From: Nitrospira sp.
GTDB lineage: Bacteria; Nitrospirota; Nitrospiria; Nitrospirales; Nitrospiraceae
Reading direction: 5' to 3'
DNA: 64,000 nucleotides
Assembly: GCA_018242665.1 (NCBI GenBank)
Contig: JAFEBL010000017.1
Coordinates: 248,001 to 312,000 of the forward strand
Part shown: piece by piece, positions 1-64,000 of the stretch
How the letters are laid out: the number at the start of each line of letters is the position of its first letter
How positions within the stretch are numbered: the stretch's first letter is position 1
Position numbers and translations under genes: made by a program
The notes under the pieces: generated by a model
The model's database searches: none
Told to the model about the DNA's origin: nothing
Seen by the model: the letters and a program-made list of their open reading frames with translations, nothing else

Positions 1-1690
1 GCGCCAGTCCGATGCCGCTTCCCTTATGGCTCCGGCTTCGCATATGTTCGGCACGGTAGAAGCGTTCAAACAGCCGGGGGATGGCCTCCGCCGGAATGCC
101 GACGCCGGTATCACGCACTGTCAGGATGGCCTGTCGCGCAGGAGAGGAGGCATGCTTCAGACCTTCCGGAGCCTCGATGGTGGCTGCTGTCAGCGTGATG
201 TGGATCTCACCTTCGAATGTGAATTTGAAGGCGTTGCTGATGAGATTCAGCACGATCTTTTCCCACATGCCGCGATCGACATAGACCGGCTCCGCCAGAG
301 ACGGACAATCGACGGTCAATGTCAATCCCGCCCGCTCCACGGCTGACTGGAAACAGCTGGCCAATTCTGCGGTGAACGCGCCGAGGTCCGTTGGTTCGTA
401 TCGCGCCTGCGCCCGTCCCGCTTCAATCCGCGAGAAATCGAGCAGATTGTTCACCAGGCGGAGCAGGCGTTCGCCGTTGCGGCTGACCATCTCCAATTGC
501 GTTTTCGCCGCCGGGGGAAGCGCAGTCGGGCTGCTGGCCAACAGTTCTTCTACCGGCCCCAGCATCAGCGTGAGGGGCGTTCGGAACTCATGGCTGACGT
601 TGGAGAAGAAGGCGGTCTTGGCACGGTCGAGCTCGGCGAGGGCCTCCGCGCGGCGTGTTTCAGCTTCATACGCCCGGGCAATGGCGACGGCGGTGCCGAT
701 CCGGGACGCCACGAGGTCGAGGAAGTTTCGATAGCGCTCGTCGAACGGGAGACGGGCGCTGATCCCGGCGACCAGAAATCCTGCTGCCTGACGGGGGACC
801 GTCGATCGGATGGGCACGACGGCCGCTTCTTTCGGCGGCTCACCCCAAGGGCTTACAGGAAATGCGGGAAACCGTCGCTCCACATGCCGAACGATCTGAA
901 TGTCTTCGGTTCGCAGCGCCTCAGACGCGGGCCAGACCTCGGGCTCAGTCCCACCATTCAGTGCTATCACCAGAGGAGCGCCCGCTTGCCCTGGTGATAA
1001 TCCCGACCAGCCGGCCAGACGCGCGCACCGCCGATCCGCATCGATCACATACAGCAACGAGAAGGAAACGTCTCTGGGATGTCTCGACAGGACCTCGGTC
1101 GCCGCAGCACAGGTTTGCTCGGCACTTCTCCTTTCGAGCGAGGCCGCGCCCAAATCTTTCAAGATACCGATGCGCCGCTCCCCGATGACCTTGTCGGTGA
1201 TTTCATGGACGGTGGCCAACACGCCGCCGATGCCGCCGGGCATCAGATGATCTGGCACAGGGCTGTACGCAATGGTGAAATGCGTCTCCTCCAGAAACCC
1301 GTGCCGGCCGATTTCGAGCAGGATATCGTCGTTCCACGTCGGAGGGCCGCCCTGAAACGGGACGTCGATCAATGGCTTGAGAATGTGCCAGATTTCATTC
1401 CAGCAGTCCCGCACCGGTTGCCCCAGCGCCCCGGGATGTTTGTTCCCCAGAATCGGACGGTACGCGTCGTTGTAGAGCGAGATGTACTCCGGTCCCCACC
1501 ACAAGAGCAGCGGAAAGCGGTTCGCCAACATCAAACTGATCGTATTTTTTTGTGCAGGGGTCCAGGACTCGACCGGTCCCAACGGCGTCCGACTCCAATC
1601 GAGCGTACGGATACGCTCGCCCATTTCGCCGCCGCCCTTCAGGAAACTCCAGGGGTCTTCTGGAGGGATCAGTTGGTCCAGGCTGATCAT
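1..1690 (-). CDS. PAS-GAF sensor histidine kinase, C-terminus cut by window edge
   Basis: An open frame runs from the ATG at 1690 off the left edge, giving about 563 residues. I see an N-terminal PAS-like domain (about 25-150, with WGPEYISLYNDAYRPILG), a GAF-like region (about 165-310), a HisKA H-box NVSHEFRTPL with the phospho-His near residue 367, and an HATPase domain whose last visible motif is GSGIGLA. No transmembrane segment is visible, so it is probably a cytoplasmic or membrane-peripheral kinase. Kinases of this build often carry receiver domains further on, which the edge hides. It lies 248 bases downstream of the RND pump gene on the same strand and may be co-transcribed with it. 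The start is moderately sure: a GAGGG lies rather far upstream (about 12 bases) and no better start is seen. Confidence 0.85.
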   Translation of the reverse strand, partial: MISLDQLIPPEDPWSFLKGGGEMGERIRTLDWSRTPLGPVESWTPAQKNTISLMLANRFPLLLWWGPEYISLYNDAYRPILGNKHPGALGQPVRDCWNEIWHILKPLIDVPFQGGPPTWNDDILLEIGRHGFLEETHFTIAYSPVPDHLMPGGIGGVLATVHEITDKVIGERRIGILKDLGAASLERRSAEQTCAAATEVLSRHPRDVSFSLLYVIDADRRCARLAGWSGLSPGQAGAPLVIALNGGTEPEVWPASEALRTEDIQIVRHVERRFPAFPVSPWGEPPKEAAVVPIRSTVPRQAAGFLVAGISARLPFDERYRNFLDLVASRIGTAVAIARAYEAETRRAEALAELDRAKTAFFSNVSHEFRTPLTLMLGPVEELLASSPTALPPAAKTQLEMVSRNGERLLRLVNNLLDFSRIEAGRAQARYEPTDLGAFTAELASCFQSAVERAGLTLTVDCPSLAEPVYVDRGMWEKIVLNLISNAFKFTFEGEIHITLTAATIEAPEGLKHASSPARQAILTVRDTGVGIPAEAIPRLFERFYRAEHMRSRSHKGSGIGLA

Positions 1691-1937
1691 GATCGTGCCG
1701 TTTCCCTCAGACAGGAATCGAAGAGGCTCCTCCACGTCAGCGGGTCGCACAGGAACGCACCACGCCACTGCATGGCAGGCGAATAGAGAGCTGCCGCATT
1801 AAACGCCCCTCCTGTCCGGTTGTAAAGTATCCCTGGACGTGGCAGAGAGAGAACTAGGGATTTGCCTAGGATGAACAAGCACGGCGACCGGTCTATCCGG
1901 CAGCTCAGAGTCCACCGGTAGGGATAGCGGCGAGGCA

Positions 1938-4900
1938 CTACTTGGAGATCGCTGGGGCGGTCAGGGCCTGTGAGCCTTCGTTGGATACCGGCACAGGGCT
2001 TGGCCCGGCGCCGATCAGGTAGGCGTATAACACCGGAATGACAATGAGCGTGAGCACGGTGGACGCGCCCACCCCGAACAGCAGCGAGACCGCCAAGCCT
2101 TGAAAAATCGGGTCTAGGATGATGACGCACGCGCCGACCATCAGCGCCGCCGCGGTCAGCAGAATCGGACGGGTTCGAATCGCTCCCGCTCGAATCACGG
2201 CCTCCACCAGGGGAACACCCTCGGCCTGCTGATGCTGAATAAAATCCACCAACAAAATCGAATTCCGCACGATGATGCCGGCCAGGGCAATGAACCCGAT
2301 CATCGATGTGGCCGTAAAATATGATCCGGTCACCCAATGGCCGGGCAAGATCCCGATCAACGTCAGCGGAATGGGGGCCATGATCACGAGCGGCGTCAGG
2401 AACGATTGAAACTGCGCCACGATCAACAAATAAATCAACAGCAACGCCACCGCGAAGGCCATCCCCATGTCTCGGAAGGTTTCATAGGTAATCTGCCATT
2501 CCCCATCCCACTTCATCGCGAATCGCTGTTCAGACCAAGGCTGCACGGCATAATGCTGCTGGAGGACATAGCCCTCCGGCAATTGGTACTGTTCCAGTTT
2601 CTTGCCGACTCCCGTCACCCCGTAGACCGGACTCTCCCCCTTCTCAGGCCCCACGCCCCCGACATCCGCGATGACATAGACAACCGGTTTTTGATTCTTG
2701 TGGTACCTGGCCTGTTCCCGCACGGTTTGTTCGACACGAATCAATTCGGAGAGCGGCACCATATGCCCCGCAGCCGTCCGCAAGGCGAGTTCTCCCAAAT
2801 GCTCAAGCCCGGTCCGTTCGATGAGTGGAAGACGAAGTCGTACCTGCACTGGCTGCTTTTCCTTGGGAATGTGCACAAGCCCCACATCTGCGCCTTCCAG
2901 AGCAAGCCGCAGAGTGCGGACAATTTCCTCCGAGGGAATGCCAGCCAGCGCCGCCTTCGCGCGATCCACCGTAAACACATACTTGACCTGCTTCGCTTCC
3001 AGATAGTCGTCCACATCGACCACGCCGGGCGTGGCTTCGAATACACGCCGTACGTCCTTAGCGATCTCGATCTGCCGCTCATAGTCGGGACCGTAAATCT
3101 CGGCCACCAGCACGGACTGGACCGGCGGACCAGGCGGCACCTCCACCACCTTCACGTTCGCTCCGTATTGTCGCCCGATGTCCTGCACCGGAGCACGGAT
3201 GCGTTGCGCGATGTCATGGCTTTGCGTGGTACGCCGTTGCTTCGCGACGAGGTTGATCTGAATATCGGCCTCATGCGGTTGGTTGCGCAGGTAGTAGTGC
3301 CGCACCAGCCCGTTGAAATTGAACGGCGAGGCCGTGCCGACATAGGCTTGATAATCACGCAATTCCGGAATCGTGCGGACGTACTGTGTGAGCGCCTTGG
3401 CCACCCGCGCCGTCTCCTCCAGCGTGGTCCCTTCGGGCATGTCGATCACCAGCTGCAGTTCGCTCTTGTTGTCGAACGGGAGCATTTTGACCACCACGTC
3501 GCGCGTCCAGAACAGCAACAGCGAGCCGGCCAGCAAGAGCACGATGGCTGCCAACACGAGCGCGGCGATCGCCGGATGGGACAACATGGGCGCGAGCATC
3601 CGTTGGTAGAGCCGGTAGCTGCGGCTCCCCTCATGTGACTCGTGGTCGACCCCGGCCATCAGCACGCCGGGCCGGTAGCAGGTCTGGCAGAACCAGGGAA
3701 TGACGATGAACGCGACCAGGAGCGACACGAACATCGCAATCGAAGCATTCACGGGGATCGGCCGCATATAGGGCCCCATGAGCCCCGACACGAAGGCCAT
3801 GGGCAGGAGTGCGGCAATGACCGTCAGGGTAGCCAGAATGGTCGGGTTGCCCACTTCATCGACCGCGAACAATGAGGCTTCACGGTGTGGGCGTTGCCGC
3901 AGTGTCAGATGACGATAGGTGTTTTCCACCACCACGATCGCATCATCCACCAGAATGCCGATGGAGAAGATCAACGCAAACAACGTGACGCGGTTGATGC
4001 TGTAGCCGATCAGCATCGAGATGAACAGGGTCAGCGCGAGCGTCAACGGAATCGCAATCGACACCACGAACGCAGGTCGGAGTCCCAGCGTCACGCCGAG
4101 AAACACCACGACCGCGACCACCGCAATCAGGAGGTGCCAGAGGAGTTCGTTCGCCTTTTCATCTGCGGTCTCGCCATAATCGCGTGTCACCGTCACCCGC
4201 ACATCGGTAGGAATCAGGCGCCCCTTCAGGTCCTCGACTTTTCGAATGACACCTTCGGCCACCGTCACTGCGTTGGTGCCGGCTTGTTTGGCGAGCGCCA
4301 CGGTCACCGCGGGGTTTTCGCGAGACGTCGTTTCACCCTTCACCTGTAACGTGTCATCTTCACCGGCTGGGCTTTCGCCATGCCACACATAACTCGTCGC
4401 CTCACTCGGCCCATCAATCACCTCCGCCACCTGGCGCAGGTAGACCGGCCGCTGCTCGTTCACACCGACGACCACCCCATCCAGATCCTCCTTCGACCGG
4501 ATAAAGCGGCCCGTCTCCACGAGAAAACTTTCGTTCCGGCTTTCGAACCGCCCCGTGGGCAGAGCCAGATTCTCGCCCTGAATCACACTCGCCACCCGTA
4601 ACGGCGTCAACCCGTAGGCTTTGAGCCGCGACGGATCGATCTGCACCAGCAATTCCCTGCCGCGACCGCCGACCACAAACCCGCCGGCCGTCCCCGCTAC
4701 TCGTTTCGCATCTTCCAAGACCTGGTCGCCCAGCTGTCGAAGCTGATAGTCCGTATACCGCTCGCTCGACAGCGTCAGCGTGACGATGGGCACGTCGTTC
4801 ACGTCGCGCGGCTTCACCTGAAACGGTGCCGCACCAGGCGGCAGCAAGTCCTGGTTGGACATCAATTTGTCGTAGAGATCCACCAGGCTCTGTTCCATCG

Positions 4901-5222
4901 GCTCGCCGACGTAAAAGCGCACGATGATGAGGGCCCCACCTGGCCGCGAAATCGAATAGAGATATTCTACGGTCTTAATTTCCGAGAGCTTCCGCTCAAT
5001 CGGCTTGGTGAGCTGTTCTTCAACGATCTGTGCGGACGCGCCGGGGAAGGGCAACCACACATCCGCCATGGGAACCACGATCTGGGGTTCTTCTTCGCGA
5101 GGGGTGAAGACCATGGCGAACAGCCCCAGGAGAAGGCTGGCAATGATGATCAGCGGCGTGAGTTTGCTCGCGACAAAGAGGGCGGCGAGGCGACCGCTGA
5201 AACCAAGACGTTGGTTCGTCAT
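1938..5222 (-). CDS. RND-family efflux pump permease (AcrB/MexF-like)
   Basis: 1094 residues, the usual size of an inner-membrane RND permease. The N-terminus has the first transmembrane helix (about 20-38), followed by a large periplasmic loop. The fourth-helix motif GILVDDAIVVVENTYRH near residue 420 carries the Asp-Asp pair used for proton relay in the hydrophobe/amphiphile (HAE) branch, which argues against a strictly metal-specific CusA type. A second helix bundle starts after about 530 and the protein ends with the usual helices 8-12. It follows the adaptor gene by 127 bases on the same strand, so the two probably form one pump, with an outer-membrane channel supplied from elsewhere. 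Substrate is unknown; linkage to sulfide and copper genes is suggestive only. The start has a weak ribosome-binding site. Confidence 0.93.
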   Translation of the reverse strand: MTNQRLGFSGRLAALFVASKLTPLIIIASLLLGLFAMVFTPREEEPQIVVPMADVWLPFPGASAQIVEEQLTKPIERKLSEIKTVEYLYSISRPGGALIIVRFYVGEPMEQSLVDLYDKLMSNQDLLPPGAAPFQVKPRDVNDVPIVTLTLSSERYTDYQLRQLGDQVLEDAKRVAGTAGGFVVGGRGRELLVQIDPSRLKAYGLTPLRVASVIQGENLALPTGRFESRNESFLVETGRFIRSKEDLDGVVVGVNEQRPVYLRQVAEVIDGPSEATSYVWHGESPAGEDDTLQVKGETTSRENPAVTVALAKQAGTNAVTVAEGVIRKVEDLKGRLIPTDVRVTVTRDYGETADEKANELLWHLLIAVVAVVVFLGVTLGLRPAFVVSIAIPLTLALTLFISMLIGYSINRVTLFALIFSIGILVDDAIVVVENTYRHLTLRQRPHREASLFAVDEVGNPTILATLTVIAALLPMAFVSGLMGPYMRPIPVNASIAMFVSLLVAFIVIPWFCQTCYRPGVLMAGVDHESHEGSRSYRLYQRMLAPMLSHPAIAALVLAAIVLLLAGSLLLFWTRDVVVKMLPFDNKSELQLVIDMPEGTTLEETARVAKALTQYVRTIPELRDYQAYVGTASPFNFNGLVRHYYLRNQPHEADIQINLVAKQRRTTQSHDIAQRIRAPVQDIGRQYGANVKVVEVPPGPPVQSVLVAEIYGPDYERQIEIAKDVRRVFEATPGVVDVDDYLEAKQVKYVFTVDRAKAALAGIPSEEIVRTLRLALEGADVGLVHIPKEKQPVQVRLRLPLIERTGLEHLGELALRTAAGHMVPLSELIRVEQTVREQARYHKNQKPVVYVIADVGGVGPEKGESPVYGVTGVGKKLEQYQLPEGYVLQQHYAVQPWSEQRFAMKWDGEWQITYETFRDMGMAFAVALLLIYLLIVAQFQSFLTPLVIMAPIPLTLIGILPGHWVTGSYFTATSMIGFIALAGIIVRNSILLVDFIQHQQAEGVPLVEAVIRAGAIRTRPILLTAAALMVGACVIILDPIFQGLAVSLLFGVGASTVLTLIVIPVLYAYLIGAGPSPVPVSNEGSQALTAPAISK

Positions 5223-5349
5223 CCGTCAACCATCATGCGCGCGTCGTGCGTCTTTCGTGAAGCGTTGCGTGTCTTCTCAACAGTCCCGTTTCCTCCCGAG
5301 AGACGTTGCACGTCTTACCTTTCACGTTTCACATTTTACGCAGGAGGCT

Positions 5350-6441
5350 TCATGGTGCCTGCGGCGGCAAGGCCACCGCCGTCATGTCCTGCACGGGCAC
5401 GCCATCGCGGCCCTTGGACGCATCCACCACGACCCGCTCCCCGGCATCGACTCCGGACAGGATCTCGACGCCTTGCTCAAGCATGCGGCCGATTTTGACC
5501 CAGCGCAGCCGTGCCACGTGATCACTCCCGACGACGAACAGGCTGGCGAGTTCTCCGCGCTCAATCAGTGACGACTTCGGCAACAGCAACGTCGTGCTGA
5601 CGCCCTTGTCGAGCCGCAGCCGCCCGAACATGCCAGATTTGAGGCCCGCAGTGGCCGGCAGATCAACCTTCATCGTGAAGGTGTGGGTCTGCGGATCGCC
5701 GGCCGGAAGCATCTGCGAGACGCGCCCCTTCACTGGGTCGGCACCCAGCGCATCAATGACCACCGGGATCGATGACCCCACGGACACCACCCGCACATCA
5801 CTCTCCGCCACCGTGGCTTCCAGACGAAGCTGCGCGGGATCTTCCATTTTCAGGAGCGGTTGGCCAGGGGACGCCAATTCCCCTCGTTCCACCTTCTTCT
5901 CCGTGATGACACCGTCGAACGGCGCTTTCACGATGGTATAACTCAACTGAGCCAAGACCGATTTCCGTCCGGCCTCCGCCACTCTGAAGGCACGAGTGGC
6001 GTTTTCCAATTCCTGCTTGGACACCGCATCCTTGTGATACAGATCTTCCATGCGATCACGTTGCGCCCGGGCATTGTCGAGTTCCGCCGTCACCCGCGAG
6101 AGCTCGGCCTGCAGGTCTCGATTGTCCAGCACGACCAGCGTCTCGCCCCGACGCACCACGCTGCCTTCACGGACCAACAAATTGTCGATCGTGCCCTGAA
6201 TGCGACTGGCCAATGTCGCCTGGTAGATGGGCGCCACCTGCCCAGTAACCTCGACCGTGACCGGCACAGAACTGGTCTTCACCTCCATGACAGCGGCCTG
6301 GATAGGCGGCTGCGAGGCAGTCGCGGAGAGCGGCTCACCCGGCTGGGTCGACTCTTGCGATGGGCCGCAGCCCGCCGCCAGCAACACCCCCAGGGCAATC
6401 ACCCCTGCCTTGAAACGATGGGTATTAGTCTCGAACACCAA
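5350..6441 (-). CDS. RND periplasmic adaptor (membrane fusion) lipoprotein
   Basis: 363 residues starting at a GTG, with GCGGAGG about five bases upstream. The N-terminus is a lipoprotein signal with lipobox LAAGC (Cys25), so the mature protein is anchored by lipid. Then come a barrel-sandwich (biotinyl-lipoyl-like) half, an alpha-helical hairpin with the pattern ELDNARAQRDRMEDLYHKDA (about 140-160), the second half of the lipoyl-like domain and beta-barrel domains, as in AcrA/MdtA-type adaptors. It links the RND permease just downstream to an outer-membrane channel. Its first 17 bases overlap the end of the upstream DUF2892 gene, which indicates translational coupling. Confidence 0.92.
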   Translation of the reverse strand: MVFETNTHRFKAGVIALGVLLAAGCGPSQESTQPGEPLSATASQPPIQAAVMEVKTSSVPVTVEVTGQVAPIYQATLASRIQGTIDNLLVREGSVVRRGETLVVLDNRDLQAELSRVTAELDNARAQRDRMEDLYHKDAVSKQELENATRAFRVAEAGRKSVLAQLSYTIVKAPFDGVITEKKVERGELASPGQPLLKMEDPAQLRLEATVAESDVRVVSVGSSIPVVIDALGADPVKGRVSQMLPAGDPQTHTFTMKVDLPATAGLKSGMFGRLRLDKGVSTTLLLPKSSLIERGELASLFVVGSDHVARLRWVKIGRMLEQGVEILSGVDAGERVVVDASKGRDGVPVQDMTAVALPPQAP

Positions 6442-6616
6442 GCCTCCGCAACAGTGCCATCATGGGACACCAACCCGTGAACGCGGACTGAATGAGATTG
6501 GCAGCCACGAACGCGGCGAAATAATGATAGTAGGGATGCACCGTGGCCCCCAGCACCACTGCCAGGAACACAAACCCTCCTGCAATCAACCGAAGCCATT
6601 CATTCACCGTCATCAT
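6425..6616 (-). CDS. DUF2892 small inner-membrane protein
   Basis: 63 residues with two predicted transmembrane helices (about 8-28 and 31-45). The pattern NLIQSAFTGWCPMMALLRRLGV is the DUF2892 signature, also found as the membrane part of YgaP-type rhodanese proteins. The family is small and functionally vague; it often sits beside sulfur-transfer or thiol-redox genes, and one conserved Cys (GWCP) is kept here. The start has a strong AAGGAGGTGA Shine-Dalgarno. Location between the barrel protein and the RND adaptor, overlapping the latter by 17 bases, puts it inside the operon. Confidence 0.88.
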   Translation of the reverse strand: MMTVNEWLRLIAGGFVFLAVVLGATVHPYYHYFAAFVAANLIQSAFTGWCPMMALLRRLGVRD

Positions 6617-6721
6617 GGCTCACCTCCTTCCCTCACCCCATATGAGGAGCCAGGCGGAAAAAGGATTCGGCCGCACTCGATCTCACGCGAGAATTCAGTG
6701 GCTTGCGCCTGGGCTCCGGAG

Positions 6722-7747
6722 TCAAAACCGATATTGCCCGCCGATGGACAGAATGCTGTCGTGATAGTCGCGCAACACGTTGGTCGAGGTCCGCTCCCCG
6801 TATTGAAAAGCAAGCATGACCGTCGCGGCGTCTGACATGTGGTAGCGCAACTCCGCGATCCCCTGGTGGGTCGCATCAAACCGGTCCACGTGAGTGTCGC
6901 CGGCGAGGCCGCTGGTGAACGTTTTTCGGCGATGAACATAGGTCAATCCGAGATCCCATTCTCGGTTGAACCGAAACTCCGCCCCGCCCGACACCATATG
7001 CAAATAGTAGGACACATCATCGGCGAACTGCGGCTGGGCATGGCCGTCGGCCAGCCCGCGTTCGTACAGATAACTCACCATCAGCGTGAGCCAACCGGTG
7101 GCTCGATAGTCGAGGTGGGGCCCGATCGTCCAGAAATTTGTATCCCGCTCCGCAAACGAGTCGTTATATCGTCGGAGCCCGAACCGAGCGATGAACGTCC
7201 CGGTCAGCGTCTCCGTCAATCGACGCTCGACTTCGGCGCGCCAATGGTGAGAGCTGACCCGTTCCTCCTGAATGGAGCGCGTTCCGGTTCGTCGTTCGAA
7301 ATTCGGACCAAGGAAGAGATTGGGCACATACCGATACCGCACGAGGACCCTCGTGTCACGATCAAGCGAAAAGCGGTCCTGGATGCGGTAGTCGGCATGG
7401 TTGAAGATGGGATTGTTGGTGAAGATCGCCCCTTGCGCCTTGACCGAGAGTTCATTTTTCCCCTGCGCGGTCGGCGTGGCATGAATCACCTCCAACGCCG
7501 GTTCCCAAATGACATCGGCGCGCTTCTCCGTGGACACCACCGTAGGTTGGGAAGGGTCTTCCGTCAAACGGAGGCGCCTGGCGGAGGAAAACTGAAAGGC
7601 ATCCGTGGTATAGCTGGTCTTCTGCTCGGCCACCGCCGACCACTCGGCCCGCACGGTCCCATCCGGCCCACTGATCAGAATGCCCACCGTCAGCCAGAGG
7701 CCGACCCGGATGCCGATGGAGGAACGGACATGTCGGTAGCGCATCAT
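6722..7747 (-). CDS. outer-membrane beta-barrel protein
   Basis: About 341 residues from the ATG at 7747. I prefer this start because it puts a signal peptide at the N-terminus (basic n-region MMRYRHVR, hydrophobic VGLWLTVGILI, cleavage after TVRA). The open frame continues upstream to a TTG at 7876, and a GTG at 7828 has an AGAGGG in front of it, so the start is uncertain. The mature part alternates polar and aromatic residues in strands such as VLVRYRYVPNLFLG and ends in GGQYRF, a C-terminal Phe typical of Bam-inserted barrels. I do not recognise a specific family. It lies between the TauE/SafE exporter and DUF2892 on the same strand, so a transport role linked to that operon is possible. 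Confidence 0.8.
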   Translation of the reverse strand: MMRYRHVRSSIGIRVGLWLTVGILISGPDGTVRAEWSAVAEQKTSYTTDAFQFSSARRLRLTEDPSQPTVVSTEKRADVIWEPALEVIHATPTAQGKNELSVKAQGAIFTNNPIFNHADYRIQDRFSLDRDTRVLVRYRYVPNLFLGPNFERRTGTRSIQEERVSSHHWRAEVERRLTETLTGTFIARFGLRRYNDSFAERDTNFWTIGPHLDYRATGWLTLMVSYLYERGLADGHAQPQFADDVSYYLHMVSGGAEFRFNREWDLGLTYVHRRKTFTSGLAGDTHVDRFDATHQGIAELRYHMSDAATVMLAFQYGERTSTNVLRDYHDSILSIGGQYRF

Positions 7748-7882
7748 CGAGCAGTGCGGCCTACAACAGCGTGCGGCAGGGCGTTCGTCTCCGAAACGGA
7801 TGCCGGCCATGGCGGGACCGGTTGACACCAGCGACCCTCTGCTCTTCAGCGTCTGATAACTTCCCCTTTCTGTCAACAGCGT

Positions 7883-8680
7883 TCACTCATACAGCTTCCA
7901 CAACTTCATCAGATTCACGGTAATCATGATGATCGCAATCGATACGGTGATCGAGGCCGTGACCCGGCTCATCACCGTCGGCGACACCCACGAACCAATG
8001 CGGACTCCCACCAACATGCCGGTCAGACTACCCAGCAACACATAGACGAGGAGATTCCAATCGATGCGGCCGAACTGTAAATGTCCGATGATGCCACCGA
8101 GGGAGATCAGAGCAATGATGGTGAGCGAGGTGCCGATCGCGATCCCAGCCCGGAACCGCAGCACCAGCATCAACGCGGGAACCACGAGGAATCCTCCGCC
8201 CACGCCGAACAATCCATTGACGGTGCCCACGGCCAGACCGATCGCACCAACCTTCAACCAACAGGTGCGGGGGAACTGGGTCGCGCAGGACTCTTTGTCC
8301 TCCGGCTCATTCGCCAGACCTTGCTGTCTGGCCATGATGCTCCGTACCAGTAACAACAACAGGCCGAACAGCACCAGCAGGATTTCCTCCCGCACCACCC
8401 GGTGTCCAAACGCTCCCCCCCACGAGCCGAGAATGCCGGTCCAGCCGAAGGCCGCCGCGGCTCTGGTGTGGACCAGCCCCCGGCGTCCGTACTCCCACGC
8501 GCCGAGGATAGAGGAGGTCGCGACGATCATCAGCGACATCGCCGCCGCCTGCTGCAGGGACAGGCCCGCGATATACACCAGCAGTGGCATGCCCAAAATG
8601 GCGCCGCCTGTCCCGGTTGCCCCGAGTTGCAAGCCGATGGGCATCCCCGATAGGACCGCTCGCAACGCCTGTTCAATCAT
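7883..8680 (-). CDS. TauE/SafE-family sulfite/organosulfonate exporter
   Basis: 265 residues with about eight predicted helices arranged as two similar halves. The first half contains GMPIGLQLGATGTGGAILGMPL and the second the related VGTVNGLFGVGGGFLVVPAL, the duplicated glycine-rich signature of TauE/SafE (formerly DUF81). Members export sulfite, sulfoacetate or related anions across the inner membrane. It sits 48 bases downstream of sqr on the same strand, so export of a sulfur oxidation product is a reasonable inference. The ribosome-binding site is poor (GGGAG too far upstream), which may mean translation depends on the upstream gene. Confidence 0.9.
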   Translation of the reverse strand: MIEQALRAVLSGMPIGLQLGATGTGGAILGMPLLVYIAGLSLQQAAAMSLMIVATSSILGAWEYGRRGLVHTRAAAAFGWTGILGSWGGAFGHRVVREEILLVLFGLLLLLVRSIMARQQGLANEPEDKESCATQFPRTCWLKVGAIGLAVGTVNGLFGVGGGFLVVPALMLVLRFRAGIAIGTSLTIIALISLGGIIGHLQFGRIDWNLLVYVLLGSLTGMLVGVRIGSWVSPTVMSRVTASITVSIAIIMITVNLMKLWKLYE

Positions 8681-8728
8681 GCCGCACGCGTCGTCTCCCT
8701 GATGAATGCTCCAACACCCAGGCCGGCC

Positions 8729-9976
8729 CTACGCCGGCTTTTCCAACTTTGCGATGCCCAGGGTTTTCAAAATCACCTTCTCGTAATACGGTTCGCTGAC
8801 GCCCTTTTTCATCTTTCGGAGAAAATACTTTTCCAAGGCAATCTTCGCCAGATGCACCCACTTCCCCTTCTTCGCCCAGGTCACATTCCGCGGCGCCATC
8901 TGCGGCAGCGCGACAAACGCCACGCCGGTATCTCCCATATCGGCCAGGCAGATCGCATTCCACGTCGCAGTCTCGCGCTTCGGATCGTCGTCGATATCGG
9001 CTTTGATGTTATGCACGGCCGCCGAGACCATCGACTCGATCATGTAGCCGGTCTTCGGCGCCCCGGTCGGAATCGGCGTTTGCTCCACCGGCGGGATCGC
9101 CACACACACCCCGACCGAATAGATATTCTTATACTTGGGATTGGCTTGATAGGCATCGATATTCACAAAGCCCTTCGGATTGCACAGCCCCGGCGTCCCT
9201 GCTACCGCATCCACCCCCGCGAAGGGCGGGATGATCATCGAATACCGAAACGGGATTTCCTGCCCTCCCTCCAGCACCATCTTCCCCTGTTGCACCTCCT
9301 TGATCGCCTGGTTGCAGATCGGCTTGATGGAATGCTCCGCGAACTCATCCTCCATCAGCCGGCGTGACGCGCCAACTCCGGCAAGGCCCATGTGTCCGAT
9401 GAAGGGTTCCGGCGTCACGAAATAGATCGGCACCTTCTTCCGAAGTTTCTTCTTGCGCAAATCGGCATCCAGAATGAACGCCATTTCGTAGGCCGGACCG
9501 AAACAGGATGCCCCCTGCGCAGCGCCGACCACGATCGGGCCAGGGTCCTTGAGAAACGCCTGATAGGTTCCCCACGCCTGCTCCGCATGGTCCACGTTAC
9601 AGACCGACTGCGTGTACCCGCTGGGACCAAGGCCCGGCACCGCGCCGAAATTGAGCTTGGGCCCCGTGGCAATGATCAAGTAGTCGTAGGGAACTTCTCC
9701 CTTGGAGGTCATGACACGATTCTGCTCCGGCTCAATCCGGTCAGCAGCGGCCTGGATGAACTCCACCCCCTTTTTCTCCAGCACCGGCCCCAAGGCAAAG
9801 CTGATGTCTTTCCGCGTTCGCCATCCCACCGCCACCCAAGGATTGGACGGCACGAAATGGAACGATCCCACGTTGGAAATCACCGTGACGGTATGTTTCT
9901 TCGCCAGCAACTCCCGGGCTTCATAGGCTGCCGGCAGCCCTCCGATGGACGCCCCGATGATCACAATCCGCGCCAT
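8729..9976 (-). CDS. sqr: sulfide:quinone oxidoreductase
   Basis: 415 residues from the ATG at 9976, chosen because GGAGGGAGG precedes it; the frame runs 13 codons further upstream. The N-terminus is a Rossmann FAD site (IVIIGASIGGLPAAYEA). Three cysteines lie in contexts matching the Acidithiobacillus ferrooxidans enzyme: SVCNVDHA (Cys126), QGASCFGPAYE (Cys158) and NAICLADMG (around 350). The last two form the redox-active polysulfide bridge with FAD in that family. The C-terminus (KWVHLAKIALEKYFLRK) has the amphipathic helix for membrane attachment. It oxidises sulfide to sulfane sulfur and reduces quinone on the membrane. The TauE/SafE gene follows directly. Residue context makes confusion with type II NADH dehydrogenase unlikely. 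Confidence 0.93.
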   Translation of the reverse strand: MARIVIIGASIGGLPAAYEARELLAKKHTVTVISNVGSFHFVPSNPWVAVGWRTRKDISFALGPVLEKKGVEFIQAAADRIEPEQNRVMTSKGEVPYDYLIIATGPKLNFGAVPGLGPSGYTQSVCNVDHAEQAWGTYQAFLKDPGPIVVGAAQGASCFGPAYEMAFILDADLRKKKLRKKVPIYFVTPEPFIGHMGLAGVGASRRLMEDEFAEHSIKPICNQAIKEVQQGKMVLEGGQEIPFRYSMIIPPFAGVDAVAGTPGLCNPKGFVNIDAYQANPKYKNIYSVGVCVAIPPVEQTPIPTGAPKTGYMIESMVSAAVHNIKADIDDDPKRETATWNAICLADMGDTGVAFVALPQMAPRNVTWAKKGKWVHLAKIALEKYFLRKMKKGVSEPYYEKVILKTLGIAKLEKPA

Positions 9977-10297
9977 GATGCACCTCCCTCCACATGCTCG
10001 ACGATGCGTCTCCACCCCGGCCTTCTGCTATGAAGCCGAAGGAAACCCGCCCTCGCCTACCACGATGGGCACAGCCTATGCCCTGCTTACTTGTTGAGAG
10101 GCATGGAGATAGGAATTGGATTCGCGGCATAAAGCGCCCTCAGCCACTGACGACTCCGCCGACTTTTGGAACATCGTCGCTGTGTCTTGACAGGACAATT
10201 GGACACATTGACCAATGCCTTAGGGGATTTGTCGGGTTGACTTGATACCCCTGATGCCGGTAGTCGTAATTCTTACGCCCTGATTCTGGAGAGAACT

Positions 10298-10999
10298 ATG
10301 TCACTGAATCGATTCTATACAGGCAAAGGCCTCATCGTGACCTTAATCGTAGGGTTTTTGGCGGTCGAGTCCATCGTCGCGGCGGGATTTCTCAGCCTTG
10401 TCCACTTCAAGACCTCGACCAACTGGGCCACCAAGAGCGAGCAGGTGCTCATTGAATTGGAACGGATGCGAAGCACCGTGGTAGGGGCCGAGACCCAGCA
10501 GCGAGGCTATTTGATTACCGGATCCGACGAGTATCTGCCGCCCTATCGAGAAGCGATCGACACCCTTGAGGCGCAACTCCGTCGGATCGGAAGCCTGACA
10601 AGAGGCAATAGTCTGCAGCAGGACCGCGTGGCGTTTCTTGCCACTCAAATTGAGCAGCGATCCGATGAGCTGGACCATGCCATCGTGACCCGCCGCACCA
10701 AAGGACTTCCCTTCGCCAAGTCGGTGGTGTCCGTGAACCACCAGAACCGCACCATGGACACCATTCAGGAAATTACCGGACAGATCCGGGATGAGGAAAA
10801 TCGAGCCCTGGCCAGACATCGCGCAGAATCCGAAGCCTGGGCCTTTACGACCGGCTCGTTCGCCGTCGCATTTTTTCTCCTGAATGCGGTGGTCTTCACG
10901 TTGTGCGGCGTGATGATCAAACTGGCGGTGGGCAGCCAAGCGCAGGCCGAGCGCCTGCTTCAAATGCTACGTCCGTCCACCCCGTCTGCCGCGCGGTAA
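10298..10999 (+). CDS. stand-alone CHASE3-domain membrane protein
   Basis: 233 residues with GGAGAG ahead of the ATG. Two transmembrane helices (about 12-34 and 184-206) flank an extracytoplasmic helical domain of about 145 residues that matches CHASE3 (pattern ETQQRGYLITGSDEYLPPY). In CHASE3 proteins this periplasmic sensor normally drives a kinase, cyclase or GGDEF domain. Here only about 27 residues follow the second helix, so there is no output domain. It may pass a signal to another protein in the membrane or be the remnant of a truncated kinase; the next 190 bases show no kinase sequence. It is the only plus-strand gene in its neighbourhood and is divergent from sqr. Confidence 0.85.
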   Translation: MSLNRFYTGKGLIVTLIVGFLAVESIVAAGFLSLVHFKTSTNWATKSEQVLIELERMRSTVVGAETQQRGYLITGSDEYLPPYREAIDTLEAQLRRIGSLTRGNSLQQDRVAFLATQIEQRSDELDHAIVTRRTKGLPFAKSVVSVNHQNRTMDTIQEITGQIRDEENRALARHRAESEAWAFTTGSFAVAFFLLNAVVFTLCGVMIKLAVGSQAQAERLLQMLRPSTPSAAR

Positions 11000-11069
11000 A
11001 CGCGTGACACCGGCCCGATCCGCCCTGGATGATTTATCCATGCGGTCACGGGCCGTGTAAGACCGATGC

Positions 11070-11083
11070 AGAGGCCGGCCTCT
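11070..11083. terminator. palindrome between convergent genes
   Basis: A perfect 14-base palindrome AGAGGCCGGCCTCT lies between the end of the CHASE3 gene and the end of the convergent CopD-like gene. It could fold as a short hairpin in either transcript. There is no T-tract, so a Rho-independent terminator is only a possibility; a protein-binding site is the alternative. Confidence 0.3.
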
Positions 11084-11193
11084 CGTTTATCGCACCGGCA
11101 CATGGCATGGTTCGGATACGCCTCACCCGCAGGATGCGCAACACGGCTGTCCAGCAAGGCCGCAGCAAGCGAAGAGGCGAATTCCGCATCCTG

Positions 11194-11667
11194 CTACGTG
11201 CGGGCCAACATGACGGCGAGCAGCAGCACCAGCAAGGCCACCAGCAACGACAGGCGCGGCACCAGCACCGAATATTGCACCAGCACTCGATCCCGCGCGC
11301 CCCGCTCCGCCTCTGGCGTCCCCAAGATCTTCCGGACCTGCGGCCCTACGACCAAATCGTGCAGGAGCGTCAGCGTGAACAGCAGGGACACGATTGAAAT
11401 TTTGGCGAGAAAAATCGTGGGCCACTGCCATGGCTCGGTCAAAGAAATCCCACGGCCTGCGGCCATAACCGATCCGGTGACGACCAGAATGCCCATCGCT
11501 CCCCAGACCACGGCCCTGAACCGATAGGCCACGGTCCGAAATAACAGGGCATGCCGGGCAAATCCCCCGTCCTGCTTCAGCACTGGCACGAGCACGACGG
11601 ACAAGAACACCATCCCCCCGACCCACACCACGGCCGCCAGCAGGTGAATCCACACCAATGCAAACAC
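11194..11667 (-). CDS. CopD-like integral membrane protein
   Basis: 157 residues from a GTG at 11667, chosen because AAAGGA lies seven bases upstream and the hydrophobic helix begins at once; the open frame extends to 11811 but that extension is not protein-like. Four predicted helices: WIHLLAAVVWVGGMVFLSVV (about 5-24), a central AVVWGAMGILVVTGSV, IFLAKISIVSLLFTL and a final VALLVLLLAVMLA. The WIHLLAAVVWVGGM start is typical of the CopD (copper resistance D) domain and related inner-membrane proteins. Copper import or handling is plausible in this neighbourhood, but the family is broad and the substrate is not shown. It lies 190 bases downstream of a barrel-protein gene on the same strand. 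Confidence 0.75.
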   Translation of the reverse strand: MFALVWIHLLAAVVWVGGMVFLSVVLVPVLKQDGGFARHALLFRTVAYRFRAVVWGAMGILVVTGSVMAAGRGISLTEPWQWPTIFLAKISIVSLLFTLTLLHDLVVGPQVRKILGTPEAERGARDRVLVQYSVLVPRLSLLVALLVLLLAVMLART

Positions 11668-11857
11668 GCAGATATCCTTTCGGCTGATTGTGCGGGGCCA
11701 CCATGACAGAGCGCACAGGAGGGCGCAAGCAGTGGAGGGGGACGGAGACGATCTCGCCCGCGGCGGCCACGCCGACCCATGCTTCTGACACGGACCGGCG
11801 TAGCCCTGCAAGCCTCTTTCGCGACAACGGCAGGCGGTGCCAGCCGCTCAGGTCATC

Positions 11858-12571
11858 CTAGAACGCAATGCCGACGTACGGCCCGACCTGCATGTAGCTA
11901 TTCGACGTATTGGTCATATTGGCCGTCAGGTGATACCGCGCATCCATCCCCAACTTGAATGCCTTCCATACCTGCCACTCAAAGCCGGCCCCGAACTGCA
12001 CCCCCACGTCCAAATATTGAGTTTGATTCGACGGGGGACTGATGACATGGATATCGAGTCCGACTGGAATGAGCCAGGGTCTGAACGCACTCCCTTCCAT
12101 GAACTTCAATTTCGGCGCAATGTCGATCGTCACCATCGTCAATTGCTGCCGAGACGGTGTGGTCGATGTCACTTGCAAGCCCGCCGGGGGAGTCGTGCCG
12201 ACGCCGATATTGCTCGTATTGGTCACGACTTTTGAGGCGATGCGATTAAACTGCAGGCCGATCTCGCCGACTGCCCACGTCCCATTCATCATGCCCCAGG
12301 CGTCCTTGGACATCGCCAAGTCCAACCAGGCGCCGACATACCAGCCGTTTTGGTTGTCGTTGAAACCCGCCCCTAACGGATTCCTGGCATCTGTAAACAG
12401 ATTGTCCGAACGATCGCTGTTCAGCCGCATGAATCCACCCTTGAACGCGATCATGTTGCCGATTTCTTCAGCCGAGGACGGCTGCGCACCACACACACCG
12501 AGCACCGCGGCGATCGCAACTCCCGCACCCCACATGCCAATGTTCTGCACGGCTCTCCGAACCCGTCTCAT
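11858..12571 (-). CDS. outer-membrane beta-barrel protein
   Basis: 237 residues from the ATG at 12571, which has AAGGAGGGG in front of it. Signal peptide MRRVRRAVQNIGMWGAGVAI to about residue 34 (cleavage after PSSA). The mature protein consists of beta strands such as WYVGAWLDLAMS and PYVGIAF and ends with Phe, the usual C-terminal signature of outer-membrane barrels. Size suggests an eight-stranded OmpW/OprF-like small barrel. I cannot assign a family or substrate. It probably forms a transcription unit with the CopD-like gene downstream. Confidence 0.8.
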   Translation of the reverse strand: MRRVRRAVQNIGMWGAGVAIAAVLGVCGAQPSSAEEIGNMIAFKGGFMRLNSDRSDNLFTDARNPLGAGFNDNQNGWYVGAWLDLAMSKDAWGMMNGTWAVGEIGLQFNRIASKVVTNTSNIGVGTTPPAGLQVTSTTPSRQQLTMVTIDIAPKLKFMEGSAFRPWLIPVGLDIHVISPPSNQTQYLDVGVQFGAGFEWQVWKAFKLGMDARYHLTANMTNTSNSYMQVGPYVGIAF

Positions 12572-12807
12572 AGTCCCCTCCTTCATGTGTCACCGAAACG
12601 CCTGACCGGCGCCCGGGTTGGCCTCCCGTCTCCTCCTCACCAGCTTGAGGAAGGAGCCGCATACGTATTCGCTGTAGTGTTCTGAACATCGTGGATCATC
12701 CCCATCTTCGCGCGGCTTCGATCATCCCACGCACGGGCGACGCGTTACCGGCCTCACCCTCTTTCGTCGCACCCCCTGTGATCCGCGCCCGGCGCCTAGG
12801 TGACAGG

Positions 12808-13356
12808 TCATACTTGCAACATGCGCCGGCTGATTCGCCGCCGCTGCTCGGCCGTCAACCGCATCTCGGCTAAGGCGAACAGCAGCCGCTCCTCGCAGGC
12901 GATCTGTTCTCGATAGCGACGAATGAGTGCGTGCAACGTTCCGCTCAACGTTCGCCTGTTCCTCAATGCGCTTGCGGCGGCGGCCTCGCGACGGTCGCCC
13001 CGATTGCCCCCCAACTGCCTCATCACCGCGGCCCCATCAACTTTGAGCGCCTGGTGTTCGTCCAAGAAACTCTGGAACGAGTCTGGGTCTTCCTGTTTGC
13101 GTCCAAGGATTCGCCGGAGTTCATCCACCAGCATGGCCTCCCGCTTAAAATGCACGTCTACAGGACCGATAAAGAATTCGAGCAGTTCCCGGAGCGTCTC
13201 CCGGTTTGTCCGCTTTAGCGCATCGCTCCCGAGGGGGCGTGGGCTCATTGCCGCTTCGACCATCTCCAGTCGGTCAAGAATCATCTGGTGCTCCCGTTTC
13301 AGCAGCGCCACCGGATCGACGGCGATCCCCGCTCGTCTGCTACCTTGAGACACCAT
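12808..13356 (-). CDS. hemerythrin-like (HHE) domain protein
   Basis: 182 residues from the ATG at 13356; an open frame continues to 13449 without a better start. It is all helical with histidines and acidic residues placed as in HHE cation-binding domains: LKREHQMILDRLEMVE (about 19-34), VDVHFKREAMLVDEL (about 65-79), LDEHQALK and a late helix with CEERLLFALAE. These would bind a di-iron centre that senses or carries O2 or NO. One His of the canonical set in the last helix appears replaced by Cys-Glu-Glu, so the metal site may be altered. It lies next to the FNR-like regulator gene, which suits an oxygen or NO role. Confidence 0.8.
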   Translation of the reverse strand: MVSQGSRRAGIAVDPVALLKREHQMILDRLEMVEAAMSPRPLGSDALKRTNRETLRELLEFFIGPVDVHFKREAMLVDELRRILGRKQEDPDSFQSFLDEHQALKVDGAAVMRQLGGNRGDRREAAAASALRNRRTLSGTLHALIRRYREQIACEERLLFALAEMRLTAEQRRRISRRMLQV

Positions 13357-13593
13357 CGTTCCAGGATCCTCTGTCTGGAAGCTCCGACGTGTGCGCCATA
13401 CGACCGCCTCATGCGGTGCGCACTCTACCGGACAGGACGGCGAGCCCACACTGCGATCGGCCGGTCTGACATATGATTGATCTCAGTTCTTTTGAATAGG
13501 TCCTTAGACCTACGCCCGCAGAATGCGGCACAGATCAGGAAGAGCGGAGTGCACAGGAGAAACGGATATGGAGAAGGGGTTCAACCGATTCGT

Positions 13594-14307
13594 TCAGCGC
13601 TGGGCAATTCTGGAGAGGCGGTCGGGATTCAACAAGGTGATGGTCCGTCCATCGAGGGTCAATATTCCCTCATCACGAAAGACGCCGAGCAGTCGGATGG
13701 CGGTTTCCACCGTAATGCCGGCCATCTCCGCCACTTCTTCCCGTTTGAGGGTGAGGCCAACCCGGACATGATCGTCGTCTTTTTTACCGAATCGATCGCC
13801 GAGATCCAGCAGCAAAGCGGCCAATCGTTCGCGAGCGGTTTTGAAAGTGAATTGATCGAGATGATCCATGTTGACCCCGACTTCGTTGCTGAGGAGCTGG
13901 ATCAACTTAATCGCCAGTTGGGGATTTCGCTGGATGACAGCAAGGTAGCGTGCTTTATCGATGACGCAGACTTGAGACGGTTCCAATGTCTCGCAGGTGA
14001 CTTCGTGGAGGGCCCGTTCACCGAAGACGTGTTTCTCGATCAACTCACCAGGCCCCAGGATGCGGACGATCTGCCGACGGCCTCGCGTTGAGGAGCGCGT
14101 GAGCTTGACCTTGCCAGCACACAAGAGGTAGAGGCCCAAGCACAGATGACCTTCATAGAATACGGTCTGGTGAGGGGCATACTCGAGCGTGCGTTTGATG
14201 TGCTGAAATTCGGCGAGGTCGTCCCCGGCAATATCGCACAGCACGACCTTCGCGCGAAGCCCGCAGCTGCTGCAATTCTCGATGAGGCAGGGCCTCCGTT
14301 TCACCAC
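13594..14307 (-). CDS. Crp/Fnr-family transcription regulator with N-terminal Cys cluster
   Basis: 237 residues. Cyclic-nucleotide-binding-like beta-roll (about 30-145), dimer helix, then a winged helix-turn-helix (about 170-225). The recognition helix reads TVETAIRLLGVF, very close to TVETISRLLGRF in E. coli FNR: the Glu and Arg that contact the TTGAT half-site are kept, the Ser is replaced. Four cysteines cluster at the N-terminus (Cys7, Cys12, Cys15, Cys24) and others occur in EVTCETLEPSQVC, so an oxygen-labile Fe-S cluster is possible, though the spacing differs from FNR. Its best candidate target in this window is the perfect FNR box at 23103. It lies just upstream of the hemerythrin gene on the same strand with about 240 bases between. 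Confidence 0.9.
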   Translation of the reverse strand: MVKRRPCLIENCSSCGLRAKVVLCDIAGDDLAEFQHIKRTLEYAPHQTVFYEGHLCLGLYLLCAGKVKLTRSSTRGRRQIVRILGPGELIEKHVFGERALHEVTCETLEPSQVCVIDKARYLAVIQRNPQLAIKLIQLLSNEVGVNMDHLDQFTFKTARERLAALLLDLGDRFGKKDDDHVRVGLTLKREEVAEMAGITVETAIRLLGVFRDEGILTLDGRTITLLNPDRLSRIAQR

Positions 14308-14683
14308 GTGCCTATTCCTGACGCAAACTCGAAACCCTGCTTACGACGACGACTCGCAACGAGTGGCGATGGCCCATTCACACCGACAGCAGATGAACCG
14401 TTCGTTCTCGGGCATCCGCCTCCGATCGACCAGTTCGAGTGGTGACGGCTGCATTCACCTGCAGGCGCATCGGCTGATGGCTCGCGTCCCGCTCATCGTC
14501 GCCGTTCAGATCGCTCGACCAACCCGATCAGCACGGCTAAGTCGTTTTCTTGCGGTAGGAAATAACGTACTCAACGCTCGGCCGTCAATAGGAGGCCACG
14601 AGCGTCCGCCGCAGCCCCCCATCGGCGCTTCGCCGAACATCATTGGCCGATACCGCCTCACCGCCCATACGCGGGACTACGGA
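14308..14683. other. intergenic stretch upstream of the Fnr-like gene
   Basis: About 375 bases between the downstream terminator of the SUMF1-fold gene and the start of the Crp/Fnr-type gene. Short overlapping frames read through it in several directions but none has protein-like composition or a ribosome-binding site. It presumably holds the promoter of the regulator gene; I see no clear -35/-10 pair. Confidence 0.5.
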
Positions 14684-14719
14684 GCCGGTCGTCTCCGATC
14701 TACCTGGAGACGAACCGGC
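14684..14719 (-). terminator. hairpin after the SUMF1-fold gene
   Basis: GCCGGTCGTCTCC and GGAGACGAACCGGC form a 13-bp stem with one bulged A and a nine-base loop, starting 13 bases after the stop codon of the minus-strand gene at 14732. No T-tract follows, so it may terminate weakly or protect the 3' end. Confidence 0.55.
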
Positions 14720-14731
14720 CCTTCCCTGATC

Positions 14732-15694
14732 CTACTCCTTCGTCAAGGACACCTTTGCTCCCGTGTCTTGCTTGGCATCACGCGCACAACGGAAACCCAT
14801 CCAATTGATCTTGGTGGTTGGATCGGTCCCGTTCCGCATCGCGACCCGCATGGTGGTCGTGCTATCCATCCACCCACCGCCGCGAAACGCCTTCTGCGAG
14901 CCGGAGTCCGGTCCTTGCGGATTCCGGCTCGGCGCCGTCTTGTAATAGTCCTGGTCATACCAATCATTGACCCACTCGGACACGTTTCCTAGGGTTTGAT
15001 ACAGCCCATAGGGGCTCACGGCGTTGTCGTATTTGTCGACGGAGATGAGCGGCGGATACATCAGCAGCCGTTCCGGTCGGTCACGGACCGGACCAGACAG
15101 ACCGGTGCGGCCAAAATTGGCGCGGCTCAATCCTGCTGATTGGTTGCCCCAGGGATTCAAACGACCATCCTCGCCGCGAGCTGCCTTTTCCCACTCCGCT
15201 TCCGTCGGCAACCGCATGCCGGCCCACTTGCAATAGGCGGCGGCATCGTACCAGCTGACGTGCATAATCGGATGGTTCGCCATCGACTCCTGGAAATTCC
15301 CCCCGTCATACCGCCAGTCCAGTTGCGGCAATTTGCCGGTCGCCAGAATGTACTTCAAATAGTGCAGGTTGGTGACCTCATATTTATCGATCTCATAGGC
15401 ATCCAGATACACCCGGCGCTGCGGCATCTCGGACCGATAGGCCACACGATCGGTCTTCTTGTCGCTGCCCATGATGAACTCGCCGGCCGGAATCAACACC
15501 AGCTCTTCCTTGAATTTCATCGTCGCCACGCGCTGTTCCGCGAGGGCTTTTCCTTCCGGCGTCCACTCGACGATGATGTCCTGCGTGTCCAGCGCACGTG
15601 CAATCGGAATCAGTGCGAACAATGCCGCTCCGATCACCAGTGCTTGCCCGGCGCGTTTGAGAGCCCGTGACACTCCCCTTCGCTGTTTTCTCAT
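14732..15694 (-). CDS. secreted SUMF1/FGE-fold protein (non-catalytic)
   Basis: 320 residues, start supported by GAGGAGGCCG ahead of the ATG. Signal peptide or anchor at about 12-34 (AGQALVIGAALFALIPIA), then a formylglycine-generating-enzyme fold from about 62: LIPAGEFIMGSDKK, YEIDKYEVTNLHYLKY, HVSWYDAAAYCKWAGMRLPTE, the WEKAARGEDGR stretch, LGNVSEWVNDWY and the end MGFRCARD. These are the conserved structural motifs of the fold. The pair of active-site cysteines that bind copper in true FGE (an RxSxC-like segment before GFRCA) is absent: the corresponding region reads TTTMRVAMRNGTDP. It is therefore likely a binding or structural protein in the periplasm. It is the last gene of the run cupredoxin, SUMF1-fold, SUMF1-fold downstream of the multicopper oxidase. 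Confidence 0.88.
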   Translation of the reverse strand: MRKQRRGVSRALKRAGQALVIGAALFALIPIARALDTQDIIVEWTPEGKALAEQRVATMKFKEELVLIPAGEFIMGSDKKTDRVAYRSEMPQRRVYLDAYEIDKYEVTNLHYLKYILATGKLPQLDWRYDGGNFQESMANHPIMHVSWYDAAAYCKWAGMRLPTEAEWEKAARGEDGRLNPWGNQSAGLSRANFGRTGLSGPVRDRPERLLMYPPLISVDKYDNAVSPYGLYQTLGNVSEWVNDWYDQDYYKTAPSRNPQGPDSGSQKAFRGGGWMDSTTTMRVAMRNGTDPTTKINWMGFRCARDAKQDTGAKVSLTKE

Positions 15695-15727
15695 CTTCGG
15701 CCTCCTCTGATCATGCCGTCATCCCCT

Positions 15728-16657
15728 TCAGCGATCGGCCTTCCGAAGAAGTTCCGGATCGATCGCCGACAGTTGGCGGCTATTGTCGTCCGATTGCGCA
15801 CAACGAAATCCCGTCAAATAGCTCCAGTGATCCAGGCCACCGGAATTCCGCCCCGCGGAACGAGCGACTTCGGGATCTTCATTCCACGACCCTCCGCGAA
15901 ACACCTTATCCTGCCCCGACTCCGGGCCCAGCGGATTCTGGTTCTTCTCCCGGCGGTAATACTCGGGGTCGAACCAATCCGCGACCCATTCGCTCACATT
16001 GCCCGCCAGTTGATAGACGCCGTACGGACTCACGCCGTTGTCGTATCGATCGACATTCGCCAACGGCGGATACTTCGCCCCGCGTTTAGACCCGGGATGT
16101 GCGATGTTGCTTTTGATCCATCCGGCTGGCTCATTGCCCCAGGGAAACATGCGTCCGTCTTCTCCCCGTGCCGCCTTTTCCCATTCCGCCTCCGTCGGAA
16201 GTCGGGCGCCGCGCCAACGGCAATAGGCATCGGCTTCCCGCCACGACACGCCGATGACCGGATGTTTGGCCATCTTCTCCGGGAAGGGCTGGGCCCGCCA
16301 GTAGTGCGGCCACGCCGCGCCCGTCGCCAATACGTACCGGAGATAGTTCACATTGCTGACCTCGTACCGGTCGATGCGAAAGGCATCGACATGCACCGTA
16401 TGCTGCGGCTGTTCCTGCGGGCCGGCGGCCCGATCGACTTTCGGGTCGCTTCCCATGAGAAACGGCCCGGCCGGTACCGGCGCCATGCCACTCGGCACCT
16501 CGATCAAGGCGAGTCGCTCCGCTTCATCGAGCGGAGACCACAGGGGCGGGGGCTTCGGCAATTCATGATCGGCAGAAGCCCAGCCTGCCATGCCCAACCA
16601 GGTCAGGAGACCGACCACCGCCATCATTGCTCTTACGATGCGTCCCGTTCTTGTCAT
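15728..16657 (-). CDS. secreted SUMF1/FGE-fold protein (non-catalytic), paralogue
   Basis: 309 residues. Signal peptide near the N-terminus (IVRAMMAVVGLLTWLGMAGW, cleavage after ASA). The SUMF1 fold starts near 60 with PVPAGPFLMGSDPK, then FRIDRYEVSNVNYLRYVL, GVSWREADAYCRWRGARLPTE, AGNVSEWVADWF and GFRCAQSDD. As in the neighbouring paralogue, the segment before GFRCA (EVARSAGRNSGGLDHWSY) has no active-site cysteines, so formylglycine synthesis is unlikely. The spacing to the next gene is 33 bases and to the previous one 75, which makes the three genes one operon. The two proteins are clearly homologous along their whole length and probably arose by tandem duplication. Confidence 0.88.
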   Translation of the reverse strand: MTRTGRIVRAMMAVVGLLTWLGMAGWASADHELPKPPPLWSPLDEAERLALIEVPSGMAPVPAGPFLMGSDPKVDRAAGPQEQPQHTVHVDAFRIDRYEVSNVNYLRYVLATGAAWPHYWRAQPFPEKMAKHPVIGVSWREADAYCRWRGARLPTEAEWEKAARGEDGRMFPWGNEPAGWIKSNIAHPGSKRGAKYPPLANVDRYDNGVSPYGVYQLAGNVSEWVADWFDPEYYRREKNQNPLGPESGQDKVFRGGSWNEDPEVARSAGRNSGGLDHWSYLTGFRCAQSDDNSRQLSAIDPELLRKADR

Positions 16658-16732
16658 GGCTGTTCAGTTTCCCGCCGTCACCTGCATGACCACGGAATGC
16701 GATACATGCATGGTGGACGGCGTCACTCCTGT

Positions 16733-17719
16733 TCAGTGCCCTTGCTTTTGAACCAGTGGATCGATTTCCTTCTTCGCTTCCTCGGTCACGTTGTACCGGG
16801 TGTACGCATGGTCTAAGACCTCATTGGCATAGAGCCGGCCGATCGGTGCCGGCACCCCGATTGCGACCTCCACCGTCCCCTTCGGCCCGACCGTAACGGT
16901 CTGTTCCGTCGCCGTCCGGACATAGGGATGCCACACGACCAGTTTGTACGTGCCCGGCGGCACATCGGTCATGCTGAATCGCCCCTGTTCGTCCGTCTTC
17001 GCAAAATACGGATTGGTAATGGCCACCCCCCAGCTTTCCATGTACGCGTGAAATCCGCATTGCATGACGAAGATTCGGCGGCCCTTGCTGAGCTTCACCA
17101 ACTCCTTCATCGGCGGACCAGCCATATGCTTGTGGTACATCCCCGCCTCGGTTCGATCCTTGAAGTTGCGCGGATGTTGCGGATTCATCGGAAGCGGCAC
17201 GTTAAATAAGACGCGCGCGCCCAGGTTCGACGTTTCATACGCCTGAATATCGTGCATCACGGGATCCATGTTGACGACCGTGACCGATTGATCGTCGCGC
17301 ACGACGGTCGTGAAGGGAAGGAACAGGCAGTCTTTGGCCTCGATTTGCGGCACCTCTTTTTCCGCAAACGCTTTCCCCTTCTCGATCCCTTCGAGATAGA
17401 CGACCACGTCTCGAAACTCCCCTGCGGCTCCGACGTTAAACGGCTGCAGAATGCGCCAGCCTTCCCCGTCGGAAATGCGTCCGCAATAAAACGGATCGGG
17501 AAGCGTGGTCAGGTTGTACCCTTTCGGTTTTGGGACCGCCCCATCCAGCTTGACGGTGCCGGTGATCGTTCCCCCCTCCGCCACGCTCACTTCTTCATAG
17601 GCCGACGCCGGGCCGCTTGTAAGAAATACGGCGAGAGCCGCCGCCAGGCTGAAGCCCCAACGCGACACACATTGTTTCATCTGCTGACTGTTACTCCTTG
17701 TTGTCATCCCCAATATCAC
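16733..17719 (-). CDS. secreted cupredoxin-like protein with carboxypeptidase-regulatory-like domain
   Basis: 328 residues from a GTG at 17719. I chose it because GAGGAGG lies six bases upstream, the same arrangement as at the neighbouring SUMF1-fold gene; the frame runs on to 17767. Signal peptide SLAAALAVFLTSGPASA. The mature part has a beta domain with GGTITGTVKLDG, then a region with VMHDIQAYE (His156) and VMQCGFHAYMESW (Cys221, His224, Met227), a Cys-x2-His-x2-Met pattern as in amicyanin, so a type 1 copper site is likely. The C-terminal part (FSMTDVPPGTYKLVVWHP) is a carboxypeptidase-regulatory-like fold. It may shuttle electrons to or from the multicopper oxidase encoded just upstream. 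A paralogue is encoded at 37894. Confidence 0.82.
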   Translation of the reverse strand: MILGMTTRSNSQQMKQCVSRWGFSLAAALAVFLTSGPASAYEEVSVAEGGTITGTVKLDGAVPKPKGYNLTTLPDPFYCGRISDGEGWRILQPFNVGAAGEFRDVVVYLEGIEKGKAFAEKEVPQIEAKDCLFLPFTTVVRDDQSVTVVNMDPVMHDIQAYETSNLGARVLFNVPLPMNPQHPRNFKDRTEAGMYHKHMAGPPMKELVKLSKGRRIFVMQCGFHAYMESWGVAITNPYFAKTDEQGRFSMTDVPPGTYKLVVWHPYVRTATEQTVTVGPKGTVEVAIGVPAPIGRLYANEVLDHAYTRYNVTEEAKKEIDPLVQKQGH

Positions 17720-17820
17720 GTCCGGCCTCCTCTGTGATGGGTTCATGTGTCGATCGACCGATATCATCGATCATACAAAGAACCGACCACTGAATTCCTC
17801 CCTCACAGACTCAAAACGGA

Positions 17821-17857
17821 GATGGGGGAGCTGCGTGGTACAGGCAGCTCCCCCATC
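17821..17857 (-). terminator. strong hairpin after multicopper oxidase gene 1
   Basis: Two perfectly complementary 14-base arms (GATGGGGGAGCTGC and GCAGCTCCCCCATC) with a nine-base loop, 25 bases past the stop codon. On the minus strand a short TTTT follows some bases later. It should end or attenuate transcription between the oxidase and the cupredoxin operon. Confidence 0.75.
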
Positions 17858-17882
17858 CGGTGTTACGCCATGACGTTCCTAC

Positions 17883-20800
17883 TTACTTCATGGCTGTCGG
17901 AATCGCCTGCGCCCCAGGCTGCACCTCGGCTTGACGTGCACCTGATCCGCTAGCGCTGAGAGGCTGAATTCGCGAATCGCCTGTCGGCAACACGCGCATA
18001 TAGCCCCACTGTCCGGACTGCGTGTAGGGCAGCCGAGCATTCGACCAGACGAAGTCACCAACCTGACGATACGGTCCGCCCGCACCGCCACGGATGAAGA
18101 CATCGAGGACTTCAGACCCGGCGTATTCCACCACGCTGATCATATCCGCACCCGGCATGTACGGTTCGATCGGCCACTCGTGGCCCTCGACGCCGAACAT
18201 TCCGTTCTGCTCGCTGTTCGCCCCGATCACGTGGATCCGGACGGCATCTCCCGCATGCGCCTCGATCAGAGGCGTGACGGGATCTTCGGGCTTATCCACC
18301 GCACAAGGCTGGAAGATTTTGCCCAGCGAGCACCCTTGCTCTTCGCGGAACTTGTACGGTTCAGCGCGGTAGTTCACCGACGTCAAACCGGCCACGTTCT
18401 GCACGTACGGCATGAACGCGGTGCCGATGATGTTGTCCTCATCTTGGAAGAAGAGGGCCACATCACGATAGTTCCGCTTGCCGGCGTTTTCAGTGAGCGT
18501 GGTGTCGACGATCACGTCGGCACGCCACGTGTTCTTCTGCGACACATCGGCACCGGTGACTGGGTCACGATACTGTGATCCCTTCGGTCCGATGACGATC
18601 GCGCCGTACAATCCATTGCGTGGATTGACGACGACGTTGCCGCCATCCCACACCAACGACGTCGTTTCCTTGTTCAAAGGATGCGCGTAGTAGGTATAGG
18701 AACGGCTCTCGCCCGGCGCCACGGTCTGGTCGCCGGCATTGTTGCCGACGTTCAAGCCCTGGCTGTCGCGCGGATCGAAGGCCAGGCCCGGCGCAAAGAA
18801 GGATGCCCGGCTCGCCTTCATCTTGTTCTTCAGATTCACCTTGATGCAATCACCCAGATTCGCGCGCAGCGTGAGCGGATTCGGCATCACGTTGCCCGCC
18901 ACAGTCGAAGCTTCCTCCTCCAGCGCGAAGATCTTGCCCTCCGGCATGGTCATTTCGATCTTCCGCTCGAAGTCCACTTCGATCGCATCCGGGGCCTTCG
19001 GATTGAGCTTCATCGGGCGATCCAACGCCACGACGTTGAAGCTCTTCACCGGGGCATCCGACGGACAGACGGAGTTTGGTGTCGCTGGGATCCCGAGGGG
19101 ATTGGTCCCCCTGGGCAACGGCATCAAATCCGCCACTGGCTTGTCGAGCACACGGAGAATGCCCCATCCACCTTCGGCGAAGTGTGACGTTCTGCCGTTG
19201 AAGTGAATGTAGTCGCCCGGCATCCCCTGGAATCCTCCTGCCTTGGTGACGAGGTCATACCGCTCGGCGATCCCGACGTGAATCGAGTTCTTCCGGTTGG
19301 CATCCGCCGCATACCGTTCCGTGAGGAAGGTATGGCCGGCGATCGTCCAGACATGGGATTCGTTCATCAGCTGGTGCAACAGGCGGAACACCATGGTGTC
19401 GCCCGTGTACGCCCGCAGGAGCGGCGTGCCCGGATCACCGTGAACCGCGCTGCTGAACAGCTTGGAGGTGTCCGGATTGTTGGACAGACGTTGCGCAAAC
19501 GGGGCCGCGCGGAAGTTGAAGCCGCTACCGGTCGTATGCGTTCCGCCGTTGATGTACTTGTTCGGCGCGTTCAAGATCTTATCCGGCATCTGGAACGACA
19601 CCGTCTTGCCCGCTTCCAACGCCACTTCGATCGGCTGTCCAGGAGGATTGCCGGCTTCGATGACGTTGACCGTGTGCGGCACCGTGTCGTGGATGGAAAC
19701 CATCAACTCACGGAAGCTGCCGCTGACACCGGCTCCGATCGGCTCATTGCTGTGGATGTCCGCGATCGGCCCGCTGTAGACCAGCTTGCCGTTCTTTGGA
19801 TCATGATAGGTGGATCCGAATGGCTCCACGATCGTCACGCCGAACCCGCCATGGGGCCAGGTCGTCGCGCCGAACGCGTGGTCATGCCAGAACACCGTAC
19901 CCATATCCACGTCGACCCACCACCGATACCGCACGAACTCCGGTGACACGAGGTCGCCCACCGGATGGCTGTGCTTCAGTGGCTTGAAGAACGTGACCAC
20001 ATCACCCTTGATCTCTTTCACACGAGCGACTTCCTGACAGCTCTTATCCCGCGGCAGTGAGGCCGCCGGATCGTTGCCCTTCTCCAAGCAATCCATACCG
20101 ACCATCAATTCGGTGTTGGTATGGAAGGCCGTGGCGCCGGGCGCCATCTGGATCTTGATCGAGGTCGCACCGGCTTTCGCTTCGCCGGTCAACTTCGCCA
20201 CCATCGGAGCCGGCAACCCATGCTTGGTCTTTTTCCCCCACATGGTGAACGGCCGGACCGACATTTCGTACTCCATCCCGGAGATGACACCGTCGGAATT
20301 GCCGGTGTCGAACTGGAAGAAGTGGGGATGGATGTTGATCTTGGACGACTGGAAGTTGGTGTAATCGTCGTCGTCCCACTCGCTGGTGAGCAACACGTCC
20401 ACGCAGTCATACACGTTGGCGCGAATGACGGCGGGCAGTTTCAGATCGTCATTGGCTCTGGTCAAACGCTCTTCTTCGTGAAGGACGTAGATCAGACCAT
20501 CTTTGTCCACCATGGCCGGCTCTTTGCCTTGCTTCTTGGCAAGGGTGATCGGCATACGGACAAAGTGAATGTTGTAATGCTTCCGATTGGCATTGTCAGG
20601 GCACAGGCTCCAACGGCCCTGTTCGCCCGGCATGGCCGGCTCTGACGTACGCTCACCGTTGGCATCCTGGTGGATCGGCTCCAGCCAGGGCGCACCGCTG
20701 TGGTTCGCCGAGAACGGCACACGTTTGCCGAAGTGCGGCTTGAACAACGGCCAGGCCATTTTTCCCGTCGTTGGATCGAACAGGATCGCCGGTCTGGTGC

Positions 20801-22820
20801 TGTCATCCCACTTCACTGCCCACGGATACTTTGGATTCTGGGCCGTGCTCTCCCGCTCGCCGCGGGCGATGTTGCCGTCCCATTTCCAGTCCCACACCGT
20901 GGAGTCATAGGCCATGATCTGGCCCTTCTCATCACCGGTGTGGCCCGGTTGACCCTGAGCCGGCACGAACATTTCCACCCAATCCTTGATGCTCACGATG
21001 ACAGGATCGGATTTCCAATTCGTCTTTTGGCTCTTGTCGACGATCTTGAAGGTCTTGCCAAACCAATCGACCGTTGTGCCGATCAGCTTGTCAGAGGACA
21101 CGCCGAGCTTCATGCGGCCCTTGCGGTCAGGCAATTCCGCCAGATCCGGCATGATATCGGTGTGGGCATTGCCAGCCTGCAACGTGTTGTAGAACCGGCC
21201 GTACCCCCACATGCCCGCCACATAGTGGTGCGCAACGTGGCAGTGGTAGAGGAATTCGCCGGCCAAGTGCTGACAGCCACCGCCGCCGCATTCCGGCTCG
21301 AGGTCCAGGGCTTCCGACGGACCGATGACTTCGACGTCAACACGATCCGACTTGGTCCGAACGACCGGATACTTCACCGGTCCATCCTGACCTGCCGCCC
21401 AGAGGGTGCTCATCTCGGTGCCCGGGCTCCGCTGCCAGCGGATGGTTCCGCTGTGCGGATGGTGGGAGTGGAACACTTCAGATCCACCGTGCACCACACG
21501 CCATTTCACCGGATCGCCCAAGTAACCGCGGGCAATCGTGGTGGGTGGGTCACCGAAGGTGTAGGCGCTGTAGGCCAGCGACTCATCTTCGAAACCAAAG
21601 TATTCGTGCTGCAAATGCATCTGATCGATGCCGAACGGCTCGCTGCGATAGTTCAACGCGCGACCGCCCGGACGATACGCATCGGTCAGCGGATCGCGCT
21701 GCGGCAAGAAGTCACCCTTCTTGTTCAGCGGACGGAACGCTTCATCGCCGATTTCGTGATAGAACAACACGAACTCGCGGAAGTCCGGTCCCGATCCGTT
21801 GTCGATGTTGACCTGCCACCCGCTCGCCACCGGCTTGTCCGGTCCGCTGCCCAACGAATCCACGTAGGTCGAACCCTTGGGCTCGACGATGAATGCGCCG
21901 AACAGACCGAGCACGGTCAATTCGCGGTCATGGCTCCAGGAGTGGAACTGCCGCACGCCTTCCTGCATGTTCGGATGGATGTACCACTCGAACTCCTGCG
22001 CTTTACCCGGCGAGACGATCGCATCCGGGTTCGTGGTCGTCGCCGGCTTGCCGGTCGAGCTCACGATCATGCTGGAGGCCTGGATGAACAAGCTGCCATC
22101 CTCGGCTTCCATCTGGTTGCGGAGCGTCATCTTCATGCAATCGCCCTGATTGGCGCGAATCACCAACGGCTGAATCACATCACCCTGCAAGCCGGTGGTC
22201 ACCGCACCCGGATCAAAGCCTTCCTTCTCACGCGAGGCCTTGTTCTTCTCTTCTTCCGCACGCGCTTTCGGGAGATCCTCCGTCAGGACGTACATGTAGC
22301 CGGGATAATAATCGAGCCACCGGTTGAGCGTGATCTCGATGTTGACCATCGAGACGTCGTACTTCTTGACGGGTGCACCGGCTGGGCACTTCCCGCCGTT
22401 CGTCAAGACCGGTTCACCTTTCGACGAATCGGATGCCAGCAGGAAACTGCTGCCATCTTGCCCCATATACTGGTGCATCATCGACATTTCGTTGAATGCA
22501 CCGGAGGTCTGCTGCGCCTTGGCATCGCTGCCCGCCTGCTGCTCCAGCTTCTCCATCAGGCGATGGTGCTGCATCTCCATTTTTTCCGCATTGCCCGCTC
22601 GACCCTCGATGGCGTTTTCCACCACCGTTTGTCCCTTCAGGGTCTGAGTCCAACCCGGCATGGCGACCGGCGTCGCATGCCCGTCATGCGACTGATCGCC
22701 TGGCCCAGCCGCGAATACCCACGGCGCGGCAAGCAAACTGCCCGAAAGCAGCGCCGCCTGCAGGCTCAGCATCGCTTTGCGACTGATGCGCCTGCGTTTT
22801 GACTGCACTGAAGACCTCAT
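17883..22820 (-). CDS. giant multicopper oxidase 1 (six cupredoxin domains)
   Basis: 1645 residues, three to five times a normal multicopper oxidase. Signal peptide with MLSLQAALLSGSLLAAPWVFA. Three related segments begin with a CPxxAPxK-type motif (near 142, 738 and 1252), each followed by an RANxxDC motif such as PLTLRANLGDCIKVNLKN, implying three two-domain units. Copper motifs: FHSHHPHSG (about 453), HCHVAHHYVAGMWG (about 525; the full type 1/type 3 motif with axial Met), NIHPHFFQFD (about 830) and FWHDHAFG (about 977). The order is permuted relative to laccases, where the HCH motif comes last. Large, permuted oxidases include the Mn(II) oxidases MnxG and MofA, so metal oxidation is one hypothesis; the substrate is unknown. 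It is periplasmic or exported. AAGGAGGGAGGCCG precedes the start. Confidence 0.9.
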   Translation of the reverse strand: MRSSVQSKRRRISRKAMLSLQAALLSGSLLAAPWVFAAGPGDQSHDGHATPVAMPGWTQTLKGQTVVENAIEGRAGNAEKMEMQHHRLMEKLEQQAGSDAKAQQTSGAFNEMSMMHQYMGQDGSSFLLASDSSKGEPVLTNGGKCPAGAPVKKYDVSMVNIEITLNRWLDYYPGYMYVLTEDLPKARAEEEKNKASREKEGFDPGAVTTGLQGDVIQPLVIRANQGDCMKMTLRNQMEAEDGSLFIQASSMIVSSTGKPATTTNPDAIVSPGKAQEFEWYIHPNMQEGVRQFHSWSHDRELTVLGLFGAFIVEPKGSTYVDSLGSGPDKPVASGWQVNIDNGSGPDFREFVLFYHEIGDEAFRPLNKKGDFLPQRDPLTDAYRPGGRALNYRSEPFGIDQMHLQHEYFGFEDESLAYSAYTFGDPPTTIARGYLGDPVKWRVVHGGSEVFHSHHPHSGTIRWQRSPGTEMSTLWAAGQDGPVKYPVVRTKSDRVDVEVIGPSEALDLEPECGGGGCQHLAGEFLYHCHVAHHYVAGMWGYGRFYNTLQAGNAHTDIMPDLAELPDRKGRMKLGVSSDKLIGTTVDWFGKTFKIVDKSQKTNWKSDPVIVSIKDWVEMFVPAQGQPGHTGDEKGQIMAYDSTVWDWKWDGNIARGERESTAQNPKYPWAVKWDDSTRPAILFDPTTGKMAWPLFKPHFGKRVPFSANHSGAPWLEPIHQDANGERTSEPAMPGEQGRWSLCPDNANRKHYNIHFVRMPITLAKKQGKEPAMVDKDGLIYVLHEEERLTRANDDLKLPAVIRANVYDCVDVLLTSEWDDDDYTNFQSSKINIHPHFFQFDTGNSDGVISGMEYEMSVRPFTMWGKKTKHGLPAPMVAKLTGEAKAGATSIKIQMAPGATAFHTNTELMVGMDCLEKGNDPAASLPRDKSCQEVARVKEIKGDVVTFFKPLKHSHPVGDLVSPEFVRYRWWVDVDMGTVFWHDHAFGATTWPHGGFGVTIVEPFGSTYHDPKNGKLVYSGPIADIHSNEPIGAGVSGSFRELMVSIHDTVPHTVNVIEAGNPPGQPIEVALEAGKTVSFQMPDKILNAPNKYINGGTHTTGSGFNFRAAPFAQRLSNNPDTSKLFSSAVHGDPGTPLLRAYTGDTMVFRLLHQLMNESHVWTIAGHTFLTERYAADANRKNSIHVGIAERYDLVTKAGGFQGMPGDYIHFNGRTSHFAEGGWGILRVLDKPVADLMPLPRGTNPLGIPATPNSVCPSDAPVKSFNVVALDRPMKLNPKAPDAIEVDFERKIEMTMPEGKIFALEEEASTVAGNVMPNPLTLRANLGDCIKVNLKNKMKASRASFFAPGLAFDPRDSQGLNVGNNAGDQTVAPGESRSYTYYAHPLNKETTSLVWDGGNVVVNPRNGLYGAIVIGPKGSQYRDPVTGADVSQKNTWRADVIVDTTLTENAGKRNYRDVALFFQDEDNIIGTAFMPYVQNVAGLTSVNYRAEPYKFREEQGCSLGKIFQPCAVDKPEDPVTPLIEAHAGDAVRIHVIGANSEQNGMFGVEGHEWPIEPYMPGADMISVVEYAGSEVLDVFIRGGAGGPYRQVGDFVWSNARLPYTQSGQWGYMRVLPTGDSRIQPLSASGSGARQAEVQPGAQAIPTAMK

Positions 22821-22885
22821 ATGTCGGCCTCCCTCCTTGTAATCCCGCGCCCTTCCGCGGGAGTGAATAAAAAGCGTGGTCGTGT

Positions 22886-22897
22886 GACCGGCCTCCG
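22886..22897 (-). promoter_or_regulatory. segment complementary to the leader hairpin core
   Basis: Twelve bases in the 5' untranslated region of multicopper oxidase gene 1 (RNA: CGGAGGCCGGUC) are perfectly complementary to the conserved core of the leader hairpin at 23009-23020 (RNA: GACCGGCCUCCG). Pairing would unfold that hairpin, so this may be the alternative arm of a switch. Only a seven-base equivalent (44309-44315) exists in the other leader. Confidence 0.45.
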
Positions 22898-22966
22898 TCA
22901 GGCAGGACCCCGGCTACCTCCGGCCTCTCCTTCCCCCTTCCACGAAACGCTCCAAAAGAGAAAAGG

Positions 22967-23044
22967 GCTGGTGAAGGATGTCCTCAATGTTTGAGGGAGC
23001 AGGTCATTCGGAGGCCGGTCCTAATCACCCGCGCCTTCACCAGC
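22967..23044 (-). promoter_or_regulatory. structured 5' leader RNA of multicopper oxidase gene 1 (candidate new cis-regulatory RNA)
   Basis: Read on the minus strand. P1: GCUGGUGAAGG (23044-23034) pairs perfectly with CCUUCACCAGC (22977-22967). Inside are P2 (23029-23002), a hairpin whose inner stem GGA/UCC closes a CCGGCC loop, and P3 (22996-22982), CCUCAA-ACA-UUGAGG. A three-way junction results, with ACCUG joining P2 to P3. The stem begins two bases after the transcription start predicted from the -24/-12 promoter. The same architecture, with compensating changes in P2 and P3, lies before the second oxidase gene (44450-44380). I know of no described class with this core. About 146 bases separate it from the start codon. 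Confidence 0.75.
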
Positions 23045-23057
23045 ACCCCGGCACATC

Positions 23058-23071
23058 GCAAGTGATATGCC
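23058..23071 (-). promoter_or_regulatory. sigma-54 (-24/-12) promoter of multicopper oxidase gene 1
   Basis: Minus strand GGCATATCACTTGC: GG and GC elements are ten bases apart, as RpoN requires, with TTGC at -12. The consensus base before GG is A instead of T. Predicted +1 near 23046, directly before the leader stem. Genes for two likely RpoN activators (23391 and 28571) lie upstream. Confidence 0.7.
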
Positions 23072-23102
23072 TATGGAACGGCATCGGGGAATCGCAATAT
23101 TA

Positions 23103-23116
23103 TTGATGATTATCAA
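23103..23116. promoter_or_regulatory. FNR-type operator
   Basis: TTGAT-GATT-ATCAA is a perfect match to the FNR consensus (TTGAT, four bases, ATCAA). Its centre is about 63 bases upstream of the predicted transcription start of multicopper oxidase gene 1. The Crp/Fnr protein encoded at 13594 has an FNR-like recognition helix and is the obvious candidate binder. A Fur site was considered, but the match to FNR is exact. Confidence 0.6.
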
Positions 23117-23390
23117 TGCATTACATCCACTGCAGGTGAGAACGAACATGAACGGACTGCTGACTATTTTCCAGGCCTTTAGACAACATGCCGCTCGACA
23201 AACCATGTGCGTGCAAAAACAACCACTTACGCTGTCTATCTAATTAGACACTACGGATTCTGTTTTGTAGCAATAAGGGGCAGATTGGACTTGAATGCGA
23301 CAAATACACGTCGGCAATCGAGCTGATTTTGAAGAAGATTTTGTAGGAGAAGGGAGATTTTGGACAGGGACGGTGATCGAAGCGAACCCG

Positions 23391-24800
23391 CTAGTGAATC
23401 TCGAATTCGTGCAGCTTGTTGTAGAGACTAGCACGGCTGATTTTCAGCAGACGCGCGGCCCTGACCCGGTTGCCCGCGGTCTGTTGCAGCGCCTGAAGAA
23501 TTCGAGCACGCTCAGCCTGCCTCGCCGCATACCGCCCGATCGTTCGGAGATCGGTCGCTTCGACATGGGACCCGACCGCGACCAAGTCCGCGCAAGTCAA
23601 TTCTTGGTGAGTGGTCGTGACTACCGCACGCTCAATGTAGTGCTGCAGCTCGCGGACATTTCCCGGCCAGGGCGCGGCGGTTAAGGCACGCATGGCCTCC
23701 TCGCTGACCTGGCGAAGCTCCTGGCGATGCCGCTGGCAGGAGTCGGCAATAAATTTGTCCACCAGCAACGGAATATCGGCCCGTCGTTCCCGGAGCGGAG
23801 GCAAATGAACGGGCAAGACAGCGAGACGGTAATAGAGGTCCTGCCGGAAGGCTTTTGCCTTGACCAAATCGACCAGGTCTTTATTGGTCGCCGACACGAC
23901 GCGGACATCGATCTTAATCGGTTGGGTTCCGCCGACCCGCTTGATCTCACCCTCCTGGAGCACCCGGAGCAATTTGGCCTGGAAGGTCGGCGTGGTATCG
24001 GCGATTTCATCCAAAAAAATCGTGCCGCCGTCAGCTTCTTCGAACAGCCCGGACTTGGCCCCTGAGGCACCGGTGAACGCGCCTTTGACATGGCCGAACA
24101 GTTCGCTCTCCAGCAATGTCTCGGGTAAGGCCCCGCAATCCACCACGACAAAGGGCTTGTCCCGGCGGTAGCTCGTTTGATGGATGGTTCTGGCGACCAA
24201 TTCTTTTCCCGTCCCGCTTTCACCCTGAATCAACACGGTCGCCGAACTGTCCGAGACCAATCGGATCATGTCAAACAACTGGTGCATGATCGGACTGATT
24301 CCTACCAAGTCCCCTAGTCGCGACTCGGTTCGCTCAGGGCCGGGGCCGGAACGATTCAGCTTTGCGGAGGGCACAGCGAGTGGGAACGCGGTCCCGTCAG
24401 GCTGCTTGTGAAACAAGACGAGTACCGAGCCGACTTCACCCGTTGCCGCCATCAAGGGGAACGCCTGATGCATGCCACAAGCGGTACCGTCGCCGGAACT
24501 ATTGCAGGCAACTGTGCGAACTTCGCGCGTCTCGAATACCGACTCGGCTGGGCAGGTCCCGCAGGGGTCGGTCATCTTGACGAAGGCTTGATAACATTTG
24601 GCCGGCCGGTCGGCTGGCGCCTCCCCTTTTCCCTTTGCCCATGCAGCGTCGTTCGCATAGATCACATTCTGCTCTCGATCCATGACGGCGACGCGATCGG
24701 TCAGTCCATCGGCCAATTGCCGAAGGGCTTCCAATCGAGCGGCTAAAATGGGGTCGGCGAATGGGGAGAGGGATGCTGCTGGTGTATGAGATCCGGCCAT
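23391..24800 (-). CDS. PAS-AAA+-Fis sigma-54-dependent transcription activator
   Basis: 469 residues with AAGGAG ahead of the ATG. PAS-like sensor (about 20-150), AAA+ domain (about 165-400) and a Fis-type helix-turn-helix at the end ([20 protein letters not shown]). Walker A GESGTGKE, the sigma-54 contact loop GAFTGA and Walker B GGTIFLDE are all intact, so it can open RpoN promoters. The PAS part is unusually rich in cysteine: [29 protein letters not shown], which suggests a metal, haem or Fe-S ligand or a redox switch. It has no receiver domain, so it senses directly. It lies upstream of the promoter of multicopper oxidase gene 1 on the same strand and is its most likely activator. Confidence 0.9.
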
Positions 24801-24906
24801 CTCATCACTCCTTATCTCGGAAGATACTAAGAAGGGCCTTCTCTATTTTCGGGCCCTATATGTACTACGCCTAGGGGGTGGAAGACAACCCTCTCGCCCG
24901 GGGGGC

Positions 24907-24925
24907 GGCCGGCTATCAGCCGGCC
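24907..24925 (-). terminator. hairpin after single-receiver gene
   Basis: GGCCGGCT-ATC-AGCCGGCC, a perfect eight-base-pair hairpin 12 bases past the stop codon of the receiver gene. No T-tract; probably a terminator or 3' stabilising structure separating it from the sigma-54 activator gene. Confidence 0.55.
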
Positions 24926-24936
24926 ACTGCGGAACC

Positions 24937-25443
24937 CTAGTGCACGGCACAGTCGGATGGGGCCTCTCCGGAAGGGAGCAGGAGTCGCTTGACCGTCGCC
25001 TTCAACTCCGATAGCCGCACCGGCTTATCAAAATACGCCGTGGCGCCGCTCTTCAAGGCCTCTTCCTTCGTTCTGGCATCGCCGAACGCCGTCATCACGA
25101 TGATGGGGCAGGCTGGCGCACAACTTCTCAAGCGATGCACATAGTCGAACCCGCCGGCGGGCATTTTCAGGTCCGTGACGATTAGGTCCGGCGCCGCGCG
25201 CATCACAGCATCCACCCCTTCCTGGCCATTGCTGGCTTCCCGCAACTGATACCCTTCTCCCCACAATTCATCACAAAGCAAACTGCGCATGTCTTTATCA
25301 TCTTCCACCACCAACAGTACGGCTGGGTTCCTTTCCTTCACAATGAGGCTCCAATAGCCGGTGTCCATGACAACGCAATCCACGCAAACTATGTGCCATT
25401 CCGTCCACGGCTTGGAGCGATATAACCTCTCGCTATTCTTCAC
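24937..25443 (-). CDS. single-domain response regulator
   Basis: 168 residues starting at a GTG with GGAGG six bases upstream. After about 40 residues comes a complete receiver domain: acidic pair in LLVVEDDKDMRS, phospho-Asp in LIVTDLKMP, Thr in IIVMTAFGD and Lys in AYFDKPVR. There is no output domain, so it probably acts through protein contacts, for example as a phosphate sink or a partner of the multi-PAS kinase encoded directly upstream (157 bases away). The N-terminal extension carries two cysteines (VCVDCVV) and has no recognisable domain; a later start at 25368 is possible. Confidence 0.85.
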   Translation of the reverse strand: MKNSERLYRSKPWTEWHIVCVDCVVMDTGYWSLIVKERNPAVLLVVEDDKDMRSLLCDELWGEGYQLREASNGQEGVDAVMRAAPDLIVTDLKMPAGGFDYVHRLRSCAPACPIIVMTAFGDARTKEEALKSGATAYFDKPVRLSELKATVKRLLLPSGEAPSDCAVH

Positions 25444-25600
25444 GATTCCTCCGTGAATGTTTTTTCAAACAGAGACAGGGAGCCAACGGGGTTGGTGAGA
25501 AAGACCCCACAGCCGGCGAGGAGTTGCCCCGAAGCGCTACAGCCGGGACTGTGCGGGCGGGCCGACCGTCGTCCGGACAGGTTGGAGAATGAGGACTCGG

Positions 25601-28330
25601 CTACCTGTGCTGAGCGGACTCGGCATGAATCGGCAGGCAGATCGTGAACTGCGTCCCGATTCCCGGTTCACTCTCCACCTGAATCGTCCCGCCATGCTCC
25701 TCGATGATACCGCGGACGACCGTCAGGCCCAGGCCGGTACCTTTGCCGAATTCCTTGGTCGTGAAAAATGGATCGAAGATCTTGGCAATCACATCCTTCG
25801 GCATTCCATGGCCACTATCGCCGATCACGAGCATCACCATGCCGCGGTCCATCGCCGGCATCAATGAGACCTTGAGGACGCCTCCATCCGGCATGGCGTG
25901 GATGGCATTCATGACCAAGTTGATCAATACCTGGCTCATTTGATCAGAGTCGGCGCGTACCAAGGGGCACGATTCCGCGAAGGAGGTCTCGACTGTGATC
26001 TGGCTATGTGAGAGCCGTTCCTGAAAGATTTCCAGATTGTCCTCGATGGTCTGCCGGAGATCCAGAGCGCGATGTTCGACCGGACGCCGGCGCGCAAACG
26101 CCAGCAACTGATTCATCACCCGGGTGATCCGTTCCACCTGACTGATAATCGTCTGGAGCCCCTTCCTGACCGGCTCCTCCTTCGTCCGCTCCATTAAGTA
26201 TTCTGCGCGCCCCAGGATGACGTTCATGGGTGTCCCGATCTCATGCGCCATGCCGGAGGCCACCGTGCCGAGTTCCGCCACGCGCTCGGTCCGGCGAAGC
26301 TGCGCTTGCAACCGTTTGCGCTCCGTGATGTCGCTGGCAATCCCGTCGACTCGCAGAGGATGGGCAAGAGGGTCTTTAATGACCCGGCCACGATCATGCA
26401 GCCATCGAACTTCGCCGTCCTGTCGGACAATGCGATACTCGACATCGAATTCTCCCACACGCTCGAGCTCCCACAGCGCCTGATCGACCAAGCCCCGATC
26501 CTCCGCATGCACCACCGAGAACCGCAGCGAGGGCTCCGAAAGAAACTCTGCGACCGGCCGCCCATAGATCTGCGCCACGGACGGACTCACATAGTGCAGT
26601 ACGGACAAATCCAGAGACGACGACCAAATCACATCCTCCATCGAACCCAGCAGGCTCTGCAGACGCTCTTCGCTTTCACGCAGTCGCTGTTCTGAAACCT
26701 TACGCATCGACAGATCGCGCAGAACGACCAGAATCCCGACGCCGGCTTCGTCCTGAAAGCGGGCGGCCCTCACGGCCACATCCACAGCCGCCCCATCCAG
26801 CCGAACGGCCTTTTCCTCGACCTCAGGGACCGTGCTGCCGGAATCCAGCAGATGTCGAATGCGCTCCCGAACCAAATCGTGAAAGTCGGCATGCACCAAT
26901 TCGTAGAGCGACCGGCCGAGAATGTCTTCCGGCTGACTTGCCCCGAACAGCTGTAAACCCTGCTCGTTGATGAAGACAATCCGACCCCCGCGATTGACCA
27001 CAATGGCATCCGGCAACACCGCCAACAGGCGTCGATAGCGCTCCTCGCTCTGACGCAACAACTGTTCAGTCTTTTTCCACTCGGTCACATCCCGCGTCAC
27101 ACCCAGCACCGCGGACAGGCTGCCGTCGGCGGCGCGCAACGGCACCACATGGATATCCAACCAACGAGGAGTCCCCAGAAACCCCACGAGTTGAAACTCC
27201 AGCCTGCCCGCCTCCCCTTGTGCGGCCTTCCGGATGATGTCGCGAAACGCCGGCTGAAACTCCACGGCCACCAATCCGCACACATCTCTGCCGACGACCT
27301 GTGCCCTATCCGCCGCCTCAAGTATGGCCATCCCTGCGGCATTGATGGTCTGCACCGTGCCGTCGAGCGCCAGCACCTTGACACATTCCGGGGCGGTCTC
27401 GATGATGGCCCGCAACAGTCCCTCACGCTCCGCCAGTTCCTGCTCCAGCCGCTTGCGCGCGGTGATATCACGGAGGATGACGGTGTAATACCGAATGCCT
27501 TCAATGCCGATTTGGGAGATCGCCGCCTCAATAGGAAACTCTTCACCATTGGCCCGGACGCCCATGATCACGCCCAGCGATCCCATATGCCGCGTCGTGA
27601 CGCCCGATCGGCTGAACTCCCGGATATGTTCGCTATGGACCCCGCGAAAGCGCTCGGGAATGAGCCGGTCCAACCGCCGCCCCATCATGTCCTGCGCACC
27701 CCAGCCAAACATGTCTTCCGCAGCCTGGTTGAACAACACGATCTTGTGCGCGTCATCGACAGTGATGATGGCATCCATGGCCGACTGCACGATTCCTTCG
27801 AAGCGCAGCTTATCGCGACGGAGCTCCGCTTCGGTTCGGCCTTGCCCGACCTCTGCCGCCGCAGCGTCAGCACGCACCTCTGTCTCCTCCCCCGCATCGT
27901 CTTGGCGCTTCGCAACCGATGCCGACGGTCCATGACGGGCATCGGGCGGCATCCCATTCGTCCGGCGCATCACCGCGAGCGTGGCCACGGCGCCCATGAC
28001 CCCAATGCCCAGCAGGCGATTCAACCAGGAAGACCATGGAGGGAGTCCAGCAGACGAGACCAGGAGACCGCCGACGGCCAAACCAGCGACCAGCCCCATG
28101 ATATACAGCGGGGCGCGGACGCGGGAACTCCCGGCCGTCAACGCGATGGGAATCGCATAGAGCAACCAGACGTCGATCTCCGCCGATACCGACAGGTCCA
28201 AGACCAAGATGCCGGCAGCCAACAGCACCGGGCCGCAAAATTCACGAACGAAAGTTTTTTGCGAAAAGAACTGCACGGCCATGACTCCCCGTATCGCGGT
28301 GAGACGATAACACTCGTCCGCCTGATTCAT
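25601..28330 (-). CDS. membrane-anchored multi-PAS sensor histidine kinase
   Basis: 909 residues. An N-terminal membrane part of about three or four helices (about 30-125), then four PAS domains (about 178-300, 305-425, 430-545 and 550-680). The kinase core has H-box [18 protein letters not shown] (phospho-His near 694), N-box [21 protein letters not shown] and [20 protein letters not shown]. All catalytic residues are present. It belongs to the NtrB-like group that pairs with NtrC-type regulators; the gene for such a regulator is directly upstream (28571) and a single receiver directly downstream. A role in sensing a redox or metal signal for the copper module is inference. Confidence 0.92.
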
Positions 28331-28570
28331 ACCCGTTCGTCACGAAATCGCTGAGCCATGTCGCGAGACTGGCGCGCCGAGGCCGGATGTTCCAGCGCGT
28401 ACTGGTGTCGTACTCTTCTGAGGGGCGAACGGGCGCGAGGAATGACCAGCACCACGTCTGTGCGGGCCGCTGAATCGGTGAGACGGCCGGACCGGAGGTC
28501 AAACCCGACGGCCGACGGCTCGTCGCAGCGGATCGGCAAGTGCAGCAGAAGCGCTCATGAGTCATGCGGG

Positions 28571-29950
28571 CTAGGCGTCTGCCTGTGGTTTGCCCTCGAT
28601 CTCGGCCAACTTGCGGTAGAGGGTCTTGCGATCGATCCCCAGCACATGCGCGGCCTGATATTTGTTCCCGCCCGTCTTTTCCAGGATCTTGACGATATAT
28701 TCCTTCTCCACTTCATGGAGCGGCAAGGTTCGTTCAGCCGCTTCGTCGAGAATCCGGCGGTCTCCCCTGGCGCCCTGAACCTGAATGGGCAAATCTTCCG
28801 CGCCAATGACGTCGCCATGACTCAAGGTCACCGCTCGTTCAATGACATTCTCCAATTCCCGGACATTGCCCGGCCAAGCATAATCCGCCAGCATGGCGAG
28901 AGCCGGCTCGCTGAGGCCCTTCATTTGCCTGCCGCGGGCGACAGCACACTTTTTCAGAAAGGCATCCACGAGGATCGGAATATCTTCCCGCCGTTCCCGC
29001 AAGGGCGGCAATCGCAACTCGATGACGTTGAGCCGGTAGTAAAAATCTTCGCGGAAGCGCTTGTTCTTCACTTCATCAACGAGATTCAAGTTGGTCGCGG
29101 CAATGATCCGCACATCGACAGGAATGGACTTCGTCGCGCCCACACGCCGGATCTCCCGCTCTTGAATGGCGCGCAAGAGCTTCGCTTGCAACATGAGGGG
29201 CAACTCGCTGATCTCATCCAGAAACAGCGTGCCCTTCTGCGCTTCCTCGAACAACCCGCGTTTATCCATCTTGGCATCGGTGAAGGAACCTCGCATATGG
29301 CCGAACAATTCGCTTTCCAGCAGCTGCTCGGGAATCGCCGCGCAATTCACCGGCACGAACGGCGCATCACGCCGGTCGCTGTTGTAATGAATGGCCTTGG
29401 CCACCAGTTCTTTCCCCGTGCCGCTCTCTCCGGTAATCAGCACATTGGTCGGGCTGTCGGCCACCCGGCGAATCAAATCGAAGACGGCCTGCATCGGTTT
29501 GCTCTTGCCGAGAATCTGATGAAAGCTGTATTCCTTGTGCACTTCCTTCCGCAGACGACTCACCTCGCGCCGGAGCGCCGCTTCGCGAACCGCCCGCTCG
29601 ACCACACGCACCAACTCTTCGGTCTTCACCGGCTTGGTCAGGTAGTCGCTCGCCCCATGCCGCATCGCATCGACAGCGGTTTCCACCGTGCCGAAGGCCG
29701 TCATTAAAATCACGCCGATGTCGGGATACCGTTGTTTGATCTCCGTCAGCAATTCCGTGCCCTGCATGCCCTTCATCCTGAGGTCGGTCAAGACAACGGC
29801 ATAGTCTTCCTCGCTGAGTTGTTGCAGCGCCTCGTCCCCGCTGCCCACGCCCATGCACTGGTGTCCGCGGCCTTGCAGCACATCACAGAGCAGACTCCGC
29901 ATGTCGGCGTCATCGTCGACTACTAGCACCGCTCCCCATTCCTCGGTCAT
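28571..29950 (-). CDS. NtrC-type response regulator with variant GAFTGA loop
   Basis: 459 residues. Receiver (about 5-118) with acidic residues VVDDDAD, phospho-Asp in VVLTDLRMKG and Lys in TKPVK. AAA+ domain with GESGTGKE and GTLFLDE. The sigma-54 contact loop reads GSFTDA in place of GAFTGA; the key Phe-Thr is kept, so it may still contact RpoN, perhaps less well or at special promoters. C-terminal Fis-type HTH (NKYQAAHVLGIDRKTLYRKL). It is the probable partner of the multi-PAS kinase 240 bases downstream. The spacing suggests a shared transcript starting above 29950. Confidence 0.92.
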   Translation of the reverse strand: MTEEWGAVLVVDDDADMRSLLCDVLQGRGHQCMGVGSGDEALQQLSEEDYAVVLTDLRMKGMQGTELLTEIKQRYPDIGVILMTAFGTVETAVDAMRHGASDYLTKPVKTEELVRVVERAVREAALRREVSRLRKEVHKEYSFHQILGKSKPMQAVFDLIRRVADSPTNVLITGESGTGKELVAKAIHYNSDRRDAPFVPVNCAAIPEQLLESELFGHMRGSFTDAKMDKRGLFEEAQKGTLFLDEISELPLMLQAKLLRAIQEREIRRVGATKSIPVDVRIIAATNLNLVDEVKNKRFREDFYYRLNVIELRLPPLRERREDIPILVDAFLKKCAVARGRQMKGLSEPALAMLADYAWPGNVRELENVIERAVTLSHGDVIGAEDLPIQVQGARGDRRILDEAAERTLPLHEVEKEYIVKILEKTGGNKYQAAHVLGIDRKTLYRKLAEIEGKPQADA

Positions 29951-30377
29951 ACACCCTTCCTCTCTGGATCATACGGACGAATCAGGACCGGCCGAGCATG
30001 CGCGAACAGACTAATCGGCTGACTCACAGGCGGTCAAGGGGCGTCCTGCCGCAACCGGTTTCAGGGAGCTGTCCCAAAATGCCTCATCACCTTTTCCGCC
30101 TCGCCTCCTCGCAATGCAAGATGCCAGGGCTATTTACAATTCCATGGCCCCGCTCCACAAACCGGACCGGCACTTCTCACACGTTCCTCCTCATGGGACG
30201 GAGTGACCACATGGGTTCGAGGCGCTATGAGCAAGAGCCGCTCCAGACCAGTCACGCCAGGCCGGTTGTGCCGACGTCAGGCCCAGTGGGGCAAGTCAAG
30301 GCCATTTTCCCGTCCCCGTTACCCCCGTCTGGAAGGCGCCTTCGCCCAAGCTCAGGCAAACTGCACTTGTCCTGGTG
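29951..30377. other. intergenic stretch upstream of the NtrC-type gene
   Basis: About 430 bases with no convincing gene on either strand. It must carry the promoter of the minus-strand regulatory operon and perhaps decayed sequence belonging to the macA remnant that follows. I see no clear promoter element. Confidence 0.45.
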
Positions 30378-30837
30378 ATGGTACGTCTTCTCGCAATCCT
30401 TGCCGTGGCCTTGTGGCGTTGATGGTCCCCGGCCCTTGTGGCCGGTCACTATAAGACTTTGCCGATCGAACGTGGACCGATCACCGCAGGGGTCACCGCC
30501 ACGGGCGCCGTCAATCCTGTGATCTCCGTGCAGGTCGGCAGTCAGCATCAGTACGGCGTCCCACCGCCACAGAGGAAATCAAGGAACTGCTGCGTGCACG
30601 ACACCGGATTCATCCGGCGGAGGAAAACGACTTCACAATCCGCACAATGGAGGACGTGGCGGAAACGGTGCGGGGGCGCGCATCCTCACCTATATCATCG
30701 GCTGGCCGACGATTATTTCTTCACAGGCCGTGGCCGTCACCTTCCTGTTCTCGTTGGCCGTGGGGATCTTCTTCGGCCTCTATCCCGCCAATAAGGCTTC
30801 TCGCATGAACCCGATCGAAGCATTGCACTGGGAATAG
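30378..30837 (+). pseudogene. decayed macA-macB remnant (adaptor and ABC permease fragments)
   Basis: Three fragments of a MacA/MacB-type exporter lie in a row in broken frames. From 30378 an adaptor N-terminus reads MVRLLAILAVALWR, a stop, then AGHYKTLPIERGPITAG and TATGAVNPVISVQVGSQ. From about 30563 a MacB middle piece reads TEEIKELLRARHR then ENDFTIRTMEDVAET. From about 30685 the MacB C-terminus reads ARILTYIIGWPTIIS and ends FFGLYPANKASRMNPIEALHWE with a stop at 30837. Large internal parts of both genes and the ATPase domain are missing, so this is the scar of deletions in a former macAB operon. It is on the strand opposite to its neighbours. Confidence 0.8.
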
Positions 30838-30846
30838 AATGAAGAC

Positions 30847-31045
30847 CCTATTCAGCAAACCGACCAGGCGCCAACGACAACTTTGAGGGATATCGGCAAG
30901 TTCTCATCAGAGGAACAGCTTCTGAATAGGCACGTGGCAAGCGAGTAAAGGTCGTTGTTATTTTCCCAGCGGGCGGCCTGGGTGCTCACGAGTGCGCGCG
31001 TCCAACGAGGGCCTTCTGAGGCCGCGCGTTGCGCGAGCAACGGAG
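30847..31045. repeat. hairpin-rich spacer, possible dispersed element
   Basis: The segment starts with CCTATTCAG, whose inverted copy CTGAATAGG occurs about 80 bases later. It then has several short hairpins: CCCAG/CTGGG, GGCCT-TCTG-AGGCC and CGTTGC-GCGA-GCAACG. A minus-strand frame reads through it (GPRWTRALVSTQAARWENNN), but it has no ribosome-binding site and runs into lipA, so I do not call a gene. Dense hairpins next to a deletion scar suggest a non-coding repeat element. Only one copy is visible in this window. Confidence 0.4.
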
Positions 31046-31068
31046 TACCCCGGACGCCCGCACTCTTC

Positions 31069-31977
31069 TCAATGTCCTGCGACTTGTTGTTCGGCGTGGT
31101 AGGAGCTGCGAACCAGCGGGCCAGATTCGACATGGCGGAAGCCGAGGGCGAGGCCTTCTTCCTTCAAGGCAGCGAACTCGTCGGGATGGTAGAACCGCGC
31201 GACGGCGAGATGCTCCTTCGTCGGCTGGAGATATTGGCCGATCGTCAGGATGTCGCAATCGACCGCTCGCAGGTCGCGCATGACCTCGCGGGCTTCGTCC
31301 GTCGATTCGCCCATGCCGACAATCAATCCCGACTTGGTCGTCATCCCCATCTGTTTGGCTCGCCCCAGCAACTCGATCGATCGTTGATACTTACCCTGCG
31401 GCCGGATCGACGGGAACAGCCGTCTCACCGTTTCGATATTGTGGTTCAGGATGTCCGGCCGCTCAGCCGCCACCGCCGCGAGCGCCGCCTCATTGCCTTC
31501 AAAGTCAGGAATGAGCACTTCAATCGTACAACTGGGAATCAATCGCCGGATATGGCGGATCGTCTCGGCAAAGACGGAGGCGCCGCCATCTTCAAGTTCG
31601 TCGCGATTGACCGACGTGATCACGGCATGGCGCAAACTGAGCGCCTGAATCGCCTCCGCCACCCGCAGCGGTTCTTCGTGATCAACGGCATGAGGCCGGC
31701 CGGTGGCCACCGAGCAGTAGTGGCAGCGTCGCGTGCAGATATCGCCGAGAATCAAAAACGTTGCGGTGCGCGCATTCCAACATTCCCACACATTCGGGCA
31801 GCGCGCCTCCTCGCAAATCGTGTGCAGCTTGAGCCGATCCATCGTGCGGCGAATATCGTGATAGTCCGGACCGGTTTGCAGCCGGACCTTGAACCAGGGC
31901 GGCAGGCGGCGGGATGGAGACGCTGGCGGCTCCTGTGGCTCGGAGGTGTGGCGCGCATCGATTTGAATGAAGCTCAT
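31069..31977 (-). CDS. lipA: lipoyl synthase
   Basis: 302 residues. It carries both [4Fe-4S] motifs of the family: Cys-x4-Cys-x5-Cys in TICEEARCPNVWECW and the radical-SAM Cys-x3-Cys-x2-Cys in CTRRCHYC, plus the C-terminal serine ligand region VRSSYHAE. It inserts two sulfurs into protein-bound octanoate, making the lipoyl group of the E2 subunit encoded directly upstream. The start codon overlaps the stop of the E2 gene by four bases (ATGA), so the two are translationally coupled. Confidence 0.97.
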   Translation of the reverse strand: MSFIQIDARHTSEPQEPPASPSRRLPPWFKVRLQTGPDYHDIRRTMDRLKLHTICEEARCPNVWECWNARTATFLILGDICTRRCHYCSVATGRPHAVDHEEPLRVAEAIQALSLRHAVITSVNRDELEDGGASVFAETIRHIRRLIPSCTIEVLIPDFEGNEAALAAVAAERPDILNHNIETVRRLFPSIRPQGKYQRSIELLGRAKQMGMTTKSGLIVGMGESTDEAREVMRDLRAVDCDILTIGQYLQPTKEHLAVARFYHPDEFAALKEEGLALGFRHVESGPLVRSSYHAEQQVAGH

Positions 31978-33173
31978 GGCGTCACCACCGGCGTGAGCAA
32001 TTCCTGCGGATGCTCCAACACCCGCTTGAACTCTTTGAGAAACTGCGCGCCCATCAATCCGTCCAGCGCACGGTGATCACAGGAGAGCGTCACTTTCATG
32101 CGCCGCCCGGCGACCACCGCCCCCTTGGACACGACCGGGACATCGCGTATTGCGCCCACCGCAAGCGAAGCCGCCTGCGGCGGCATGAGCAGCGCGATAA
32201 ACTGATCCACGTCGAACATGCCGAGATTGGAGATGGCAAAGGTCGCCCCCGTATATTCCTGCGGCGACAACCGTTTCTGCCTCGCCCGGTCGATCAACTG
32301 CTTCGTTTCTACAGAAATTTCGGCTAACGTCTTCCCCTCGCAATTTCTCACGACCGGCGTAATCAAACCATCGTCCATGCCGACCGCCACGCCGATATCA
32401 ATCTGCGCATACCGCCTGATGGCCTCGCCCGCAAACGAGACGTTGACCTCCGGATGCCGGGTGAGCGCCAACGCCGCAGCCTTGATGAGCACATCGGTGA
32501 TCGACGGATGGGGTTGGCGGCTCTGCTTGAACTCAGCGCGTACCCGTTCGGCCTGTTCCATGTCGATATCAACCGTGAGATAAAAATGCGGTACCGGCGC
32601 CTTGCTCTGCACCGTCGATCTGGCGATGGCCTTGCGCATCTGGCTCAGCGGCTGATCGATGCCGGCAGGCAAGGCTTGCGCGCTGGGAGCAACGGCGCCG
32701 GCCACATCGTCTTCGACAATGCGCCCACCCGGACCGGTGCCGGTGAGAGTAGCGAGATCAATGCCCCGTTCCGCCGCCAGGGCTTTCGCCCGTGGAGAGG
32801 CCAATACCCGTTCTCCGCGTGATCGCGTCGGTGATGCAGGCGCGGCCGTGTCTGTTCGCGGTGCTGGTTTCGATGTGCTGCCGACCGAAGGCGCAGCCGT
32901 CACGCTATCAGACAAGGCCGAGGCAATGTCTTCATCAGCCTCCGCGATGACGGCGATCAACTTGCCCGATTGCACGGTTTCGCCATCATGCACGAGGAGT
33001 TTTCGCAGGACGCCGGGAGCAAAGGCTTCCAGATCCATGACCGCCTTGTCGGTTTCAATCTCGGCGATCACTTCACCGGCATGGACCGTATCACCCTCAT
33101 GTTTCTTCCAGGCGAGCAACACGCCTTCCTCCATGGTGTCGGTCAGCTTCGGCATGACGACGCGGCTAGCCAT
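31974..33173 (-). CDS. pdhC: pyruvate dehydrogenase complex E2, dihydrolipoamide acetyltransferase
   Basis: 399 residues. One lipoyl domain with the modified Lys in EIETDKAVMDLEAF (about residue 42), an Ala/Pro-rich linker, a peripheral-subunit-binding domain (ASPRAKALAAERGIDLATL, about 130-165), and a C-terminal catalytic domain with CDHRALDG, where His and Asp act in acetyl transfer. It moves the acetyl group from E1 to CoA. It lies in the order pdhA-pdhB-pdhC-lipA. No gene for E3 (dihydrolipoamide dehydrogenase) is in the window. An acetoin dehydrogenase E2 is an alternative, as these families are close. Confidence 0.93.
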   Translation of the reverse strand: MASRVVMPKLTDTMEEGVLLAWKKHEGDTVHAGEVIAEIETDKAVMDLEAFAPGVLRKLLVHDGETVQSGKLIAVIAEADEDIASALSDSVTAAPSVGSTSKPAPRTDTAAPASPTRSRGERVLASPRAKALAAERGIDLATLTGTGPGGRIVEDDVAGAVAPSAQALPAGIDQPLSQMRKAIARSTVQSKAPVPHFYLTVDIDMEQAERVRAEFKQSRQPHPSITDVLIKAAALALTRHPEVNVSFAGEAIRRYAQIDIGVAVGMDDGLITPVVRNCEGKTLAEISVETKQLIDRARQKRLSPQEYTGATFAISNLGMFDVDQFIALLMPPQAASLAVGAIRDVPVVSKGAVVAGRRMKVTLSCDHRALDGLMGAQFLKEFKRVLEHPQELLTPVVTP

Positions 33174-33236
33174 GTATTCTCCTCCACGAAGCAGACGGTC
33201 TTCGACGACCGGCTTGTCTCCTTCGACTACCGTGCC

Positions 33237-34214
33237 TCATCCGGCACCACACAGTGATTTCACGGCTGTGACGACACGCGGCACGTCCGGAATGGCGGCA
33301 TCTTCCAACGGGCGGCTGTATGGAATCGGGACGTCCTCGCCGGTGACCCGGACAATCGGCGCATCCAAATAATCGAACGCCGCGCTGTAGATGCTCTCGG
33401 CAATCTGCGCCCCGAGTCCGCAGAACCGCCACCCTTCCTCGACGATCACCAGACGGCCCGTCTTGGTGACCGAGGTCATGATGGTATCAAGATCCAACGG
33501 TTTGAGCGTACGAGGATCGATTACTTCCACATCCAGGCCTTCCCGGCTCAATTGCTCAGCAGCCTCCAGCGCAACCAACAACATTTTGGAATAGGCCACG
33601 AGGGTGACATCGGTCCCCTCCCGCTTCACGTCAGCCTGGCCGAGCGGAATGGTGTACTCCCCATCGCCGACCTCGCCCTTTGTGCCATAGAGCAGTTGTG
33701 CCTCAATGAAGATCACCGGGTTGTGATCGCGAATGGCGCTCTTCAGCAACCCCTTCGCATCGTGCGGCGTGGCCGGAGCGATCACCTTCAAGCCCGGCAC
33801 ATGGCAGAACCAGGCCTCTAAACTCTGTGAATGCTGCGCCCCCAACTGATGCGCCGCGCTGCCCGGCCCGCGAATCACCAGCGGCACCGAGAGCTGGCCG
33901 CCTGACATGTACCGGATCTTGGCCGCGTTGTTCACAATCTGATCAAGCGCGACGATGCCGAAATTCATGGTCATCAGCTCGACGATCGGATGCAAGCCCG
34001 CCATGGCCGCCCCGATGGCCAGCCCGGTAAACCCGGCCTCGGTAATGGGTGTATCAACCACCCGCTGCGGTCCAAACTCCTCCACGAATCCCTTGGTCAC
34101 CTTGAAAGCGCCTTGGTAATAGCCGACTTCTTCGCCGATCAAAAAAATGCGCGAGTCCCGACGCATCTCTTCCCGCATGGCCTGATTGAGGGCTTCCCGG
34201 TAAGACAACAGCAT
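33237..34214 (-). CDS. pdhB: pyruvate dehydrogenase E1 component, beta subunit
   Basis: 325 residues with the transketolase-like pyrimidine-binding half (SYREALNQAMREEMRRDSRI, EEVGYYQGAFKVTKG, TPITEAGFTGLAIGAA) and the C-terminal half (EVIDPRTLKPLDLDTI, VEEGWRFCGLGAQIAE). It pairs with the alpha subunit to bind thiamine diphosphate and decarboxylate pyruvate. It starts three bases after the stop of pdhA, so the pair is co-translated. Acetoin dehydrogenase subunits look similar; the presence of lipA in the operon and of a full E2 supports a 2-oxoacid dehydrogenase, and pyruvate is the likeliest substrate. Confidence 0.93.
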   Translation of the reverse strand: MLLSYREALNQAMREEMRRDSRIFLIGEEVGYYQGAFKVTKGFVEEFGPQRVVDTPITEAGFTGLAIGAAMAGLHPIVELMTMNFGIVALDQIVNNAAKIRYMSGGQLSVPLVIRGPGSAAHQLGAQHSQSLEAWFCHVPGLKVIAPATPHDAKGLLKSAIRDHNPVIFIEAQLLYGTKGEVGDGEYTIPLGQADVKREGTDVTLVAYSKMLLVALEAAEQLSREGLDVEVIDPRTLKPLDLDTIMTSVTKTGRLVIVEEGWRFCGLGAQIAESIYSAAFDYLDAPIVRVTGEDVPIPYSRPLEDAAIPDVPRVVTAVKSLCGAG

Positions 34215-34217
34215 AGA

Positions 34218-35210
34218 TTACTCTTCCACCAGCACATCGGCATGCAGGCTCGCTGGATCGGGGAAGGGGCTTTCGTCCGCGAATGTCACTGCTGCCGCCA
34301 CGACCTCGCCGACCTCACGCTCGAGTTCCTTGAAATCCGACTCGCTGCATTGCGCCTGGTTCAGCATCGTCTCCTTCAGCACCACCAGTGGATCGCGCTT
34401 GCGATGTTCTTCCACTTCGTCTTTGGTCCGGTAGTGGCCGTGGGAGGGATCCGCCATCGAGTGGCCCATGAAGCGATACGTCATCGCTTCAATAAAATAC
34501 GGCCCCTGCCCCGCTCGAACCTGATCCACCACCCTGCGCATCAAGGCCCGCACGGCGAACACATCCATGCCATCGACGCGCTCGGCCGCAATGCCATAGG
34601 AGCGAGCGGCCTCCGCCACATTCTCATACAAGGCCACGGCCCGTTGCACGGGCGTGCCCATGCCGTATCGATTGTTCTCACAGATGAAAATCACCGGCAA
34701 TTTCCATAGGGCCGCGAGGTTGAACGCTTCATGCGCCTGGCCGCTGGGCACCGCACCTTCCCCGAAGAAACAGACGGTGACAAGATCTTGCTTCTGATAT
34801 TTCGATGCGAAGGCCAACCCCGTAGCCAGTGGAATGTGTCCCCCAACGATCGCATAGCCACCCATAAACCGCTTCGGGAGATCCACCAGATGCATGGAGC
34901 CGCCCTTGCCCTGGCACAACCCGGTCGCCTTGCCGAACAGTTCAGCCATCACCTTGCCCGGGTCTGACCCGCGCGCCAGACAATGTCCGTGGTCGCGATA
35001 GGCGCTGATGACATAGTCGTCCGGTCTGAGCGCATCGATGGCACCCACGGCAATCGCTTCCTCGCCGATATAGAGATGAAGAAATCCGGCGATCTTGGCG
35101 AGCGCGTACATTTCCGCCGATTTTTCTTCAAACCGGCGGATGAGCAACATCCGGCGATAGAGGGAAAGCAGATCGACCTTATCCATGTTCGCCATTATGC
35201 CTGCCGGCAT
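34218..35210 (-). CDS. pdhA: pyruvate dehydrogenase E1 component, alpha subunit
   Basis: 330 residues. Thiamine-diphosphate fold with the Mg/ThDP motif in the form GEGAVPSGQAHEA running to ENN (GEG replaces the usual GDG), and SAYRDHGHCLARG and GKGGSMHLVD, which are signature stretches of E1-alpha. The phosphorylation-loop region MGHSMADPSHGHYRTKDEV is also kept. It is the first gene of the operon, divergent from the SUMF1-fold gene at 35360. Starts at 35210, 35195 and 35186 are all possible; none has a strong ribosome-binding site, and the conserved protein begins near DKVDLLSLYRR. Confidence 0.94.
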   Translation of the reverse strand: MPAGIMANMDKVDLLSLYRRMLLIRRFEEKSAEMYALAKIAGFLHLYIGEEAIAVGAIDALRPDDYVISAYRDHGHCLARGSDPGKVMAELFGKATGLCQGKGGSMHLVDLPKRFMGGYAIVGGHIPLATGLAFASKYQKQDLVTVCFFGEGAVPSGQAHEAFNLAALWKLPVIFICENNRYGMGTPVQRAVALYENVAEAARSYGIAAERVDGMDVFAVRALMRRVVDQVRAGQGPYFIEAMTYRFMGHSMADPSHGHYRTKDEVEEHRKRDPLVVLKETMLNQAQCSESDFKELEREVGEVVAAAVTFADESPFPDPASLHADVLVEE

Positions 35211-35359
35211 GAATCTGACTCAACCCTGATATCTGGGAACGCAGCACCACATAATCATCCGCCAGTCCCAGCATATGAACCTTGTTCCCGGCAATCGGAT
35301 GCCGGTATAGTAGGCGTGGCCGGATTACCTGCATCGCAGAAGCCCGAACCCGTACGCAC

Positions 35360-36283
35360 GTGATCCTTAGCAGTCGCATCCCCGCACATAGTTCCCCGCT
35401 CAACTCGACTACGTATCGGCTTCTGCTGATGCTGTCGTTCGTCGTCCTCCTGTCACTTCCTTCGGCGGCCCTCTCTGACATGAAACCGGAGTTGTCGCGC
35501 CATGTGACGGCCATTGCCGAATCGGCCCCCGCCTCGCCCATGCTCCAGGTGCCGGAAGGGTGGTTTCTCATGGGAACGAGTCAGACGAACGAATTGTTGT
35601 TCGAATCCAACAGTCACTACGACGATACGGAGCAACCCCAGCGCCGCGTCTGGCTTGACCGGTATGAGATGGATCGGGATGAGGTCAGTCTCGGGCAATA
35701 CCTCGCCTTTCTGCACCACGAGCAACGAACGCCATCGCCTGAACTGCAACACCTCATCTGGCATATGATCTCGGTCCATGCCGTCTCCGACGAGACGCTC
35801 GCGCGATGGCCGGCGCTGTATGTCACCTGGACGGAGGCCGCGCAACTCTGCGTGGCTCAGGACAAACGCCTGCCGACGGAAGCTGAGTGGGAAAAGGCGG
35901 CACGCGGCACGGAAGCGAATCTGTTTCCATGGGGGCGAACTGCACCGGAGCCTGGCCTCGCGATGTTCGGGCAATACCACGTGCATGAGATTCCGATTGT
36001 GGCACCAATCAACAGCGGAGAGCAGGGCCGAAGTCCCTATGGCATGCACCATATGGCCGGAAATGCCGCGGAGTGGGTGCAGGATTGGTTCGGTATCGAC
36101 TACTACAAGGTCATGCCGGAGCGAAATCCACCAGGCCCCAACAGCGGCCGATACAAAGTCGTACGCGGCGGTTCCTGGAAAAGCGCGCCCGCCTTGTTGA
36201 GAACCGCCACCCGTGGCGGGGCCTCTCCAGACCAACGCAGCGCCACCGTCGGGCTTCGCTGCGCGCGATCCCTGACCCAGTAA
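35360..36283 (+). CDS. secreted SUMF1/FGE-fold protein, third copy
   Basis: About 307 residues if started at the GTG at 35360; a TTG at 35282 and an ATG at 35429 are in frame too. The signal peptide (LLLMLSFVVLLSLPSAALS) favours one of the later starts. The SUMF1 fold follows: VPEGWFLMGTSQTN, YEMDRDEVSLGQYLAFL, YVTWTEAAQLCVAQDKRLP, TEAEWEKAARG, MAGNAAEWVQDWFG and the end VGLRCARS. As in the two copies of module 1, the catalytic cysteines ahead of the last motif are missing (LLRTATRGGASPDQR). Divergent from pdhA and followed by the DUF1795-like gene 31 bases on, so those two probably share a transcript. Confidence 0.85.
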   Translation: MILSSRIPAHSSPLNSTTYRLLLMLSFVVLLSLPSAALSDMKPELSRHVTAIAESAPASPMLQVPEGWFLMGTSQTNELLFESNSHYDDTEQPQRRVWLDRYEMDRDEVSLGQYLAFLHHEQRTPSPELQHLIWHMISVHAVSDETLARWPALYVTWTEAAQLCVAQDKRLPTEAEWEKAARGTEANLFPWGRTAPEPGLAMFGQYHVHEIPIVAPINSGEQGRSPYGMHHMAGNAAEWVQDWFGIDYYKVMPERNPPGPNSGRYKVVRGGSWKSAPALLRTATRGGASPDQRSATVGLRCARSLTQ

Positions 36284-36314
36284 TTCATTGATACACAAGG
36301 AGCAGGAAAATCCT

Positions 36315-36959
36315 ATGAGGATGTGTCGGGTGCTGTTGAGCATGCTGCTGTTCAGTCCCATCGTTGGGACGAACTCTTTAACTTCCTCGGCCTTGGCAGA
36401 GGAGGCTCCCGGTTCGCAACTATATACGAACGCCCGCTTCGGGTTTTCCGTCCGTTACCCGCAGGATTGGCGGCTTGGAGATCCGATGCCGGACGGGATG
36501 GGCGTGACGTTGTACCCGCCGGTGGAGAGCAGCCAGGTTGCGTTATCAGGATTTATGAACGTAATCGAAGGGAAGAGCCAGGACGGCAGGCAAACGCTCG
36601 ACGAATTTACCGCGGCTCACCGACGCATCATCACGGAGATGCATGCCAAGCGGAATAGAACGGTGGCGTGGGAGAAGGACCAGGCGACGACGCTGGCCGG
36701 ATTTCCCGCCAAACAACTGAGCTTCACCTATCAAGACGACAAGAAGACCCCCGTCCTGGAGATGCACATCTTTTCACTGGGGCGAAACGAGGGCAGAGGG
36801 GTGAGAATCAAACTGCCGGCCTCGAGCAAAGGCGCACTCATGCCTGCGGTGAAGCAATTCCTCGCCTCCTTTCAAGCCGGGCGGGATCAAAACGCCGTAA
36901 GCCCCTTTACTCCCGCGACTATCACACCACCGGCGCCACCATCACCCCCGGCACACTGA
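36315..36959 (+). CDS. secreted PsbP/DUF1795-like protein of unknown function
   Basis: 214 residues from the ATG at 36315. Signal peptide MRMCRVLLSMLLFSPIVG, probably cleaved after SALA. The pattern FGFSVRYPQDWRL is the start of the PsbP/MOG1-like fold shared by DUF1795 proteins. Later QLSFTYQDD and PAVKQFLASF fit the same fold. The C-terminus is a Pro-rich tail (TPATITPPAPPSPPAH). The family is exported and poorly understood. It overlaps nothing; the convergent SmbP-like gene ends eight bases away. Confidence 0.75.
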   Translation: MRMCRVLLSMLLFSPIVGTNSLTSSALAEEAPGSQLYTNARFGFSVRYPQDWRLGDPMPDGMGVTLYPPVESSQVALSGFMNVIEGKSQDGRQTLDEFTAAHRRIITEMHAKRNRTVAWEKDQATTLAGFPAKQLSFTYQDDKKTPVLEMHIFSLGRNEGRGVRIKLPASSKGALMPAVKQFLASFQAGRDQNAVSPFTPATITPPAPPSPPAH

Positions 36960-36966
36960 TGGTTCG

Positions 36967-37377
36967 CTAGGCGCCGCCGTCCTTGACCGCGGTGACGTGC
37001 TTCATCGCCTCTCGGGCTGCCGCGCGGGCCTTCGTGGCAGGATTCAGCGTCGCCCCGGGATCGACATCATCTCCCATCTTGGCCACCCGCTCGCAATACT
37101 GAATAGCCTCCCGCAGATGAGGCACAGCGTCCTTCCCGTGCTGATCGGCCGGCGGCAGGGCTTTGAGAATCGCCTCAGCATGTTTTTTGACCTCTCCGCA
37201 ATGATGGACGATCGCCTTGGCATCCCCCATGCCGCCATGCATCACCATATCCTCGGCGTCCCGCAACATGGCGGCCCCATGCTCCCGGGCATCCTTGACT
37301 GAAGCCGCCAGTGCACTATGGGTCAGGCCGGATACTGACAAGAGCATCGCTACGACACAGAGGCTGGTCTTCATCAA
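36967..37377 (-). CDS. small periplasmic SmbP-like metal-binding protein
   Basis: 136 residues. Signal peptide SLCVVAMLLSVSGLTHSALA. The mature part is all-helical and rich in His, Glu and Ala with patterns such as AREHGAAMLRDAEDMVMHGG, AIVHHCGEVKKHAEAIL and HLREAIQYCERV. This resembles SmbP of Nitrosomonas europaea, a four-helix copper-binding protein with repeated His-rich heptads. Binding of copper or other divalent metals is inferred from that likeness and from the copper-protein context. Its start overlaps the stop of the upstream gene by four bases (ATGA), so it is the last gene of the cupredoxin operon. Confidence 0.75.
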   Translation of the reverse strand: MMKTSLCVVAMLLSVSGLTHSALAASVKDAREHGAAMLRDAEDMVMHGGMGDAKAIVHHCGEVKKHAEAILKALPPADQHGKDAVPHLREAIQYCERVAKMGDDVDPGATLNPATKARAAAREAMKHVTAVKDGGA

Positions 37378-37907
37378 AACACCCGCCCTTTCTTGGAGGC
37401 CGGCACTCGCATCACCGTGAGTTGCCGGTATAACTCGTGAAACTGCTCCGTCGTTAACGCTGGATCCTCCAGCTGTCTCAGTTCCTCGTCCTGAATGGCA
37501 TACTCCACCGTATCATCAAAACTAGATGACGCGATCGTCACGTAGTGGGGGGGAAAGAGGTGCGTGGGCAACAGAATGGTCACACCACGATTGTATGTCT
37601 TGGCCAAGCGAATGGCTGCACGAGCCCGCTCGGCCGTCACCTCCCTCCCCACGCCGATATTCGGCGGCGGCTGACCTTGCTTCATAAATTGAAGGTGCAC
37701 ATTGGCAAGGCCGGCCTCCACGAAATGTTGCGTAATCGCCTCGCCATCCTTCCGATATTCAGCGGCCAACACCACCTCCACACGTCCCGGGCGGGCAGCA
37801 TCTAATTCTGCCGCCCGCCCGACGCCCAACCATACGAGACCGGTCAGGCACACGAGGGCACCCCATAACAACGGTACGACTCGACTTCGACAGCTAGTTG
37901 TCTTCAA
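37374..37907 (-). CDS. exported protein of unknown function
   Basis: About 177 residues from a TTG at 37907, chosen because CTGGAGG lies five bases upstream; the frame is open to 37934. N-terminal signal or anchor VVPLLWGALVCLTGLVWLGV. The rest has mixed alpha/beta composition with AARPGRVEVVLAAEYRKDGE, TYNRGVTILLPTHLFPPHYV and a helical C-terminus. I do not recognise the family. It overlaps the end of the cupredoxin gene by 14 bases and the SmbP-like gene by four, so it belongs to this operon. Confidence 0.65.
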   Translation of the reverse strand: MKTTSCRSRVVPLLWGALVCLTGLVWLGVGRAAELDAARPGRVEVVLAAEYRKDGEAITQHFVEAGLANVHLQFMKQGQPPPNIGVGREVTAERARAAIRLAKTYNRGVTILLPTHLFPPHYVTIASSSFDDTVEYAIQDEELRQLEDPALTTEQFHELYRQLTVMRVPASKKGRVF

Positions 37908-38676
37908 ACGCGACCTCCAGTGACGTCGTTCCACCAGCCGTCACGGTGACCGAATGTTCCTGAACGCCGAGGGTCGGATGCCAGACCCGCACTTTATACG
38001 TCCCCGGGGGAAGATCGCCGATGGAAAACGTGCCTTCCAGCCCTGTCACGGCATAGTAGGGATTGTCGACGGCGTATCCCCAGTTTTGCATATAGGGATG
38101 CATGCCGCACTGCATCGTGAAGACCTTTCGTCCCTTCACCAAATGCACCATTTCGGTCGTGCCTGTCGCCTTCAGCGAGGGCCTGTGCAGAACGATATCC
38201 ACTCCCGCCTGATCATACGTATAGCCTTGGATATCGTGAAACACCGGATCACGATTCGTCACCGTGATGCCCTGCTGCTGCGCAACTATCGTCACGAAGG
38301 GGAAAAACTGACACACATTGGCTTCCACCCTGGCGTCCACGGAGGGGAATGGTTTTCCCTGGCCGATGTCTTCAATCACGATCACGACATCCTTGAGTCC
38401 GCCGGCCTGTCCGACGTTCACTTCTCGCAGCAGCCGATACCCGCTCCCGTCGGAGAGGGCGCCACAGAAGGCCCGGTCCGGATATCGCCTCAGTTCAAAC
38501 TGTTTGGGCGCCGGAGCCACGCCCTTCAATTTCACCGTTCCTTGCAACAGGCCCCCGTTGGAGACTGGTTGCACCTCATAGGCGCGCAGCTCTTGGGACT
38601 GCATGACCAGCAGCCCAAGGAAGACTGCACAACTGACCATAGCCGCACGTGTGACACCACTTCTTACCATATGCAT
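37894..38676 (-). CDS. secreted cupredoxin-like protein with carboxypeptidase-regulatory-like domain, paralogue
   Basis: 260 residues, start with GGAGG close upstream. Signal peptide AAMVSCAVFLGLLVMQSQEL. It matches the protein encoded at 16733 along its length: GGLLQGTVKLKG, DRAFCGALSDGSGYRLL, VTNRDPVFHDIQGY and VFTMQCGMHPYMQNWG, then FSIGDLPPGTYKVRVWHP. His in VFHD plus Cys-x2-His-x2-Met are the same putative type 1 copper ligands. It lacks the C-terminal extension of about 50 residues seen in the other copy. It is the second gene of an operon downstream of multicopper oxidase 2, as its paralogue is downstream of oxidase 1. Confidence 0.82.
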   Translation of the reverse strand: MHMVRSGVTRAAMVSCAVFLGLLVMQSQELRAYEVQPVSNGGLLQGTVKLKGVAPAPKQFELRRYPDRAFCGALSDGSGYRLLREVNVGQAGGLKDVVIVIEDIGQGKPFPSVDARVEANVCQFFPFVTIVAQQQGITVTNRDPVFHDIQGYTYDQAGVDIVLHRPSLKATGTTEMVHLVKGRKVFTMQCGMHPYMQNWGYAVDNPYYAVTGLEGTFSIGDLPPGTYKVRVWHPTLGVQEHSVTVTAGGTTSLEVAFEDN

Positions 38677-38715
38677 CTGACCTCCGCCCCTCCGGTCGAC
38701 GGCGCGCCGTCTTCG

Positions 38716-39318
38716 TTACCGTGACGATGGGGTCGCTTCCCGCTTGGGTTGGGGGTTCCCTCGATCAAATCGTTGCGGCAACTCGAACATAAGCGCTGAT
38801 TGTTCCGTAAACACCACATGTCGATACTCCACCGACCAGTCGCCCTGTTTGCTGACAGTTTTCAGAGGGAATTGTTCCGCCACTGTGACCCATTGATAAT
38901 ACTGTTTTCGGTCCGCGCCCTCGGCGACTGTGACCTCGAACAATTCCGTCGCATGCCCGTTGAGATCCTGCACGCCAATTCGCTCGCGCGACAGTTCGCC
39001 ATCCAAGGTCCTGGCGACGTATAGCCCATGCTCCGGCGCGATCGGCACTTCGAGATACAATCGACGATTGGAGAGAAGCAGCCACGCCGTTTGGCGATCG
39101 TGCCGGATGATCGCCGCCATCGCGCCGCCCTGCGGATATTCATACTCAAACCGCCAGCGATCCTCCTTCGCGTTCACCTGCGCCACAACCCGCACACCAT
39201 GGATCGTGATGATGCGCTGGCCTGAAAACTCGAATGCCCGGGCCGATCCGATCCCGCCTGCGAGCAGACTTGAAAGCACCAGGCCGAGGATGCCCAAGGC
39301 GCGTACGTACTTCACCAT
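38716..39318 (-). CDS. periplasmic LolA/LolB-like protein
   Basis: 200 residues. Signal peptide ALGILGLVLSSLLAGGIGSA. The mature part consists of successive beta strands (FEFSGQRIITIHG, WRFEYEYPQ, AWLLLSNRRLYLEVPI, LFEVTVAEGADRKQYYQW), which fits the unclosed-barrel fold shared by LolA, LolB and outer-membrane sorting-like proteins such as DUF4412. It has no lipobox. A role in lipid or lipoprotein handling is only a fold-based guess. It begins 146 bases after multicopper oxidase gene 2 and is 39 bases before the cupredoxin-like gene, so it is likely first in that operon. Confidence 0.65.
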   Translation of the reverse strand: MVKYVRALGILGLVLSSLLAGGIGSARAFEFSGQRIITIHGVRVVAQVNAKEDRWRFEYEYPQGGAMAAIIRHDRQTAWLLLSNRRLYLEVPIAPEHGLYVARTLDGELSRERIGVQDLNGHATELFEVTVAEGADRKQYYQWVTVAEQFPLKTVSKQGDWSVEYRHVVFTEQSALMFELPQRFDRGNPQPKREATPSSR

Positions 39319-39403
39319 GACGCCGGGGTTCGCCCTCCACTCGTCTGCCTTATCCTGTACACCTGCACTGCCACCGTCTCCGCTCCTACGGAGGAACGGG
39401 ATC

Positions 39404-39441
39404 GGGGGGACTCGAACCAGACTTCGCGTCCGAATCCCCCC
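39404..39441 (-). terminator. hairpin after multicopper oxidase gene 2
   Basis: Arms with GGGGGGA/TCCCCCC (7 bp) extended by TCG/CGA across one mismatch, loop of about 16 bases, 23 bases past the stop codon. There is no T-tract. It holds the same position as the strong hairpin after oxidase gene 1, so it may attenuate transcription into the cupredoxin operon. Confidence 0.5.
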
Positions 39442-39463
39442 GACCGCTTAGCCCAGACCGTCG

Positions 39464-42400
39464 CTAGCGACCGGCTTCAGCTTTCGACACCACAGGGATC
39501 ACCTGGGCCGGAGCTGATTCCTCCGCCTGCTGCGTGGCCGGCGCCTGTCCGCTCAGCGGCAGAATCGCGCGGCTGTCACGGTCTAGCACCCGCAACATGC
39601 CCCAGTGTCCGGCATCCAGATACCCCGGCCGCTGATTCAGCCAGATGTAGTCGCCGGGAATGCCATTCGGCCCTCCGGCGCCGCCGTTCAACCAGGCATT
39701 GATCACTTCGGTGCCACCGAACTCCATCGTGCTGACGAGATCCGCACCGCTCATATAGGGCTCGTGCTTCCACTCGTGACCAGACACGCTGAAGAGCTGC
39801 ACCTGTTCGCTGAACGCGCCCAACACATGGACCACAACTTGGTCGCCCACATGGGCCGCGATCGTCGGCGTGACGGGCGTATCACCCGCTTTCACGCAGG
39901 CAAACACGTCGCTATAGGCACAGCCCTTTTCGACACGATAGTCAGTCGGTTCGGACCGATAGTTGACTGCCGTGACACCGGCCACCTTTTGGATGTACGG
40001 CATGAAGCTGGTGCCGATGATGTTGTCCTCGTCCTGGAACATCAACGCGAACGATCGGTAGTTCTGCCGGGTTTCGTTCCCCGACAGGCTCCGGTCCACG
40101 ATCACGTCTGCCTTCCAAGAACTCTTTTGGGCCAAGTCCTCACCCGTGATTGGATCCCGGTACTGCGATCCCTTCGGACCGATGATGATCGCTCCGAACA
40201 GACCGTTTCGCGGATTCGCAATCACATTGCCCCAGTCCTGAATCAAGGCGGCGTTTTCGCCAAACTCAGGATGAGCATAGTAGGTGTAGGTCCGGCTTTG
40301 ACCCGGCGCCACGGTCTGGTCGCCCGGATTGTTGCCGGCATTGATGCCCATGGAATCCTTTGGATCAAAGGCCAGATGATCCACATGGAATCCCGCACGA
40401 TCTTTGGCCATCTCATTCTTGAGATTGACCTTGATGCAATCGCCGACATTCACATGCAACGTCAACGGGCTGGGCTCGACATTGCCCGAAGCCACTTTGA
40501 CCTTCTCCCCTTCGAGGACATACATCTTGCCCGTTTCATTCCCCAGCACCATCTTCCGTTCCAGGTCCACTTCCATCACGCCCGGCGTTCCCTTGTTGAA
40601 GCGGATCGCCTTGTCGATGGCCGACACATTGAAGGCCTTCAGCGGCGCGTCCGCCGGACAGACCGATTTCGCCGCCTGTGGGATGTCCTCCCGGCCAGGC
40701 AACGGCTTCAACGTCTGATCCGGTGTATCCTGTACCCGGAAGATTCCCCAGCTGCCTTCCGCAAAGTGCGAGGCGCGACCACTGTAATACAGGTAGTCAC
40801 CCGCCATTTGCTGCGGCCCGCCCGCAGCTGGGATCGCGGCGTCATACCGTTCGCCGATCACCACGTGCAACGAGCTTCGGGGAATGGAGTTCTTGCTGTA
40901 CCGCTCCATCGGGAACCAGTGTCCACTGATGTGCCACGAGTGGACTTCGTTGGCCGATCCTTCGATCAGCCGGACCACGATCGGATCACCCAGATAGGCG
41001 CGCAAGATCGGCGTCTCGGGATCTCCGTGCACACGGCTGCTGAACAACAGGGAAGGATCTCCGTTGTTCGCCAACCGCACCGACAACGGCTCAACGCGCA
41101 TGTTGTAGCCGCCGCCCGTCGTCGCTTCGCCGCCGTTGAGGAAGCCCATCGGCGACGTGTTCAGCTTGGCGGGATAGACCGCAGACGGCGTGCCATCCAC
41201 CGAGATGGCGCCCACGCGCGCTTGCGGATTGTCGGACGTGATCAACTCGGCCGTCCGCGGATTGGAGTCCATGACCTGCGTCACGATCTCGCGGAACGAC
41301 CCCGTGATATGCGCCGACACCGGTTCGGTCGTGTGGATGTCGGCCACAGGGCCGCTCCGCAGTTCCTTGCCGGTCACCGGATCATGATACGTGGAACGGG
41401 GCGGCTCGGCGATGAAGGTGGAATAGAATCCATGTCCCCATCCATCCAAGCCATACACGTGATCGTGCCAGAACGTGGTGCCGAAATCCGCATCCACATA
41501 CCAGCGCTCACGAATCCACTCCACCGACACAATTTCGCCCTTCTTGTGCGCATACTTCAGCGGACGCTCGAAGGTAATGGTATTGCCTTCGATCTTGCTG
41601 ATGCGCGCCGACTCGAACCCACCGACCTCGTCCATGCCCACGCCCAATTCCGTCTTCACGTGGTAACGAGAGGCATCCTTCACCGTGAGGGTCGTGGCCC
41701 CCTTGGCAACATCCGCCTGAATAGAGGTATTGGCGGGAACGGGCATTCCCTTGCCGGGATGCTCGTCTTTCAGAATCGCGAACGGCCGCAACGACATCTC
41801 ATACGAGAAGCCGATGATCGGACCGTCAGAAGCCTGCGTGTCGAACTGGAACATGTGCGGGTGCAGGTTCGTCTTGCTGGAGAAGCCCTGCCGCTCATCG
41901 TCCTTCAGTTCGCTCTTGTAGACCACATCGACACAATCCTGCACATTACCGCGAATGACCAGCGGCATCTGTTTCGCAGGATTCTTTCGGACTTCTTCTT
42001 CTTCCTCATGCAGCACATACAACAACCCATCCGGATCGACGATCGCCGGAGTCTTCGCCGTCTTGGACTTCAGCGTGATCGGCAGGGTAATCGCATGAAT
42101 GTTGAAGTACTTCACCGGGGCACCCTCCGGACACAGACTCCAGGGGCCGTTTTCGCCCGGCTTGGCCGGTTCCGTTGAATTGCTCCCGTCGTCGCGGCGA
42201 TGGATCGGTTCCAACCAGGGCGCTCCGCTGTGGCTGGGTGAGAACGGCACGCGCCGTCCCAAATGTGGGCGCAGCCATGGCCAGGCCACCTTTCCGCTCT
42301 TGGGATCGAACAGAATGGTCTGCCGTTTCCCCGGAGTCGCCGACTTATAATTGACCCACTCGTACGAGGTCTCGGGCTCGCTCAGGGCTTTCTGCCCGTC

Positions 42401-44224
42401 CCAGGCCCAATCATTCACCGTCGCGTCGTAGGCCAGCGTCTGCTCCTTCTCGGCATTCTTATGGCCCGGCTTGCCTTGCGGTACCAACTGCATTTCAACC
42501 CAGTCCTTCAAGGACACCTTCGCCGGGGTGGCATTCCAGTTGGTCTCGTCCTTCGTGACCTGGAATTTCTTGCCGCCATACCAGTCCACGGTGGTGCCGA
42601 CGAGCTTGTCGCTTCCAATGCCGGCCTTGATCTTGCCGACACGGTCAGGCAACTCGACCAACGGCTTCATCACATCGGTCTGCGAGCCTTCCTGCTGCAG
42701 CGTGTTATACACGCGCCAGAATCCCCACATCCCCGTCACATAATGTTGCGGAATGTGGCAATGGAAGACGAACTCACCGGCGAGTGCCTGCAGGCCTCCC
42801 GATCCGCCTTCGATCACCTGATCGTAGATCTCCGTCGGACCGATGGATTGCACATCCAATCGGTCCGAGGTATCGGCAATCAGCGGGAACTTCACCGGCC
42901 CGTTGGCCGACGCGGCGAAGTCTAACCGGCTGTTGCCCGGTTGTCTCGCCCAGCGGATGGATCCGCCGTGCAGATGGTGGGAGTGGACGATTTCCGAACC
43001 ACCGGCCATCCGGAATTTGGCCGGGTCGCCTAAGTAGGATCGCGGAATCGTGGTCGCCGGGTCGCCGAACGTATAGGACCCATATCCCATCGATTCATCG
43101 GCATAGAAGCCCATATGGGCCTGCAATTCGAGTCTGGTGCCGTGCGGCTCGCTGCGATAATTCAGCAACCGCGCACCAGGCCGGTAGGAATCGGTATGGG
43201 GATCGCGCTGCGGCAGCATCTCCCCTTTTTTGTTCAACAACCGAAACGCTTCGTCTCCCGCCTCATGATAGAAAATCGCAAACTCGCGGAAGTCCGCGCC
43301 GCTCGGATCTTCGATCATCGCTTCCCACCCGCTGGCCATGGGCTTTCCGTCGAACGGGCTCAAATAACGGGAGCCACGAGGCTCCACGACCAACATCCCG
43401 ATGAGGCCCTGATTGAACTGATCACGTGACGCATGGGACCGGAAGAAGTGCGCGCCCTCCTGCGTCTCCGGCTTGATGTACCACTCAAACGTCTGGCTGG
43501 CGCCCGGCAACACGGTCGCGTCCGATGTGGACGGCGTCGCCGGCTTGCCCGTGGAGGCCACAACCATCGACGAACCATTGATGATCAGGTTCGTCGGTTC
43601 TTCCGCCATCTCGTTCTTCAACGTCAGCTTGACGCAGTCGCCCTGGTTGGCGCGAATGACGAGCGGCTGAATGATGTCTCCCTGTAACCCATTGGAAACG
43701 GCACCGGGATCATTCTCTTTGTCGCGAGCCGCCTTGTTCGACGCCTCTTCAGCCCGGGCCTTTTCGACATTCTCCGACAACACGTACATGTAGCCGGGGA
43801 AGTAGTCGAGAAACCGGCTCAGGGTAATCTCGATGTTAATCGCCGAGACGTTGTACTCCTTCGTCGGCGCATTGGCCGGGCAACGCTGCCCGTTCGTGAC
43901 CGACACTTTGCTTGGATCCTCGGCCACCAGCAAGACACCTTGCTGCATCATGTGGCTGTTGGCTCCCGACGCATACCCTCCTTTTTGCCCCACAAACTCC
44001 TGCTGCCGCTTGACCTCGTCCATCATGCGGTCATGCAGCACCGACCCACCTTCACGGTAGATCACCTGCTCGGCCGATGCGGCACCGTCATCGCTTCCGT
44101 GACTGTGCCGATCGGCGGCGAGCCCTAACGGTGCTGCCAATAGGCTACTCGCGAGTAGCGCCATCGGCAGACCGGCCACTACGCGTTTTGCGTAGCGCTT
44201 ACGCCGTCCTCCCGTCCCTCTCAT
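39464..44224 (-). CDS. giant multicopper oxidase 2 (six cupredoxin domains)
   Basis: 1586 residues, homologous over its whole length to the protein encoded at 17883. Signal peptide GLPMALLASSLLAAPLGLAA. Three CPxxAPxK-led segments begin near 113, 697 and 1188 (CPANAPTKEYNVSAI, CPEGAPVKYFNIHAI, CPADAPLKAFNVSAI), each a pair of cupredoxin domains. Copper motifs: VHSHHLHGG (about 412), HCHIPQHYVTGMWG (about 486, with axial Met), NLHPHMFQFD (about 788) and FWHDHVYG (about 918). The order is permuted as in its paralogue. The third segment keeps the fold but no full copper motif. It is exported and likely oxidises a metal or small molecule; substrate unknown. AAGGAGGCC precedes the start. Confidence 0.9.
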   Translation of the reverse strand: MRGTGGRRKRYAKRVVAGLPMALLASSLLAAPLGLAADRHSHGSDDGAASAEQVIYREGGSVLHDRMMDEVKRQQEFVGQKGGYASGANSHMMQQGVLLVAEDPSKVSVTNGQRCPANAPTKEYNVSAINIEITLSRFLDYFPGYMYVLSENVEKARAEEASNKAARDKENDPGAVSNGLQGDIIQPLVIRANQGDCVKLTLKNEMAEEPTNLIINGSSMVVASTGKPATPSTSDATVLPGASQTFEWYIKPETQEGAHFFRSHASRDQFNQGLIGMLVVEPRGSRYLSPFDGKPMASGWEAMIEDPSGADFREFAIFYHEAGDEAFRLLNKKGEMLPQRDPHTDSYRPGARLLNYRSEPHGTRLELQAHMGFYADESMGYGSYTFGDPATTIPRSYLGDPAKFRMAGGSEIVHSHHLHGGSIRWARQPGNSRLDFAASANGPVKFPLIADTSDRLDVQSIGPTEIYDQVIEGGSGGLQALAGEFVFHCHIPQHYVTGMWGFWRVYNTLQQEGSQTDVMKPLVELPDRVGKIKAGIGSDKLVGTTVDWYGGKKFQVTKDETNWNATPAKVSLKDWVEMQLVPQGKPGHKNAEKEQTLAYDATVNDWAWDGQKALSEPETSYEWVNYKSATPGKRQTILFDPKSGKVAWPWLRPHLGRRVPFSPSHSGAPWLEPIHRRDDGSNSTEPAKPGENGPWSLCPEGAPVKYFNIHAITLPITLKSKTAKTPAIVDPDGLLYVLHEEEEEVRKNPAKQMPLVIRGNVQDCVDVVYKSELKDDERQGFSSKTNLHPHMFQFDTQASDGPIIGFSYEMSLRPFAILKDEHPGKGMPVPANTSIQADVAKGATTLTVKDASRYHVKTELGVGMDEVGGFESARISKIEGNTITFERPLKYAHKKGEIVSVEWIRERWYVDADFGTTFWHDHVYGLDGWGHGFYSTFIAEPPRSTYHDPVTGKELRSGPVADIHTTEPVSAHITGSFREIVTQVMDSNPRTAELITSDNPQARVGAISVDGTPSAVYPAKLNTSPMGFLNGGEATTGGGYNMRVEPLSVRLANNGDPSLLFSSRVHGDPETPILRAYLGDPIVVRLIEGSANEVHSWHISGHWFPMERYSKNSIPRSSLHVVIGERYDAAIPAAGGPQQMAGDYLYYSGRASHFAEGSWGIFRVQDTPDQTLKPLPGREDIPQAAKSVCPADAPLKAFNVSAIDKAIRFNKGTPGVMEVDLERKMVLGNETGKMYVLEGEKVKVASGNVEPSPLTLHVNVGDCIKVNLKNEMAKDRAGFHVDHLAFDPKDSMGINAGNNPGDQTVAPGQSRTYTYYAHPEFGENAALIQDWGNVIANPRNGLFGAIIIGPKGSQYRDPITGEDLAQKSSWKADVIVDRSLSGNETRQNYRSFALMFQDEDNIIGTSFMPYIQKVAGVTAVNYRSEPTDYRVEKGCAYSDVFACVKAGDTPVTPTIAAHVGDQVVVHVLGAFSEQVQLFSVSGHEWKHEPYMSGADLVSTMEFGGTEVINAWLNGGAGGPNGIPGDYIWLNQRPGYLDAGHWGMLRVLDRDSRAILPLSGQAPATQQAEESAPAQVIPVVSKAEAGR

Positions 44225-44379
44225 ACACTGGCCTCCTTACTCTGCCGCCGCCGATGTTCGGCAGCGGGCTGAGATGACCTTGCTCCCTCTCGACCCATCG
44301 CAAACTTTCCGGCCTTGTCCCGTCATTCCTGCCCTGTACGGGGGACCTCAACCCGTCACCTCGGAACACGAATAAGGTA

Positions 44380-44450
44380 CTGGTGAAGGGTGGTCCCACA
44401 TGAGACACAGGTTACTCGGAGGCCGGTCCGATAACCGATCCCTTCACCAG
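44380..44450 (-). promoter_or_regulatory. structured 5' leader RNA of multicopper oxidase gene 2 (same class as 22967-23044)
   Basis: Minus strand. P1: CUGGUGAAGGG (44450-44440) pairs perfectly with CCCUUCACCAG (44390-44380). P2 (44436-44410): GGUUA/UAACC with one bulged G, then UCGGA/UCCGA around a CCGGCC loop. P3 (44406-44393): GUCUC-AUGU-GGGAC. ACCUG joins P2 and P3. Compared with the first leader, P1 and the P2 core are nearly identical, the lower part of P2 and all of P3 differ in sequence but still pair. The stem starts about four bases after the predicted transcription start. About 155 bases follow before the start codon. Confidence 0.75.
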
Positions 44451-44465
44451 CGAACCTGCACTTCA

Positions 44466-44480
44466 GCAACATCAGTGCCA
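44466..44480 (-). promoter_or_regulatory. sigma-54 (-24/-12) promoter of multicopper oxidase gene 2
   Basis: Minus strand TGGCACTGATGTTGC, a close match to the RpoN consensus TGGCAC-N5-TTGC with GG and GC ten bases apart. Predicted +1 near 44454, immediately before the leader stem. The RpoN-type regulator genes at 44805 and 46362 lie upstream. Confidence 0.82.
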
Positions 44481-44579
44481 CCAGCCGCATTCGTGCGGCC
44501 AACGTCAGAATCCGCTGATGGCGCGTGGCTGAAATTGAAGCAGGCCATGACGAGCCTCGCGGGCGGGCGGGACGGCTTT

Positions 44580-44597
44580 CGGGACGCGAGCGTCCCG
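44580..44597. promoter_or_regulatory. palindrome upstream of the sigma-54 promoter
   Basis: CGGGACGC-GA-GCGTCCCG, eight complementary pairs, centred about 135 bases upstream of the predicted start of the oxidase 2 transcript. The position suits an enhancer for a sigma-54 activator dimer. A terminator for the regulator gene ending at 44805 is the alternative. Confidence 0.4.
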
Positions 44598-44804
44598 TGA
44601 TTCGCAAAGCAAAGAAATGTGAGTGTCAGAAAATCAATGAGATACGTATGCCCAAACAATTGGACGCAGAAATACGAAACTGTGGCGCGGCGGGACAGGC
44701 CCGGGACAAGTCAATGGCACGGAGGCCCCTCCGCCGCGCATGAAGACCGTCTCGGCACATGACGAATGGCGAGAGGAACACTCAGTCAGAAACGTGAGTC
44801 GAGC

Positions 44805-46019
44805 TTATAGGTGATGGAGTCGTTCGGGAAGGTGTTCGACGTGAATGACGGCGCTCTCGGACAAGGCGGCGGCCCGCTCAATCACATGCTGCAGTTCTCG
44901 CACATTGCCGGGCCACGCATAACGATGCAGCAATGCCATGGCTTCCAGCGACACGACGCCCTCCTGCGGTGGGACCTGCCGTTTGCGCCGCAAGAACGAC
45001 TGTAAAAAGTCTTGTGCGAGCAGCACGATGTCTTCTCTGCGGGCTCGCAGCGGCGGCAGGGTGATCGGAATGACTGTGAGGTAGGCGAGCAGGTCTTGGC
45101 GAAACTCTCCGGCACCGGCGGCGCGAGAGAGATCCTGAGTGGACGAGGCGATAACGCGCACATCGACCGGCAGGAATCGACTTCCACCGACTTTGCGGAA
45201 TCGCTGCTCCTTCAAGGCACGCAACAATTTGGCCTGAAGGCGCAGGCTGAGCCCACCGACTTCATCCAAAAATAACGTACCGCCGGCAGCTAACTCGAAC
45301 AGACCCAGCGTGGCGCCGCTTACCCCGGAGGACGGCTGGGGCTCGCAGCCGAACAGTTCCGTCTCCAGCGCCGCTTCCGTCGCCGCCAGGCAATCCAACG
45401 GCGCGAACGCTCGCCGGGCTCGAGCGCTACGCGCATGGATGGCGCGGGCAATACATTCTTTCCCGGTCCCGCCTTCGCCGGTGATCAAGGCCGCGGCCTC
45501 AGTCGGCGCCACACGCGCCACCAACTCACGGACCGCACAAATGGCGGGGCTCGTCCCGACAATTTCCTTCAGCATAGCGCGCGACGGCCCGCGAGTCGGC
45601 CCTTGCCCACCAACAGCTAACGAGGAACGAACCGGTTCCGCCACAGAATCGATTTCTCCGAAGGCACGCCGAACGACGCCCTCGAGTTCCGCGCTGGTAT
45701 AGGGTTTGACGAGGTAGTCGAAGGCTCCACATCGCATGGAGGTCACCGCCGTCTGAATACTGGCATAGGCCGTCAGCAGGACTACCTGAATCGCAGGATC
45801 GACTCGTTTGATCTTTTTGAGTAACGAAATTCCGTCCAGCGCCGGCATGCGCAGGTCCGTCAGCACCAGTCGCGGGTGCTCGCGCTCAATCACCCCAATC
45901 GCGCGACTGGCATCCGGCTCAACGAAACAATCGTACCGGTGCCGAGTCAAAATGCGGCGGCAGTTTTCTAGAGCATCCGGCTCGTCATCGACGACGAGAA
46001 TTTTCCCAGGACCGTTCAT
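44805..46019 (-). CDS. NtrC-like response regulator lacking GAFTGA loop and DNA-binding domain
   Basis: 404 residues from the ATG at 46019 (GAGAGG just upstream); the frame is open to 46172. Complete receiver (VVDDEPD, VLTDLRMP, VKPYTS) and an AAA+ domain with Walker A GEGGTGKE (Ser replaced by Gly) and Walker B GGTLFLDE. In the place of the sigma-54 contact loop it reads CEPQPSSGVSGATLG, so GAFTGA is gone. The protein ends at EHLPERLHHL right after the AAA+ lid, with no Fis-type HTH. It cannot work as a normal RpoN activator. It may form mixed oligomers with, or inhibit, the intact regulator encoded next to it at 46362. It lies directly upstream of the oxidase 2 promoter. Confidence 0.87.
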   Translation of the reverse strand: MNGPGKILVVDDEPDALENCRRILTRHRYDCFVEPDASRAIGVIEREHPRLVLTDLRMPALDGISLLKKIKRVDPAIQVVLLTAYASIQTAVTSMRCGAFDYLVKPYTSAELEGVVRRAFGEIDSVAEPVRSSLAVGGQGPTRGPSRAMLKEIVGTSPAICAVRELVARVAPTEAAALITGEGGTGKECIARAIHARSARARRAFAPLDCLAATEAALETELFGCEPQPSSGVSGATLGLFELAAGGTLFLDEVGGLSLRLQAKLLRALKEQRFRKVGGSRFLPVDVRVIASSTQDLSRAAGAGEFRQDLLAYLTVIPITLPPLRARREDIVLLAQDFLQSFLRRKRQVPPQEGVVSLEAMALLHRYAWPGNVRELQHVIERAAALSESAVIHVEHLPERLHHL

Positions 46020-46361
46020 AGGCCTCTCGACACTGTAAAGAACACCATCGACCGACAGCGTCCGCAGCCTACCTCGGCGCGAACGCATACACAAAATGTT
46101 CAGCAATTTGTGTGCCCACTCGACGTCGCCGACATGCAGCCGGCAAGTCGTGGAAATTTCGATGACCGGCAACTCCGCGTTGCAGCGATCGGAAGGCTAA
46201 TGGGGAGTGAACGCCCCATCCTGCACCATCACAGCCCATGAATCATCTGTTTGGCGGATGAATTGAGGTGTCTAGCGAGGAAGACGGCTGGGGCGGACGC
46301 GCCCCATCGTGAAGAACATATCGGCGACCGCAGATACAACCCTTGATTTGGAAGAAGGGTG
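46020..46361 (-). other. spacer between two regulator genes, with hairpins
   Basis: About 340 bases. Near 46199-46216 TGGGG and CCCCA form a hairpin, and near 46289-46305 GGGGCG pairs with CGCCCC; both lie downstream of the intact regulator gene and could be terminators. The rest should hold the promoter of the degenerate regulator. The open frame extending that gene to 46172 has no ribosome-binding site. Confidence 0.4.
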
Positions 46362-47780
46362 TCAGCGCGGGTCGCGCAAGCCGTGACGCTTCACCATGCG
46401 CTCAATCGTCTTGCGATCGACACCGGCTTCCTGAGCAGCATTGCCCATGTGCCACTGGTGACGTTGCAAGAGGTCAGAGAGAAAACCGCGCTCGAAGGAT
46501 CGAACCATTTCTTGCTTCGCCAGTTTGTACGATCCTCCTTCGAGGGTGGATCGTTCGTCAGTCTGGACCTGTCGTAGCCGGTCAGGAAAATGTTCCGCCT
46601 GAATGATGGGCCCATCGGCAAGCGCGCTGGCCCGTTCAATGACATTCTGCAACTCCCGCACATTGCCCGGCCACGCGTACCCCTTCAGCAGCATGAGCGC
46701 ATCTGAAGAAAACAACGGCGTCGAACCGGACACGTGACGATGTTTCGCCATGAACCGCGTGAGAAACTCATAGGCCAACAGCTCCACATCCCCCTCTCGC
46801 TCGCGAAGGGGCGGCAACTGAATGGGAATGACGTTCAGGCGATAGTACAAATCTTCTCGAAATGCCCCGGCCTGGCAGGCCCTTTCAAGCTCCTGGTTGG
46901 ATGCCGCGATCATCCGCACATCCACATCGGTATATCGCGCTCCCCCAACCCGCCGAACATGCCGTTCCTGCAACACGCGCAACAGCCGCGACTGAAGCGT
47001 CGGACTCATGCTGCTCACTTCGTCCAGAAAGACCGTCCCGCCATGAGCGACCTCGAACAGCCCCGGTTTGGCCGCATAGGCGCCCGTGAAGGCTCCCTTC
47101 TCGTGACCAAACAACTCGGACTCGAGCAACGCATCAGAGAGTGACGCGCAATCCACGGGCACAAACGGTTGGGCTACCCGACGGCTTCGTTGGTGGATGG
47201 CCCGAGCCACTAGTTCCTTTCCCGTGCCGCTCTCGCCGTAGATCAAAATGTTGGCATCCGTGGTCGCCACGCGGTCGATCAACGCCAACACCTCTCGTAT
47301 GGCTCGACTGCCCCCCAACAATTCTCTGCAGGCAGAATGGTCAGCGAACGTGGCTGCTGCCTGATGCTCCGCAGCGATCGTGGTCCGCCCAGCAGGGTCT
47401 TGGCCTCTCGCCTCCTCGGCGAAGGCACGGCGGGTGACATTCTCGAGATCAGTGCTTGTATAGGGCTTGAGGATGTAGTCGAGCGCGCCCTGGCGGAGAG
47501 AGGTCACGGCTGTTTGGACCGTCGCGTACGCGGTCAGTAGCACCACCTTGATGTTCGGGTCCAGCTCTTTCGCGGCATTCAGCACGCCGATGCCATCCAG
47601 GCCCGGCATGCGCAGATCGGTCAACACCAACTCGGGCCGTTCCGCCTGCATCACATTCAGCGCCCGAAGCGGATCGTTCTCCGTCAGACACCGGTGCCCG
47701 AGGCGGCCCAGGATGCGCCGGCAATTGTCGAGTGCGTCGACTTCATCATCAACGATGAGTATGGTGCCTGCGTTCCCCAT
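46362..47780 (-). CDS. NtrC-type sigma-54-dependent response regulator
   Basis: 472 residues from the ATG at 47780 with AGGAGG four bases upstream. Receiver with VDDEVDAL, VLTDLRMP and LKPYTS; AAA+ domain with GESGTGKE, intact GAFTGA and GGTVFLDE; C-terminal HTH MGNAAQEAGVDRKTIERMV. All parts needed to activate RpoN promoters are present. The cognate kinase is not in its neighbourhood. The receiver and AAA+ domains resemble the degenerate regulator downstream, so they are probably duplicates. It is the best candidate activator of multicopper oxidase gene 2. Confidence 0.92.
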   Translation of the reverse strand: MGNAGTILIVDDEVDALDNCRRILGRLGHRCLTENDPLRALNVMQAERPELVLTDLRMPGLDGIGVLNAAKELDPNIKVVLLTAYATVQTAVTSLRQGALDYILKPYTSTDLENVTRRAFAEEARGQDPAGRTTIAAEHQAAATFADHSACRELLGGSRAIREVLALIDRVATTDANILIYGESGTGKELVARAIHQRSRRVAQPFVPVDCASLSDALLESELFGHEKGAFTGAYAAKPGLFEVAHGGTVFLDEVSSMSPTLQSRLLRVLQERHVRRVGGARYTDVDVRMIAASNQELERACQAGAFREDLYYRLNVIPIQLPPLREREGDVELLAYEFLTRFMAKHRHVSGSTPLFSSDALMLLKGYAWPGNVRELQNVIERASALADGPIIQAEHFPDRLRQVQTDERSTLEGGSYKLAKQEMVRSFERGFLSDLLQRHQWHMGNAAQEAGVDRKTIERMVKRHGLRDPR

Positions 47781-48084
47781 CAGACCTCCTGTGGTGCGCT
47801 GCCGACTCCCCGCCAGAGGCAAGTCGGAGAGAATTGTCTGAGAACGTTATTGAGGAGAGAGCCGGCTCGAGCATGATCAAAGGCAGGGTGAATCCGAAGC
47901 TGAGCGCGCCATCTGGAAAACATCGGCCCACGCCTCTCATCAAGAACTGTCAGATCACTAGACGGCTCCAACGAACCACCATCGTGCAATTCACGACGTT
48001 GCCGTGACGCTCACAATCCATGACGACGCTGAGCCTGCAGGGTCGCCCCAGGCCAGGCCACCTGTCCAAGAGCGGGGTGGACCA
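47781..48084. other. intergenic stretch upstream of the NtrC-type regulator
   Basis: About 300 bases without a credible gene. It lies between the end of the hypothetical gene at 48085 and the regulator start, so it carries the regulator's promoter. I see no distinct promoter or repeat. Confidence 0.4.
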
Positions 48085-48759
48085 TTACTTCACTTGCGAA
48101 AAATCAGCATCGAACTGCATCGTCTGCCCATCCTGCAGGGTGACAATGATCGTTGTTTTGGCATTTGGGTCAAACGACTCATAGCCGAACCGCGCCGTGA
48201 ACCTCGACCGATAGGCGGGGCCGGACACATCGTTCTTTCTCCCTCGATCCGCAGGACTCAAATCCACCGGGCGGATGTTCTTGCCCTTCTGCTGAAACAC
48301 GATGTCGGCTTTCTCCGCGAAATATTCGTCATCACCGCAGAGCTGCACTTCCACTTCCATGTTCGGCATATCCACGACTTTTTGAATGAACTCGTCGGGC
48401 ATGCGCACATCTTTCTTCTGCTTTTTCGATTCGGCCGCTTCCTGCCGGCCAAAGGCTTCAAGCCGGTAGCGCTTGGTGCGCAGAATGGCGCTGGCCCCGC
48501 ACGGGTCTTTTTCGGGGTCCGCACCGACTCGCGTGACCAGCGAAGCCTGCTGCAAAATTTTCTTCACATCTTCCGGCGAAGCCGCTTTGTCCATCGGCGC
48601 TCGCCCGGCTTCCAGGGCCTTCCTGGCTTCTTCGGGGGACAACTTCACGTCGATCGCCCACGTCGGCCCGTTCACGGCCAACACCATCGCTCCGACGATC
48701 AGTCCAATCACCGCGTGAGACTGCCCACGCAGACCTACCTTGCCATGATTAGCGCGCAT
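48085..48759 (-). CDS. exported protein of unknown function
   Basis: 224 residues from the ATG at 48759, chosen for the GGGAGG about five bases upstream; the frame is open to 49023 but that part is Cys- and Pro-rich and unlike protein. Signal peptide SHAVIGLIVGAMVLAVNGPTWA. A helical part (LSPEEARKALEAGRAPMDKA, SPEDVKKILQQASLV), a basic linker ESKKQKKDVRMP, then beta-type sequence ending TIIVTLQDGQTMQFDADF. Two cysteines (DPCGAS, QLCGDD) might form a disulfide. No family recognised. Confidence 0.75.
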   Translation of the reverse strand: MRANHGKVGLRGQSHAVIGLIVGAMVLAVNGPTWAIDVKLSPEEARKALEAGRAPMDKAASPEDVKKILQQASLVTRVGADPEKDPCGASAILRTKRYRLEAFGRQEAAESKKQKKDVRMPDEFIQKVVDMPNMEVEVQLCGDDEYFAEKADIVFQQKGKNIRPVDLSPADRGRKNDVSGPAYRSRFTARFGYESFDPNAKTTIIVTLQDGQTMQFDADFSQVK

Positions 48760-48877
48760 GCCTACCTCCCTGACGCATCGCTGAACAAGGGCGCATTGTA
48801 AAAGGATTGGGAAGGCCTTTTCAATCTCAGCAGTCTGAAGCATGGCTGCCCGAGCCGGTCGCCCCAGCCAGTCTGGA

Positions 48878-49516
48878 TCAGGGCGACGCTCCGAAACGCC
48901 GCCAATTGGGATAGGGTTGACGGGCGTACAGCTGCTCAATGTCCACAGGGCTGGACAGGCCACGCTGCCGTAGCATTTCGGACACCAGCCGCAGCGGCAA
49001 CCCCACGGCGGCGGTATAGTCACCCTCGATCCGCTCGATCAATGTCGCCCCGCCGCCCTGAATGGAGTAGGCACCGGCCTTCCCCAGGCTGTCACCCGTG
49101 TGGAGATACTCGGCCAGCGCGGCGTCATCCAGCGGCCTCATGGTCACCAATACGGTGGCGAGCCGAACGTCGCAAGCATCCGGTTCTGGCCCGGCTAGCG
49201 CGACGGCGGTCACGATCCTATGCTTCTGCCCGGCCAAGCGTCGAAGCATGGCTTCGGCGTCGGCCATGTCAGCGGGCTTGCCCATGACCTCCTGGTCCAA
49301 ACTAATCAGCGTATCGCTCCCGAGAATCAGCGCGTCCGGACAGATCGAGAGACAGGAGCGGGCCTTGCCTGCCGCGAATGCCATGGCTTGCTGTTCTGCG
49401 GAGACATGCGGCTGAACGTCCTCAACAAACGGCGGTGCGACGACCTCGAAGGGCAGGCCCAAGAGAGTCAGCAATTCATGCCGGCGCGGAGAGGTGGACG
49501 CCAAAATCAATCGCAT
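48878..49516 (-). CDS. maf: Maf-family nucleoside triphosphate pyrophosphatase
   Basis: 212 residues. N-terminal LILASTSPRRHELLTLLGL is the Maf signature, followed by the conserved Asp region LILGSDTLISLD and the loop MLRRLAGQKHRIVTAVAL. The C-terminal half has YSIQGGGATLIERIEGDYT and VGLPLRLV, which complete the fold. The enzyme hydrolyses non-canonical or pyrimidine nucleoside triphosphates to monophosphates, a house-cleaning role. It starts three bases before dus ends, so it follows the dus gene in one transcript. Confidence 0.95.
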   Translation of the reverse strand: MRLILASTSPRRHELLTLLGLPFEVVAPPFVEDVQPHVSAEQQAMAFAAGKARSCLSICPDALILGSDTLISLDQEVMGKPADMADAEAMLRRLAGQKHRIVTAVALAGPEPDACDVRLATVLVTMRPLDDAALAEYLHTGDSLGKAGAYSIQGGGATLIERIEGDYTAAVGLPLRLVSEMLRQRGLSSPVDIEQLYARQPYPNWRRFGASP

Positions 49517-49519
49517 GGG

Positions 49520-50704
49520 TCAAGACGCGCTAGGAGAGGCGACGTGAATGGCAGGCGGCACGGACTCGGAGGGCGCCCGATTTGCCGGACGAGGATTCAT
49601 CTCGAACTCTGCAACGATGCGCTCAACATCCTGCACGGTGGAGACCCCGAACATCTTCACACGCATGGCAGCCGCATGAGGGAACCCTTTGCAGTACCAT
49701 CCGAGATGTTTGCGAAGGCTGCGAAAGCGTTCCACTCCGGCAATGGCTTCGTATTGCCTCGCATGGTCGACCATGACTTGCATGCGGTGGCTCAATGACA
49801 CGGGCGGCTCCCAGGTTGTGGCGGGAAGCGTGGTCAAATCCTGCTGTTCCTGAGATGCTCGGCGCGCCTGTTCTTTTTCACGGAAAAACCACGGGGAACC
49901 GAGTGTCCCCCGTCCAATTAACACACCCTGGACCCGGCTCTCAGCCACACGGCGGACCGCATCAACTAAGGTCGTGAGATCGCCGTTGCCCAACATCAAC
50001 GTCTCCGTGCCGCGCGCCAGTTTCGCGGCTTCGGCAATAGCCGACCAGTCCGCAGCTCCACGATACATCTGTTGAAGGGTACGGCCATGCACCGTGATCG
50101 CTGCGGGACGCGCCTCCAGCAAATGTTCCACCCATCGCTCCACCACCACACAGTCAAACCCCAACCGCGTCTTGATAGACAGCGGGAGCAGGCGGCGCGG
50201 CACCACGGGAGAGCCAGATCGTCGATAATTCAGTTCGTGAATGAATTCGATGCGGGACGGCTTAAAGCCCAGAGTATGGATGGATTGCCCATCGGCCCAA
50301 TCCTCCAGGCCCTGCCGGGCAGCACGCAGAATCGCATGGGCAAGCTCCGGCGTCTTGATCAATGCCGCCCCCGAACCGGACGCTGCCACACTCTTGGACG
50401 GGCACCCCATATTGACATCGAGGCCGTCGAATCCAAGCTCGCAGATCACTTGCGCGGCCCGATAGAATTGTTCGGGATCTTTTCCATAGAGCTGCGCCAC
50501 AATCGGCCGCTCTCTGTCGCTATATATCAACGATGCCAGCAGATGATCGGGCCCGCGGCAGATTTCATTGACGTTGGTGAATTCGGTAAAGGTGATGTCG
50601 GGGCGTCCCTCGCTCGCGACCATACGCCGGAAGGCTGCATCGGTCACCCCGTCCATCGGAGCCAAACCAAGAATCGGCTGTGGCAGGGCCTTCCAGAAAT
50701 TCAT
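49520..50704 (-). CDS. dus: tRNA-dihydrouridine synthase
   Basis: 394 residues, a little longer than usual because of a C-terminal tail. TIM-barrel FMN enzyme: LGLAPMDGVTDAAFRRM at the N-terminus, VNMGCPSKSVAASGSGAALI with the catalytic Cys, the phosphate-binding stretch ITVHGRTLQQMYRGAADW, and LMLGNGDLTTLVDAV and GVLIGRGTLGSPWF later. It reduces specific uridines in tRNA with NADPH. Its start overlaps the stop of the DUF692-like gene by four bases. Which Dus subgroup it belongs to is not clear from the sequence. Confidence 0.94.
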   Translation of the reverse strand: MNFWKALPQPILGLAPMDGVTDAAFRRMVASEGRPDITFTEFTNVNEICRGPDHLLASLIYSDRERPIVAQLYGKDPEQFYRAAQVICELGFDGLDVNMGCPSKSVAASGSGAALIKTPELAHAILRAARQGLEDWADGQSIHTLGFKPSRIEFIHELNYRRSGSPVVPRRLLPLSIKTRLGFDCVVVERWVEHLLEARPAAITVHGRTLQQMYRGAADWSAIAEAAKLARGTETLMLGNGDLTTLVDAVRRVAESRVQGVLIGRGTLGSPWFFREKEQARRASQEQQDLTTLPATTWEPPVSLSHRMQVMVDHARQYEAIAGVERFRSLRKHLGWYCKGFPHAAAMRVKMFGVSTVQDVERIVAEFEMNPRPANRAPSESVPPAIHVASPSAS

Positions 50705-52221
50705 ACCCGCCCCCCGACCGACTCAATTGGCTCATTCGCCGCGCAGTAGGCGTCCCGCAACTCCTGCGCTTCAGTGTTCACGCATGTTGCCGCCGACGGA
50801 CACAACTGCTCTACGAACTCGACGAACCGATCGATTTTAAGCAGGAAAAAATCATAGTCGTCCTGCTCCGGTCTGGGCTGACTGAACCAGACAGGGACAA
50901 ATTGCTCCAGCGAGACCTGGGCCGCCGCCAGCAAGCCGCACGTTTTCGGAAACATATCCTGCAACTCCCCTCCCCAGTGCAGCAATTCGTGCGGCAGATA
51001 GGTCGTACGATATCGGATCAGGTCATCACCCGATCCACCCAGGAGCGAGAGTTCCCCCATCATCGGCAACGACGTCCCGATCGCGACGTGTTGGACATAG
51101 GCTCGATACTGTTCTTGTAACTCCATGCGTTGCTCCGCAGTCAGGGGACGCTGCACATGGACGGGAGGAGTTGTCTCTGACGGGCTCGCTGCCAGCGATG
51201 CCGCAAGGCCCTGTCGTTGCACCTCAGCAATTGACCTATCAAACCGCGTGACGAATCGACCGTACTCCTCGACAATCATCGCGATCGGCTTGGTATCCAC
51301 TTCCAGGGCCACACCTTTTACCCATCGCAGTCTCGGATGGGCCAGCACCTGGGCCAGCATCTCGAACAACAGGGGCGGGATCGGTGCCCCATGCGTATCG
51401 ATCCAGTAAGGCCGGTCGCCCTCCTCGACGGTCGAAACGCGGTCCCCGCTCGCCGGAAACTCAGCCAACCCGGCCACGTGAATTTCGATCACCCGCTCCA
51501 TGGGAAATTCGTCTAGGAACTCGGCGACGAAGTCTTCCACCCTCTGCTTCCGCCACGCGCCGGTATACCGATAGACGGTCCACAGATGTCCGATGTCCAA
51601 CACCACCCCACACGCGGCCTGCTCGGTCACCAGGCGGAAGAACCGGGGAATGGTGATGGCTCCGCAGCCGAAATACGTGAGTGGCGACATCTCCAGCAAC
51701 ACGAGCGCAGGATCAACCCCGTCCTGCCGGGCCCGCGCGTCGACCTGTGCTTGGAGAAAGGTGATATTCTCCGCGGTCATCCTGGCGGATAACTCCGTAT
51801 ACAACGGCGGCAAATACGTTCCGACTGCATAGCCTGCCATCTGCTTGGTTGCGCATTCGTGATTGAGCCATGCGCTGTTCAAGGCGGCCAATTGCGCGCA
51901 GGCCTCAGCCACCCCTTGCCGCCCCGAGGGACTCTGGGGAAAATCGGGCTGCGTCGTCCACAACCCCTCACCATGATAGGTCAGCGGCACGCCCGGGAGC
52001 TGCCGCCGCACCCACTGCATGGCCGAGGTCGTGGCCTTGAACACTTCCAGATAGCCGGGACGCAACCCTGCCTCGCCAAGCGCGCGAACGAGCTGCAGCA
52101 CATCAGGCGAATACACATCCACCGACAGCCCTGCACCCAGTATTGGCAATTGGTTCGCACGTTCTGTGAATTCGCTTTTCATCGGATCGCATTTGGCATA
52201 TTTTGAAGCAACCATAGTCAC
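50701..52221 (-). CDS. DUF692/MNIO-type TIM-barrel protein with extra C-terminal domain
   Basis: 506 residues. The N-terminal about 320 residues match the DUF692 (multinuclear non-heme iron oxidase) fold: LPILGAGLSVDVYSPDV, RPGYLEVFKATTS, LTYHGEGLW, GVVLDIGHLWTVY, IEIHVAGLAEFP and WIDTHGAPIPP. The His, Asp and Glu residues placed like the iron ligands of MbnB and BufB are present. The remaining about 170 residues (after PLTAEQRMELQEQY) are mostly helical and I do not recognise them. Known members modify cysteines in small peptides that bind copper. No precursor peptide gene is visible beside it; the next gene is dus with a four-base overlap. The start may be the ATG two codons in. Confidence 0.75.
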   Translation of the reverse strand: MTMVASKYAKCDPMKSEFTERANQLPILGAGLSVDVYSPDVLQLVRALGEAGLRPGYLEVFKATTSAMQWVRRQLPGVPLTYHGEGLWTTQPDFPQSPSGRQGVAEACAQLAALNSAWLNHECATKQMAGYAVGTYLPPLYTELSARMTAENITFLQAQVDARARQDGVDPALVLLEMSPLTYFGCGAITIPRFFRLVTEQAACGVVLDIGHLWTVYRYTGAWRKQRVEDFVAEFLDEFPMERVIEIHVAGLAEFPASGDRVSTVEEGDRPYWIDTHGAPIPPLLFEMLAQVLAHPRLRWVKGVALEVDTKPIAMIVEEYGRFVTRFDRSIAEVQRQGLAASLAASPSETTPPVHVQRPLTAEQRMELQEQYRAYVQHVAIGTSLPMMGELSLLGGSGDDLIRYRTTYLPHELLHWGGELQDMFPKTCGLLAAAQVSLEQFVPVWFSQPRPEQDDYDFFLLKIDRFVEFVEQLCPSAATCVNTEAQELRDAYCAANEPIESVGGRV

Positions 52222-52375
52222 TATACTTTCTGTGCAGTCTAAGCGCCTAAGCTCTTGGTTGACAAGGGAAGATGGGGAAGCGGGCCCGGCACATCCATCT
52301 GATATACTTTCTTTCGACGTGGTGGTCGCCGGGCCGCACCGTTAGCCCCTCTCACGGCGAGAATAGGCTTACACC

Positions 52376-53152
52376 ATGCCAAAAACCGGCTCCATGCTCC
52401 GCGAAAAACCGACTCATTTTTCTACCCCAATGGTGGCCCACATGATGACACCCGGCGTGGTACAGATTCCCGGGGATGTCTCTGTCAGCGAAGCGGCCCT
52501 GCTCCTCGAACGAGAGCGGATGCCCTGCCTGTTGATCAAAGACGGCGAGGCCACCTTCGGCATCATGACGTCGGGCGATATCGTAAAAAAAGTCGTGGCT
52601 CAAGGATTGGAACCGCATGACGTGGCGGTGCGGTCGATCATGTCGAAACCCGTGCACTCCGTCGAATGCGATCAGATTCTCGATGATGCCACCAACATGA
52701 TGGCCTCCACCGGCGCCTCGCTCCTGATCGTCACGAAACAAGGGCAGCCGGTCGGCATCCTGACGGCGCGGGATCTCGCGCTGGCGCCGAAACGGTGCGA
52801 CACATGCCTACCCGCGACCATTCGCGTGACGAACGGCGAAGGGGAGGGGGCCAAACACACCGCCACCATTCGCGAGCTCAGCCACGTGGGGGCCTGTATT
52901 GAAAGTCGCACTCTGCTGCTGCCCGGTACGACGATCGTTCTCTCGTTTATGCTTCCGGGGGTCGATGCCAGCTTCTCGGTGCGCGGCACTATCCTCAACA
53001 GCAGTGATGAGCCGGAGTTCCATGAAGACCGGGGAATGATCGGAACCTCTCCGAGAGTCGACATTCAGTTCGCGCCCCTGCCCTCGTCCGATGAGTCCAA
53101 AATTCGCGCCTGGGTGTTGCAGAATCTTCCGCGGGCATCAGACCTCTCCTAA
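52376..53152 (+). CDS. CBS-pair protein fused to a PilZ-like domain
   Basis: 258 residues. Two CBS domains (about 18-75 and 83-138: MTPGVVQIPGDVSVSEAALLLE, FGIMTSGDIVKKVV, VGILTARDLALAPKR) that usually bind adenine nucleotides, then a C-terminal beta domain (about 148-250) with IRELSHVGACIESRTLLLPG, which fits PilZ. The second PilZ motif (D/NxSxxG) is present as ELSHVGA; the first (RxxxR) is uncertain, so c-di-GMP binding is not assured. It may join energy status to second-messenger signalling. It is divergent from the DUF692-type gene. Confidence 0.8.
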   Translation: MPKTGSMLREKPTHFSTPMVAHMMTPGVVQIPGDVSVSEAALLLERERMPCLLIKDGEATFGIMTSGDIVKKVVAQGLEPHDVAVRSIMSKPVHSVECDQILDDATNMMASTGASLLIVTKQGQPVGILTARDLALAPKRCDTCLPATIRVTNGEGEGAKHTATIRELSHVGACIESRTLLLPGTTIVLSFMLPGVDASFSVRGTILNSSDEPEFHEDRGMIGTSPRVDIQFAPLPSSDESKIRAWVLQNLPRASDLS

Positions 53153-53253
53153 CCCGCCTTCGATGAATGTTTTGCGTCAGCCTTTCCGGCTTGTTATGAT
53201 TTCCTACTCCGACGATGCGCGTCAGGAGTTTACCGTACGTTAGGTGACCATCC

Positions 53254-54309
53254 ATGAAAACCCCTGCAGCCCGTTCCAAACCGGCTCCGACCAAAGACGA
53301 AATATTGACCCATATCACAGCCCTGCTCGATCGTCCCGATGACGATATCCAGGCCGCGCTGATGAAGGAGATTCTCGCCGGTGTCATCCGGTTGTCCGAA
53401 TCACAACTGGATGTCCTGGACCTGAAGATCGTCAACCGGGCCCTGAAGGAGCTTCGCCACGCGTTCAGAGTCTTTCAAGGTTATCGGCAACGCCTCAAGA
53501 TCAGCGTGTTCGGGTCGGCTCGCACCCCCGCCGACGATCCGAATTACCAACTGGCCTTTCAATTCGCCCGGCGAATGGTGGAAGAAGGCTACATGACCAT
53601 CACCGGCGGCGCCGATGGCATCATGCGGGCGTCGCAGGAAGGCGCGGGTCGCGAACATAGTTTCGGCGTGAACATCATGCTGCCGTTTGAGCAGGGCGCC
53701 AATGCCGTGATCGCCGACGATCCCAAACTGGTTACCTTTAAGTATTTTTTCACCCGCAAGCTCATGTTCCAGAAGGAATCCCACGCCATTGCCCTCTTTC
53801 CCGGAGGGTTCGGCACGCATGATGAGGGATTCGAGATCATGACCCTCGTGCAAACGGGCAAAAGCGACCCCAAACCCATCGTGTGCCTCCAGGCGCCGGG
53901 CTGCGACTACTGGAATCATTGGAACTCCTTCATCACCGATCAACTGCTGAAACGACGCCTGATCAATCCAGAAGATCTCTCACTGTTCACCATCGTTGAT
54001 AACGTCGAAGACGCCGTCACGGAGATTCGCACGTTCTATCAGCGCTATCACTCACTCCGCTTCGTAGGACGGCAGTTGGTCATCCGGTTGAAGACCCCCT
54101 TGAGCGAAGCACAGGTCGAGGACCTGCAGCAGCAGTTCAAGGACATGCTGACAGAAGGCACCTTCGAACAACGGCCATCGCTACCCGAGGAAATGGATGA
54201 GCCGGGATTGAAGGACCTGGCACGACTGACCTTCTCCTTCAATCGCCGCAATGCCGGGCGCCTCCGGCAACTGATCAACCATCTCAACCAATTACCCGTG
54301 ACGGCGTAA
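53254..54309 (+). CDS. LOG-family nucleotide-binding protein
   Basis: 351 residues, longer than small LOG proteins because of an N-terminal helical part (about 1-80). The Rossmann-like core has SVFGSARTPADDPNYQLA, EGYMTITGGADGIMRA and the variant of the PGGxGTxxE motif, LFPGGFGTHDEGFE. Members of this superfamily cleave nucleotide 5'-monophosphates at the N-glycosidic bond (cytokinin-activating enzymes and PpnN). The conserved Arg and Glu of the motif are kept except that Asp-Glu follows the Thr-His. Substrate is not known. It starts 101 bases after the CBS-PilZ gene and may share its transcript. Confidence 0.88.
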   Translation: MKTPAARSKPAPTKDEILTHITALLDRPDDDIQAALMKEILAGVIRLSESQLDVLDLKIVNRALKELRHAFRVFQGYRQRLKISVFGSARTPADDPNYQLAFQFARRMVEEGYMTITGGADGIMRASQEGAGREHSFGVNIMLPFEQGANAVIADDPKLVTFKYFFTRKLMFQKESHAIALFPGGFGTHDEGFEIMTLVQTGKSDPKPIVCLQAPGCDYWNHWNSFITDQLLKRRLINPEDLSLFTIVDNVEDAVTEIRTFYQRYHSLRFVGRQLVIRLKTPLSEAQVEDLQQQFKDMLTEGTFEQRPSLPEEMDEPGLKDLARLTFSFNRRNAGRLRQLINHLNQLPVTA

Positions 54310-54410
54310 CAGCAATCCCCGGCCAAGCCGTCGAACAGGCCGCTCATCTCGTCACCCGGGAGAGATAGCTCTTTAGTCTCCATAAAGGGACATGGTATGG
54401 TGAAGCGCTT

Positions 54411-55265
54411 ATGAGTGCAGCCACCATGCGCAGCCTGGCCGCCACGCCTCCCACCCTGATTCTCTATCACGCCGAATGTGCGGACGGGTTCGGTGCCGCT
54501 TGGGCGATCTGGCGCCGGTATCCCCACGCAGAATATCGCCCCGTCAAACATGGCGAAGCCCCGCCGGCGAATCTCGCCGGGCATCATATCGTCATCGTCG
54601 ATTTCAGTTATGCCAGACCAACGCTGGAGGCCATGGCGAAAGACGCCGCCAGCCTGGTTGTCCTCGATCATCACATTACCGCCGAACAAACGCTGGCCGA
54701 CCTTCCCTATGCCTATTTCGATCTGAAGAAATCCGGCGCGGTCCTGGCATGGGAGTGGGCGCATGATGAACCGGCCCCCTGGCTCCTGCGCTACATTCAG
54801 GATAAGGATCTCTGGCATTGGGCACTCCCGAACAGCCGTGAAATCAGCGCCGCACTCGCCTCGTATCCGTTCGACTTTGAGCGATGGAGCAGTTTCGAGC
54901 AGGCTGAGCTCGAACGAGAGGGCCGGGCCATTCTTCGATATGAGAATGAGCTGGTCACCAAACTGGCCTCCCATGCCACGCTGGTGCAGTTTGAGGGAGT
55001 CATCATTCCAGCCGTGCACAGCGCCGCCCTGACCAGTCAAATCGGCGAGCGGCTCTCCGCCGACCACCCATTCTGCCTGATCTGGCATGACCGCAATGGA
55101 CGACGTTACTACAGCATGCGCTCGCGCGAGGATGGAACGGATGTGGGTGCAATTGCCGCATCCTTCGGCGGCGGTGGCCATACCCACGCGGCAGGCTTCT
55201 CTGTTCCGTTACAAACCGACGGGTCGCTGCCGGCAGATCGCCGGCTCCCGCGGCCGGCCCCATGA
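54411..55265 (+). CDS. DHH-family phosphoesterase
   Basis: 284 residues. The N-terminus has a catalytic motif LILYHAECADGFGAAWAIW (metal-binding Asp and His) and VVLDHHITAEQTLADLPY, the DHH motif in the form DHH. The C-terminus has the glycine-rich stretch FGGGGHTHAAGFSVPL, the GGGHxxAAG motif of the DHHA1 substrate-binding domain. The domain order and length suit small DHH proteins related to oligoribonucleases and pAp phosphatases. The enzyme probably cuts a small nucleotide; the exact substrate is unknown. It is between the LOG gene and the rhomboid gene, 24 bases before the latter. Confidence 0.87.
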   Translation: MSAATMRSLAATPPTLILYHAECADGFGAAWAIWRRYPHAEYRPVKHGEAPPANLAGHHIVIVDFSYARPTLEAMAKDAASLVVLDHHITAEQTLADLPYAYFDLKKSGAVLAWEWAHDEPAPWLLRYIQDKDLWHWALPNSREISAALASYPFDFERWSSFEQAELEREGRAILRYENELVTKLASHATLVQFEGVIIPAVHSAALTSQIGERLSADHPFCLIWHDRNGRRYYSMRSREDGTDVGAIAASFGGGGHTHAAGFSVPLQTDGSLPADRRLPRPAP

Positions 55266-55289
55266 CCGCTGGCGCTTCCCAATCTCGCG

Positions 55290-55994
55290 ATGTTGCCGCT
55301 CAGCGACGATAATCCCACCGAACGGACCCCAGTCGTCACCGTCGCCTTCATCGTCGCCTGCTCCCTCGTTTTTCTCTACCAAAGCTCCCTGAGCCCCTCC
55401 GGTGGAGAACTCTTCGTCTATCGATTCGGCGCCATTCCCTCTATTGTGTTCGGCCAGTCAGCCCTCCCTCCGGAAGTGGCCGCATTGCCTCCCTTTGCCA
55501 CGATCCTCACCAGCATGTTTTTGCATGGCAGCTGGATGCACCTAATCGGCAATATGCTGTACCTCTGGGTCTTTGGGAACAACATCGAAGACATCATGGG
55601 ACACGGCCGATTTGTCGTGTTCTATGTCACCTGCGGAATCCTGGCGGCACTCAGCCACGCCCTTACCGACCCGGGCTCCACGGTTCCCATGGTCGGCGCC
55701 AGCGGAGCGATTTCCGGCGTCCTGGGCGCGTACTTGCTGTTGTTTCCCCATGCCCGCGTCTTGCTGATTGCCCCGGTCGTGGGCACAACCTACGTGCCGG
55801 CGGGGCTTGTGTTGGGATTCTGGTTTGTGATGCAGGTGCTCAGTGGGGGGACGAGTCTTGGTTCGCAGGGAGGCGGAGTGGCGTTCTTCGCGCACATCGG
55901 CGGATTTATCGCGGGAATGTTGCTAATTGGCCTCTTCAAACGGCCCGAGGTACGATTCTTCGCACCTGTCCGTCCCAGATCCTGGCACGAGTAG
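55290..55994 (+). CDS. rhomboid-family intramembrane serine protease
   Basis: 234 residues with about six predicted helices. The active site is clear: HLIGNMLYLWVFGNNIED in helix 2 (His and Asn of the family), VPMVGASGAISGVLGAY with the catalytic Ser (GASG), and FFAHIGGFIAGML with the catalytic His. It cleaves membrane-protein substrates inside the bilayer. Substrate unknown. It is the last gene of the plus-strand run that begins at 52376; the kinase gene that follows is convergent, ending 22 bases away. Confidence 0.93.
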   Translation: MLPLSDDNPTERTPVVTVAFIVACSLVFLYQSSLSPSGGELFVYRFGAIPSIVFGQSALPPEVAALPPFATILTSMFLHGSWMHLIGNMLYLWVFGNNIEDIMGHGRFVVFYVTCGILAALSHALTDPGSTVPMVGASGAISGVLGAYLLLFPHARVLLIAPVVGTTYVPAGLVLGFWFVMQVLSGGTSLGSQGGGVAFFAHIGGFIAGMLLIGLFKRPEVRFFAPVRPRSWHE

Positions 55995-56015
55995 CAGGAT
56001 GCGAACCACATCCGC

Positions 56016-57878
56016 TTACGCATCCAGCAATTCGCGAACCTTTTCTGCCAAATCGTGCTGGCGGTACGGTTGCTGCAAGAAATACTTTTTGTTCACTCGA
56101 TGACTCGTGATGGTGTCATCGGAAAACCCCGAGACGAACAAGGCTTTCATCTTCGGATGTTGCAACACCAACCGCTTCGCCAGCTCGCGCCCGCTGATCT
56201 CTGACAGCGAAAGATGGCTGACCGTAAGGTCAATCGGTCCCTTGTGTTGCTGGGCTACCAGCAAGGCCTCGACCGCTGAGCCCGCCTCCAGCACCTGATA
56301 CCGATGTGACTGGAGGGTGGACAACGCCAGCTTCCTGGCGATTTCATCTTCCTCGACCAGCAACACGGTCTCCGCCCCCTTCGACAGAGCCTCGCGCACG
56401 ACTCGTGTGTCACGCACCACGCCGTTGCGCTCCACCAGCGGAAGATAGACGCGGACGGTCGTGCCCTGTCCCGGCTGGCTCTGCACGTCAATCGTTCCTC
56501 CGTATTGTCGGACGATCCCGTAGACCAGCGTCAGCCCCAGACCGGCATGGGTTTCCTTCGTCGAGAAAAATGGCTCGAACATCTGGGCTTGCACATCCGC
56601 ATTCATTCCCCCGCCGCTGTCGCTCACAGAAATCCTCGCCATGCGTGTCCGGGGATTCTTTTCCAACTGTTCCGCAGGCAGCAACTCGCCGGACACCACT
56701 TCAACCGCCATGTCCACCTGTCCGCCCTTCGGCATGGCATCCCGGGCATTGGCCACCAGATGCAGCAGCAACTGCTCCAACCGATCATGCCCGATTTCTA
56801 CTAATACGGGAATCGACGGATCCGGCATGCGGACATCGATTCCCCCTGGAAGCAGCCCCTGGAAGGTCGTGCGCATCAACTCCAGGGCCGGGCCAAGAGA
56901 CAACGTATCCCGAACCGTGGTCTCGCGCACTTGCAACGTCAGCAGCTGAGCCGTCACCGCCGCCGCTCGTTCTCCGCTTCGAAAGATCTCCGCCACCGGC
57001 CCATGCAAGGGATCATCGGGTTTCAACCGGGACACGATGGCGCCGGTCTGACTCCCGATCACCGCCAGCACCTGATGGAACTCCTGAGCCAATCGAGAGG
57101 CCAGGCGGCCCACCGCCTCGAGCTTTTGCGCCTCGCGCAGCTGCCGCTCCAACCCCGTCCGTTCGACTTTCCCCTGACGAATTTCCTGATTCGCACGGGA
57201 CAATCCCTGTTTCAACCCCTGCACGCGCGTCTCCAACTGTGACCGTCGTTCCTCCAAGGTCTGCTCAGACTGTTTCAACTCCTGCACATCTTCCCGCAAC
57301 AGCCGGTTGCGGCGTCGTTCTGCGGCCACGGTTTCAAGCGTCAACCCGTAAAACACCGACATGATCAGCAGCACGGGAATCCCCAGCACATGTCCCACGG
57401 CCAGCGTACCGGACTGCATCGTGTTCTCGTACACGAGCACCCCATATCCGGCGCAGATGATCATCGAGAGGCCGAGCAGTTGCTTGAGCGACGGGGCCGA
57501 CGACGCGATCAGGAGGAGCAGAAAATAGGTCAGATATAGTTCAGAACTCGCCGCGCCCGAGAGATAAATTGTTCCCGTGACCAGGAGGGTGTTGACACTG
57601 ATCAGCGCGCCGGGAAACCAGGGCCGCTCGAGGACTGTTCGGGGCAGCATCATGATCCCGGCACTGAGCAGCATCAAGGCCAGCGCCACCATCCGGCTGA
57701 CCGCAGCTCCGAAGATCGATTCATCGCTGACCAACAGTTCGTAGGAAAGAATGCCGGCGACCAGGCTTTGCAGAAAGATCGTGCGGGTTCGGAAATGGGC
57801 AAGCAACCGACCCAACCAGCGGCTCGTGGTGCGACGGCCGATTCGATCATGCTCGGAAGAGGAACGTGGAAGACTCAC
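56016..57878 (-). CDS. degenerate membrane hybrid sensor kinase (no phospho-His, no receiver Asp)
   Basis: 620 residues starting at a GTG. Six to seven predicted helices (about 30-190), coiled coil (about 195-255), kinase-like core and a C-terminal receiver (about 500-620). In the H-box, where relatives read AHDFNNLL, this protein has AQEFHQVLAVIG, so the phospho-His is replaced by Gln (a His lies three residues on). The ATPase part is complete (HLVANARDAMPKGG, SDSGGGMN, GLGLTLVYGIVRQYGG). The receiver reads LTVSHLSLSE where the phospho-Asp should be, and FLQQPYR in place of the Lys-Pro motif. It therefore cannot do normal phosphotransfer and may be an ATP-dependent allosteric sensor. Confidence 0.85.
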   Translation of the reverse strand: MSLPRSSSEHDRIGRRTTSRWLGRLLAHFRTRTIFLQSLVAGILSYELLVSDESIFGAAVSRMVALALMLLSAGIMMLPRTVLERPWFPGALISVNTLLVTGTIYLSGAASSELYLTYFLLLLIASSAPSLKQLLGLSMIICAGYGVLVYENTMQSGTLAVGHVLGIPVLLIMSVFYGLTLETVAAERRRNRLLREDVQELKQSEQTLEERRSQLETRVQGLKQGLSRANQEIRQGKVERTGLERQLREAQKLEAVGRLASRLAQEFHQVLAVIGSQTGAIVSRLKPDDPLHGPVAEIFRSGERAAAVTAQLLTLQVRETTVRDTLSLGPALELMRTTFQGLLPGGIDVRMPDPSIPVLVEIGHDRLEQLLLHLVANARDAMPKGGQVDMAVEVVSGELLPAEQLEKNPRTRMARISVSDSGGGMNADVQAQMFEPFFSTKETHAGLGLTLVYGIVRQYGGTIDVQSQPGQGTTVRVYLPLVERNGVVRDTRVVREALSKGAETVLLVEEDEIARKLALSTLQSHRYQVLEAGSAVEALLVAQQHKGPIDLTVSHLSLSEISGRELAKRLVLQHPKMKALFVSGFSDDTITSHRVNKKYFLQQPYRQHDLAEKVRELLDA

Positions 57879-58117
57879 CGTGCCTGGCCCTCAGTGGAAC
57901 ATGGAAGCCAGGCGGTAGCTGAGCAACTCCTATACCCTGCCAGACGCGCGGTAACTCATCGCAATTGCAGGAACGGGTGCGTAGGACTGTCCACGAACGG
58001 TCACGCTCGACAACCGATCTCACAAAAACGAACACTGGCCGAGGTCGCGGACGACGGGAATGGAGAAGAACGAGTAGGAGGACCACGACCGCTCAATGTT
58101 CCCAGGGGCCGGTTGGC

Positions 58118-59278
58118 TTACCTGGGTGGCGAAACCAGTCGTGCCTGGAATGATGCGGCTTTCGCAAGCGCCTCGGTGCGGGTAGCGGCGAGGAACGAGA
58201 CATGGCCCATTTTCCGTTTCGGCCGGATCGCTCGCTTCCCATAGAGATGAATGATCGCGCCCGGCTCACGCAACAGATCCAGCGCGGCGGGAGCGGCGGT
58301 CGCCAGTCGAACATCATCCCCGATAAGGTTCAGCATCACGGCAGGACTGAGCAATCGGATTTCCCCGAGCGGCAGCCCGCAGAGCGTGCGCAGCTGCTGT
58401 TCAAACTGCGACACGGTGCAGGCATCCAACGAATAGTGCCCGGAGTTATGGGGGCGGGGCGCGACCTCATTGATGAGCAACCGGCCATCGGACATGAGAA
58501 ACAGTTCCACGCAAAAGACCCCCACGCCATCGAGGGCCTGCACGGCGTCCCTGGCCATCTTCGCCGCTTGCTCGGCCACCGGTGCCGACACATCCGCAGG
58601 GACAGTCGTCTGGCGCAGAATCCCGTCTTCATGCAGATTTTCAACCAATGGATAGGTCCGCGACGCGCCGTCTTCCCCTCGCACGACGAGGATCGACACT
58701 TCACGCTCAAAGGGGAGCCACTCTTCGAGGATCCACCGCGACCCCGGCCTCGAGTTCCTGGCCAATTCCTGCTGCACCACGAGGCAGTCCTCCGCTCGCG
58801 TGAGTTTCCATTGCCCCTTACCGTCGTACCCAGCCGTAGCCGTCTTACACACCAAGGGATAGCCCGGCGTGACCTGCCGGCCAAGTTCTCCCGGTGAGGT
58901 CATGGCGCAAAATACGGGAACCGCCAATCCTTGATCTCGCAAAAACGTCTTCTGCTCGATGCGGTCCTGAATCACTCGCAGGACCCGGCTAGAGGGGCGA
59001 ACTGGCACGTCACGCTCCAACTGCTCACACAGATCGGCTGGGATGTTCTCCCATTCATAGGTCACAGCCTGTACTAATCGCGTGAAGTCCCGGCGGGCGT
59101 TGGAATCTTCGAAGGCGTGGATCAGCGAATGATCGGCGATGCGGTGGGCTGGAGCTTCACGGTCTGGATCCCAAACCGCAGTCGCGTATCCCATCCGTCG
59201 AGCCGCGGTGGCGAACATGGCGCCCAACTGCCCGCCTCCAAGCACCCCCAACGTCGCGCCTGGCTCGATGACGTTCAC
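58118..59278 (-). CDS. purK: N5-carboxyaminoimidazole ribonucleotide synthase
   Basis: 386 residues. ATP-grasp enzyme with [21 protein letters not shown] at the N-terminus, [10 protein letters not shown]-type glycine-rich loop (here [10 protein letters not shown]), the ATP-binding stretch [17 protein letters not shown], and [24 protein letters not shown] near the C-terminus. It makes N5-CAIR from AIR, bicarbonate and ATP in purine synthesis. The start overlaps the stop of purE by four bases (ATGA), the normal purE-purK arrangement. Confidence 0.96.
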
Positions 59279-59829
59279 GGTCGGCGGCTCGTCCGGGAGC
59301 TTCGTTTTAGCGGGAAAGGAGGAGAGAGCCGAGCATCATCCTGCGAATCGAGCACGCGTTGCGTTTGTGCGGTACGGAAGCCTTCCACACGTTGTCTGAT
59401 GGTCGCTGACTGCAACCCGAGGATCTGGGCGGCCAGAATCGCGGCATTTTCAGCCCCGCCGATGGCCACAGTGGCCACGGGAATTCCTCGCGGCATTTGA
59501 ACGATGGACAACAACGAATCCAGCCCACGAAGATTCTCAGTCGGGATGGGCACGCCAATGACGGGTAGCGGCGTTTTCGCCGCGAGCATTCCCGGAAGAT
59601 GAGCTGCTCCCCCGGCGCCGGCGATAATCACCTGAATCCCCCGCTCCACCGCCTGCTCGGCATAGGCAAAGAGGCGATCGGGAGTACGATGGGCCGACAC
59701 TACCAACAGTTCATTGGGAATCCCGAGCTCATTGAGCATGGCCACGGCTTTCTCGAGAATCGGGAAATCCGATGTGCTCCCACCCAATACCCCGACAGAC
59801 GCGCGCACGGCATTACGGCTCTTCGACAT
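59275..59829 (-). CDS. purE: N5-CAIR mutase, class I PurE
   Basis: 184 residues from the ATG at 59829 (AGAGG about ten bases upstream); the frame also offers a GTG three codons earlier. Signature [16 protein letters not shown], the conserved [16 protein letters not shown] with the active-site His, and [17 protein letters not shown], all typical of bacterial PurE. The C-terminus has [20 protein letters not shown]. It converts N5-CAIR to CAIR, working right after PurK. A C-terminal tail of about 25 residues ([17 protein letters not shown]) is longer than usual. Confidence 0.96.
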
Positions 59830-60007
59830 GGATGCCACACCTCTGGCTGAAGGACAAGACGATGCGGCGAACCATAGCCGTTCTCACGCCAAAGGGTCAA
59901 GCAGAGCGACGACGGAACATCTCATCGAATTGACCAACTCATTCTTCTTCCACTATTATGAGAACCGGTGCGTTTCCTCCTGACGATCCGCGCCCCGGAG
60001 AGGTCAC

Positions 60008-61444
60008 GTGCAGCGTATTCGTGAAGGGCTCAAAACGCGATTTCGCTCGCTGGTCACCCAGCGCACCGGCTTGGACGAAATGGCCGTCGACGACTTGGCC
60101 ATCTCGACCAAACTGCAATCATGGGAAGCGGTCCAGATTCCCGAACGGCTGCGATTTTCCTCCCGGCTGGCCATCCTCCTGGTCGGCTTCTTCATGCTGA
60201 TCGTGGCCTTTGTCCCCTGGACTCAAACCATCACCGTCACCGGACAGCTTTCAGCCTATACCCCCTTTGAACGTCCCCAAGATGTCGAAGCCCAGATCAC
60301 CGGCCGCATCAGGAAATGGCACATCTTTGAAGGCGTGCGAGTCAAAGCCGGTGACGTGATCCTCGAACTGGACGACTACGACCCGAACTTCATGGCGCCG
60401 GATCTCCTGAACCTGTTGGAACAGCGCAAACAGGCCTTGGAAACCACCCGGAAAGCCGCGTTGAGCCGCGCCGATCAGCTCGATAAACGCATCAAGGAAA
60501 TGCAGAATCTCGTGAAGGCCGCCGTGCCGTCAGCGGGCGCGCGCGTGCAGGAAGCCGACAGCAAGGTGCGCGAGGCCTATCAAAAAGTCGAGGTGGCGAA
60601 AATTGCCGTCGCGACGGCGGAACTCAATGTCGATCGGCACAAGCAACTTGTCAGCGAAGGACTTGTGTCCCAACGTGAACTGGAAGTCAGTATTCAACAA
60701 GCCATCGCCTCCAAAGCCGATCTCAAGGCCGCCCAAGCCAGCCTCAAAGCCGCCGAACAGGCCATGAAGGCCTCGAGCTTCGGACGCGAGCAAATCAGCG
60801 CCGAGGTGTTGCAACGACTCTTGGAGGCCGAAGCCGCACGGGATGCGTCCATCGGAGAAGCCGCGCGCGCCACCGACCAGGTCGCTGATGTGGCGCTGCG
60901 CCTCTCCAATGCCAACCAGCGACGGGTTGCCAGCCGGATTCTCGCTCCCATGGACGGCACCGTGGTGAAGATGGCGCAAGCCGGCGCGGGAGAAACCGTG
61001 CGACCCGGCGAAAAGCTGGTCAGAATTTCTCCCAATAGCACGGACAAGGCTATTGAAATGGTCGCCGACGGCATTGATGCCCCGCTGCTGAATGTCGGCC
61101 GGAAGGTCAAGATTCTCTTCTACGGCATTCCCGCTATTCCTCTGCCGGCCTGGCCGGAAATGATGGCCGGCACGTATACGGGCGTCATTAAGGTCATCGA
61201 CCAGGTTGATGACGGCAAGGGCAATTTCCGATTCTGGGTCGTCCCCGATCTCGAAGAGCGTCCCTGGCCGCCGCAAGAGCATGTCCGCCAGGGCACCAAA
61301 GCGATGGGATGGGTCATTCTCAACCGCGTCCCGCTTTGGTACGAGCTGTGGCGCCGGTTCAATCTCTTCCCGCCCGATTACCAGGAACGGCCTCCGAGCC
61401 TGATCGACACACTGCTGCCGAAGGCAGGCCGCGGAGCCAAGTAA
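60008..61444 (+). CDS. HlyD-family secretion adaptor
   Basis: 478 residues from a GTG with GAGAGG four bases upstream. One membrane helix (about 54-76: LAILLVGFFMLIVAFVPWT), then a lipoyl-like domain (VEAQITGRIRKWHIFEGVRVKAGD), a very long helical hairpin (about 130-310) with many Ala/Lys/Gln, and the return strands of the barrel. The size and long hairpin suit adaptors of type I secretion or related ABC exporters. It is followed directly by a TolC-type gene and an ABC exporter gene, giving a complete export set. Exported substrate unknown. Confidence 0.9.
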   Translation: MQRIREGLKTRFRSLVTQRTGLDEMAVDDLAISTKLQSWEAVQIPERLRFSSRLAILLVGFFMLIVAFVPWTQTITVTGQLSAYTPFERPQDVEAQITGRIRKWHIFEGVRVKAGDVILELDDYDPNFMAPDLLNLLEQRKQALETTRKAALSRADQLDKRIKEMQNLVKAAVPSAGARVQEADSKVREAYQKVEVAKIAVATAELNVDRHKQLVSEGLVSQRELEVSIQQAIASKADLKAAQASLKAAEQAMKASSFGREQISAEVLQRLLEAEAARDASIGEAARATDQVADVALRLSNANQRRVASRILAPMDGTVVKMAQAGAGETVRPGEKLVRISPNSTDKAIEMVADGIDAPLLNVGRKVKILFYGIPAIPLPAWPEMMAGTYTGVIKVIDQVDDGKGNFRFWVVPDLEERPWPPQEHVRQGTKAMGWVILNRVPLWYELWRRFNLFPPDYQERPPSLIDTLLPKAGRGAK

Positions 61445-61532
61445 CTCTCCCCGCCTTCCCGGCCCCAGCGGGAGCGCTGAGATCCCTCGACGCCGATTCT
61501 CTTTCCTTTGAATACAGAAAGGAGTGCGCCTC

Positions 61533-63020
61533 ATGAAAAACTATGCCGGGGTGTTGGTTATTGCAGCCTGTGCGCTATGCTGGCTGCCGGATAAGAGCAT
61601 GGCGGCAGAAGAGACCGCGAAGTCCAAAACCCTTCCGCCTATTCCTCTCTCCCTCAACGAAGTCCATGCCTGGATCGATCGCTCCCATCCGTTGCTGAAA
61701 GGCGCCGGCACAGAAAAAACGTCCGCACGCGGAAAAATGCTCAAAGCCCTGGGCGCCTTCGAGCCCATTCTCGTCAACGATACAGAAATTGAGCGATTCG
61801 TCGATAAGGGGACCAATAAAAGCCAGAGCGTCGGCTTCAATGACACCCTGGTGGAAGCACGCACCCCTTGGGGGTTCCGGGGGAGTGCGGGCGTCCGGCA
61901 ATCTATTGGTGACGCCAAGATTCCGGACCTGGCATTCGGGAACGGCCAACAAGTCATTTTGGGCGGATTCCTGCCGTTGCTGAAAGGGCTCATGATCAAT
62001 CCGGAACATGCCGAGCTCCAACGCTCGGAACTGGCCGATCCCCGGGCCGAGGTCAAAATTTCACAAACTCGCCAGGACCTGTTCCTGGCCGCCGCGACCC
62101 AGTTCTGGGATTGGGTGTCCGCCGCCAAATTCGTGGATGTTCAACGCCGGGCGCTCGGGGTCGCCGAAGAGCGGTTGCGACAGGTGGAAGGCAGAGCCAA
62201 GGCGGGGGCGGTCGCGCCGCTTGATGTGGTCGAAGCGGGACAGGAAGTGCAGCGACGCCGAGAGGTCTCCATTGCCGCGCAGCGTGCCGTAGAGCAGGAA
62301 CAGTACAAGATGTCGATGTTCCTCTGGGAAAACCAGACGCCCACCGCGCCCCCGCTTGAACGCGTGCCCGATTTTCCTCCTCCTGGCGCTCATCCGACGG
62401 CAGACGCCGTGAAGGCCGATAAACTCCAGGCAAAAACCGACCGGCCGGAGATTCGCGAAGTCGACATCGAGGCCAAGGTCAACAACATCGATTTGGAACT
62501 CGCCAAGAACAACCTTCTACCCAGCCTCGATTTGGAAGCGGCACCGGCCCGCGCCCCTGAGAAATACGTGCTCGGATTGGGCTATCGATTCGGGGCGGAA
62601 TTGCGCATCCCGATTCTGCAACGCCGAAGCCGCGGCGAGGTGATGGAAGCCCAGGCACAAGCCGACCGGCTGGTCTTGGTGCAGAAATACCGGGAGCAAC
62701 AAGTGGTGGTGGACGTCGACAACGCGTTGTCGGGCATCGAGCGCGCAAAGGAACGTGTGGCTGCCGCGGCGGAATCGCTTCGCATGGCCAAGACATTGGA
62801 AGACGGAGAACGCTTCCGTTTCAGCCTGGGTGCCACCAGCGTCCTATTCGTCAATCTACGCGAACGCAATTCCGTCGATTCAGAGATGCAACTCGTGCGG
62901 GCGAAGGCTGACTATCAGAAGGCCTTGGCGCTGTATCAATGGGCCACCGGCTCGTGGGCGCGGAGCCAACCGTCCGCAGTTCCGGTGAACTATCGAGTGG
63001 GCGCAAGCCTCTCCAAGTAG
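61533..63020 (+). CDS. TolC-family outer-membrane channel
   Basis: 495 residues from the ATG at 61533, chosen because AAAGGAG lies eight bases upstream; the frame opens three codons earlier. Signal peptide GVLVIAACALCWLPDKSMA. The mature protein shows the two-fold helical repeats of TolC (SQTRQDLFLAAATQFWDWVS, VAEERLRQVEGRAKAGAVAP, later VDVDNALSGIERAKERVAAA and GATSVLFVNLRERN). It forms the outer-membrane duct of an export system with the HlyD-type adaptor upstream and the ABC transporter downstream. Confidence 0.9.
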   Translation: MKNYAGVLVIAACALCWLPDKSMAAEETAKSKTLPPIPLSLNEVHAWIDRSHPLLKGAGTEKTSARGKMLKALGAFEPILVNDTEIERFVDKGTNKSQSVGFNDTLVEARTPWGFRGSAGVRQSIGDAKIPDLAFGNGQQVILGGFLPLLKGLMINPEHAELQRSELADPRAEVKISQTRQDLFLAAATQFWDWVSAAKFVDVQRRALGVAEERLRQVEGRAKAGAVAPLDVVEAGQEVQRRREVSIAAQRAVEQEQYKMSMFLWENQTPTAPPLERVPDFPPPGAHPTADAVKADKLQAKTDRPEIREVDIEAKVNNIDLELAKNNLLPSLDLEAAPARAPEKYVLGLGYRFGAELRIPILQRRSRGEVMEAQAQADRLVLVQKYREQQVVVDVDNALSGIERAKERVAAAAESLRMAKTLEDGERFRFSLGATSVLFVNLRERNSVDSEMQLVRAKADYQKALALYQWATGSWARSQPSAVPVNYRVGASLSK

Positions 63021-63150
63021 TGGCAATTTGCAGGCCTCTCTGATAGGTTTTAGGCTGGTTCTTGCTCTGTACCGTCGGCGTCTCGAGGTCGTGAGACACC
63101 CGTCGCCGCGAGCAGACACAGGGCTCGTCAAGTGAACCAAGGGTACCAGG

Positions 63151-64000
63151 ATGGGCCAGGATCATTCCGGCAACCAGAGCAATATGTTCCAAGCGGTCGT
63201 CGGCCACCTGGGTCTCCTCTTTCGTCTCGAACGACGGGTTCTGGGCCTCATCTTTTCGTATTCCATCGCCATCGGCCTCTTCGCGCTGATCGTTCCCCTC
63301 ACGGTTCAAGAACTCGTCAACACGTTCGCCTTCGCCCTGCAACCCATCACGATCGTAACGCTGGCGGCCGTGATGGTGGCGGCCTTGCTCTTCGTCGGCG
63401 CCTTTCGAGCGCTGCAATATTATGCGGTCGAAGTGTTGGAGCGCCGCATTTTTGCCCGCGTGGCCATCGCGATGGCGCAGCAACTGCCGCATCTGCGGTA
63501 TCAGGGCTTCAGGCCCCGCTACGCAAACTATTTCATGGAAACCATCCTCATGCAGCGGGCCGTTTCCGTCCTGTTGGTCGATCTGATCAACGTGATTGTC
63601 GGCGGCGCGGTCGGCATGACGATCCTGGTTTTCTATCACCCCTACTTCCTGCTGTATAACGCGATTCTGTTGCTCGGATTCAACCTGGTGTTTTTTCTCA
63701 TGAGTCACGGCGGCCTCAAGGCCGACCTGGAGCTCTCACACGCCAAGTACGATACCCTGCATTGGTTTCAGGAGATCGCCTACAACCTGCTTCACCTCAA
63801 ATCCACGGACAGCCAGGCGCTCTTGATCAAGAAAACCGACCACCTGCTGGATACCTACATCAACGTGCGCAAAAGCCGATTCGGCATCCTGATCCGGCAA
63901 TATCTGGGCTCACTGGGCTGGCAGGCCGTCGCACATAGCGGACTCATCGCCACCGCCGGCTGGTTGCTGGGTATCGGCCAACTGACGCTGGGACAATTTG
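63151..64000 (+). CDS. ABC exporter transmembrane domain, C-terminus cut by window edge
   Basis: 283 visible residues from the ATG at 63151, with no stop before the edge; a GTG at 63132 is an alternative start. Five or six predicted helices in an ABC type-1 exporter arrangement (VLGLIFSYSIAIGLFALIVP, TLAAVMVAALLFVGAFRALQ, VDLINVIVGGAVGMTILVF, YNAILLLGFNLVFFLMS). The long cytoplasmic loop has YDTLHWFQEIAYNLLHLKS. There is no N-terminal C39 peptidase domain. The nucleotide-binding domain is expected beyond the edge. It completes an export operon with the HlyD and TolC genes. Confidence 0.85.
   Translation, partial: MGQDHSGNQSNMFQAVVGHLGLLFRLERRVLGLIFSYSIAIGLFALIVPLTVQELVNTFAFALQPITIVTLAAVMVAALLFVGAFRALQYYAVEVLERRIFARVAIAMAQQLPHLRYQGFRPRYANYFMETILMQRAVSVLLVDLINVIVGGAVGMTILVFYHPYFLLYNAILLLGFNLVFFLMSHGGLKADLELSHAKYDTLHWFQEIAYNLLHLKSTDSQALLIKKTDHLLDTYINVRKSRFGILIRQYLGSLGWQAVAHSGLIATAGWLLGIGQLTLGQF

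Follow-up and report, generated by a model that had tools for sequence, protein, structure and literature searches.

Qrr and GlmY/GlmZ are sigma-54-dependent small RNAs, and the seed of Qrr targets the ribosome-binding regions of other mRNAs. The SAM riboswitches SreA and SreB of Listeria are leader RNAs that also act in trans, and anti-Shine-Dalgarno sequestration is the principle on which translational riboswitches and RNA thermometers operate. Nitrospira are the main nitrite oxidisers in soils, waters and sewage plants, and in the literature that we searched, no regulatory RNA is described from this genus. We describe here a leader RNA found twice in the window, by which we mean the whole stretch of 64,000 nucleotides of Nitrospira DNA that was analysed, each time ahead of a giant multicopper oxidase gene. 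It probably represents a new family that acts by antisense pairing with the ribosome-binding sites of oxidase genes, mainly with that of a sister oxidase, D, in trans and more weakly with its own in cis. That this is a conserved structured RNA linked to sigma-54 is, judged on sequence, nearly certain.

The two copies, A and B, and their surroundings in the window are as follows:
22967 to 23044, minus strand: copy A of the leader RNA, a three-way junction (P1 of 11 bp, P2 with an anti-Shine-Dalgarno loop, P3), identified by fold, homologues and covariation
44379 to 44451, minus strand: copy B of the three-way-junction leader RNA, identified by fold and homologues
23058 to 23072, minus strand: sigma-54 -24/-12 box of copy A, AGGCATATCACTTGC, with a predicted +1 at 23046
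44466 to 44480, minus strand: sigma-54 box of copy B, TGGCACTGATGTTGC, with a predicted +1 at 44454
23391 to 24800, minus strand: gene shortly upstream of copy A for a sigma-54 activator (AAA+, Fis-type HTH), the likely activator
44805 to 46172, minus strand: gene shortly upstream of copy B for a sigma-54 activator with a receiver domain
17883 to 22820, minus strand: giant multicopper oxidase A, 1645 aa, a distant MnxG relative
39464 to 44224, minus strand: giant multicopper oxidase B, of 1586 aa and with 52% identity to A

The minimum-energy fold of copy A is the three-way junction (-40.0 kcal/mol, z -5.6) and copy B folds into the same junction (-38.7 kcal/mol, z -5.0); for each copy, none of 200 shuffled sequences was as stable as the native one. 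P1 comprises 11 bp in both, the final pair of copy B being G-U, and the P2 core GGACCGGCCUCCGA is common to the two. P3 varies in length and sequence and is frequently capped by a GNRA tetraloop. The earlier note had drawn this junction for both copies, and sequence, positions and folds agree with it. It had also held that the lower part of P2 and all of P3 had changed while keeping their pairing next to a shared P2 core; this is correct for the core and for P3, but in the lower part of P2 the pairing is incomplete, and an irregular internal loop is present.

The position of the RNA relative to its predicted promoter is fixed. The predicted +1 lies two bases before P1 in copy A and three in copy B, within the two to four bases previously suggested. 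Among distinct A/B-type copies, a GG-N10-GC box that agrees with the consensus at 7 or more of 10 bases is found 12-16 nt before P1 (mode 14) in 78 of 78 loci, as compared with 4% in shuffled sequence, which places the predicted +1 2 to 6 nt before P1. Homologues of the sigma-54 activator next to copy A lie upstream in most loci having sufficient sequence. The region 3' of P1 is T-rich (43% T in 10 nt versus 18% further on), which fits termination at this point without proving it, and a terminator scan of the same region found no classical terminator. The preparation of a N. moscoviensis transcriptome discarded small RNAs, and the report does not mention a multicopper oxidase (PMC6606698).

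The enzymes encoded behind the two leaders resemble MnxG, a manganese-oxidising protein that is likewise a giant multidomain multicopper oxidase. Oxidase A matches the MnxG structure PDB 9bxa with an E value of 1e-84; scores against the MnxG family NF041487 are 112 and 125 bits for A and B, far from its curated cutoff of 3100, and the two proteins are therefore regarded as only distant relatives of MnxG, known here from their sequences. In one genome (G021:C12:138416-143338), the oxidase A gene contains six in-frame TGA codons, a sign of decay or of an assembly error.

A covariance model built from copies A and B, with the weakest matches left out as noise (e.g. L086 at 25 bits), has matches in 78 of 121 related genomes and in 26 of 37 genera, counts that, like those below, concern related genomes and hence are not independent observations. 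A second model, built from 67 copies, matches 113 of 396 Nitrospirota genomes; among the matches listed, all belong to two families of Nitrospirales, f1 and f3, and an additional copy is found in family f2 (genome G085). A pattern scan of genome contigs likewise finds the element in Nitrospira and its relatives, N. defluvii (FP929003) and N. moscoviensis (CP011801) among them. Pattern matches outside Nitrospirota (Streptomyces, Blastococcus, Anaeromyxobacter, Pelobacter, Rhodobiaceae) fit the model unconvincingly and are thus taken as chance, and the viral contigs searched contain no copy. The element is confined to Nitrospirales, occurs mostly once per genome and lies nearly always 5' of giant MnxG-like oxidases.

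The conservation of the fold can be read from the substitutions. When the copies are aligned to the model, each of the 11 P1 pairs shows changes on both sides, with 99.3% of cells paired. For the covariation test, 45 diverse copies were aligned with MAFFT, without fitting to the structure; in this alignment, changes on both sides are seen in 10 of 11 P1, 3 of 5 lower-P2 and 6 of 6 P3 pairs, and the covariation score is 0.424 versus 0.199 in shuffles, none of 500 reaching 0.424, while sliding the partners gives no more than 0.160. The apical hairpin, GGA-CCGGCC-UCC, hardly varies among homologues, so that its pairing is beyond the reach of covariation. Rfam (release 15) gives no match in the window at gathering scores and none for the diverged copies; the best relaxed match, nhaA-I at 12.2 bits on the other strand, is attributed to chance. 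The leader RNA is thus, as far as fold and alignment define it, a previously unclassified, structured and conserved family absent from Rfam. The earlier view of a structured regulatory leader at a predicted sigma-54 start, of no known class, is upheld by the structure, the significant covariation, the fixed position and the further copies in related genomes.

It is the apical hairpin, GGAcCGGCCUCC, that is near-invariant; P1 and P3 vary, and the junction and the internal loop do so freely. By its complementarity, the loop of this hairpin, GGACCGGCCUCC, is an anti-Shine-Dalgarno sequence, hereafter the seed. The seeds and their complements in the window are:
23010 to 23021, minus strand: seed loop of copy A, GGACCGGCCUCC, in the apical hairpin of P2 (exact match; near-invariant in homologues)
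44418 to 44429, minus strand: seed loop of copy B, GGACCGGCCUCC (exact match)
22825 to 22832, minus strand: own ribosome-binding site of oxidase A, GGAGGCCG, complementary to the seed loop
44230 to 44236, minus strand: own ribosome-binding site of oxidase B, GGAGGCC, complementary to the seed loop
22886 to 22897, minus strand: mid-leader CGGAGGCCGGTC, complementary to the seed loop over 12 nt without a mismatch, an alternative partner in cis

The seed is complementary to the ribosome site of its own gene over 7 to 9 nt. Part of this match is generic, since the CCUCC of the loop complements any Shine-Dalgarno sequence. Among 81 distinct oxidase leaders, 62 have GGAGGCC in their own site and 55 have GGAGGCCG there. 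As a control, GGAGGCC is found in 12 of 66 other genes with GGAGG, several of them within the same oxidase operon, and, of 454 AGGAGG-N4-9-ATG sites in the genome of the window, chance sites included, 36 run on into CC. A mid-leader complement of at least 7 nt is present in 47% of leaders versus 8% in shuffles and reaches 9-12 nt in some lineages; as a universal switch partner it was discarded, being strong in those lineages only.

The longest complement lies on another transcript. A third oxidase in the window's genome, D (G000:C49:35634-40448), 68% identical to A, has a TTGACA (sigma-70-like) promoter and no leader RNA of this family. Its ribosome-binding site, AAGGAGGCCGGTCC-ATG, is the exact complement of GGACCGGCCUCC, and the site AAGGAGGCCGGUCC-AUG and the seed loop can form 12 continuous base pairs from the Shine-Dalgarno sequence up to the start codon. 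The computed pairing energy of the RNA is -30.4 kcal/mol with D and -19.2 kcal/mol with its own site, and D is, given also 12 bp against 7 to 9, the strongest predicted partner. The string GGAGGYCRGTCCATG has a single occurrence in the genome of the window and is present in 84 of 157 Nitrospirales genomes, the reversed-pattern control giving 0; where its positions could be compared with oxidase coordinates, nearly all precede an oxidase, most of them at D. Across 13 genera, compared in rows selected because they have the site, identity of the D leader is 24-28% between -160 and -18 and 85-91% in the final 14 nt. In the same class, outgroup oxidases of other families, which lack the RNA, have generic sites and no such complement.

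Other genes carry related strings. The G024-type GGAGGCCAGTCCATG sites in the window's genus were rejected as targets, the one in G024 opening no gene; GGAGGCCAGTCCATG also stands 5' of a monothiol glutaredoxin-like gene (G318:C100:2421-2435, L313). Downstream of oxidase A, an FGE-sulfatase-domain gene (14732 to 15694, minus strand) has the ribosome site AGGAGGCCG (15692 to 15706, minus strand), and genes of about 310 aa in similar places (L041, L043, L045, L047, L055, L064, L066), putative equivalents, have GGAGGCCGG. It is possible that these genes are further targets.

The seed is also found outside the sigma-54-linked junction. In type C (e.g. L242-L257), the sigma-54 box is absent and the RNA precedes a giant oxidase of a third kind. 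In type E, seen in genus g1 (G001, G004, G007, G012, G014, G022), the hairpin AGGACCGGCCUCCU, single or as a tandem pair, sits in unrelated stems 5' of another oxidase, and the three-way junction is absent. This oxidase is 65-67% identical to A where enough sequence is available, the contig of G012 stopping too early. The type-E own site, GGAGGUAGGUGU, pairs poorly with the seed, and a target elsewhere is therefore favoured. By this recurrence, one candidate antisense hairpin is reused in at least two RNA architectures, its seed being portable. In the window's genus, single or tandem GGACCGGCCUCC hairpins followed by GC-rich hairpins (L302, L386, L387, L388, also L383, L384) precede another giant oxidase gene.

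Matched changes of seed and target within one genome are seen in three genomes. The RNA GGACUGGCCUCC of G085 is matched by the site GGAGGCCAGUCC, the target there being a B/C-like oxidase and not D; the type-C RNA GGACUGGCCUCC of G059 is matched by the D site GGAGGCCAGUCC, and the type-C RNA GGACCGACCUCC of G395 by the D site GGAGGUCGGUCC. Only the site has changed in G029 and G072, whose D site reads GGAGGCCAGUCC (CCAGUCC) and which have no RNA carrying the matching U, and the prediction that a changed D site always goes with a changed RNA fails in these two genomes. Loss of the RNA offers a further comparison. Lineage g24 has lost the RNA and kept the sigma-54 box of the A gene; the D site, read as GGAGGCGGUUCC or GGAGGCGGUUUC, is broken in nearly all g24 genomes, and the own sites of oxidase A drift. 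G090, of genus g24, keeps a D-type site without a clear RNA and is one of four genomes (with G080, G083 and G116) in which the site is present and the RNA is not detectable; in G371, which has no RNA match, the D site nonetheless pairs. Conversely, several g6 genomes have the RNA but an imperfect D site (G070, G258, G280, G298, G353).

The same observations bear on other readings of the element. It could be a leader that acts in cis only, its loop pairing with the own site or the mid-leader copy and opening on a signal, the D site being what is left of a lost leader, or a strong ribosome site that the genes share. The frequency of GGAGGCCG at own sites, the excess of mid-leader complements over shuffles and the drift of own sites in g24, which lacks the RNA, all speak for such a leader. 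We nevertheless hold it unlikely: D, without a leader RNA, has the longer, perfect match of 12 nt in a leader that is otherwise random between genera, and type-E leaders retain the seed despite a poorly pairing own site. A riboswitch-type sensor of a metal, a redox state or a metabolite, acting on the oxidase in cis, is somewhat less probable still. The compact three-way junction at a fixed position at the start of the mRNA of a metal enzyme would suit it, and the earlier note had thought of a metal or redox sensor. This suggestion is not supported, as the junction and internal loop vary and the conservation resides in an apical hairpin that is an mRNA complement, that type E has without the junction and that has no Rfam relative. 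The near-invariance of the hairpin, its recurrence in type E and the 12-nt complement in the sister gene lead us to consider that base pairing with mRNA fits better than a ligand pocket.

A hairpin recognised by a protein, either CsrA/RsmA-like or an RNA-binding protein linked to the oxidases, would dispense with base pairing altogether. The repeated GGA-containing hairpins of type E are in keeping with it, as is a weak PrrB_RsmZ match (L026:1810-1951, minus strand, 26.6 bits, the gathering score being 44) that lies 230-370 nt further upstream than the element; the GGA, however, lies in the stem and not in the loop, and the exact 12-nt complement at D and the matched changes would be left unexplained, so that we regard this reading as improbable. 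The inverted-repeat ends and few copies per genome might even recall a REP or MITE-like DNA repeat that has no function as RNA, but the element is mostly present as one copy per genome in a fixed place between a sigma-54 box and orthologous genes, and it shows compensatory changes; this possibility can practically be set aside.

Antisense pairing with oxidase ribosome sites is thus the reading that we favour, and the following sequence of events is proposed. The element would correspond to about +3 to +80 of sigma-54-dependent giant multicopper oxidase mRNAs, with the hairpin loop GGACCGGCCUCC acting as a built-in anti-Shine-Dalgarno seed. In response to a signal that we presume to exist, a sigma-54 activator would switch on oxidase A or B, whereby the leader is made. 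The leader may then act free, as a putative small RNA released by termination or processing, or while still within the mRNA. Pairing in the cell with the D ribosome site in trans would block translation of D, and pairing in cis with the weaker partner, its own site (7 to 9 bp), may damp its own gene. Because the loop is an exact 12-nt complement of the sister's site, one oxidase message probably switches off its sibling. The broader proposition, that sigma-54-driven leaders with a portable anti-Shine-Dalgarno hairpin silence a sister oxidase in trans throughout the order, is one to which we give about even weight.

The RNA family spans the genus Nitrospira and its order, N. defluvii and N. moscoviensis included, and it yields a precise prediction, namely that the message of one oxidase pairs with that of its sibling at the ribosome site. 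If true, this would constitute a direct means of choosing between isoenzymes, and it could reveal the role of the giant MnxG-like oxidases.

Among known systems, the Nitrospira leader is Qrr-like in that it too combines a sigma-54 promoter, a structured RNA and a conserved seed complementary to a ribosome-binding region. It differs from Qrr and GlmY/GlmZ in that it begins a protein-coding mRNA, its free small form being putative, and in that the gene it precedes is paralogous to its main predicted target; Rfam showed no relation. With SreA and SreB it would share the use of the 5' leader of one mRNA to pair with the leader of another, as predicted here, but it has no known ligand aptamer, its seed is an anti-Shine-Dalgarno hairpin and its target a sister enzyme. 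As in the systems of anti-Shine-Dalgarno sequestration, the leader is complementary to a ribosome-binding site; in contrast to them, its strongest complement is located on another transcript, and its pairing in cis would take the form of a pseudoknot across P1.
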